From positions 1 through 32,082 of IMG/VR virus record IMGVR_UViG_3300032229_000160: a stretch of DNA of 32,082 nucleotides. One strand, 5' to 3'. This DNA comes from a virus. Every line of letters begins with the position of its first letter. Position 1 is the first letter of the stretch. The translations under genes and the position numbers were made by a program. Below, in pieces: positions 1 to 32,082 of the stretch. Under the pieces are notes generated by a model, which was given only the letters and a program-made list of their open reading frames with translations, was not told the origin of the DNA and searched no databases.

Positions 1-2
1 AT

Positions 3-428
3 GGCACAACAGGAACAGACCTGCTGTATTTGTATTCTGATTCTGCGGGTATTGTGCCAAGTATTATCGAAACGGCATTGATGCCGATGACCGATCCAAT
101 TAGGACAAAACAAGCCCTAAAAATTGGTATTGAGGCAACAATTACAGGTGGTGGTGTTTTATTGACAACGATTGACAGCGAATCAGGCTCTAGCCCTGTT
201 TACACGCTTGGCAATTATGTTAATTGGATCAATAATTTTGGAAATGCTGTTTCTTGGGTAAACAATTCTTCTGCAATCATTTTGTGGATTGGTGGTCAGG
301 GATTTGTGTTGTACAAGACAGATGCACAGCAATGGGGAAAATATCTTGGTATGACCGTGACATCGAACTCATCAGCGATGGTTATTAACGGTTTTGAGTA
401 CGAACATGAATTGAGAGTGAGGTTCTAA
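3..428 (+). CDS. C-terminal part of a virion protein (5' truncated), possibly connector/stabilisation-type
   Basis: The reading frame is open to the left edge, so the true start lies outside the window and at least 141 residues are visible. The protein is beta-rich and ends in an aromatic stretch (FVLYKTDAQQWGKYLGMTV, then EYEHELRVRF), which resembles the C-terminal end of large beta-structured tail or DNA-stabilisation proteins of podovirus-like phages. It lies directly before the tail-fibre-like genes, and its TAA is followed at once by the next ATG. The virion role is inferred from position and composition. The exact family is not certain. Confidence 0.55.
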   Translation, partial: GTTGTDLLYLYSDSAGIVPSIIETALMPMTDPIRTKQALKIGIEATITGGGVLLTTIDSESGSSPVYTLGNYVNWINNFGNAVSWVNNSSAIILWIGGQGFVLYKTDAQQWGKYLGMTVTSNSSAMVINGFEYEHELRVRF

Positions 429-1217
429 ATGCCAGTTCCAAATACATTTGCTAATGCAACAACAGCAATCCCGTTGTCGCAATTAGACCAAAACTTTGCC
501 ACACCCATCACGCTAGGCAATACAGCGATCCAGCTTGGCAACACAGTCACTACGCTGAACAACATGACGTTCGCAAACGTGACGATTACAAGTGTCGCTA
601 CGGCAATTGCAGTTGCACAGGGTGGAACCGGATCAACCAGTCTAGCCGCTAACAATGTACTGCTTGGCAACGGAACAGGATCTGTTCAAGTTGTTGCGCC
701 AGGCAGTAGCGGTAACGTGCTGGTATCAAACGGAACTACTTGGGCAAGCCAAGCACCTGCTGCTGCAACAGGCAATGTCACGATTGGTAATACCGTCATT
801 GCGTTAAATGGATCGACCAGTACGCTTGGCAATTTAACTTTAAATAACGTATCTGTTGGCAATGCAGTTGTTGATAGTGTCAACGTGGCTGGCTTTATGG
901 GTATTCCCCAAAATAGCCAAAACGGTAACTACAACGTCGTGCTTGGCGATTCTGGTAAACACATTTATCACCCAACTGGACAAGCGGCAGCGACTTACAC
1001 CTTTCCAGCAAACTCTAATGTTGCATTTACAGTAGGTTCGGCGGTTACGATCATCAATGGTTCTGCCAACAACGTCACGATAGCCTTGACCACAGATACG
1101 TTGTATTTGTCATCGAATGGCGCGACTGGCAGCAGAACACTTACTCAGTGGGGTGTTGCAACAGCGGTCAAGGTTGCTAGCCAGGCTTGGGTCATTTCAG
1201 GGTCGAATATCACATGA
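429..1217 (+). CDS. Tail-fibre-like structural protein
   Basis: This 262-residue protein is rich in Asn, Thr, Val and Gly and contains repeated short beta-strand phrases (LGNTAIQLGNTVTTLNN, GNVTIGNTVIALNG). It also has the segment AQGGTGSTSLAANNVLLGNG followed by GNVLVSNGTTW, a pattern common in phage tail fibre and tail spike proteins, where it forms triple-beta-helix-like shafts. The C-terminal region after about residue 160 looks like a globular tip. The start codon directly abuts the preceding stop codon, and its own stop overlaps the next ATG by four bases (ATGA). Recognition of a specific receptor is inferred, not shown. Confidence 0.7.
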   Translation: MPVPNTFANATTAIPLSQLDQNFATPITLGNTAIQLGNTVTTLNNMTFANVTITSVATAIAVAQGGTGSTSLAANNVLLGNGTGSVQVVAPGSSGNVLVSNGTTWASQAPAAATGNVTIGNTVIALNGSTSTLGNLTLNNVSVGNAVVDSVNVAGFMGIPQNSQNGNYNVVLGDSGKHIYHPTGQAAATYTFPANSNVAFTVGSAVTIINGSANNVTIALTTDTLYLSSNGATGSRTLTQWGVATAVKVASQAWVISGSNIT

Positions 1218-3268
1218 CAGGCATAGTACAAGCACTTTTGGCGGGTTATGGTGCGGTAAGCGCAGCAGCTTCCGATGCCTATTTTTATCTGACAACATTG
1301 CTGTTGCCAGGTAATGGCACGAACGGCGCACAAAACAACACGTTCTTAGATTCGTCTACCAACAACTTCACGATTACTCGTAACGGCAACACGACACAGG
1401 GTACGTTCACGCCGTTTAGTCAGACGGGGTGGAGTAATTTTGCAAGCGCGGCTTCTGGTTCTGTTGGGTTTAGCAATAGCACAGCCGCTTTAGTTAGTTC
1501 AACAACCAGCACGTTTACTGCCGAGTGCTGGATATACATGACAGAAGCCCCTGTTTCTGGAGATGGCGTTCCTGCGTTAATAGGCATGGATGCAACATTC
1601 AATTCGTCTATATTTCTTGGGTTTGGCCCTAACGCAAGCAGAAATCTTGTGCTTCGTTGGTTTGACGGCTCGTCAAAGACTGCTACAGGAAGCACGGCGC
1701 TTGCGCTAAATACTTGGCATCACATTGCAGTGGTGGCAAACAGTAATGCTCTAGCAATGTACGTCAATGGTGTTGCTGAAACCTTGTCAGGCACAACTAC
1801 ACTTACCAACAGAAATAGCACGACAAACACGTTTTCGTTATTCTTAAACTCCAGTACAAGTAACTACCAGTTCAGGGGCTATGCCTCAAACATTCGTGTT
1901 TGTACGTCGGCTGTTTATACCGGCGCGTTTACGCCTAGCACATCCCCATTGACAACCACTAGCCAAGGCGCAACGAACTGCAAACTGCTTACAGCCCAAG
2001 ACAATCGCTTCATTGATAACAGCAGCAACGCATACGCGCTTACGGTACAAGGCTCCCCATCCGTCCAAGCATTTGAACCATTCGCGCCTGGGGTTGCGTA
2101 TAGCGCGGCTACAGTAGGTGGTAGTGGGTACTTTGATGGCGCTGGCGACAACCTGGTGACACCTACCATCGGCACGACCATTGGCACAGGTGACTATTGC
2201 CTTGAATGTTTTGTCTATACGCCGTCTGCATCGGCGGCGTTTACGGAACTAATAAGATTCAATAACTCCGCTGGCTATCCCATTTACTTGCAGGTAAATG
2301 CAAACGCCGTGCGCTTCCTAGATTTCCAAAACCCTGGCACAAACTTCATCATTACTGGAGGAACTATCAACAGTAATGAATGGGTTCATGTTGTCGGACT
2401 TAGACAGTCAGGAACTGTTAGGGCGTTTGTAAATGGAAAATTAGCAGCGTTTCAAAACGGCATTACTTTTAACTATGGAACTGCTGGAACTGCTCAATTC
2501 CTAAATGCCACAGCAGCAGCATATATGTGCGACTTCCGTATAACAATCGGAAGTGTTCCAACTTCGTATCAAACTACAAGCACAACAATTGGGGCGCAAA
2601 TTTTCACGCCGCCAACGTCTCCAGTTACCACGACATCGCAAGGGGCTTCCGGAACTGCGCTCCTCCTCAACTTTACCAACGCTGGCATTACAGATGCTAC
2701 AGCAAAGAACGTCCTTGAGACTATAGGCAACGCGCAGATCAGCACGACGCAGAGTAAGTTCGGTGGGTCGAGTATGTACTTCGATGGGACTGGGGATAGG
2801 TTGGTAATTCCGTCAAGCCAAAACCTATCTTTAGGGACGGGCGATTTTACAATTGAGTGCTGGGCCTATTTCAACTCGCTGGCTGCAAATATGCCAATCA
2901 TTTGCTTTGGCGATGACCAAACAGCAACCGGATTGCTGTTCTATGTAAATACGTCTGGAAGGATTGCGACTTTTGGCAATGGTGCAGTAATAGCGGCTGG
3001 GACAACTCAAACAGTAACAACGGGTAGTTGGTTTCATCTAGCAGTATCGCGCAGTGGTACATCATTGCGTTTGTTTGTTAATGGAACAAATGACGGTACG
3101 GCAACTAATAGCACGTCGTTTTCAAGCAGCGTTATTGTCGGCGCAGAACTTTTTATTGGCGCAATTGGCGCACAATTAAACGGATATATTGATGACCTGC
3201 GTGTCACTAAGTTCGCCCGATATACATCCAACTTTACCGCGCCGACTGCGGCCTTCCCTCTGCAATAA
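1214..3268 (+). CDS. Three-domain LamG/concanavalin-A-like adhesin, tail fibre tip or receptor-binding protein
   Basis: The protein has 684 residues from the ATG that overlaps the upstream TGA; a TTG further upstream is less likely. Three concanavalin A-like (LamG) units follow one another at roughly residues 80-235, 300-470 and 530-684. Each carries the signature strand (FTAECWIYM, YCLECFVYT, FTIECWAYF), a W-H-(I/V/L)-A/V strand, an F/Y-V-N-G turn and a closing G-Y-x-x-x-(I/L)-R-V segment. Linkers between units are similar (PLTTTSQGA, PVTTTSQGA). LamG folds bind carbohydrates, and in phages such proteins sit on tail fibres. Host-glycan binding is therefore likely, but the ligand is unknown. 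Homologous tandem units suggest growth by internal duplication. Confidence 0.8.
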   Translation: MTGIVQALLAGYGAVSAAASDAYFYLTTLLLPGNGTNGAQNNTFLDSSTNNFTITRNGNTTQGTFTPFSQTGWSNFASAASGSVGFSNSTAALVSSTTSTFTAECWIYMTEAPVSGDGVPALIGMDATFNSSIFLGFGPNASRNLVLRWFDGSSKTATGSTALALNTWHHIAVVANSNALAMYVNGVAETLSGTTTLTNRNSTTNTFSLFLNSSTSNYQFRGYASNIRVCTSAVYTGAFTPSTSPLTTTSQGATNCKLLTAQDNRFIDNSSNAYALTVQGSPSVQAFEPFAPGVAYSAATVGGSGYFDGAGDNLVTPTIGTTIGTGDYCLECFVYTPSASAAFTELIRFNNSAGYPIYLQVNANAVRFLDFQNPGTNFIITGGTINSNEWVHVVGLRQSGTVRAFVNGKLAAFQNGITFNYGTAGTAQFLNATAAAYMCDFRITIGSVPTSYQTTSTTIGAQIFTPPTSPVTTTSQGASGTALLLNFTNAGITDATAKNVLETIGNAQISTTQSKFGGSSMYFDGTGDRLVIPSSQNLSLGTGDFTIECWAYFNSLAANMPIICFGDDQTATGLLFYVNTSGRIATFGNGAVIAAGTTQTVTTGSWFHLAVSRSGTSLRLFVNGTNDGTATNSTSFSSSVIVGAELFIGAIGAQLNGYIDDLRVTKFARYTSNFTAPTAAFPLQ

Positions 3269-3277
3269 GGACTGACC

Positions 3278-3598
3278 ATGCTCTACTCTAAAAACGGTTC
3301 TATCCCAAAGCCAGAAACCGATGGCACAGAGGGTTGGATTGAAGTGCCTGACGAACCTGTTGCGCCTGAAGGTCAAGAGGTTGTCTGGTGGTATCCACCT
3401 GGTTGGGTTATCCGTGATCCACAACCTGCTGATGAAGAAGGCTACAAGTGGTCTTGGTCACAGTCGAGTGAGCAGTGGGTAAAGTACGCATTGCCTGAGA
3501 CTGTAGTTGAAGTTACACCGATCACTTCTTCTGACATTGGCTCACTGAGTAGTGGTGACATTTCGGCGCTCACAACGTCACAAATTTCTGCTTTGTAA
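3278..3598 (+). CDS. Small Trp/Pro-rich tail-associated protein, unknown function
   Basis: This 106-residue protein starts at an ATG preceded by AAGGA. The middle is rich in Trp and Pro (VVWWYPPGWVIRDP, KWSWSQSSEQWVKY). The C-terminus is a Ser/Thr/Ile repeat in which the phrase SSDIGSLSSGDISALTTSQISAL has three S-x-x-I-x-x-L periods, suggestive of a short beta-solenoid or trimerising stem. It lies between the LamG adhesin and further small virion proteins in the same operon, so a role as a fibre accessory or chaperone is possible. I do not recognise a named family. Confidence 0.6.
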   Translation: MLYSKNGSIPKPETDGTEGWIEVPDEPVAPEGQEVVWWYPPGWVIRDPQPADEEGYKWSWSQSSEQWVKYALPETVVEVTPITSSDIGSLSSGDISALTTSQISAL

Positions 3599-3607
3599 GG
3601 GGCGGCT

Positions 3608-3937
3608 ATGGGATTAAATGCTTTTCAGAAAATGGGCAACACGGTGACGTTTACAGCAGCCACCACAGCCCCAACGCCTGTTCAGGCTTACTCAGGAACA
3701 AACAACGGAAACCAGTACCGTGTCATTAACACCGGCACGATAACGGTATTTTTGGGTTATGGACAAGACGCAGCAAATGCAACAACGAATGCCGGTATTG
3801 TGACAACTACTGGCCCTGCTTTTCCAATCTTGCCAAACACGGATGAGATTTTGACATTTGTGCCGAACGCTTACTTTACTGGCATAACAAGTAGTGGAAC
3901 AGCCACAATTTACATTACGCCAGGCGATGGTCTATAA
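3608..3937 (+). CDS. Small beta-rich virion protein, copy 1 of a duplicated pair
   Basis: The 109-residue protein has an ATG after AAGGGGCGG. It shares a clear pattern with the protein at 12814-13140: MGNTVTFTAA near the N-terminus, QYRV-x-N-x-G in the middle, PN-x-x-E, and YFTG-x-x-x-SGTA with a terminal GDG. Both copies are followed by a gene starting ML-x-x-AGG. The fold appears all-beta, like small decoration or fibre proteins. A virion role is inferred from its place among tail genes. The enzyme-like residues needed for catalysis are absent. Confidence 0.6.
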   Translation: MGLNAFQKMGNTVTFTAATTAPTPVQAYSGTNNGNQYRVINTGTITVFLGYGQDAANATTNAGIVTTTGPAFPILPNTDEILTFVPNAYFTGITSSGTATIYITPGDGL

Positions 3938-3946
3938 GGAGTCATC

Positions 3947-4240
3947 ATGCTAAAGGTTGCAGGTGGTGTAGGGGGTGGAGGTAATGGCACAGGCACAGTA
4001 ACCCAAGTCAATACGGGAACTGGCCTGACAGGTGGCCCTATTACAACTTCCGGCACGATTTCGCTTGCAAATACGGCGGTGACTTCTGGAAGTTATGGTA
4101 GTTCCACACAGGTGGCACAAATCACTATAGATGCACAGGGAAGAATTACTGCGGCAGCAAATGTAACAATCAGCGGTGGTGGGGGCGGCGGTAACGTAAG
4201 CGCAAACACAGCCTATGCGTATGCTTGGTTTATAAGTTAA
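3947..4240 (+). CDS. Short tail-fibre-type protein with Gly-rich repeats
   Basis: This 97-residue protein follows a strong AAGGAG site. It begins MLKVAGG, then has a poly-Gly stretch and the phrase VTQVNTGTGLTGGPITTSGT and AQITIDAQGRITAAANVTI. These phrases recur in phage tail fibres and usually precede a longer distal domain. Here the protein ends shortly after a second Gly run, so it looks like a shaft fragment without a tip. Its counterpart at 13140-13661 starts with MLRTAGG and does carry a full C-terminal domain. The gene may be a reduced fibre or a subunit that assembles with the next protein. Confidence 0.6.
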   Translation: MLKVAGGVGGGGNGTGTVTQVNTGTGLTGGPITTSGTISLANTAVTSGSYGSSTQVAQITIDAQGRITAAANVTISGGGGGGNVSANTAYAYAWFIS

Positions 4241-4249
4241 GAGGTCATC

Positions 4250-4822
4250 ATGTTAGTTCTCGACGCAACGACAAAATCTATTGTAGTAGCCATGTCTGGG
4301 GCTGCGGCTACGACTAACCCTGACTTTACGTCGGCTTATGCTGATAACAACGGCACAAACTTTACCGAAGGCGCTAATGATGGCGCACTAAACGGTACAA
4401 GTAGCGTAACGCTTGTAGCTGCGCCTGCTGCTTCTACGCGACGAACCGTCAAGTCCATCACGATTGAAAACAAAGACACAGCGGCTGTGACGCTTACTGT
4501 TAGCTACAACAACAACAGTACGCTAAGAACACTTTACAAAGTGACACTGAATGTGGGTGACACTTGGACAACGGACGGTACGTTCGACACCTTTGGTTCT
4601 TTGAAGGGTACGGGCTACGGCACGATGTCGCAGCAAAATGCCAATGCGGTGGTTATTACAGGCGGCAGCATTAGCAATGTGACTTTAGCAAACGCCAATA
4701 TCTCAGGAACAACGGGTAGTTCAGCGACTTTTGCGACATCTAGCTTGCCTTTAGTGCCTGAAGGGTACTTAACTATCAGCATTAACGGCACAAACAAGAA
4801 AATTCCTTATTACGGTGTGTGA
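4250..4822 (+). CDS. Beta-rich phage structural protein
   Basis: The 190-residue protein starts MLVLDATTKSIVVAMSGAA after an AGAGGT site. The first about 120 residues form a beta-domain (TRRTVKSITIENKDTAAVTL, LYKVTLNVGDTWTTDG) of a type seen in virion surface proteins. The last 70 residues contain an ISNVTLANANISGT repeat, typical of fibre shafts, and a terminal KKIPYYGV. Gene order places it at the end of the tail-fibre block. Its stop codon overlaps the next start by one base (TGATG). The assignment as structural is strong by context, while the exact part of the virion is unknown. Confidence 0.6.
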   Translation: MLVLDATTKSIVVAMSGAAATTNPDFTSAYADNNGTNFTEGANDGALNGTSSVTLVAAPAASTRRTVKSITIENKDTAAVTLTVSYNNNSTLRTLYKVTLNVGDTWTTDGTFDTFGSLKGTGYGTMSQQNANAVVITGGSISNVTLANANISGTTGSSATFATSSLPLVPEGYLTISINGTNKKIPYYGV

Positions 4823-5043
4823 TGGAAGGTCAAATGTTATTCAACCTGGTTGTTGGTGTTGCAGCGTTCTTTGGAGGCTGGACACTTAACAACATCACTC
4901 GGATGCTTAACCGGATTGACGATGACATCCGTGATTTGCCGCACGTTTATGTGAGCAAAGAAGATTACAAAACTGACATCAATGATATTAAAGGGATGTT
5001 AAGTAAGATTTTCGACAGACTAGAGCATAAGGCAGACAAGTAA
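4822..5043 (+). CDS. Small N-terminally anchored membrane protein with coiled coil
   Basis: The protein has 73 residues if translation starts at the ATG overlapping the upstream TGA. A second in-frame ATG at 4834 has a better-placed GGAAGG site and would give 69 residues. The N-terminus has one hydrophobic helix (MLFNLVVGVAAFFGGWTL), followed by a charged, probably helical tail (DDDIRDLPHVYVSKEDYKTD, IKGMLSKIFDRLEHKADK). Proteins of this shape in phages are often lysis-related (XhlA-like) or membrane accessory proteins. No specific function can be assigned here. Confidence 0.55.
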   Translation: MEGQMLFNLVVGVAAFFGGWTLNNITRMLNRIDDDIRDLPHVYVSKEDYKTDINDIKGMLSKIFDRLEHKADK

Positions 5044-5387
5044 TGAACATGGACTCGCTCAGTATTGTGAAATTCGGAGATCGAGATTCTTTGGGTGAGT
5101 TTTTGTTCGAAAACGGCTTGCAGCACAAGTTATTTCAGGAAACATTCATGGATCAGGGCATTTCTGTGCCTTCTTACCCCCTGATAGATGCTGATGTGGA
5201 CAATCTGGATGACTGGTTACAGGTGCATCAGGTGGAACATCAGGCGTTTGCGACCCTGTTAAGCCTGGATAATCCGTTCAATTTGCTAGATACAGACTGG
5301 AATAGAGAGGAAGATTTTTACGACTGGATAGCCAGTCATTTGTACATTCACGAACAGATTGCAGCGGCACTTAATTTGTCGAGTTGA
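5043..5387 (+). CDS. Acidic small phage protein, unknown function
   Basis: This 114-residue protein starts at an ATG sharing its A with the previous TAA. It is acidic, with FGDRDSLGEFLFENGLQHKL near the N-terminus and several DW/DDW segments, and probably mostly helical. No signal peptide, membrane helix or catalytic motif is visible. It separates the fibre block from the internal-virion genes. It may be a chaperone or assembly factor for either block, but this is a guess from position only. Confidence 0.5.
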   Translation: MNMDSLSIVKFGDRDSLGEFLFENGLQHKLFQETFMDQGISVPSYPLIDADVDNLDDWLQVHQVEHQAFATLLSLDNPFNLLDTDWNREEDFYDWIASHLYIHEQIAAALNLSS

Positions 5388-5408
5388 AAATGCTTCCCCT
5401 CCTCCAAA

Positions 5409-5422
5409 AAAAATCGATTTTT
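5409..5422. repeat. Perfect AT-rich palindrome in an intergenic gap
   Basis: AAAAATCGATTTTT is a perfect 14-bp palindrome in the 46-bp gap before the internal-virion genes. It has no unpaired loop, so it is a poor intrinsic terminator. It could be a protein-binding site or simply an AT-rich spacer. Confidence 0.3.
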
Positions 5423-5433
5423 GAGATAGCAAA

Positions 5434-6993
5434 ATGAAAATTACTAATTTTCAACAAGCAATGGCATTCGCTAACAGTGATGTTGGCAAGAGATTGCCGC
5501 TTTTTAGATTAGTAGATGACGCTAAATATTATTTTCAAGGCACTGGATCAAGAAGTCGAACTCGTGGCAATGAACAAGCAAAAGTAATTGCTAACTTTGA
5601 GAGAGCAAGACAAGACCCTGTAGGCTTTACAAAAGCCACAGTAAACAATGTCATGGCGGCTTACTTACAGTCGTACAGGGCTTATCAAGGTGATCCGCAC
5701 CCTCAAATCAAATCTGAACTTAATGGGTTTAAGAATGACTTAAACAAAGCAGCTAATTTCTTAGTTGAAAATCAAGTACCAGCATCTGAAATACAAAACA
5801 TTTTTGTAACAGCACAGCAAAATTACAAAAATCAAGTTGAAAAAAGTATACAGCTTTCAAGTAAGCAAAACTTATTCGACAAAATATTTGCGGTTACAGA
5901 TTCGTTAATTGTTGGTGGTCTGACTGGTGGTCTTGGTTTATCGCCTGTTAATGCGGCGGCGTTAAGTTCTGCGCTAGCCATTGCTAACGGCGCTCCTGTT
6001 GATAAGGCATTGCAGGCTGGACTTGCGGGTTTGGCAGCAGGTCAGGTTGGTCAGTATTTGCAAACGGTTAAAACGATAGCGCAGAATGACCTGGTTAATG
6101 CGGCTGTTACTAACGCTGGTCGGCAGGCTACGGCTGCGCTGATTACTGGTGGAGATGTTAAAACTGCGGCCTTGTCAGGTTTGGCTGGTGGCGCGACTGC
6201 ACAACAACTTTTCAGAGCAACAGACGCAGAGGCTATTTCTCGCGCTGCTGGCGAATACACACAGGCTGTTGCGGCAGGTCTATCTCCACAGCAGGCAATG
6301 ATGTCAGCCTTAACCGGCTTTGCTGACACAGAGTTGCAGGCTGCTAAACAAAATATTGAAGATGAAGTAAAAGTTCGGCAAGCAACAAAAACAGCAACCA
6401 CTCAAGCACCAGATATAGATGTCGCAACACCCAGACCGCCTGAGGTAGATGTTCCGACCACTGCGGGCACTACTACGCCTCCACCACCACCTTCTGGAAC
6501 GGCTGCTTTGCCAGAGGTGACGGTTACGGCTTCTAGGTTGCCTGACGCATTAGGAACAAATCTGAATTTAGTGCCGACACAAATAACTCGACCTAGCGCC
6601 CCGACTACTACGACACCAACACCAAGTTTGCCGGAAGTTCAGGTCACTGCTGAGAAAGAACCAGAAAAGCCTGTTGGCGCAGAATTAAGCACACCGAAAG
6701 CGCCTGGCGCAGAGCAAGAACCTAAAAAGGTTGCGGAAGAACCAGAAGTAGAACCAGGCGTAGGTAAAGACAAGACAATATTGTTATCGCTGCTAGGGCC
6801 AGCATCCTCTACTTATTTCTTAGGTGATCGTGGGGGCGGTTCTGGAATGGCAGGTTCTGCGGCATTGTCGCAAGCCCTCAGTGTGGGTGATCCTGGCGCG
6901 TTGTATTTAGGCAAGAAGGGTAAAGAACGTAAACCTGTTTGGAACGTCGAGTCGCTGAAATTGAAAGATGAACTAGGTGGAGATTATGGCTAA
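5434..6993 (+). CDS. Internal virion protein-like, with Ala/Gly-rich core and Pro/Thr linker
   Basis: The 519-residue protein has a helical N-terminal part (1-145), an Ala/Gly-rich hydrophobic core (about 155-300, with GGLTGGLGLS and LAGLAAGQVG) and a long Pro/Thr linker (about 325-445). The linker carries two LPEVxVTA motifs (359-366 and 399-406). The C-terminal stretch includes GDRGGGSGMAGSAALSQALS. Such composition is usual for proteins packed in podovirus capsids and ejected to form a channel through the cell envelope. It is the first of four such genes in a row. The ejection role is inferred from composition and order, since no enzyme motif is visible. Confidence 0.6.
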   Translation: MKITNFQQAMAFANSDVGKRLPLFRLVDDAKYYFQGTGSRSRTRGNEQAKVIANFERARQDPVGFTKATVNNVMAAYLQSYRAYQGDPHPQIKSELNGFKNDLNKAANFLVENQVPASEIQNIFVTAQQNYKNQVEKSIQLSSKQNLFDKIFAVTDSLIVGGLTGGLGLSPVNAAALSSALAIANGAPVDKALQAGLAGLAAGQVGQYLQTVKTIAQNDLVNAAVTNAGRQATAALITGGDVKTAALSGLAGGATAQQLFRATDAEAISRAAGEYTQAVAAGLSPQQAMMSALTGFADTELQAAKQNIEDEVKVRQATKTATTQAPDIDVATPRPPEVDVPTTAGTTTPPPPPSGTAALPEVTVTASRLPDALGTNLNLVPTQITRPSAPTTTTPTPSLPEVQVTAEKEPEKPVGAELSTPKAPGAEQEPKKVAEEPEVEPGVGKDKTILLSLLGPASSTYFLGDRGGGSGMAGSAALSQALSVGDPGALYLGKKGKERKPVWNVESLKLKDELGGDYG

Positions 6994-8101
6994 ACAAATT
7001 GCAAAACTGCTGAAGGCTAATATTCAAGACAGCAGCGACCTTAAACAGATTGCCAAGCAACTTGCCGGAAAAGGCAGGGGTGGTGACAGTATGCTTGTCC
7101 ACATCACGCCTAGAGAAGCCACCATGCTGAAAGAAGCGGGTGGTGCTGGCACTATCAACCCTGACACGGGGCTGATGGAGTTCTACGACGGTGATGCAGA
7201 TACTTACTTCACGCCCAGTCGGAGTAGAAGTGTTGATACTGATACTTACTTCACCCCAAGACAAGCACCAGCCGCGCAAGCAGACACCTACTTTTCGCCT
7301 AGTCGCGCAAGAAATGTGTCGGATACTAGCTACTTTTCATCTTCAATGCCTAGCGTTCCTGAGGTAGACATACCATCAGTTCCTGCTACAAGCCCTTTTA
7401 ACGTGGGATTTGGAAGACCGGAAGTAGGCGCATTAAGAACTGATCCTAGACAACTAATGCAAGGAACTTATGGCCTTGTACCTTCTGCCCCTCCTTTGCC
7501 CGATACTTCAGCGATAACACCCAGTTTTAGGGGTGCTACGCCAACGTATTCAGACGAACTTGTGCAAAGAGCGTTGGGTAGAGAGCCATCATTTGTAGAT
7601 CGTCTTAAATCGACAGCGACTAGCCCTAGAGTTCTGGAAACCTTAGGCTTGATGGGTGTTTCTGCTATTCCTGGGATTTTGCAAGCAAACAGAGCGCGTG
7701 AGCAAGGTCAACGAGCCAGAGAAGAAATGCAGGCTATGGCAGCGCCTTATCGTCGGCGTGGTCAGGAATTGCTGTCTTCCGCACAGGCTGGTGAACTCAG
7801 CCCACAAGAACAGCAACAACTACAAGCTATGCAAGCGCGTATGGCGCAGGGCGTTGCAGGCCGTGGTGGTGTGGGCGCAGATCAAGCAGCTAACCAGATA
7901 GAAGCGTTCCGTCAGCAACTGTTGGCTAATAAGTATGATTTAGGTTTGAAAGTATCTGGTATTGCAGATGAAATTGCGACAGGCGCTATTAGAGCAGGTC
8001 TGGAAGCAGATCAGTATGTTAATGAACTGACAACCAACTATTTCTCTAATGCTATGCAAATGGCAATGCAAGGATTAGGTAGCAGACCGCAGGGAGCATA
8101 A
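6986..8101 (+). CDS. Internal virion protein-like with 14-residue tandem repeats
   Basis: The ATG at 6986 lies 8 bases inside the previous gene and is preceded by GGTGGAG; a GTG nine bases upstream is less likely. The 371-residue product has an N-terminal domain with LKEAGGAGTINPDTGLMEFY, a phrase I associate with virion-internal proteins of environmental phages. A low-complexity zone follows, with four 14-residue repeats (D-T-Y-F, about residues 72-127). The C-terminal half is helical (REQGQRAREEMQAMAAPYRR, GVAGRGGVGADQAANQIEAF). It is the second of four consecutive genes of this kind. Confidence 0.6.
   Translation: MAKQIAKLLKANIQDSSDLKQIAKQLAGKGRGGDSMLVHITPREATMLKEAGGAGTINPDTGLMEFYDGDADTYFTPSRSRSVDTDTYFTPRQAPAAQADTYFSPSRARNVSDTSYFSSSMPSVPEVDIPSVPATSPFNVGFGRPEVGALRTDPRQLMQGTYGLVPSAPPLPDTSAITPSFRGATPTYSDELVQRALGREPSFVDRLKSTATSPRVLETLGLMGVSAIPGILQANRAREQGQRAREEMQAMAAPYRRRGQELLSSAQAGELSPQEQQQLQAMQARMAQGVAGRGGVGADQAANQIEAFRQQLLANKYDLGLKVSGIADEIATGAIRAGLEADQYVNELTTNYFSNAMQMAMQGLGSRPQGA
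7199..7366 (+). repeat. Four imperfect 42-bp coding repeats (14-residue D-T-Y-F units)
   Basis: Tyr-Phe pairs recur at exactly 14-residue spacing: DTYFTPSRSRSVDT, DTYFTPRQAPAAQA, DTYFSPSRARNVSD, TSYFSSSMPSVPEV. The units have drifted at the DNA level but keep the Y-F-(T/S)-(P/S) core. Confidence 0.75.
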
Positions 8102-8103
8102 AT

Positions 8104-9549
8104 ATGGCTGATCCAAGATTTTCTAGCGCGTTAGAAAGCATCACGGGGATGCGTGATCCGCTTGCTGGTTCTGCGGTAACAGGGCGTCGGCAACCTGCTC
8201 CGGCAACTTCTGAGGATGCTGCTGCGGCAGTTTTGTCTGATCCTACTTATCAGCAGTTTGTCGGTGAGCCAAGAAAGAAACTAGAGAAAGCACAGAAAGA
8301 ATTTGGCGCATTTGAAGGTGAGATGGCTGCTGATCAGGCTGCAAGAGAAGCTAGAAAACAGCGACGTCAGCAAGAGGCTTTTGGTGCTTACGAGCAGGCT
8401 GTCACAGCGCCTGAGTTACGCGCTGAACGTACTGCGCTAGAGGAACGTGCTGGTGAAGCGTTTGTGCCAACGCAAGAGAATGCGCGTGAGATGGCAACCA
8501 TTTTTAGCTTGGTTGGCGTACTAGGGTTTGCTATTGGGGCTGGTGGCAAGAACAATGCTATCGGTGCTATGAATGCCATGAACGGCATGATGCAAGGCTA
8601 TCAAGAAGGTAGGCAAGATCGTTACCTGCGTGAGAAAGACTTGTTTGAGTCGAGTGCTAGAGCCATCAAGACCAAGATAGATTCGCTGAATAACCGTATG
8701 ACCGAGATAGCAAAGATTGCTGCGGTGAATATGGAAAAGGCAAACATGGAAGCAGATATGTTGTTTGCCCAGGAAGGTGCTGATTTCCTAAAGCAATACA
8801 AAGACAAAATGGGTTTGGTCAACACCATCAAGATGCTGCAAGAGCAGGTCAAGGGTGGTGAGAAGATGTACGAGTTTATTGAAAAAGAGAAAAGTCGTGC
8901 TGCTGAGAAAGAAGCACAACGTCAGTTCCAGCGCGGTATGCAAGAAGATCGTCAGCAGGCTGCGCGTGATTTGAGAACCCTGACGGCTGGTTTAAAAGGT
9001 GATGGCAGAGGTAGTCAAAAACTTACCAAAGAAGAACGCTCGGCACATCGTCTGCGTGAGAACTTGATTCCTGAACTAGAGGATGGCGTCAGAATCCTTG
9101 ACCGCCTGCAATCAGAAGGCAAGTGGGGAAAGATGACTTCCTTGTTAGCCGTAGATACTAGAGCAGCAGAAGCAGCATTTAGAGATGATCCAGAGGCGCT
9201 GAAACTAATCAGAACCTTTGCGTTCTTCCGTAGTAAAGAATTTGAAACTGGCGGTAAGGCACTGACCAGGATGGAAGACAAGATTCTTGCCCCGCTATAC
9301 AGGTCTGACCTGCGTGTTTATGAGGCAGTCAGAAATGCAATGATGCAGGGTACGATTGAAATGTCGAGAGAGAAAGACCGGCTAGAGGAACAATTCCCAA
9401 GTTTGGGTGGTGGCAGTGATCGTCGTAGCGATATGCCATCCCCTAAAGCTATGCCAAGCGGTGACAAGCTGAAGGCTTACGCAGATGCTAACTTTGGTGG
9501 TGATCAAACCAAAGCTAAAGACTTCTTACGTTCACAGGGGTTCCAATAA
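8104..9549 (+). CDS. Coiled-coil internal virion protein-like
   Basis: This 481-residue protein starts three bases after the previous stop. It has charged helical stretches (KKLEKAQKEFGAFEGEM, ARKQRRQQEAFGAYEQA), one hydrophobic Gly/Ala segment at about 133-172 (IFSLVGVLGFAIGAGGKNNA) and a long coiled-coil region to about residue 300. The C-terminal part (TFAFFRSKEFETGGKALTRM) appears globular. The hydrophobic segment may insert in a membrane after ejection. Position between two similar genes supports a capsid-internal or ejection role. No catalytic motif such as a lytic transglycosylase signature is apparent. Confidence 0.6.
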   Translation: MADPRFSSALESITGMRDPLAGSAVTGRRQPAPATSEDAAAAVLSDPTYQQFVGEPRKKLEKAQKEFGAFEGEMAADQAAREARKQRRQQEAFGAYEQAVTAPELRAERTALEERAGEAFVPTQENAREMATIFSLVGVLGFAIGAGGKNNAIGAMNAMNGMMQGYQEGRQDRYLREKDLFESSARAIKTKIDSLNNRMTEIAKIAAVNMEKANMEADMLFAQEGADFLKQYKDKMGLVNTIKMLQEQVKGGEKMYEFIEKEKSRAAEKEAQRQFQRGMQEDRQQAARDLRTLTAGLKGDGRGSQKLTKEERSAHRLRENLIPELEDGVRILDRLQSEGKWGKMTSLLAVDTRAAEAAFRDDPEALKLIRTFAFFRSKEFETGGKALTRMEDKILAPLYRSDLRVYEAVRNAMMQGTIEMSREKDRLEEQFPSLGGGSDRRSDMPSPKAMPSGDKLKAYADANFGGDQTKAKDFLRSQGFQ

Positions 9550-11885
9550 TGGCTGTTGACATTAGCGATCTACCAAAACCGTCGCAAACGGATATTAGCG
9601 ACCTGCCAAAACCTCCAGCGTCGAGAGCGCCGAGCAAATCGCCTGAAAAGCCGTTTGAAGATCGCCTGAGAGATATTGGTGGCGCTACTGCTATTGGTAC
9701 GGCTGCTGGTGCTTTCTCGCCGGAGATTGCTTTTGGCGCAGGCCAGGTACTAGAGAAGGTTCCGTATGCGCCAGTGAAGGCCGCAGGCACAGCCATGAAA
9801 GCCGCAGCACCGTCTATGACCGGCGCTAAAGGCCGTGCGTTAGGTGCTTTGTCTGGTGGCTTTGGTGGGTTGACTGGTGAAACGGCAGGTCAAACTGCTG
9901 AAGTGTTTGGCGCTCCACCTTGGGCGGCAGAAACCGCAAGATTCGTGGGTGGACTTGCCCCCGTAGAGTTTGTGACTAGCGCACCAAGAGCAGTGCTGTC
10001 GGCTACTGGTCGGGCTATGGGAATCCCTGCTGCTGGCGTGATGCGTGATGTTATGAAAGACGTTGGTGTTGCCAACTTGTCTGGTCAGCAACGTGAATTA
10101 GTTTTGCAGAGAATTAACGAATTACGTCAGTCACCGTTTACTACTGATGCTCAGAAAAAGATTTACGACACCATATCTGATTCTGTTAAGAAATCTACCA
10201 ACCTGGCAGAGGTGGAAGCTGATCTAGCGAGAAGAACCGCTGAAACAGAAGCTAGAGGTGTGCGTAGTTCGGCAGAGCAAGTATCTAGAGAAGAACGTGA
10301 GCGAGGCGTAAAACTTGCCGGAACCAGGGCAGAGTTAGAAGAAGCAAAGAAGACGCTGGTAGACAGGGCTAAGAGTGGATTGCGTCAGGTGGGTGATGCC
10401 ACTGTCGAACTGTCGCAAATGGGCGCAACACTGCGTGACAGGATTTTATCGAGATTTGAAACCGGATCACTGGAGAGGTCAGAGGCTTACGTTAAGCAGA
10501 AGGCTTTGCGTGATCAGGCTGTGGCTGCAAAAGAAAGCAAAGGTATTCTGGTTGAATCGTTGCCAGAATACAAAACACTTGTACAAGATTTGCGTAACAA
10601 GTTGTTGAAAGGGCAAGTTGCTCAACAGCAAAAGACAGCGCCGGTAACAGAACCTGGCGTGTTGAAGGCTTACCAAAACATCTATGACGCAGTGACCGCC
10701 CGTCGTGTGGAGGTTGGTGTTAACGAAATGGGTAATCCTGTTTACAAGACATTCCCTACTTCATTTGATGCGCTGGATGATGTGCGTCGGCGTTTGGGTG
10801 ATGTTGCTTTTGGTAAAGATGTTGAGGGTTACTCTGCTATCGGTTCCAACATTGCCAAAGAGTATTACGCAAAAATCAGCGACATCCAGTCCAAGTTTGC
10901 CGGTGACGCGCATGATGTGTTGCAAAGCGAGTATGAGATTGCCTCTCGGCTGCTGGAGAAGTACAGAACTAAGGCTGGTGCTAAAGCGACTGCGCTGGAT
11001 CGTATAGATCCGACTCAGTTCAAGACAGATGCCAAGTCGCTGCCTGGCGCATTATTCAATAGCCAACAGTCTGTGGCAGACGCTATTGCACTGACGGGTG
11101 ATCGGAACCTGGTGGTGCAAGAAGCTAGAAACTATGTGGCTAGAACGATTGCCAACATGGATGCTAAAGCTGCAAAGAACTGGCTTACTAGCAAACAGAA
11201 CTCAGATTGGTTGACTGCGTTGCCAGAGGTAAAGACTGCCGCCAACAACTACGTTATGAACCTAGAGCGTGCTGAGGGCATGGCTGCGGGTGCTGGTAAG
11301 GTTGCGACAAAGAAAGAAGCGTTAGAGCGCCAGGCTGGTAGAGAAGCTGGTAAGGCGCTAGAACTTGGTGAGAAAGAAGCCGGAAAACTTGTTGCAGAGG
11401 GCGAAAAGGCTGCTGGCAAGATTACGGCTGCGGCACAGAAAGAAGCAGACACGATCCTGAGTAACGCTGAACCTGCTGCCCGTGTGCAAGAGATCATTAC
11501 GTCCGGTGACAGAACCTTGTGGGATCGGGTTGCGCCAGCGATTGCGGCTAGTCCTAAAGGCAAGCAAGTCTTGGAGCAGGCGATTCGTCAGACAATGGCT
11601 GACAGAGCGCAGCAAGGTGTGTTTGGCGCACAGCGTTTTTGGCAGACTAGCTTGAAGGATTCGTTAGCCAGGACTGGTCTGATGCCTGCGAACAAGATCA
11701 ATGAGATTAGTCAGCAACTGGATTCTATTGCTAATTCAGCATTGCCAGAACAGCAGAAACTCACCTTGTTTGGCAGAACCATTAAGAACATTATTGTGAC
11801 CTACGGAGCGCCCCAAGTAGGTCTGTCTGCTTACCAGGCGCTCACAGGCGCAGGCAAACCAACTTCTATGCAACCAGTGAGGTAA
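9549..11885 (+). CDS. Large internal virion/ejection protein-like
   Basis: The largest protein of the window (778 residues) starts with two ISDLPKP repeats. Gly/Ala-rich amphipathic stretches follow (about 45-165, such as GALSGGFGGLTGETAG), then long coiled-coil regions (about 205-275 and 570-645, e.g. KLVAEGEKAAGKITAAAQKE). The ATG shares its A with the previous TAA. Size, composition and final place in the block resemble T7 gp16 or P22 gp16-type ejected proteins, though sequence homology is not claimed. No lysozyme or transglycosylase motif is visible, so any peptidoglycan activity must come from another protein. Confidence 0.6.
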   Translation: MAVDISDLPKPSQTDISDLPKPPASRAPSKSPEKPFEDRLRDIGGATAIGTAAGAFSPEIAFGAGQVLEKVPYAPVKAAGTAMKAAAPSMTGAKGRALGALSGGFGGLTGETAGQTAEVFGAPPWAAETARFVGGLAPVEFVTSAPRAVLSATGRAMGIPAAGVMRDVMKDVGVANLSGQQRELVLQRINELRQSPFTTDAQKKIYDTISDSVKKSTNLAEVEADLARRTAETEARGVRSSAEQVSREERERGVKLAGTRAELEEAKKTLVDRAKSGLRQVGDATVELSQMGATLRDRILSRFETGSLERSEAYVKQKALRDQAVAAKESKGILVESLPEYKTLVQDLRNKLLKGQVAQQQKTAPVTEPGVLKAYQNIYDAVTARRVEVGVNEMGNPVYKTFPTSFDALDDVRRRLGDVAFGKDVEGYSAIGSNIAKEYYAKISDIQSKFAGDAHDVLQSEYEIASRLLEKYRTKAGAKATALDRIDPTQFKTDAKSLPGALFNSQQSVADAIALTGDRNLVVQEARNYVARTIANMDAKAAKNWLTSKQNSDWLTALPEVKTAANNYVMNLERAEGMAAGAGKVATKKEALERQAGREAGKALELGEKEAGKLVAEGEKAAGKITAAAQKEADTILSNAEPAARVQEIITSGDRTLWDRVAPAIAASPKGKQVLEQAIRQTMADRAQQGVFGAQRFWQTSLKDSLARTGLMPANKINEISQQLDSIANSALPEQQKLTLFGRTIKNIIVTYGAPQVGLSAYQALTGAGKPTSMQPVR

Positions 11886-11887
11886 TC

Positions 11888-12025
11888 ATGCCACTGACAA
11901 AAGGTTTTAGTAAAAAGACAATTAGCAAGAATATTCGTCGTGAGATGAAGCGTGGAAGGCCACAAAAGCAGGCTGTGGCTATTGCTCTTAATGTTGCTAG
12001 GAAAGCAAAGAAAGGAAGAAAATGA
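11888..12025 (+). CDS. Small basic protein, DUF6496-like
   Basis: The 45-codon frame reads MPLTKGFSKKTISKNIRREM and then GRPQKQAVAIALNVARKAKKGRK. The K/R-Q-A-(V/I)-A-I-A-L-N-x-A-R-K pattern is widespread in short phage and bacterial proteins, and I place it tentatively with DUF6496. It begins three bases after the previous stop and its own stop overlaps the next ATG (ATGA). High positive charge suggests nucleic acid contact. The function is unknown. Confidence 0.7.
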   Translation: MPLTKGFSKKTISKNIRREMKRGRPQKQAVAIALNVARKAKKGRK

Positions 12026-12150
12026 TGCGTAACCGTAGACCACAGGAAGCTGGTGTGGGTGAAGTCACTCCACCGCCGACCATGATCAAGCCTATGCGTA
12101 AGATGAAGCGTCAAGAACAGGCTATGCAGAAGCGTAAAGCCAAGCGATGA
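12022..12150 (+). CDS. Very small basic phage protein
   Basis: A 42-codon frame begins MMRNRRPQEAGVGEV and ends KRQEQAMQKRKAKR. It is coupled at both ends by ATGA overlaps with the upstream and downstream genes, which argues that it is translated. It is Lys/Arg-rich and Met-rich and probably helical in its second half. No known family is recognised. Confidence 0.55.
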   Translation: MMRNRRPQEAGVGEVTPPPTMIKPMRKMKRQEQAMQKRKAKR

Positions 12151-12347
12151 CTAAGAAGATTAAGGGGATAAATCCAGAGTTGGAGAAGGCGATTGGTGAT
12201 CTGCTGAAGGCCACTATGTCTGATCCGACTGCCAGTTTGACCGACAAGTCAAAGATCATCGACAGAGCGTTAAAACTTGAACAACTAAAAGCCAGAATAT
12301 CGGATGATGATTGGGGTTCAGGGTTTGCTGATGATGAGGATGAGTAG
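12147..12347 (+). CDS. Small helical phage protein, unknown function
   Basis: The 66-residue protein has a helical body (INPELEKAIGDLLKATM, KSKIIDRALKLEQLKARI) and a very acidic end (SDDDWGSGFADDEDE). The ATG overlaps the preceding TGA. The shape is that of a small DNA-mimicking or assembly partner protein, but that is only an inference from charge. Its neighbours are small basic proteins, so an acidic/basic pairing is possible. Confidence 0.6.
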   Translation: MTKKIKGINPELEKAIGDLLKATMSDPTASLTDKSKIIDRALKLEQLKARISDDDWGSGFADDEDE

Positions 12348-12384
12348 TAAGATATGAGTATCCATTTCGAAAGGGGATACAAGT

Positions 12385-12609
12385 ATGGATGCTATTTCAC
12401 TGGTGCGTTTGGCTTTGAGCGTCATCAGCGAGAGATTGCTTGTGATTCTGGCTTTGTGCCTGAATTTCGCACTCGCTTGCTGGACAATGTGGGGATTGAT
12501 GTGGGAGAGGCTGGTAGCGTTAGCCGTGTTTGCGTTATTCAGCTACCTTTTGATAAGAATGGAAAGGAATAAAGATGCGCGACAAGAAAGACCTAACGCT
12601 CAAGAGTAG
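12385..12609 (+). CDS. Two-TM small membrane protein, possible holin
   Basis: The ATG follows AAGGGG at good spacing. The 74-residue product has two hydrophobic helices, about 19-38 (LLVILALCLNFALACWTMWG) and 42-58 (RLVALAVFALFSYLLIR), then a charged tail (ERNKDARQERPNAQE). This is the layout of class II holins. The gene is about 1.1 kb ahead of another holin candidate and the endolysin. It could be a holin, an antiholin or an unrelated membrane protein. A frame overlapping it from 12354 lacks such features. Confidence 0.55.
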   Translation: MDAISLVRLALSVISERLLVILALCLNFALACWTMWGLMWERLVALAVFALFSYLLIRMERNKDARQERPNAQE

Positions 12610-12814
12610 CGTACCTGGGGCTGAAGAACTGAACTACAGCCAAAAATACGCGAAAGCAATCCGTCCTCAGAAACCATCTGATACGACAGAACGATATCAG
12701 AAGTGGCAACCAGGTCAAGTACCTATGGGTGGCTATCGTTCCACTCTCTGCTTTGATGACAGCTACAACAGCAAAGAAAGCCCGACTTCTGGCGGTGGCA
12801 AGAAGGTGTACTAA
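12575..12814 (+). CDS. Hypothetical phage protein
   Basis: The 79-residue protein starts at an ATG preceded by GGAAAGGAAT, inside the last 35 bases of the previous gene. It is hydrophilic and probably disordered, with KYAKAIRPQKPSDTTERYQK and PGQVPMGGYRSTLCFDDSYN. Its stop shares an A with the next start (TAATG), which supports translation. The long overlap with the membrane-protein gene is unusual here but both frames have acceptable ribosome sites. Confidence 0.55.
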   Translation: MRDKKDLTLKSSVPGAEELNYSQKYAKAIRPQKPSDTTERYQKWQPGQVPMGGYRSTLCFDDSYNSKESPTSGGGKKVY

Positions 12815-13140
12815 TGGGAATCATGGCCTTCACCCCGATGGGGAACACGGTGACATTCACCGCTGCGGTAACGCCGCCTACGGCTGTTTTAGCCACTTCC
12901 AGCATTATTGGCGCAACTCAATACCGTGTTCATAACCAAGGCAATACGGTTGTTTATCTTGGTTTTGGAGGCACAACGGCTGCGGCTGCGACAATGGCTA
13001 ACACCACAGTAAATGGATCGGTGCTGACTTTGATGCCAAACTCAGTAGAGGTCTTTACGCTTAACTCCAACAGATACTTTACTGGCGCAACTGCCAGCGG
13101 CACTGCCGTTGTCACGATTGTGTCGGGGGATGGTGTCTAA
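12814..13140 (+). CDS. Small beta-rich virion protein, copy 2 of a duplicated pair
   Basis: This 108-residue protein (or 105 if started at the ATG at 12823) is a paralogue of the protein at 3608-3937. Shared positions include MGNTVTFTAA, QYRV-x-N-x-G, an LG-(Y/F)-G turn, PN-x-x-E and YFTG-x-x-(A/S)SGTA with a GDG end. The middle has diverged strongly, so the duplication is old or the copies came from different phages. Its TAA overlaps the next ATG. A virion role, perhaps as a base for the next protein, is inferred. Confidence 0.6.
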   Translation: MGIMAFTPMGNTVTFTAAVTPPTAVLATSSIIGATQYRVHNQGNTVVYLGFGGTTAAAATMANTTVNGSVLTLMPNSVEVFTLNSNRYFTGATASGTAVVTIVSGDGV

Positions 13141-13661
13141 TGCTACGAACAGCCGGTGGTCTGATCATCAATAACACGACTCAGTTTGCTGGCTATTACG
13201 GGTCGTTCTTCAGTTCTACAACACAGTCAGATGGTGTGAATACGCCAACACTGCTGTACTGCGAGAACACCGCAGATGCTAGTGGCGTGTCTATGGAACT
13301 TGGCACTAGCAATAAGAAATCCCGCATGACCTTTGCTAATGCCGGAACCTATAACATCCAGTTCTCAGCGCAAGCGTATCACCGAGGTGGTGGTGGTTCT
13401 GGAAGCACGGTAAACATTTGGTTTCGACTAAATGGCACTAACATTTCCAATTCAGACACAAGACTAACTATTGCTAGTAGTAGCCCTTATCAGGTAGCTG
13501 CTTGGAATTTTATTGTGTCAGTAACGGCGGGTCAGTACGTTGAAATGGTGTTTTCAACTGACAATGGTAATTTTGAGTTTTTGGCAGAACCGTCGGCAAC
13601 AAGTCCGGTTGTTCACCCTGCTATTCCTTCTATCATCATGACTGCTCAACAGATAAGGTGA
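13140..13661 (+). CDS. Jelly-roll (C1q/TNF-like) virion protein, possible receptor-binding tip
   Basis: The 173-residue protein starts MLRTAGG, like the protein at 3947. It continues as an all-beta domain from about residue 20, with FANAGTYNIQFSAQAYHRGG, VNIWFRLNGTNISNSDTRL, AAWNFIVSVTAGQYVEMVFS and a terminal SIIMTAQQIR. The order of strands and the NIxFSAQ and VTAGQYVE phrases match C1q-like jelly-roll domains often found at phage tail fibre tips. It lies just before the lysis genes, away from the main fibre block. Receptor binding is plausible but not shown. Confidence 0.65.
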   Translation: MLRTAGGLIINNTTQFAGYYGSFFSSTTQSDGVNTPTLLYCENTADASGVSMELGTSNKKSRMTFANAGTYNIQFSAQAYHRGGGGSGSTVNIWFRLNGTNISNSDTRLTIASSSPYQVAAWNFIVSVTAGQYVEMVFSTDNGNFEFLAEPSATSPVVHPAIPSIIMTAQQIR

Positions 13662-13665
13662 TTTT

Positions 13666-13830
13666 ATGAAACAGTACATTCTTGATCGTGCAAAAGAGCC
13701 ATCAACTTGGCGCGGTATCTTGCTGTTCCTGACAGCGATTGGTGTGCCGGTTGCGCCTGAAATGGCAAACAACATTGTGACTGTCGGTCTAGGTCTGGCA
13801 GGTATTGTTGGGATGGCAACTAAGGGATGA
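13666..13830 (+). CDS. Holin-like small membrane protein
   Basis: A 54-codon frame encodes MKQYILDRAKEPSTWRGILL followed by a hydrophobic stretch (FLTAIGVPVAPEM) and a second one (NNIVTVGLGLAGIVGMATKG). The E-P-S-T-W-R-G entry followed by two short hydrophobic helices is a pattern of small phage holins. Its TGA overlaps the endolysin ATG (ATGA), which is the classic holin-endolysin arrangement. It is therefore the best holin candidate in the window. Confidence 0.7.
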   Translation: MKQYILDRAKEPSTWRGILLFLTAIGVPVAPEMANNIVTVGLGLAGIVGMATKG

Positions 13831-14246
13831 TTAACTCGCGCAAGCTAGATGATCTTCTGCCGCCTGTTAAGGTAAGGGTAGAGGAGTTTTTAGCTTCCGC
13901 AAGACTGGCAGGGATTGATCTGCTGGTCACAAGTACCTACCGAGATAATGCCTCACAGAACGCGCTGTACGCTCAAGGCAGAACGACGCCAGGGAAGATA
14001 GTCACGAATGCGAAAGCTGGTCAGAGTTGGCATAACTATCGTTGTGCTGTTGACGTTGTACCTGTTGTGGCTGGTAAACCGAGATGGGATGTCAAAGACG
14101 CTGTTTGGCAAGAGGTTGGAAGGCTTGGCAAAGCAGCAGGACTAGAGTGGGCTGGTGACTGGAAACGCTTTAAGGAATATCCGCACTTTCAGTACACGGG
14201 TGGCCTGACATTAGCGCAACTACAGCAGGGAGCCAAAATTGCGTAA
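13827..14246 (+). CDS. Endolysin, M15-family peptidase (L-alanyl-D-glutamate peptidase type)
   Basis: This 139-residue protein carries the M15/VanY zinc-peptidase pattern. S67-W-H69-N-Y-R-C-A-V-D76-V gives two zinc ligands, and E117-Y-P-H120-F gives the third ligand and the likely catalytic acid. An S-T-Y-R-D stretch (36-40) lies where the family has its substrate-binding arginine. The length equals that of T5-type endolysins. It would cut peptidoglycan stem peptides to lyse the host. No signal peptide is present, so release depends on the holin encoded just upstream. Confidence 0.9.
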   Translation: MINSRKLDDLLPPVKVRVEEFLASARLAGIDLLVTSTYRDNASQNALYAQGRTTPGKIVTNAKAGQSWHNYRCAVDVVPVVAGKPRWDVKDAVWQEVGRLGKAAGLEWAGDWKRFKEYPHFQYTGGLTLAQLQQGAKIA

Positions 14247-14469
14247 GAACGTCAAACTATCAGTAGGCAGGGGTGAGAAGCTGTCTGTCAAAGCAGGTAG
14301 TGGACTGACCGCTAAAGGCAGAGCCAAGTACAACCGTGCTACTGGTAGCAACCTGAAAGCACCCACCAAAGACAGTTCTAGCCCCCGCCACAAGTCTTTC
14401 TGCGCCCGTAGCCGTAACTGGACAGGTGAGCGCGGTAAAGCAGCTAGGAAGCGATGGGGTTGCCGGTGA
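14239..14469 (+). CDS. Small basic Cys-containing protein, DUF6321-like
   Basis: The best start is TTG at 14239, six bases after AGGGAG, since no ATG lies in the frame before the motif region. The 76-residue product reads LSVGRGEKLSVKAGSGLTAK, then GRAKYNRATGSNLKAP, and ends KSFCARSRNWTGERGKAARK before RWGCR. This pattern recurs in phage proteins that I place tentatively in DUF6321. It overlaps the endolysin by 8 bases and the next gene by 16. Strong positive charge suggests nucleic-acid contact. Confidence 0.65.
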   Translation: MRKNVKLSVGRGEKLSVKAGSGLTAKGRAKYNRATGSNLKAPTKDSSSPRHKSFCARSRNWTGERGKAARKRWGCR

Positions 14470-14978
14470 GTCATCCAGCACAGCTAGAATTTGTTGCAAG
14501 TCTTAAAGCGCAGTTTCCTGACTACTTTGTTCGCAAGAATGTGTTGGAAGTGGGAAGCCTAAATATCAATGGATCAATACGTCCTTTTTTTGAGCAATGT
14601 ATCTATGTTGGCGTTGATCTTGGCGCAGGAGCCGATGTTGATGTGGTGGCTAGAGGAGAGGATCTCGCCTATCCTAATCGCAGCTTTGATGTTGTTGCTA
14701 GCTGTGAGTGCTTCGAGCATAATCCTGCTTGGGTAAAAACCTTTGCCAATATGATCAGGATGTCTTCTGGCCTGGTCTTCTTTAGCTGTGCGACTACCGG
14801 ACGGGCAGAACACGGCACACGGCGCACCAGCCCCCACGACGCACCCTTCTGCGGTGACTACTACCAGAACCTCACAGAGCAAGACTTCCGAGAAGCATTT
14901 GACCTGTCAGAATTCCGACAGTATGCTTTCTCGACCAATGATCAGGCGCACGACCTTTACTTTTGGGGTGTCAAATGA
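14454..14978 (+). CDS. SAM-dependent methyltransferase, class I
   Basis: The 174-residue protein has motif I at 30-38 (VLEVGSLNI), the acidic end of strand 2 at D55 (YVGVDLGAG), and a motif IV-like region at 78-89 (FDVVASCECFEH). This is the layout of the Methyltransf_11 group. The substrate cannot be read from the sequence. A small molecule, lipid, sugar or protein is more likely than DNA, because the N/D-PP-Y/F motif is missing. AGGAAG precedes the ATG. It sits between two small basic protein genes after the endolysin. Confidence 0.8.
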   Translation: MGLPVSHPAQLEFVASLKAQFPDYFVRKNVLEVGSLNINGSIRPFFEQCIYVGVDLGAGADVDVVARGEDLAYPNRSFDVVASCECFEHNPAWVKTFANMIRMSSGLVFFSCATTGRAEHGTRRTSPHDAPFCGDYYQNLTEQDFREAFDLSEFRQYAFSTNDQAHDLYFWGVK

Positions 14979-15130
14979 AAGAAGGACTCTACGCAAACAT
15001 CCATGCCAAAAGAGCAAGGATTAAGTCTGGTAGTGGCGAGAGAATGAGAGCGCCAGGAAGTAAAGGCGCTCCCACCGCAGCGGCTTTCAGGAAGTCAGCA
15101 AAAACAGCCAAACGAAAAACAACAAGATAA
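14975..15130 (+). CDS. Small basic phage protein, last gene of the rightward operon
   Basis: A 51-codon frame starts at an ATG overlapping the methyltransferase stop (ATGA). It reads MKEGLYANIHAKRARIKSGS, then GERMRAPGSKGAPT and a Lys/Arg-rich end. The GLYANIHAKR-x-RI-K-x-GSGE-x-M-R-x-PG-x-KGAPT pattern is one I recognise from many environmental phages, without a known function. It converges with leftward genes, and a possible tiny leftward frame overlaps its 3' end. Confidence 0.65.
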   Translation: MKEGLYANIHAKRARIKSGSGERMRAPGSKGAPTAAAFRKSAKTAKRKTTR

Positions 15131-15182
15131 GAATAGTCAGCCCTGCTCCCGCTAGCATTCCTGCGACAAACAGGATACTCAC
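15087..15182 (-). CDS. Possible 31-residue single-TM peptide
   Basis: A leftward GTG frame overlaps the TGA of the HTH gene by four bases (GTGA). It encodes SILFVAGMLAGAGLTILILL followed by FFVWLFLLTS, one continuous hydrophobic helix. Similar coupling is used elsewhere in this genome, for example at 25819. Against it, 44 bases are antisense to the Lys-rich end of the convergent gene, which favours Phe/Leu codons by chance, and the ribosome site is weak. Confidence 0.38.
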   Translation of the reverse strand: MSILFVAGMLAGAGLTILILLFFVWLFLLTS

Positions 15183-15418
15183 TGGATAGAACTACCTGGC
15201 AGGTAGCCCCTAATCTTATCCAGACTCCAATCTGTCGCATCATGCACTGCCAACAAATAGGTTGGCGTGAATGTCATCTTCCCATGCCGTAGTCTGCTCA
15301 AAACAGAAGGCGTGATCTCCAAAAACTCTGACAGTTCCCGATCATTCCTCAACTTGAACTCATCCTTGATGATATCAAAGATGTCATTGTTTGGCGTTAA
15401 TGTTGTTTCCTCTGTCAT
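15179..15418 (-). CDS. Cro/XRE-like HTH regulator
   Basis: The 79-residue protein has a helix-turn-helix at about 26-46 (DRELSEFLEITPSVLSRLRH), followed by GKMTFTPTYLLAVHDATDWS, a layout common in short phage and bacterial XRE-type regulators. The ATG follows GAGGAGA. It is near the promoter-distal end of the leftward operon. It may shut off early or late transcription. The operator it binds is unknown, but the dyads at 22.14-22.21 kb and 19.64-19.97 kb are candidates. Confidence 0.7.
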   Translation of the reverse strand: MTEETTLTPNNDIFDIIKDEFKLRNDRELSEFLEITPSVLSRLRHGKMTFTPTYLLAVHDATDWSLDKIRGYLPGSSIQ

Positions 15419-15427
15419 GATTTCTCC

Positions 15428-16165
15428 TCAAGGTGCTGGCGTCAGAGCGCCTTCAAAGATATAGCTACCAACGTGCGCTAGGTGCGCCCAGGGTGCTGCA
15501 AAGATTTGACCGCCGTTCTCCCGCCAGATTCGGCAGAAATGGTAATCCTCTGACAGTAGACGGTTTGTTCCTGGTTCGATACTGGTGGCGAAATACTCTT
15601 TGATCTCATCAGCCTTAATGTTGTTTGCTAAGTCGGTGACATCATTGGTATAGGTTGGCACTACATCAGCCAGCTTCTCAAACACTTCTCGCTTGATGAT
15701 CATAAAGCCTGTGCCGCCGTTCCAAATCTCTACAGGTTCGTTGACCGGCACAGTTACTTCGCCTGCGTAACCCACCAGGTTGACCACAAAACTGCCGGTG
15801 TGATACTTCAGATGGTCATCAGCAACACCTGCCTCCATAGCCCTTTTAACGCCTCCCCAATTGATTTCTTTCTTAGGGTAGATGCCACAAATAACATCTT
15901 TATCTGCCTCTAACATAGGAAAGACATCACCAGGATTAAAGCGTATGTCAGCGTCAATAAAGAACAGGTGGGTGCAGTCAGTCTTTAGGAACTGGTGAAC
16001 AAGTGCGTTTCTGGCGCGAGTAATCAGGCTTTCATTAAAGATAAACGACATCGTTGACACCATGTTTTTGGCGTTCATCATGTTGTTTAGCTGTAGTAAT
16101 GATTGAGTATAGAACCCGAAACACTGCCCACCGTACATAGGTGTTGCAATAAAAGGCTTTGTCAT
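15428..16165 (-). CDS. GT-A-type glycosyltransferase
   Basis: The start is taken at the ATG at 16165, which overlaps the upstream TGA and follows AGGA. This gives 245 residues. The N-terminal part has a Rossmann-type strand (KPFIATPMYGG) and the metal-binding DxD at D71-A-D73 (THLFFIDADI). Later come WNGGTGFMIIKREVF and an acceptor-side SEDYHFCR. These are features of GT2-like GT-A transferases. Sugar and acceptor are unknown, but phage versions can modify DNA bases, host surface glycans or virion proteins. It lies in the early module, which makes virion glycosylation less likely. Confidence 0.75.
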   Translation of the reverse strand: MTKPFIATPMYGGQCFGFYTQSLLQLNNMMNAKNMVSTMSFIFNESLITRARNALVHQFLKTDCTHLFFIDADIRFNPGDVFPMLEADKDVICGIYPKKEINWGGVKRAMEAGVADDHLKYHTGSFVVNLVGYAGEVTVPVNEPVEIWNGGTGFMIIKREVFEKLADVVPTYTNDVTDLANNIKADEIKEYFATSIEPGTNRLLSEDYHFCRIWRENGGQIFAAPWAHLAHVGSYIFEGALTPAP

Positions 16166-16368
16166 ATTGTCATCCTGTAAAACCATTTGTCATGACGCCG
16201 CTGACAGTCGATCTGATAACCGTTCTGCCGCAACTCGGAAATAATGCTATTGACTGCACAAACACCTGCTTGCTGAATGATGTCTAACGTGGTGAACTCT
16301 CCTCCTCTCGACAGCAGATTAAACACGCGCTGTAGGCGATCAGACTTAGTTAGATTGGCTGCGTTCAT
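16162..16368 (-). CDS. Small winged-HTH protein (HTH_39-like)
   Basis: This 68-residue protein has a predicted winged helix: FTTLDIIQQAGVCAVNSIIS followed by ELRQNGYQIDCQRR and a terminal KWFYRMTI strand. The arrangement matches short phage HTH proteins grouped in Pfam HTH_39. The ATG overlaps the stop of the nuclease-like gene by four bases. It probably binds DNA, as a regulator or as an accessory factor of the recombination genes upstream. Confidence 0.65.
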   Translation of the reverse strand: MNAANLTKSDRLQRVFNLLSRGGEFTTLDIIQQAGVCAVNSIISELRQNGYQIDCQRRHDKWFYRMTI

Positions 16369-16682
16369 GAAATATCCTCCACTCTTAAAACGTATCTGCC
16401 TTTAACATTCTTGCGCCAGCCGTGTACTTCTATTCGTATACCGGCCTTACGGACTAACGCAACCGTGGGTGATTCTTGAATCTTCTTGATGCGCTCTGCG
16501 ACACCTGTGCTAGTCACTTGAACGGCTAACACTTCGTTCTCACGAATAGCCAGGATGTCGCACCAGCCCCACAAGTCTTGCCTCTGCTTGGTAAAGCTAT
16601 TCCACTTCTCCACTATCGCGCAGAAATAGCCCTGCTCCCGCAGATACTCAAGACTTCGTTGTGTAGGACTAGACTTAGCCAT
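16365..16682 (-). CDS. PD-(D/E)XK-like nuclease with Q-x-T active-site variant
   Basis: The 105-residue protein shows the layout of a small PD-(D/E)XK fold: an N-terminal helix with E12 (QRSLEYLREQGY), D36 and D42 (QDLWGWCDILAI), then V54-Q55-V56-T57-S. The usual E-x-K is replaced by Q-V-T. The same substitution occurs in a group of hypothetical phage and bacterial proteins related to VRR-NUC or Holliday-junction resolvase-like nucleases. Activity is therefore uncertain. It follows the SSB-like, RecT and YqaJ genes, so a role in resolving recombination intermediates is plausible. Start and stop overlap both neighbours. Confidence 0.55.
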   Translation of the reverse strand: MAKSSPTQRSLEYLREQGYFCAIVEKWNSFTKQRQDLWGWCDILAIRENEVLAVQVTSTGVAERIKKIQESPTVALVRKAGIRIEVHGWRKNVKGRYVLRVEDIS

Positions 16683-16984
16683 CAGAACGGAACTTCATCG
16701 TCCTTAAATGGGTCATACTCTCGCGGCTTTTTCAATGTCGGCGCAGGTGCTTCCATTGGTGGCTTGCGGTAATTAGGGTCAGGTGTCCAGTTATCCTGTG
16801 CCAGAGAAATCAACTCACCGACTCTGGTGGCTTTCTTCCAAGCAGCGATCTTAATTTGCTCACCTGCTTTGAAATCTCTGTCCACGGTGATCACGCCCTT
16901 GTAATCAGGCTGTGCCGATCCTGGTGCTTTCTTATCGTTCTGGAATAGAACGCCCTTACCTGCTTCTGACTGATGCTGTTTCAT
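16682..16984 (-). CDS. SSB-like protein with canonical acidic C-terminal tip
   Basis: The 100-residue protein ends D95-D-E-V-P-F100, the same type of tip (D-D-x-x-P-F) that bacterial SSB uses to recruit partners. The body (GVLFQNDKKAPGSAQPDYKG, then VITVDRDFKAGEQIKIAAWK) looks like a short OB-fold, and residues 65-90 form a Pro-rich linker. It is shorter than normal SSB (about 170). The ATG overlaps the RecT stop and GGAGG lies just upstream in RecT. Position next to RecT and the exonuclease supports binding of single-stranded DNA during recombination or replication. Confidence 0.65.
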   Translation of the reverse strand: MKQHQSEAGKGVLFQNDKKAPGSAQPDYKGVITVDRDFKAGEQIKIAAWKKATRVGELISLAQDNWTPDPNYRKPPMEAPAPTLKKPREYDPFKDDEVPF

Positions 16985-17793
16985 GCTGCCTCCACTTGAC
17001 TAACTGACGCTAATATTTTGACCTTTGACACTTCGTTCAACTTATCAATGGTTGATTTATTTGCTAACTTAAATTCTTTAAGTCGAGCAAGAAGCGCTTT
17101 CTCATCGTATTTCTTACTTCTTTTTACTTTCAATATGACTTGGTGGAAGGAAGTCTCCCAATCTTCTAAAGTCTCCAGAAAGTCGTATGGTTCCTCTTGA
17201 CCTGGAACGTAGAGTGGCAAAAAATCCTCACCTACCTTCTTGGCATTTGCTATGTCTTCGACGATCTCTGCTGCTCCCATATCCTTAACCTCTGGCGCAC
17301 TAGCCTTCGCTGGTTTATCGTCAAAGTCTTGGACTTCCTCCACTGAGTAGGTTCCGACCACGCAGCCTGGGTAGACAGCCCGTATGCCCTCGCTAATGCA
17401 GCGGCTTCTAAGCATCGCCCGTGGGTACTTAACCCATCCACTACCAGGCTTGACCAGACCGATATGCTTTGCTTGATCAAGCGTCCAAGTAACAGTGATA
17501 CTGCCACCAGCAGGATGACTGAAAACGCCAGCGACTCTCTCATCTGTGTAATCCTTCCATTCGACTTTGCCGCCTGAGTTTTGGAAACGTGCCAGCATTG
17601 CGTCAGCTTTGAGCGCTGGTCTGCCTTGAATGATGTGATAGTCACGCGCAGCTATTGCAGGGTGCTGCCCCTCTGCTTGGGCTATCAGCATTAGTGCCAT
17701 AGCTTCATCTGCGGTCTTGACACCAAATAGACCGGACTTAGCCACAGCTAATGCCATACGTTCTATGTCTTGAACGGGTACTAAGTTACTCAT
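16981..17793 (-). CDS. recT: RecT-family single-strand annealing protein
   Basis: The 270-residue protein has the RecT core: a helical N-terminus, MALMLIAQAEGQHPAIAARD, YHIIQGRPALKADAMLARF and W-x-x-YPR-x-ML-x-x-R-C-I-x-E (WVKYPRAMLRSRCISEGIR). The C-terminal 90 residues are a less conserved helical extension. RecT binds single-stranded ends made by a partner exonuclease and anneals them. The gene directly follows a YqaJ exonuclease gene, the usual pairing, and is preceded by AGGAGA. It would support recombination-dependent replication or repair of the phage genome. Confidence 0.85.
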   Translation of the reverse strand: MSNLVPVQDIERMALAVAKSGLFGVKTADEAMALMLIAQAEGQHPAIAARDYHIIQGRPALKADAMLARFQNSGGKVEWKDYTDERVAGVFSHPAGGSITVTWTLDQAKHIGLVKPGSGWVKYPRAMLRSRCISEGIRAVYPGCVVGTYSVEEVQDFDDKPAKASAPEVKDMGAAEIVEDIANAKKVGEDFLPLYVPGQEEPYDFLETLEDWETSFHQVILKVKRSKKYDEKALLARLKEFKLANKSTIDKLNEVSKVKILASVSQVEAA

Positions 17794-17803
17794 TTCTCAT
17801 CTC

Positions 17804-18709
17804 CTATTTCAAAAGGAATCGGCGTGAGCCTGGGGTTTCAACAACAAACTTGTTGTAGATGTCTGGCATGGCTTGCTGGAACAACTTGCTGTCAAACTTG
17901 CTGCTTGCTTTAGCGGTGCGCCACGTTGCTAGGGTTCTGCCGCCTAAGTCTGTCAGGGTTGACTTGTCTGTCATGTAGCCCCTGATAGCGACTTCCAAAG
18001 CCTCGCTCTGATCTTCTAGTTCCTTGATCTTGGACTTGTAGGCTTTGAGTGCTTCACAGGCTTTCTCAACAGCGCCAGAGGCCACAATGGTTTCCTCGGT
18101 TGACTCAGGGTAGATAAGTTTTACGCTGTCGAGAGAATCAGGTTCTGGCAGGGTATTTGTCGCTACCATCCCCCAAAGTTTTGCCATTTGTCGGATCAGG
18201 TCTTCTTTCTGTGCGTCAGTGATGGTGAAGTGATAGGTACGGAATGCCTGCCCCCCAAACAGGACTGCAAGGTATATCTCGCTGACGTTATGTACGGCAG
18301 CTTCGTGGATGAGTTGCGCCATATCAGCAGCAGGAACCACACCTGTTTCTTCGTCGAACTTAGACATAACGCTAGCGTTGTAATTTTTGCATTCAACGAG
18401 CGTTCGTCCATCTGCACTGATGTAATCAAAGTGAGAGCGTAGCCACGGTTCATCTTGATGTGACAGTGCATAGTCTGCGTCCTTCAATTCAATGCGGTGC
18501 TTATCCTGGAATAGTCTGGCAATGGTAGGTTCCATTACTTTGCCCATCTGGACAGCTTCTATGCCAGAGAGATCAGGTGCTTCTTTCTTGCCTAGTTTTT
18601 CTAGGATGACGTCAGCAGCTTTGCCATTAGCGGCTTTGCGGCTGTCACCCGACCACCAGGCAGAACGCCGGACTTCTGGCGCGAAATCAGATTGATTAGG
18701 ACTTGTCAT
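17804..18709 (-). CDS. YqaJ-family recombination exonuclease
   Basis: This 301-residue protein has the YqaJ/lambda-Exo nuclease core. E60 lies in GKVMEP, D95 in HFDYISADGR, and E106-C-K108 gives the E-x-K. The Gln/Ile motif region is AQLIHEAAVHNVSEIYLAVL. These match the PD-(D/E)XK catalytic set. A C-terminal helical coiled coil (about 215-245) precedes the end. It would degrade one strand of double-stranded ends to produce substrate for RecT, which is encoded 10 bases downstream. GGGGA precedes the ATG, which lies 14 bases inside the preceding gene. Confidence 0.88.
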   Translation of the reverse strand: MTSPNQSDFAPEVRRSAWWSGDSRKAANGKAADVILEKLGKKEAPDLSGIEAVQMGKVMEPTIARLFQDKHRIELKDADYALSHQDEPWLRSHFDYISADGRTLVECKNYNASVMSKFDEETGVVPAADMAQLIHEAAVHNVSEIYLAVLFGGQAFRTYHFTITDAQKEDLIRQMAKLWGMVATNTLPEPDSLDSVKLIYPESTEETIVASGAVEKACEALKAYKSKIKELEDQSEALEVAIRGYMTDKSTLTDLGGRTLATWRTAKASSKFDSKLFQQAMPDIYNKFVVETPGSRRFLLK

Positions 18710-18851
18710 TCGTTTCCCCTTTAGTAACTTCTAAGTATTGACGGATAGCTATTTGGACTGCTTGCTCAAAGGTGATGTTCAACAGCATTGCGCGACAGGC
18801 AATGTCACAAGTGAGCGACCAGGGTAGTTGATTCACTTCATTTGTTATCAT
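18696..18851 (-). CDS. Small phage protein, unknown function
   Basis: The frame gives 51 residues from the ATG at 18851; an in-frame ATG at 18878 would add nine. The sequence has WSLTCDIACRAMLLNITFEQ and AVQIAIRQYLEVTKG, probably two helices, with two Cys. It overlaps both neighbours. It may be a small partner of the exonuclease, but this rests on location only. Confidence 0.5.
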   Translation of the reverse strand: MITNEVNQLPWSLTCDIACRAMLLNITFEQAVQIAIRQYLEVTKGETNDKS

Positions 18852-19119
18852 TTTTGTAGACCCATCCTTCCTTGTCATAGACTTTGATAGTTCCGTCTTT
18901 TAGTCTGAGATGGATACGGTCATTGGCGGCTGTCCAGCAGCCATAGAAAGCGTCTTGCTTGGATGTTTCTATGTAGCCAATCAAGAAGTTTTTAGGACAC
19001 CAATCAGCAGTCTGCGTGGTCAGGATGATCTTGCCGCCTGCTTGGGTTTTGGCTTCCCACCATTCTTCTGAAAAAGCAGGGTTTGCTAGCAAAACTGAGA
19101 AAAAGATTAGTTTCTTCAC
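18838..19119 (-). CDS. Secreted small protein with signal peptide and Cys pair
   Basis: This 93-residue protein starts with a clear signal peptide (MKKLIFFSVLLANPAFS, cut probable before EEWW). The mature part is about 76 residues, with C41 and C61 as a likely disulfide. It ends DGTIKVYDKEGWVYKNDNK and appears beta-rich. It would reach the periplasm. An early-module periplasmic protein may act in superinfection exclusion, protection of the envelope or host-enzyme inhibition, but none of these is shown. Its stop overlaps the next small gene. Confidence 0.65.
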   Translation of the reverse strand: MKKLIFFSVLLANPAFSEEWWEAKTQAGGKIILTTQTADWCPKNFLIGYIETSKQDAFYGCWTAANDRIHLRLKDGTIKVYDKEGWVYKNDNK

Positions 19120-19328
19120 GGCGCACCCCTTTCGCGTATTAGTAAGGCAGCGGCTAGAGTGCCGTAGCCATCTATGCCAGCTTGCTCACAGACTTTCGCG
19201 CATTCCTCTCGTTCAAAGGCTGCGACTAAGGCGGCGAATCGTTCGAGTTCAGGCATGAAGTCACGGAATATCCCCCAATCATTGCCGCCAGCTTCCCGCG
19301 CCATACGAATAATGTCTTCTGTAGTCAT
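19116..19328 (-). CDS. Small phage protein with helical ERFAALVAA motif
   Basis: This 70-residue protein begins MTTEDIIRMAREAGG and has PELERFAALVAAFEREECAK and VCEQAGIDGYGTLAAALLIR. The MTTEDIIRMAREAG...LERFAALVAA-x-ERE-x-C-A-K-V phrase occurs in many phages of Gram-negative bacteria, and its function is not known. Its TGA overlaps the ATG of the secreted-protein gene. Confidence 0.7.
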   Translation of the reverse strand: MTTEDIIRMAREAGGNDWGIFRDFMPELERFAALVAAFEREECAKVCEQAGIDGYGTLAAALLIRERGAP

Positions 19329-19337
19329 GTGACCCCC

Positions 19338-19613
19338 TCAGAATGGTGCGTCACGCATAGCTTCTTCGAACTCTTGCCGCTTCTTTTCGCGTTCTATTTG
19401 CCTGTCTTCATTCAGGACAAAGAAACGCGCAGACTCACCGCAGTCACCAAAACGGTAGGACTGACGTTGGGCAAAGCAATAAGGGTAGTCTTCCTTGCCA
19501 GTTACCATGCTGATCTCGGTAACTTCTGGATTGATGCAGCGATCTCGCTGACCGTGCTGGTTGCCGTAGAACGCGCAGTCTACGCACAACTTAATGTCTT
19601 TCAGGTACGTCAT
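19338..19613 (-). CDS. Cys-rich, probably zinc-binding small protein
   Basis: The 91-residue protein has Cys at 10, 13, 26, 46 and 58 (LCVDCAFYG, RCINPE, PYCFAQRQSYRFGDCG). The first two plus later ones could form a zinc site or an iron-sulfur site. The C-terminal 25 residues are a charged helix. AGGGGA lies upstream of its ATG. It is the first gene after the 388-bp non-coding block, so it may be the head of a second leftward transcription unit. Many phages have similar proteins without assigned function. Confidence 0.65.
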   Translation of the reverse strand: MTYLKDIKLCVDCAFYGNQHGQRDRCINPEVTEISMVTGKEDYPYCFAQRQSYRFGDCGESARFFVLNEDRQIEREKKRQEFEEAMRDAPF

Positions 19614-19641
19614 AACTAATCCCCTTTAAGTTTCTAATCAC

Positions 19642-19659
19642 CTGTAAATAAGTTTACAG
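19642..19659. promoter_or_regulatory. Perfect 7-bp dyad CTGTAAA-N4-TTTACAG
   Basis: The dyad lies 30-45 bp upstream of the leftward Cys-rich protein gene, in its leader. The TGTAA/TTACA half-sites also appear in the divergent control region at 22165. It may be an operator or an RNA hairpin in the 5' leader. Confidence 0.45.
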
Positions 19660-19810
19660 TCGTGCTGAAATTGCACAACCGGACACTACAGTAACACAAA
19701 CAACTTTAACAATGAGTAATTTCTATCGTTTCACAACAGTCAATAGTCTATGTTCTGGCATACTTCATGCTATATATGTTATGTATTCATACAATATAAT
19801 TGAAAGACAG

Positions 19811-19850
19811 ATATAGTTAGGAAGTAATATAGTAAAACCCGAAATATAGT
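19811..19850. repeat. Three ATATAGT direct repeats spaced 16-17 bp
   Basis: ATATAGT occurs at 19811, 19827 and 19844. A related ATAGTA lies at 19875. Regular spacing near 1.5 helical turns is iteron-like. Confidence 0.45.
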
Positions 19851-19870
19851 AGGAATACTGTCGTATTCCT
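19851..19870. promoter_or_regulatory. Perfect 8-bp dyad AGGAATAC-TGTC-GTATTCCT
   Basis: The dyad directly abuts the third ATATAGT repeat. No T-run follows on either strand, so an operator or cruciform is more likely than a terminator. Confidence 0.5.
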
Positions 19871-19904
19871 GACGATAGTAGATAAGACGCCTTATATTAT
19901 TTCA

Positions 19905-19937
19905 ACCATGTAATGCTTTGAAACTTAACTACATGGT
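19905..19937. repeat. 8-bp inverted repeat ACCATGTA / TACATGGT with 17-nt loop
   Basis: The two arms are exact. The long loop makes a protein-bound dyad more likely than a stable RNA hairpin. Confidence 0.4.
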
Positions 19938-19952
19938 ATAGGTGTTAGTACT

Positions 19953-19972
19953 ACAGACGTTAAAACGTCTGT
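19953..19972. promoter_or_regulatory. Perfect 9-bp dyad ACAGACGTT-AA-AACGTCTGT
   Basis: The 20-bp dyad lies 30 bp beyond the end of the leftward gene at 20002. It lacks a T-run, which speaks against an intrinsic terminator. The symmetry and a 2-bp centre fit an operator for a dimeric HTH protein. A further 10-bp palindrome GTTATATAAC follows at 19974-19983. Confidence 0.5.
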
Positions 19973-20001
19973 CGTTATATAACATATATACGGGGTGTTG
20001 C

Positions 20002-20193
20002 TTATTTGCCAAATTGGGGTTTCTTGGGTTTTGGGGTTTTGAATCCCATAGCTTTGAACCTGGCGCGGAGATCAGTTTCGACAGAACCTTGATAGCGGAA
20101 TCTTTGGTCAAGGATGCTTGTCGGCTTGTCCGTATCTGCGGGTGCGCGCGCGGGAGAATTTTTGACTAAGGCGAGTTTCTTAGCTGGTGACAT
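20002..20193 (-). CDS. Small basic hypothetical protein
   Basis: The 63-residue protein starts at an ATG with a strong AGGAG site five bases upstream. It reads MSPAKKLALVKNSPARAPAD, then ILDQRFRYQGSVETDLRARF and a Lys/Pro-rich end. No family is recognised. An overlapping frame on the other strand lacks a ribosome site. It is the last gene before the AT-rich non-coding block. Confidence 0.6.
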   Translation of the reverse strand: MSPAKKLALVKNSPARAPADTDKPTSILDQRFRYQGSVETDLRARFKAMGFKTPKPKKPQFGK

Positions 20194-20279
20194 GGTTGCT
20201 CCTGGTTGCCAATGCCTCTAGGACGCGATTTAAGGTACCTGGGAGGCGTTAAAAAGAAAGAAGGCTATCACGACAAGGG

Positions 20280-20870
20280 TCAACCCCATTGACGCGCCAT
20301 AGCCTCTGCAATTCCGAGATAGGTTGTTGACCGAATTTTCCAGCGGTCTTTGCTTGGTGGCAATTTATTTTGACCGCTATCGGTTTGGTTACTCCAGCGC
20401 GGTTTGCCATCGATCATGCGCGGGGAAATTTCTTGGGTTGGCTGCAATAGCGGTAGGTTTTTGAGCCAGAGGCAAGTTGCTTTGCTTGCATCATGTCCAA
20501 ATTGATAGGGTTGGACAGTTTGATCGGGTTTCCTGATCTGCGTTGAAATTGCCCCTACAGGGTTTTCTAAAGCGATTTTAGGAATAGGTGCATCAAGTAG
20601 TAGCCGGACGAATTCGAGGGCTTGTAGGGTCATCTCAGCCCGTTCTGGACGCTTTTTATTCCAATGCAGTCCTGATGAGCATAGGTAGGTGCATGGTGGA
20701 TGAGCGATCATCAAATCCCAACCATCATTCAGGACATCTCTGATGTCACCTTGATAATGCAAACCTGGTTGTTCAGTTGGCAACAAATCGCAGGACATGG
20801 CGTAATGTCCAGCACGGACAAAAGCATCTCTGACCGTGCCGGAGTATTCGCAAGCAACAAGGACTCTCAT
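20280..20870 (-). CDS. DNA cytosine-C5-methyltransferase-like protein (short form)
   Basis: The 196-residue protein starts with a SAM-binding strand (MRVLVACEYSGTVRDAFVRA) and has the P-P-C motif at 58-60 (AHPPCTYLCSSG), where C60 would be the catalytic Cys. E102-N-P-V-G corresponds to the E-N-V motif. The C-terminal part has FGHDASKATCLWLKNLPLL. It is far shorter than normal C5-methyltransferases (over 300) and has little room for a target-recognition domain. It could modify phage DNA against restriction or act on nucleotides. No restriction gene is nearby. Confidence 0.7.
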   Translation of the reverse strand: MRVLVACEYSGTVRDAFVRAGHYAMSCDLLPTEQPGLHYQGDIRDVLNDGWDLMIAHPPCTYLCSSGLHWNKKRPERAEMTLQALEFVRLLLDAPIPKIALENPVGAISTQIRKPDQTVQPYQFGHDASKATCLWLKNLPLLQPTQEISPRMIDGKPRWSNQTDSGQNKLPPSKDRWKIRSTTYLGIAEAMARQWG

Positions 20871-21082
20871 TCAATTCTCAGGACGTAATGCTCTTGCGTT
20901 ACTGCGGTCAAGTCTGCCGACTCGCCAATGTGAATATTGGCAAGGATTTCTATGTCTGATTCGGAATAACCATTGTCTTTTGTGAAAAAGTCCGCACCAT
21001 GAATCTCATGAACGTGAGCGTCAATGCCTGTTCTCCAGTAGCAGACAAACTTCTCATGTCCGAACAGTTCAGTTTCTCTCAT
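20867..21082 (-). CDS. Small phage protein, unknown function
   Basis: The 71-residue protein has YWRTGIDAHVHEIHGADFFT and ends HIGESADLTAVTQEHYVLRIE. GGAGA precedes the ATG, and its stop overlaps the methyltransferase ATG by four bases. The H-x-H-E-x-H cluster could bind metal. No named family is recognised. Confidence 0.6.
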   Translation of the reverse strand: MRETELFGHEKFVCYWRTGIDAHVHEIHGADFFTKDNGYSESDIEILANIHIGESADLTAVTQEHYVLRIE

Positions 21083-21094
21083 GTCTAATCTCCA

Positions 21095-21178
21095 TTAAAA
21101 GGATAGTAAAACGAAAAGAAAACCCCATAAGAAAAGGAAAGCTACAAAACCGCCGATCATTTCAAGTATTGTCTGCAT
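21095..21178 (-). CDS. 27-residue membrane micropeptide
   Basis: A tiny frame begins at an ATG sharing one base with the preceding TGA (TGATG). Its ribosome site is the GGAGGAGGAG that also encodes the Glu-rich tail of the upstream protein. The product is MQTILEMIGGFVAFLFLWGF with a short hydrophobic end, one transmembrane helix. The region is otherwise unexplained non-coding DNA, which supports it. Confidence 0.5.
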   Translation of the reverse strand: MQTILEMIGGFVAFLFLWGFLFVLLSF

Positions 21179-21411
21179 CACTCCTCCTCCTCTGCTGTGT
21201 AATGCTCTGCTATTTCGTTCCAATTGACATCGGCGAGAAATGCCATTGCATAGTCACGAGCAACACCTTCTGGTGTGCTGTCAATGATGATTCCCTCCAC
21301 CAAATCCCGTGCTAATTCAGCACTCCAGTAGCTGTCTGAACCATCAAACATTTCCAGATTGACGCGCCAAGTAGCGTAATTAGTCCAACCGTTATATGTT
21401 TGCTTTTCCAT
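21178..21411 (-). CDS. Small phage protein with NGW-NYATW motif
   Basis: The 77-residue protein starts MEKQTYNGWTNYATWRVNLE. The N-G-W-x-N-Y-x-T-W pattern is widespread in small phage and plasmid proteins with no known function. The C-terminal end is a poly-Glu tail. It is part of the early leftward cluster and is coupled to a tiny membrane frame downstream. Confidence 0.65.
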   Translation of the reverse strand: MEKQTYNGWTNYATWRVNLEMFDGSDSYWSAELARDLVEGIIIDSTPEGVARDYAMAFLADVNWNEIAEHYTAEEEE

Positions 21412-21422
21412 GTCTTATCCCC

Positions 21423-21623
21423 TTATTTGATGTTTGCTAACTTGTCGGACATTGAAGCTAGTCCAAAAGCGAATAACTGCTCATTCCAGTTGTCGCGGTT
21501 TGCTGCATGCCAGTTGCCAAAACTGCTATTGCTTTTGCGAATGTGGAAAACCTTGCCATTGGCATAACCAATGTATACGCCCTTGCGGAACGCTGATTTT
21601 TCAATGTTTGGATAGCTTTTCAT
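21423..21623 (-). CDS. Small early protein, unknown function
   Basis: The ATG at 21623 is chosen because GGGGGA lies just upstream. A longer in-frame start at 21683 would run into the neighbouring gene. The 66-residue product has FRKGVYIGYANGKVFHIRKS and NWHAANRDNWNEQLFAFGLA. It looks like a small beta-hairpin plus helix. No family is recognised. Confidence 0.6.
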   Translation of the reverse strand: MKSYPNIEKSAFRKGVYIGYANGKVFHIRKSNSSFGNWHAANRDNWNEQLFAFGLASMSDKLANIK

Positions 21624-21633
21624 TTGTTCCCCC

Positions 21634-21795
21634 TTAGTTATATTTTGCAAGGTTGTAGAAGCCGAATCCGAGCAGAGCAGCACCCGACAGCGATAAGACA
21701 GCGCAAGCAGCTACAGGCAAGCTACTGATGACAGCCAACACCGTGAGCAGGTTGAAAACTACTGATGAGAGGATGAGTGCTGTTGAGTCTTTCAT
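21634..21795 (-). CDS. Two-TM small membrane protein
   Basis: The start at 21795 follows GGAG at good spacing. The 53-residue product has two hydrophobic helices (ALILSSVVFNLLTVLAVISS and PVAACAVLSLSGAALLGFGF). It sits in the early cluster, so a lysis role is unlikely. It could change membrane state or exclude other phages. This is speculation. Confidence 0.55.
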   Translation of the reverse strand: MKDSTALILSSVVFNLLTVLAVISSLPVAACAVLSLSGAALLGFGFYNLAKYN

Positions 21796-21820
21796 GTCGA
21801 ATCTCCTGAAAGGAATGAAA

Positions 21821-22039
21821 TTACATTTCGGAAGCAATCCAGAACAGTTCTGGAAATGCTTTGATGATGCGATCACGGTTTGAGTAGTCTGCGACACTAG
21901 CTGCGTCACCGATAGCTGCTGCAAAGCTACCGTAGCGGCCTGTACGCAGGTTTTTAATCGCTGTGGCAAGTAGTTCGCTGTCGTGATACAGGTAGTTTGA
22001 AGCGAATCCGGCTGGTGCGGTATTTGTCATGTTTTGCAT
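21821..22039 (-). CDS. First gene of the leftward operon, unknown function
   Basis: This 72-residue protein starts with AGGGAGA at good spacing and is the gene nearest the leftward promoter candidate. It has SELLATAIKNLRTGRYGSFA and NRDRIIKAFPELFWIASEM, mostly helical. Being first, it may be produced earliest and most strongly. No domain is recognised. Confidence 0.6.
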   Translation of the reverse strand: MQNMTNTAPAGFASNYLYHDSELLATAIKNLRTGRYGSFAAAIGDAASVADYSNRDRIIKAFPELFWIASEM

Positions 22040-22085
22040 TGTCTAATCTCCCTAGTGGATTGAATTACTGATTACTACAGCCATT

Positions 22086-22114
22086 ATTATGCAGATTATG
22101 TGCCATGCCGTAAA
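22086..22114 (-). promoter_or_regulatory. Leftward promoter candidate (TTTACG-17-CATAAT)
   Basis: Read on the minus strand, TTTACG (22109-22114) and CATAAT (22086-22091) are 17 bases apart and match sigma-70 boxes at 4/6 and 5/6. The predicted transcript begins near 22079, about 40 bases before the first leftward ATG. The dyad cluster lies just upstream of the -35 box. Confidence 0.5.
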
Positions 22115-22134
22115 GCATTATTTTAGGTGTTATG

Positions 22135-22212
22135 TGTAACAGAATGTGTCACATTTTGTGACAGTGTAACTGTTACAGTGTGACACTTATATGGTTACAT
22201 ATATATATATGT
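22135..22212. promoter_or_regulatory. Operator-like cluster of TGTSACA and TGTAAC dyads
   Basis: The stretch contains TGTCACA-TTT-TGTGACA (22147-22163), TGTAAC-T-GTTACA (22165-22177), a further TGTGACA at 22179 and a TGTAAC at 22135. The outer GTGTCACA (22146) and TGTGACAC (22179) also pair. A 16-bp perfect palindrome of AT steps lies at 22197-22212. The cluster is 20-100 bp upstream of the leftward promoter candidate. Confidence 0.6.
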
Positions 22213-22274
22213 CATGTAGGTAATTAGTCTATATGTAATATGGTCAGTATGTTGCGGAAAAGGAAGGATGACAG

Positions 22275-22304
22275 TATGACAACACGTCCTCTGACGTTGT
22301 CATA
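22275..22304. ncRNA. 13-bp hairpin with one bulge and CTCT loop
   Basis: TATGACAAC-a-CGTC pairs with GACGTTGTCATA around a CTCT loop: 13 base pairs with one bulged A. It lies in non-coding DNA between the operator cluster and the intrinsic terminator. It could be part of a leader RNA or a protein-binding DNA dyad. Confidence 0.5.
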
Positions 22305-22368
22305 TTTCTATCGGGTAAGGGTAAAGCTATCAATACCAGGTATTTAATATGCGTCTACTATTGATTAT

Positions 22369-22455
22369 GGTCTGATCTGGTCTGTTATTGGTCTGGTAAC
22401 TGTCAGCTTGGCAAGATTGTCCTTTTGGCTACTTCGATGGTCTAGGTGGGGTCTG
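22369..22455 (+). repeat. Phased GGTCTG hexamer repeats
   Basis: GGTCTG starts at 22369, 22379, 22390 and 22450, with GGTCTA at 22439. The spacings of 10, 11 and 11 bp (22439 to 22450) put neighbouring copies on the same DNA face. Confidence 0.5.
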
Positions 22456-22548
22456 TGTGGCGCGCCCCCCAACCAGCTCCCCCCAAAAGTTTTTTACGTT
22501 TTTTGGTATTGTTTGGTTTCTTCGCTGTTCTTCTCGTGGTGAGAGTTT

Positions 22549-22575
22549 GCCCCTGGTTGTCAGGGGCTTTTTTTT
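22549..22575 (+). terminator. Strong Rho-independent terminator
   Basis: GCCCCTG-GTTGT-CAGGGGC is followed by eight T. The stem is 7 bp with six G-C pairs. It acts on rightward transcripts only, as there is no T-run on the other strand. No gene ends upstream on this strand within the window except far away, so it would stop a non-coding transcript or read-through. Confidence 0.9.
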
Positions 22576-22585
22576 CGCCTATGAT
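22557..22585 (+). promoter_or_regulatory. Rightward promoter candidate (TTGTCA-17-TATGAT) overlapping the terminator
   Basis: TTGTCA (22557-22562) and TATGAT (22580-22585) each match the sigma-70 consensus at 5/6, with a 17-base spacer. Transcription would start near 22592, about 20 bases before the ATG at 22613. The -35 box lies in the loop and 3' arm of the terminator, and the spacer contains its T-run. Confidence 0.65.
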
Positions 22586-22612
22586 GATTATGTGGTGATA
22601 GGGAGGTTAGGT

Positions 22613-22843
22613 ATGTATAGTGAGGGTGGTATGGAGATTATGGTTGAAAGAGGTGTGGTGATGCCGCCTAAGTTAGAGAGTCGTTATCCGCATGGGGAGA
22701 TGGAGGTGGGTGACAGCTTTTTTGTGGTGGGTTTAGGGATGCAGGTTGTGCTGAACGCCAACTGGCGGGCGAGTAAGAAGTTGGGGTGGAAGTTTTCAGC
22801 TAGGAAAGAAGGGGATGGTATTAGGGTATGGAGGGTGACATGA
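22613..22843 (+). CDS. Small phage protein with YPxGEMEVGDSF motif (DUF7303-like)
   Basis: The start at 22613 is preceded by GGGAGG. Longer in-frame starts would include the terminator and are rejected. The 76-residue protein has SRYPHGEMEVGDSFFVVGLG, a middle helix (NANWRASKKLGWKFSARKE) and an ending GIRVWRVT. The Y-P-x-x-x-M-x-x-G-D-S-F and (T/R)-x-R-V-W-R pattern is common in phage proteins, and I place it tentatively near DUF7303. It is the first gene of the rightward operon, so it may be regulatory. Confidence 0.6.
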   Translation: MYSEGGMEIMVERGVVMPPKLESRYPHGEMEVGDSFFVVGLGMQVVLNANWRASKKLGWKFSARKEGDGIRVWRVT

Positions 22844-23037
22844 AGGTAGTGGAACTAAGAGAGGACTATGTGGACATGGCGCAGGATGATTACTGGGGCG
22901 CTGTACACCAGATGAATCAGGCTGAGTTGATTATGGAACTGCGTCGGCAGCAAGACAGGTCTGCAAGGCTGTTAGCAGAGTGCTTGTCAGAGTTGTCGAG
23001 GATTAAAAGGGTGGTGAATGGGTCAGCCTACGCCTGA
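22840..23037 (+). CDS. Small acidic/helical phage protein
   Basis: The ATG at 22840 overlaps the previous TGA and has GGAGGG four bases upstream. An upstream ATG at 22828 is less well placed. The 65-residue product is mostly helical, with DYWGAVHQMNQAELIMELRR and LLAECLSELSRIKRVV. No domain is recognised. Confidence 0.55.
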   Translation: MKVVELREDYVDMAQDDYWGAVHQMNQAELIMELRRQQDRSARLLAECLSELSRIKRVVNGSAYA

Positions 23038-23278
23038 GGAGAAGTATCGGGAGGAGTTATTGCTATCCAGAACGGTTCTGAGGACTGAGATGCAGAAGGC
23101 TGCACGGGCATATTCGCCTGCTGACAAGCGGGAGTTGCTGAAGACCTGGAATGAGGTCTACAAGCCTGAGGTGGCGCGGGAACTGTTGCGGGTAGCAAGG
23201 AACAAAGAAGCTATGTATCGCATAGCCAACTGGAACTTAGGTGAGTTTGATAAGGAGCGTCGCGGTGGCAAACGATAG
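23018..23278 (+). CDS. Helical phage protein before the terminase block
   Basis: This 86-residue protein starts 20 bases inside the previous gene, after AAGGGTGG. It has PEEKYREELLLSRTVLRTEM, SPADKRELLKTWNEVYKPEV and ARELLRVARNKEAMYRIANW, and a basic end. The helical make-up and the place just ahead of packaging genes could fit a small terminase-type protein, but no motif proves it. Confidence 0.55.
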   Translation: MGQPTPEEKYREELLLSRTVLRTEMQKAARAYSPADKRELLKTWNEVYKPEVARELLRVARNKEAMYRIANWNLGEFDKERRGGKR

Positions 23279-24059
23279 ATATTCCGATATTACGGTGGTT
23301 GCCATCTATGGCGATGGGCGAGGGTACATAGCTTTGCCTGCTTTGCAGAAGACTGCGGCAGCACTGCCTGGCAGCAAGCAATTGCTGATTACGAATGTGG
23401 CGGTGCAGACAGATGTGCCACAGAAGTTGGTGGCGCACGGACTGGACTACCATGCGTATTCCGAGTTTGTGCTGTACGGGTTGCATCACTATATCGACAC
23501 GCCGTATGCCTTGATCGTGCAGCACGACGGTTGGGCGTTGAATGGCGATAACTGGCGCGACGAATGGCTGACCTACGACTATGTGGGTGGGCTAACACAC
23601 GCAGCACTAACACCGTATGGCCTCTACAAGACTGCCTATACCTGGTGGGGCGAATCTGATGTCAGGGTTGTGCAGAACGGTGGCTTTAGTTTGCGTAGTA
23701 AGGCAATGCTAGAAGCGCCTTCTAAGTACGGCATCATGCGTAATCAAATGCCTGATGCCATGCTAATGAATGAGGATGTTCAGGTCTGCTGCTTTATGCG
23801 GCCTGCGTTAGAGAATGTTGGCATCCAGTTCTGCCCTGATGAACTCTCTAAGTATTTTTCTTTCGAGCATATTGGTGCGCCCCATGAAGGCATGGACTTG
23901 ACCAAGGTGTTTGGACATCACGCGAGATTTAGACAACTGATTTATGGTGACAAAGTATTGTGGAAACTCACCAGAGAACAGATGGCAAACTTCTTGGGTG
24001 AAGAAGCTGTCTATGATTTGTTTGCTGACCACTACAAATATGAAATGCTAATGGCATGA
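23265..24059 (+). CDS. DUF5672-family protein, probable glycosyltransferase-like
   Basis: The GTG at 23265 has AAGGAG seven bases upstream; an in-frame GTG at 23241 is possible. The 264-residue product has QHDGW (86-90), DEWLTYDYVGGLT, NGGFSLRS (138-145), NED (169-171) and SKYFSFEHIGAPHEG. These are the conserved blocks of DUF5672, which resembles GT-A enzymes. Gene order puts it between small proteins and terminase. It might glycosylate a virion or host component. The donor sugar cannot be read. Confidence 0.75.
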   Translation: MANDRYSDITVVAIYGDGRGYIALPALQKTAAALPGSKQLLITNVAVQTDVPQKLVAHGLDYHAYSEFVLYGLHHYIDTPYALIVQHDGWALNGDNWRDEWLTYDYVGGLTHAALTPYGLYKTAYTWWGESDVRVVQNGGFSLRSKAMLEAPSKYGIMRNQMPDAMLMNEDVQVCCFMRPALENVGIQFCPDELSKYFSFEHIGAPHEGMDLTKVFGHHARFRQLIYGDKVLWKLTREQMANFLGEEAVYDLFADHYKYEMLMA

Positions 24060-25822
24060 AATTTAATCTCGCGCAGTTTTACAAGTTCTGTTCGCAACTA
24101 AAGATTGAAACTAAAGAACAGGGCTTGAAGAAGATGGATGTGCTGCTAGGCACACAAACGTATGTGATGGATGAGATCAACAGAGGATTGGCTGAAGACA
24201 TCCACTTCTTTGTGATCCTAAAGGGGCGGCAGCTTGGCATCACAACTATTTCTTTGGCTTTAGACCTTTACTGGCACTTTATACACAATGGACTACAAGG
24301 CACACTCACCACAGACACAGAAGAAAACCGAGATATGTTCCGGTCAACCCTTGCCATGTACATGGAAGGTTTACCTAAAGAGTGGCGCATCCCGCTTCTT
24401 GCCCACAACCGGAATCAGCTTCAACTCAAGAATAGAAGCCGCCTCTTTTATCAAGTCGCGGGGCTTAGAGCAAAAGGCTCACTTGGTCGCGGTAAGGCCA
24501 TCACGTTTCTACACGGAACAGAAACTTCGTCCTGGGGTGATGAAGAAGGACTAGCATCATTGCTAGCGTCTTTGGCTGAAACCAACCCGAATCGTTTGTA
24601 CATCTTCGAGTCCACTGCGCGTGGCTTTAATATGTTCCACGATATGTACGTCACCGCGAAACGCGCTAAGACACAAAGAGCAATCTTCTGTGGCTGGTGG
24701 CGTAACCAGTTTTATTCCGTGGACGCCAACTCACAGATTTACAAAGTCTATTGGGATGGCAAGTTAACGCCTGAAGAAAAAGAATGGACACGCGACATTA
24801 AGAAACTCTACGACGTAGAGATCAATAGCAGACAGATGGCGTGGTGGCGTTGGAAGCTGCATGAGGGCATCAAGGATGATGCGTTGATGTATCAGGAGTT
24901 CCCACCGACTGAAGACTATGCGTTCATCATGACGGGTACGTCGTTCTTCTCGAACGCCCGTTGTACGGACATGATGAAGATTGCTAAGAAGATTGGTTGC
25001 GACTATTACCGCTACAGCATGGGCGCAAACTTCTTAGATACAGAAGTGGTGAAGTCTACTGAACGCCTGGCAACTCTGAAGATATGGGAGGAACCCGTTG
25101 ATACGGCTTATTACGTTATTGGCGCAGACCCTGCTTATGGCAGTTCTGATTGGGCTGATCGTTTTTGCATACAAGTCTTCCGTTGCTACGCTGACGGTAT
25201 GGAGCAGGTTGCAGAGTTTGCGACACCGGAGATGAACACCTATCAGTTCGCGTGGGTGATTGCCCACCTTGCTGGTGCTTACAAGAACTCGACACTTAAC
25301 CTTGAGGTCAATGGCCCTGGTCAGGCAGTCATCAATGAACTGAGAAACTTGAAACGACAGGCTGCGACATTAACTGGTCAACAAGGCCATGACTTGATGA
25401 ACGTGCTAGGTAGCATGAGCAACTACATCTGGCGGCGTAACGATACGTTAGGCGGTATCAGTAACAGCATCGGCTGGATTACGACATCACAGACTAAAGA
25501 GCGAATGCTGTCGTACATGAAGGATTACTTTGAGCGCAACATGATGGCGGTTTACTCGACAGAGTTGATTGATGAGATGAAGACCATTGTGCGTGATGGT
25601 TCTAGCATTGAAGCAACAGGTAGAAACAAAGATGATCGTGTGATGGCTGCTGCTTTGGCTTGCGCGGCATTTGCCGAGCAGGTTCAGCCTAAGTTGATCA
25701 ACATGAAGATCACCCGCGAGATGAGCAGAAAGACGGATGACATGACGCCAGAGCAGGTAGCGGTGGGCAGGAACGTATCGGATTACTTGAAAAGGATTGG
25801 TATTTATGGAGGCAATGCGTGA
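24056..25822 (+). CDS. terL: Terminase large subunit
   Basis: The 588-residue protein has an ATPase part with a Walker A-like G57-R-Q-L-G-I-T-T64 and a Walker B region with acidic E156 (ITFLHGTE). The C-terminal nuclease has D358 (VIGADPAYGSSDWADRFCIQ), E417 (NLEVNGPG) and D526/D527 (NKDDRVMAAALA). These are the two-domain features of large terminases, which pump DNA into the procapsid and cut the concatemer. The length is typical. The ATG overlaps the previous stop by four bases and its stop overlaps the next GTG. Which small subunit it uses is not certain. Confidence 0.93.
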   Translation: MKFNLAQFYKFCSQLKIETKEQGLKKMDVLLGTQTYVMDEINRGLAEDIHFFVILKGRQLGITTISLALDLYWHFIHNGLQGTLTTDTEENRDMFRSTLAMYMEGLPKEWRIPLLAHNRNQLQLKNRSRLFYQVAGLRAKGSLGRGKAITFLHGTETSSWGDEEGLASLLASLAETNPNRLYIFESTARGFNMFHDMYVTAKRAKTQRAIFCGWWRNQFYSVDANSQIYKVYWDGKLTPEEKEWTRDIKKLYDVEINSRQMAWWRWKLHEGIKDDALMYQEFPPTEDYAFIMTGTSFFSNARCTDMMKIAKKIGCDYYRYSMGANFLDTEVVKSTERLATLKIWEEPVDTAYYVIGADPAYGSSDWADRFCIQVFRCYADGMEQVAEFATPEMNTYQFAWVIAHLAGAYKNSTLNLEVNGPGQAVINELRNLKRQAATLTGQQGHDLMNVLGSMSNYIWRRNDTLGGISNSIGWITTSQTKERMLSYMKDYFERNMMAVYSTELIDEMKTIVRDGSSIEATGRNKDDRVMAAALACAAFAEQVQPKLINMKITREMSRKTDDMTPEQVAVGRNVSDYLKRIGIYGGNA

Positions 25823-26211
25823 TCGACATTATTCCTAAAAAGGAATTGTTAAGAATTATCAAAGCGTTTGTGGCTGATGAGAGGCGCGGGATACCGCTGG
25901 AGTTGTTTTCAGAGTTGTGTGGCGTTGATCGCAAAACGCTTTACAACGTCTTCATCAATGAGAAGTATCCGATGACTGAGTTGATTCAGCGCAGGGTGTC
26001 CAGAGGCTATGACGCTTGGCGTAATGGCGAGATTGCTGTGATGGAACGCTACGGCAAGAAGTGGATCGAATGGCGCAAAGAACCCAAGATGAGGATGGTC
26101 AGAGGCTATGGCCTGACGTTGAAAGATGGCGAGATTAAACTGGATATTGGTATTAAGAATCGTCTTGATTATGCTGGTTATTCACTTGATGATAAATTGA
26201 AGGGGATATGA
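25819..26211 (+). CDS. Putative HTH protein next to terminase (small-subunit candidate)
   Basis: The start is a GTG (GTGA overlap) with GGAGG six bases upstream. The 130-residue protein has an HTH-like stretch at about 27-55 (LELFSELCGVDRKTLYNVFI) and a basic middle (YDAWRNGEIAVMERYGKKWI). The C-terminal half is beta/helical (RMVRGYGLTLKDGEIKLDIG). The DNA-binding part and the place directly after the large terminase make it a candidate for the small terminase subunit or a packaging accessory. Confidence 0.55.
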   Translation: MIDIIPKKELLRIIKAFVADERRGIPLELFSELCGVDRKTLYNVFINEKYPMTELIQRRVSRGYDAWRNGEIAVMERYGKKWIEWRKEPKMRMVRGYGLTLKDGEIKLDIGIKNRLDYAGYSLDDKLKGI

Positions 26212-26213
26212 TT

Positions 26214-26696
26214 ATGGGAATATTGCGTGATTATCATTGTCAGACACACGGATACTTTGAGTCGTTTGACGCCAAGTGTCCGATGAAAAGCTGTGATGAA
26301 GAAGTGTCTATCGTGCATCTTCAGCCGGTTGGTTTAAAGTCTGATAAGACTAAACACAATGACAAGACGCTAAGTCAGCTAGCGATGGACTTCGATATGA
26401 CGGACATCAAGTCGGTGCGCGAGGGCGAAAGTCAGTCGGGTTATCTCACCCGCAACAACAAGACGCCACCGGAAGCGCCAAGAGAGCAGCGGCCTGGTGA
26501 CGCTGTGATGTGGGGCAATACGTCCGGCACTCGCTGGAATCTGGACAGCCTAGTGAAGGGCAATGGTTATCGTTCTATTAACGGTGAATCCGTGGGCGTG
26601 AACCCTAAAGACCTAGGTAACTTGACAGCACCCAAGGCTGCGAGTTATATAGCCGATCATGACAACCTGCAAATAAATCCAAATGCGGATACCTAG
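26214..26696 (+). CDS. Zinc-ribbon-like phage protein before portal
   Basis: The ATG at 26214 is preferred over 26208 because AAGGGG lies eight bases upstream. The 160-residue protein begins MGILRDYHCQTHGYFESFDA and has C9, H12, C22 and C27, which can bind zinc. The rest is hydrophilic and probably disordered, with PREQRPGDAVMWGNTSGTRW. It overlaps the portal start by 14 bases. Such N-terminal zinc modules occur near phage packaging genes, with an unknown role. Confidence 0.6.
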   Translation: MGILRDYHCQTHGYFESFDAKCPMKSCDEEVSIVHLQPVGLKSDKTKHNDKTLSQLAMDFDMTDIKSVREGESQSGYLTRNNKTPPEAPREQRPGDAVMWGNTSGTRWNLDSLVKGNGYRSINGESVGVNPKDLGNLTAPKAASYIADHDNLQINPNADT

Positions 26697-28308
26697 CAAC
26701 CCAGTACACCGTGAGGAGTTCTATCTGGACTTGATCCAGAAGTGCTTTGTGTCACGGGAGGAGCGCAAGGCTGATTACTCCGCACTTCGATCCTACTATT
26801 TGTTTGGCTCAGCGCCGGAAGAATCACCGGCGCTTTTTAACAAGATTTTTCCGCACATTGATCAGCTAACGTCATTCCTGTATTCCGCAGAAACGACACG
26901 CTTTACCATCAACATCGGCGCAGAGGTCAATCCTCAGGAACACCGGAAGATTCCGGTACTGACCAACAAGCTGAACGATGAATGGCTAAACAGCAACTGC
27001 GATCAAGTCTTCTCGACCGCCCTAACTTGGGCGCTGTGCTTTGGCACAACCTACGTCAAGCTGATCGTCAATAATGGCGTCCATCCGTATATGGTGGAAC
27101 CGTCTTCTATTGGCGTGTTGCGTGAGGATGTGGTCTACACGGATCGTCAAGAAGCAATAGCGCAGACCTATTACATTACCAAGTCGGAACTCTACGCTCG
27201 TCTGTACTCGCATCCCAAGCGCGATGAGATTGTCAAACGGGTAACGTCTTCTTACCAGCCGCAGCAACTCGACATCCCTGATGGCATTGACCGCATCATT
27301 ATGTCGCAGACCAACCCGACCATGACCGGCACAGTCAACCTAGACCTGTCCGGCATGAACCGCTACAAGGCACGGGTAGCTGAAGATACGGTAGAGATGA
27401 CGGAACTGTGGGTCTGGAACGATGACACGCTGGACTACCAAGTAGTCACTATTGCCGAACCAGACGTCATCATCTATGACCGACCAGGTGAGCAAGTCTT
27501 CCTAAAGGGTGAACTGCCATTCGTGCAACTCTGTCCTAACCCCATGTACGACTATTATTGGGGTCAGAGCGAAGTTCAGCGGTTGGTGTTCTTGCAGTCA
27601 TTGCGGAACAAGCGCATGACCGAGATTTTGGACTTGCTGTCTAAACAAGTTAATCCACCGACAGCGTTGATTGGCTTTACCGGCATTCTGGATGAGAAGA
27701 ACTTTGCGTTGAATCGGGCAGGCGGTTTGCTGGCAACCGATATGCCGAACGCCAAAGTTGAGAAGATGGCTCCAAATATGCCAGGCGATCTTTTCGAGGT
27801 GATCCGTGAAGTGGATCAGATGTTCGCGGAAGCGTCAGGTATTACAAGCGTACTATCAGGCAGAGGGGAAACCGGCGTCAGAAGCCAAGGTCATGCCTCC
27901 CAACTCGCCCGACTCGGCTCCTCCAGAGCAAAAAAACGTGCGCTCGTCATTGAAGATAGTCTGGAAAAAGTAGCAACGCTCTACCTAAAACTGATTCAAG
28001 CCTACGATGACACCAAGCTAAAAGATTCAGAAGGCTTGTCATTTATACCAGAACAGTTTACAAAAAACTATGTGGTGAAGGTAGACGCGCATTCCAACAG
28101 CCCGATCTTTACTGAAGACCTACGTCAACTGGCCTTCAATATGTTTAAGGCTGGCGCTATCGACAAAGAATCTCTGATAGATTTGCTAGAACCGCCGATG
28201 AAGCAGTTGTTGAAAGAGAAACTAAAGCGCATGGAAGCAAAACAAGCGCAGCAGCCTCAACAGCAACCGCAGCAAGGTAAACCTGACTTGAAAGCAGTGG
28301 GGGAATAA
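26683..28308 (+). CDS. Portal protein
   Basis: The 541-residue protein follows the terminase block. It has IFPHIDQLTSFLYSAETTRF, a long mixed middle with SEVQRLVFLQSLRNKRMTEI, and a helical wing with GITSVLSGRGETGVRSQGHA and ASQLARLGSSRAKKRALVIE, a hallmark of phage portal subunits. The end is Gln-rich and probably disordered. Portal dodecamers form the DNA entry vertex, nucleate the capsid and bind the terminase. Its stop shares a base with the next ATG. Confidence 0.85.
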   Translation: MRIPSNPVHREEFYLDLIQKCFVSREERKADYSALRSYYLFGSAPEESPALFNKIFPHIDQLTSFLYSAETTRFTINIGAEVNPQEHRKIPVLTNKLNDEWLNSNCDQVFSTALTWALCFGTTYVKLIVNNGVHPYMVEPSSIGVLREDVVYTDRQEAIAQTYYITKSELYARLYSHPKRDEIVKRVTSSYQPQQLDIPDGIDRIIMSQTNPTMTGTVNLDLSGMNRYKARVAEDTVEMTELWVWNDDTLDYQVVTIAEPDVIIYDRPGEQVFLKGELPFVQLCPNPMYDYYWGQSEVQRLVFLQSLRNKRMTEILDLLSKQVNPPTALIGFTGILDEKNFALNRAGGLLATDMPNAKVEKMAPNMPGDLFEVIREVDQMFAEASGITSVLSGRGETGVRSQGHASQLARLGSSRAKKRALVIEDSLEKVATLYLKLIQAYDDTKLKDSEGLSFIPEQFTKNYVVKVDAHSNSPIFTEDLRQLAFNMFKAGAIDKESLIDLLEPPMKQLLKEKLKRMEAKQAQQPQQQPQQGKPDLKAVGE

Positions 28309-28475
28309 TGGCAGCGAACGGCATTTCACCAAAGGCTGACCAGCCAAGAGCAGGAACTTCGCAGCCAATGAAAGATTCGCCCAGGCAACCAGACCTGCAA
28401 TATCGGGTTCAGGGCATGAAAAGTTTTGACCGTAGCCCGTCTACACGCACTTACGGACGAACAATAAGGGGATAA
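28308..28475 (+). CDS. Small hydrophilic protein after portal
   Basis: A 55-codon frame begins at an ATG that overlaps the portal TAA (TAATG). It reads MAANGISPKADQPRAGTSQP, then MKDSPRQPDLQYRVQGMKSF and a basic end. It is disordered-looking and rich in Pro, Ser and Arg. No family is recognised. Coupling to the portal gene supports translation. Confidence 0.5.
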   Translation: MAANGISPKADQPRAGTSQPMKDSPRQPDLQYRVQGMKSFDRSPSTRTYGRTIRG

Positions 28476-28494
28476 GTTTAGTCAGGAGATGACG

Positions 28495-28536
28495 ATGTAC
28501 AAGAAAATGAAGCGTAGTCGCAAGACCCGTCGTTAA
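28495..28536 (+). CDS. 13-residue Arg/Lys micropeptide, copy A
   Basis: A 14-codon frame including stop reads MYKKMKRSRKTRR, preceded by AGGAG. Ten of 13 residues are Lys, Arg or Met/Tyr, with net charge near +8. It lies in non-coding DNA between portal and scaffold-like genes. A similar frame occurs 76 bases downstream, which supports both. Confidence 0.45.
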   Translation: MYKKMKRSRKTRR

Positions 28537-28612
28537 TTAGTTCCCCCGAAAGGGAAAAGGGTGTGGCTGCCTGCCCCATGAACTAGGTGGCCGCTGCTTA
28601 AAGGAGTCCATC

Positions 28613-28654
28613 ATGGCACGCAAAGCACGCAAAGGTCGTAAAGGCCGCAAGTAA
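28613..28654 (+). CDS. 13-residue Arg/Lys micropeptide, copy B
   Basis: A 14-codon frame including stop reads MARKARKGRKGRK, preceded by AAGGAG at good spacing. It is built of R-K pairs separated by Ala or Gly. Its stop is directly followed by a UUCG hairpin. Length equal to copy A suggests a related role, perhaps DNA charge neutralisation or translation coupling, but neither is shown. Confidence 0.5.
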   Translation: MARKARKGRKGRK

Positions 28655-28701
28655 TCCTTCGGGATTTCCCTGCGGGGGCGGGGAGTTTAAATATACGCCC
28701 C
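28653..28701 (+). terminator. UUCG hairpin and GC stem, possible terminator or leader
   Basis: AATCC-TTCG-GGATT (28653-28666) forms a stable tetraloop hairpin. GGGGCG (28675-28680) can pair with CGCCCC (28696-28701). Only short T-runs follow, so intrinsic termination is possible but weak. The segment is in the 105-bp gap before the next gene. Confidence 0.4.
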
Positions 28702-28704
28702 TAC

Positions 28705-28733
28705 TTGACAAAAGCTATTAAAAAGCTTACTTC
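28705..28733 (+). promoter_or_regulatory. Possible promoter: consensus -35 TTGACA, poor -10
   Basis: TTGACA is exact at 28705-28710. The base at the usual -10 position is TACTTC, only 2/6. An AAGCT/AGCTT dyad lies in the spacer. It could drive the capsid genes with help from an activator or phage factor. Confidence 0.3.
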
Positions 28734-28759
28734 TATCGCCAAAATTTATTGGGGTATTT

Positions 28760-29203
28760 ATGAGCGTACCACCGGATCAACTGATGCAGATGATGAAAAA
28801 CCAGCGAGGTGCTGAACAGCCTTCGCCTTTGGACTCAGAGGCTTCTGCAACCGACATGACACCGCCAATGTCTGCCCCGATGTCCACACCGGAACCCAAA
28901 ATGGGCAACCGTGAGGGCGCGATGGTTAATTTGGGCTTGGCGATGGACTTGATTGAACAAGCATTGCCTGCCCTAGGCAGCAGAACGCCAGAAGGTATGA
29001 AGGTATTGTCAGCATTGCGTACCTTGACTGGTGTAATTGGTGGCAAAAAGGAATCCGTCAACGAATTGAAGCAGTCTGAGATTCTTCAGATGCTACAAGC
29101 ACTTCCGCAAGCGGGTGGCGCTACGCCGGAAGGTAAAGCATTGGCAGCAGCGCCTGCAATTCCTGGAATGCCTATGCCAGGTGCTACCCCTCAACCTATG
29201 TAA
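28760..29203 (+). CDS. Met/Pro-rich protein before scaffold, capsid-assembly candidate
   Basis: This 147-residue protein starts at an ATG after TTGGGG. The N-terminal third and the end are disordered and rich in Met, Pro and Ala (MTPPMSAPMSTPEPKMGN, IPGMPMPGATPQPM). The middle is helical (MVNLGLAMDLIEQALPALGS, KVLSALRTLTGVIGG). Position between portal and the scaffold-like gene suggests a role in head assembly. No family is recognised. Confidence 0.55.
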   Translation: MSVPPDQLMQMMKNQRGAEQPSPLDSEASATDMTPPMSAPMSTPEPKMGNREGAMVNLGLAMDLIEQALPALGSRTPEGMKVLSALRTLTGVIGGKKESVNELKQSEILQMLQALPQAGGATPEGKALAAAPAIPGMPMPGATPQPM

Positions 29204-29212
29204 GGAGAAATC

Positions 29213-29398
29213 ATGGATTTATTTAAGCCTCGCGGTGCAGCCGCACCTCGTAAAGCTACCGACAACAACCAGCAGAATGGTCAAATCGTTAATACTCCAC
29301 GTTTTTCGGAGTTTGGCGGTTTGAAGAACGCTGGCGCAGCAGGCAGCAAGAACAAGATGCAAGTTCAGAAGCCTGGTGACGGTAAGCGCGTTATCTAA
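29213..29398 (+). CDS. Small basic/disordered protein in the head block
   Basis: The 61-residue protein follows AAGGAG. It begins MDLFKPRGAAAPRKATDNNQ and ends KNKMQVQKPGDGKRVI. It has no predicted fold and a net positive charge. Its place between two head-assembly genes suggests a structural or chaperone role, without direct evidence. Confidence 0.5.
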   Translation: MDLFKPRGAAAPRKATDNNQQNGQIVNTPRFSEFGGLKNAGAAGSKNKMQVQKPGDGKRVI

Positions 29399-29416
29399 TT
29401 TATTAAGGGGATAGTC

Positions 29417-29947
29417 ATGTCATTAGAAGACCTAACACCAGAAGCCCGTGACGAACTGGCTTTGCTTGCAAAACAACTTTCTGAGAATCCTGAAACGCGC
29501 AAAGACTTTCTGCGTCAAGTGAAGAAGGTCAAGCCGGAAATGCCGATTCCAGAATTGGAAATTGAAGACTACACCCGTAATGCTGTCGATAAGGCAAATG
29601 ATCGTGTGGCTCAATTGGAAGCAAAGCTGCGTGAGCGCGACGCTATGGATGAACTCAACTCACGTCGTAACAAGTTGAAGGCTAAAGGTCTGATTGACAC
29701 AGACGAACAAATTGAAGAAGTGGAGAAAGTCATGCTGGAAAAAGGCATTACTAACCACGAAGCAGGAGCAGAATATTGGCGTTGGATGCAACAGTCTGCC
29801 GCACCTACGCCAACTGGTTATAACCCGTCAGCTATTAACAAGTTTGATCTCTCGAAATATTGGAGAAACCCTGTTGCTGGCGCACGGGATGAAGCAGCAA
29901 AAGCACTCAATGAGTTGCGGAAAAATCCACGACCCATTGGCCTGTAA
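29417..29947 (+). CDS. Scaffolding-like protein
   Basis: This 176-residue protein is highly charged and helical, with LTPEARDELALLAKQLSENP, a coiled coil at about 50-85 (NDRVAQLEAKLRERDAMDEL) and a basic C-terminal part (SKYWRNPVAGARDEAAKALN). A charged coiled-coil protein with a basic end directly before the major capsid gene is the classic layout of phage scaffolds, which guide procapsid growth through a C-terminal capsid-binding helix. There is no protease motif. Confidence 0.75.
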   Translation: MSLEDLTPEARDELALLAKQLSENPETRKDFLRQVKKVKPEMPIPELEIEDYTRNAVDKANDRVAQLEAKLRERDAMDELNSRRNKLKAKGLIDTDEQIEEVEKVMLEKGITNHEAGAEYWRWMQQSAAPTPTGYNPSAINKFDLSKYWRNPVAGARDEAAKALNELRKNPRPIGL

Positions 29948-29977
29948 ACAAGGGGATTCTTGACTCGGAGATAAACT

Positions 29978-30979
29978 ATGCCTATTGGTGGCGGTATTCT
30001 TCCGGCAACGGGTAGTACGCAATTTACGGAACTAACTTACGTTACCCGTAGAGCGTTTATCCCGAAGCTGGTCGTACAACTCTATAACTCAACACCGCTG
30101 ATGGCGGCTCTGATTGCTAACTCGCAACAGGCTTCCGGTGGTGTTTCTTCTGTAACCGTTCCCGTCCAGGGTTCTCAGTTCGTAAACGCTCAGTGGTCAG
30201 ACTACAGCGGCTCGTTCGCTCAACCGTCTGTTCAGCAGGGTGCTTACAACGCTGAATTTAACCTGAAGCTAATGATTGCTCCAGTACCGTTTCTCGGTAT
30301 GGAAGGTGCAGTTCAGCAAGACGCAGCTATCATTCCTCTGATCGAAGCGCGTATGAACGACGCGACCAACGTGATGATGGATGCAATGGCTACCGCCCTG
30401 TACACCAACACGACGAACACGCAACAGTTTACTGGCCTACCGGCTGCTGTTTCCTCGTCGGGTACTTACGGTAACATCAACCGTTCAACCTATAGCTGGT
30501 GGCAGTCGAAAGAGTATGCCGCTGGTTCGGTTAACCCAACCCGTCAGAACATCCTCCAGTACATCAGCGGAACCGTGAAGAACGGCGCTGAAGTGCCATC
30601 GTTTGGTGTTTGCGGTTTCGGTACTTGGACTTTGTTGGCTCAAGACTTTGTTGGTCAAGAGCAATACATGATCACCCCAGGTAACGGTTTCGATGGTGAC
30701 GCTAATGGCCCTCAAGCCGCATTCCGTGCGCTGATGGTTGCTGGTGTGCCAATTTATCCTGATCCTTATTGCCCTGAAGGTACTGTCTACTTCCTGAACA
30801 GCAACTACCTGTCGCTCTACATCCATGAGCAGGGTTCGTTTGTGTTCACGGGCTTTGAATCGACCCTTCCGAACTGGCAGATTGGCTACGTTGGCGCAGT
30901 GCTGACGATTGCTGAATTGGTCAATACGAAGCCTAAGTCGATGACCAAGGTCACGGGCTACAACTCTCTGACACTGTAA
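29978..30979 (+). CDS. Major capsid protein
   Basis: The 333-residue protein begins MPIGGGILPATGSTQFTELT and has RMNDATNVMMDAMATALYTN, the long helix expected for an HK97-fold spine. Further parts are SFGVCGFGTWTLLAQDFVGQ and FRALMVAGVPIYPDPYCPEG, with a closing VGAVLTIAELVNTKPKSMTK. Place after scaffold and portal, length and composition are as for a capsid shell protein. GGAG precedes the ATG. No N-terminal delta domain or protease gene is seen, in line with a separate scaffold. Confidence 0.82.
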   Translation: MPIGGGILPATGSTQFTELTYVTRRAFIPKLVVQLYNSTPLMAALIANSQQASGGVSSVTVPVQGSQFVNAQWSDYSGSFAQPSVQQGAYNAEFNLKLMIAPVPFLGMEGAVQQDAAIIPLIEARMNDATNVMMDAMATALYTNTTNTQQFTGLPAAVSSSGTYGNINRSTYSWWQSKEYAAGSVNPTRQNILQYISGTVKNGAEVPSFGVCGFGTWTLLAQDFVGQEQYMITPGNGFDGDANGPQAAFRALMVAGVPIYPDPYCPEGTVYFLNSNYLSLYIHEQGSFVFTGFESTLPNWQIGYVGAVLTIAELVNTKPKSMTKVTGYNSLTL

Positions 30980-30992
30980 AGGAGAAATAGTC

Positions 30993-31328
30993 ATGGCACT
31001 TGGTTTAAATAAAATTCTAGTAGCAGGCGCAGCCACTAACGCTGCGTCGGCTTACTTTCAAGCGCAGTCTGCCGGTAACGCTACGGTAGTTCTGCCAGCC
31101 GGTACTTACTACATTGCACCGACTGCAAACGTCACTATTGAACTGAACACCAACCAGTCTGGCAACATCAGCAATGCTTCTTGGAGCGTTGTCGTTGCTA
31201 ACAACACGGGTGGTCTGTTCATTGCTGACGGTACAAACGTCCGTGCAAATGTGTTGTCAGGCGCTCCGACTATTACGCTGTTTACCGTTGATGGTGGTGA
31301 ACCAGTCAGCGGCACTTACAACGTCTAA
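30993..31328 (+). CDS. Small beta-rich protein after capsid, decoration candidate
   Basis: This 111-residue protein starts after AAGGAG. It is all-beta, with GNATVVLPAGTYYIAPTANV, TIELNTNQSGNISNASWSVV and LFIADGTNVRANVLSG. Such proteins after the capsid gene are often head decoration proteins. It shows no clear similarity to the duplicated small virion proteins at 3608 and 12814. Confidence 0.55.
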   Translation: MALGLNKILVAGAATNAASAYFQAQSAGNATVVLPAGTYYIAPTANVTIELNTNQSGNISNASWSVVVANNTGGLFIADGTNVRANVLSGAPTITLFTVDGGEPVSGTYNV

Positions 31329-31337
31329 GGGGGCGAG

Positions 31338-31748
31338 ATGGATGCTAACCATGTAGGTTCGCTATACCCTGATGGATTTGGCAATTTTGCTATTGCTAAT
31401 GCGGTCAACGTCAGCGTTGGTTCAACTGGCAATGCAGTTGCTCAACTTCCTGTTGTGGGTGGCACTTCTTACATTGTTCGCAGGATCACTGTCGCTAAAC
31501 CAAATCAGAGCATTGCTGCTGCAAACGTGACCATTTTGACATCGAATGATGGCAATACGTCAAATGCAGTTAGCAATGCGACTGTTTTGAGTTCTGTAGA
31601 TGGCACAACAAAGTGGCAAGATTTGACTCTTTCCACTGCGGCGCTGTCTAGAACTTACACTTCTGGTTCACTGTTTGTACGGGTGAATACAGCCGTGACT
31701 AGCGGCACTTGCGACATTACTGTTTACGGTGACATTGTTACGCTATGA
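31338..31748 (+). CDS. Beta-rich virion protein after capsid
   Basis: The 136-residue protein starts after GGGGGCGAG. It has VGSTGNAVAQLPVVGGTSYI, VRRITVAKPNQSIAAANVTI and SLFVRVNTAVTSGTCDITVY. It is an all-beta domain of the type found in head or head-tail parts. The stop overlaps the next ATG (ATGA). Function beyond virion part is unknown. Confidence 0.55.
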   Translation: MDANHVGSLYPDGFGNFAIANAVNVSVGSTGNAVAQLPVVGGTSYIVRRITVAKPNQSIAAANVTILTSNDGNTSNAVSNATVLSSVDGTTKWQDLTLSTAALSRTYTSGSLFVRVNTAVTSGTCDITVYGDIVTL

Positions 31749-32082
31749 CAACTGTATATGTGACTAATCGGAGCGAGAAGGCTCTGATCCAAAACTACGC
31801 TTTTCAGGACTATAAGTTTCCTGTAAACGAATCTGTTGAGATCAGCGTGGAGATGGCACGTCATGTATTTGGTTATGAGCAGGAAAATAAACTTCCTGCA
31901 ATGGTGATGCTTGGGTTATGCAAATCAACCAACGAGATCGAAGAAGGTTTGGTCAGATTGGCAAAGTTTGAAGTAACCCAAGACAAGCCGGAACAGAATC
32001 GCTTTTTATCCCCTGGCGATGACTCAGTAACCCCCCTTGTGCCTAAAGCACATCGGGGGAGAACAGTCGTTAAAGCCGCTTA
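31745..32082 (+). CDS. Phage protein after capsid, cut by the window end
   Basis: The ATG overlaps the previous TGA. At least 112 residues are visible, starting MTTVYVTNRSEKALIQNYAF, with VEISVEMARHVFGYEQENKL and a basic end (PLVPKAHRGRTVVKAA). The last two window bases are TA, so a TAA or TAG stop could come next. It resembles short proteins near capsid genes of environmental podovirus-like phages. No function is known. Confidence 0.55.
   Translation, partial: MTTVYVTNRSEKALIQNYAFQDYKFPVNESVEISVEMARHVFGYEQENKLPAMVMLGLCKSTNEIEEGLVRLAKFEVTQDKPEQNRFLSPGDDSVTPLVPKAHRGRTVVKAA

Follow-up and report, generated by a model that had tools for sequence, protein, structure and literature searches.

The window, the whole 32,082-base linear virus record analysed here, belongs to a tailed phage from a freshwater phage family and carries two oppositely oriented sets of genes. 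The early genes, which encode a RecE-like exonuclease, a RecT-like annealing protein, SSB and a DNA methyltransferase, are leftward and lie between 15428 and 22039, and the genes for TerL, portal and capsid are rightward in an operon that begins at 22613. The intergenic region that separates the leftward early genes from the rightward virion operon contains a predicted terminator-promoter element (Table 1). The 76-aa product of the first operon ORF matches no PHROGs family and shows a weak, sub-threshold resemblance to DUF7303; its homologues directly follow the element in relatives. At the other side of the intergenic region, the AT-rich stretch 22085-22215, which holds palindrome TGTCACATTTTGTGACA and TATATATATA, is probably the leftward early promoter/operator region.

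Table 1. Features of the intergenic region and of the rightward operon in the window
Feature	Position	Strand	Basis
Conserved block GCGCGCCCC-N9-TCCCCCCAAAAG, candidate packaging (cos) site	22460-22489	+	Present in almost every relative, also in terminator-less clades
Extended -10 TG-G-TATTGT, putative leader promoter P1	22504-22512	+	TGNTANNNT at constant spacing to the block
Predicted leader RNA, about 57 nt, putative start	22519-22575	+	C/U-rich 5' part, hairpin before the terminator
Terminator hairpin GCCCCTGGTTGTCAGGGGC	22549-22567	+	Letters, fold, stem covariation in relatives
-35 box of P2, TTGTCA	22557-22562	+	TTG in 28/30 distinct composite hairpins with differing stems
T8 tract of the terminator, also within the P2 spacer	22568-22575	+	Letters; T6-T8 in relatives
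-10 box of P2, TATGAT	22580-22585	+	Equivalents at equal spacing in relatives
Ribosome-binding site GGGAGG	22601-22606	+	Letters
First ORF of the rightward operon (ATG at 22613), 76 aa, function unknown	22613-22843	+	ORF list
Terminase large subunit (TerL)	24056-25822	+	PHROG 2, E 2e-16
Portal protein	26683-28308	+	PHROG 1216, E 2e-12
Major capsid protein	29978-30979	+	PHROG 9953, E 5e-34

The hairpin of the element has the makeup of an intrinsic terminator, with a G+C-rich stem of 7 bp, a short loop of 5 nt and a U tract. Its RNA folds at -14.5 kcal/mol (z -3.35), and it ranks first among the terminators of the 16 kb scanned on both strands when these are judged by G-C pairs and T-run. TTGT of the P2 -35 box is located in the loop, CA in the 3' arm, and the 17-bp spacer (22563-22579) is made up of 3' arm, T tract and CGCC, which gives P2 the two hexamers about 17 bp apart that define a sigma-70-type promoter. 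The sequence-only reading had identified the hairpin and its eight T as a terminator, which is correct to the base, and had placed TTGTCA in the loop and 3' arm, which the fold confirms. P2 matches the promoter consensus at 10/12 positions and ties for the best promoter in the same 16-kb scan of both strands. However, shuffled sequences yield about as many promoter-like sites overall (18.2) as the scanned region does (17), and thus the P2 match alone proves nothing and conservation in relatives had to decide. Across the whole window, promoter sites of at least 10/12 number only three, and one of the three strong hairpins has such a promoter in this geometry, against 0.05 with the -10 box displaced.

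Because a DNA search of the element region against phage records gave zero matches, relatives from IMG/VR were used. A TerL search provided 80 relatives at 80-100% identity, two further TerL queries were run, and additional relatives were collected with a pattern for the upstream conserved block, a procedure that is unbiased towards terminator or promoter. TerL relatives also turn up in two MAGs from freshwater, an alphaproteobacterial and a betaproteobacterial one; the contigs concerned may be phage contigs placed there by binning. Many relatives carry a hairpin and T run before the operon, with CTTGT or TTG in the loop, and terminator and promoter occur together at -700 to -2150 from TerL. 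Of the 43 hairpins that follow the packaging block, 29 have a promoter that matches at 8/12 positions or more in this arrangement (-35 inside the hairpin, -10 16-18 bp on), compared with 8 of 95 hairpins elsewhere in the same contigs; to judge by sequence, these 8 are all copies of the element, from contigs whose block is cut off or unrecognised. The stem shows two-sided changes at all 7 pairs across 23 relatives, with 80.5% of cells paired (58.5% in shuffles) and 44 two-sided changes (18.5 in shuffles). Such covariation argues that the stem is maintained as an RNA structure.

The promoter spacing is conserved along with the stem. The remainder of the arm (4-7), the T run (6-8) and the linker (3-5) vary in a compensating manner; in 26 of the 30 distinct hairpins, a set pre-selected for a spacing of 16-18, they add up to 17 bp. 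In an unselected test, the best -10 within about 30 nt is positioned at exactly 17 in 19 of 33 TTG hairpins, and in five others the best match is a TATATT 9 bp past a TATAGT at 17. A -10 box occupies the expected place in 26 of 32 TTG hairpins and in 2 of 9 others (hand-tallied; Fisher p 0.002, which, like the other p-values from the relatives, is optimistic because their sequences are related and not independent). Hairpins that lack TTG, mostly with UUCG-type loops (L017, L019, L199, L056), have their -10 15-26 nt past the T run, and in the clade of L031, L034, L053 and L062 the best -10 is displaced although CTTGT stays in the loop. At the conserved spacing, the relatives present TATGAT, TATCAT, TATAGT, TATACT, TATAAT or TAGTAT. 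Their -35 hexamers are often poor beyond TTG (TTGTGG and TTGCGG, 3/6), and given these hexamers a P2-type promoter may be moderate or in need of help. Because the stem covaries while the spacing is fixed, pairing and promoter spacing act as two independent constraints on the same bases. The near-consensus promoter that the earlier reading had proposed, with TATGAT after a 17-bp spacer, holds in its boxes and its spacing, and so does the claim that the terminator and the promoter of the rightward operon share one sequence; each of the two is conserved by a sequence constraint of its own.

What would the terminator terminate? No rightward gene ends upstream of the hairpin, and the sole rightward transcription evident there is a short leader RNA, predicted from its own conserved promoter. 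In most relatives that carry the terminator, the P1 motif TGNTANNNT follows the block at a distance of 15-17 or about 25 nt. P1 and terminator tend to co-occur, with 28 relatives having both, 7 and 16 having a single one and 35 having neither (Fisher p 1e-5, uncorrected for relatedness). Since P1 and terminator occur together, the leader RNA is the simplest thing to be terminated at the hairpin. The block that precedes P1 is a candidate cos site by its position upstream of the terminase and its composition. In its general form, GYGCGYGCCCC-N9-TCCCCCCAWAAAA, the block precedes the terminase operon in almost every relative (L001-L274), far clades included.

The layout is also found outside this phage group. 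A pattern search retrieved the composite GCCCCGCCCTTGTGGCGGGG-T8-GCTC-TATATT in some 35 contigs (L277-L340; e.g. L284:11602-11680), in which homology to the TerL, portal and capsid proteins of the window is not detectable. In this second group, a gene with a sigma-70 region 4 domain precedes the composite, which is followed by an operon that includes a methyltransferase and a terminase-small-like gene; the start codon is so near the -10 box that the mRNA would be almost leaderless. An upstream hairpin with a UUUACUCCUCC loop is also present in this group. In Lactococcus phage WRP3 (L575, 55001-95000), 7 of 18 hairpins in 40 kb are composite, against a control of 0.85; their promoters match at 10-12 of 12 positions, with a near-consensus -35 in the hairpin and TATAAT 17 bp on. 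The cyanophage P-TIM68 of Prochlorococcus has three composites in 47 kb, and Staphylococcus phage PT1-4 has one, at 12/12. For T5 and for RB49 (1-50000 in the latter), 50 kb of each genome was scanned and contained no composite. Among viruses at large, T8-spacer promoters carry a hairpin in 20 of 86 distinct cases at 17 bp and in 8 of 63 at 27 bp (p 0.14), and TTGAC is present in 14 of 20 such hairpins at 17 bp and in 1 of 8 at 27 bp (p 0.011). A general enrichment of hairpins in T8-spacer promoters (25/98 vs 0.5 in shuffles) was considered and rejected, as it mostly disappears against the controls, namely T8 tracts in general (hairpin-preceded in 106/777) and the 27-bp spacer, from which only the quality of the -35 box separates these promoters. 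The individual occurrences indicate that the layout recurs independently in unrelated phages.

We propose that the element is probably a dual-function terminator-promoter that ends the leader RNA and starts the terminase/virion operon. The leader RNA would start at the extended -10 promoter P1, just past the candidate packaging site, and would end at the intrinsic terminator (22549-22575), and the hairpin loop and 3' arm would serve as the -35 box of the sigma-70-type promoter P2 for the operon. Because the termination site falls between the -35 and -10 boxes, two polymerases could not occupy the element simultaneously, and the polymerase finishing the leader and the polymerase bound to P2 would be mutually exclusive on the DNA. 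Such mutual exclusion would shield the operon from leader read-through and would make the two transcription units exclude each other in time. The most likely job of the element is to accommodate the leader end and the late-operon start in minimal space, and the overlap may provide insulation or coupling. Upstream transcription would have opposite consequences under these two effects, which sequence alone is unable to tell apart. At the level of sequence, the comparisons establish the anatomy of the element, show that both constraints conserve it, and show it to be a module that only some relatives carry (see below); both signals presumably work in cells.

The overlap could instead be an accident, in which TTG-rich loops are merely good terminator loops of the CUUG or UUCG type and the -10 box is coincidental. 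Single promoter matches do occur at chance frequency, and the wider virus scan shows no significant excess of hairpins at a spacing of 17 bp. An accident is nevertheless very unlikely, given that the spacing stays at 17 though its parts vary, that the -10 position is lost with the UUCG loop and that the geometry is absent at other terminators of the same contigs. The element thus appears to be a real compact design, beyond a chance accident of one genome. Palindromes across -35 boxes are typical operators, and the inverted repeat could accordingly be an operator at which a dimeric regulator covers the -35 box, and not a terminator; we regard this as very improbable, since between relatives the stem sequence is wholly replaced without loss of pairing, and the T6-T8 run is invariably one-sided, placed after the stem.

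Two further explanations address the history of the element and the route by which transcription reaches the late genes. L035 and the relatives L037, L039 and L050 share a common operon start with and without the module, respectively; L063 and L065 have the downstream part in common and different hairpins; and L008, L051, L072, L074 and L246 have two tandem hairpins, the second of which bears the promoter. These with/without pairs, swapped hairpins and tandem hairpins make the unit optional and apparently exchangeable, and relatives without it keep a promoter-like sequence at the site, often an extended -10, in the configurations inspected. Leader-plus-terminator cassettes could therefore have been gained, swapped and lost at the boundary between T tract and -10 box, with a TTG-bringing terminator being kept because it restores the promoter. 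We hold such shuffling to be possible, if rather unlikely; it accounts for origin and not for function and is compatible with the dual-function explanation. In phage lambda, the late genes are preceded by pR'-6S RNA-tR', in which a short RNA with its own promoter ends at an intrinsic terminator, and their expression needs read-through mediated by Q. The leader and terminator of the window could be counterparts of 6S RNA and tR', with antiterminator read-through from P1 feeding the late genes and P2 being basal only. The predicted anatomy, in which a promoter-proximal short RNA with its own conserved promoter would end at a strong terminator directly before the terminase operon, resembles the lambda gate, and the GCCCCGCCCTTGTGGCGGGG composite likewise follows a sigma-70 region 4 gene and opens an operon with methyltransferase and terminase-small-like genes. 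However, lambda late genes lack their own promoter, whereas here a dedicated promoter is conserved past the terminator and overlaps it, and a promoter is still present there where the terminator is missing (L037, L039, L050). Moreover, no antiterminator gene was recognised and no Q-type family match was obtained among the early ORFs tried, although most small early ORFs are without assignment. A lambda-like gate therefore seems unlikely to us.

A further reading is a hand-over, in which the polymerase that ends the leader stays in the T tract, which is the P2 spacer, rebinds sigma and starts the virion operon, such that leader transcription primes late transcription rather than blocking it, a design that phages would have reached repeatedly. 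In vitro, polymerase can stay on the DNA after the RNA end and restart at a nearby promoter, as observed for 37% of terminations in one assay and 55% with added sigma (PMC6978380), and post-termination recycling has been proposed to couple adjoining promoters (PMC11347151). Because of this in vitro restart, such a hand-over is conceivable, though unsupported here, and we consider it quite unlikely. Recycling is an in vitro biochemical process and not a sequence element, and what the element would share with it is the restart at a promoter near the termination site (PMC6978380, PMC11347151).

Several known systems combine a hairpin with a promoter in other ways. The T5 genome (AY543070) resembles the window in that annotated terminator and promoter spans overlap, e.g. 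at P10a, and differs from it in that the hexamers lie outside the hairpin, without a composite in 50 kb. At the meningococcal cbbA-fHbp locus, an intrinsic terminator is located upstream of a dedicated promoter, and read-through and promoter both feed the gene; unlike in the window, terminator and promoter appear to be separate (PMC8026042). The closest match in organization is offered by T4-type phages, although it differs in number and position. RB49 and phi1 reportedly contain promoter-early stem-loop cassettes (PeSLs, said to have been described by Arbiol et al. in 2010) in many copies at early genes. The window element likewise joins a sigma-70-like promoter to a stem-loop terminator in a small, apparently exchangeable cassette, and the swapped and tandem hairpins of the relatives may reflect an exchange of the PeSL type; unlike PeSLs, the window has one composite, at the virion operon and with the -35 box inside the hairpin. 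Hairpins of the T4 genes I-TevI, soc and e overlap late promoters. There, as here, one region is both an RNA hairpin and a promoter region, but the T4 hairpins block translation (PMC2988022), whereas the window hairpin would terminate transcription. An open-access literature search returned no description of a -35 box inside a terminator loop. Terminator-promoter cassettes as such are already known, and the element appears to be new in having its -35 box inside the terminator hairpin.

These observations imply that the same bases can hold both an intrinsic terminator and a sigma-70 promoter over long evolution and in several unrelated phages. Elements of this kind would escape annotation tools that handle the two signal types separately. 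Should terminator and promoter interact, the element would offer a natural and compact system for studying their coupling as well as post-termination polymerase recycling. According to PMC11347151, recycling has yet to be demonstrated in vivo, and the authors of that paper expected it to be of minor importance for phages that bring their own polymerases.

The predicted leader RNA shows further features of a small RNA. In relatives it extends up to about 90 nt, or longer with inserts; the leader hairpin that precedes the terminator covaries, and a CCUUCUGUG-like stretch is conserved in the leader of one clade. An Rfam search gave no match at the gathering threshold. The best resemblance in several relatives is to the betaproteobacterial anti-hemB sRNA (RF02837), below its gathering score of 49.5, with 29.7 bits for L034 (E 5e-5 for 501 bases), 23.6-26.6 for five others and 20.2 for the window. 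The leader thus appears sRNA-like, yet outside the anti-hemB family. Because its complementarity to the translation starts of the window is below the shuffled level, we do not propose a base-pairing target. Relatives also contain, upstream of the terminator, an RNA module of the form ACGCATGAGGATTG-(variable 30-105 nt)-CAGTCCTCAGTCGTGTTGG, without an Rfam match, whose constant ends pair as a stem with a fixed internal loop round variable interiors (L034:3723, L030:2776, L062:3764, L065:225, L199:372, L015:6 and 200, L046:745, L053:1086, L014:135, L031:219, L292:1902, L281:8004, L019:3502). The module is clearly past the leader promoter in L030, L034, L062, L065 and L199, is present in two copies in some phages and is possibly a new structured RNA family. 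In L030 and L202, an ORF with HNH-endonuclease-like Cys motifs, read from the sequence, separates the packaging block from the leader region.
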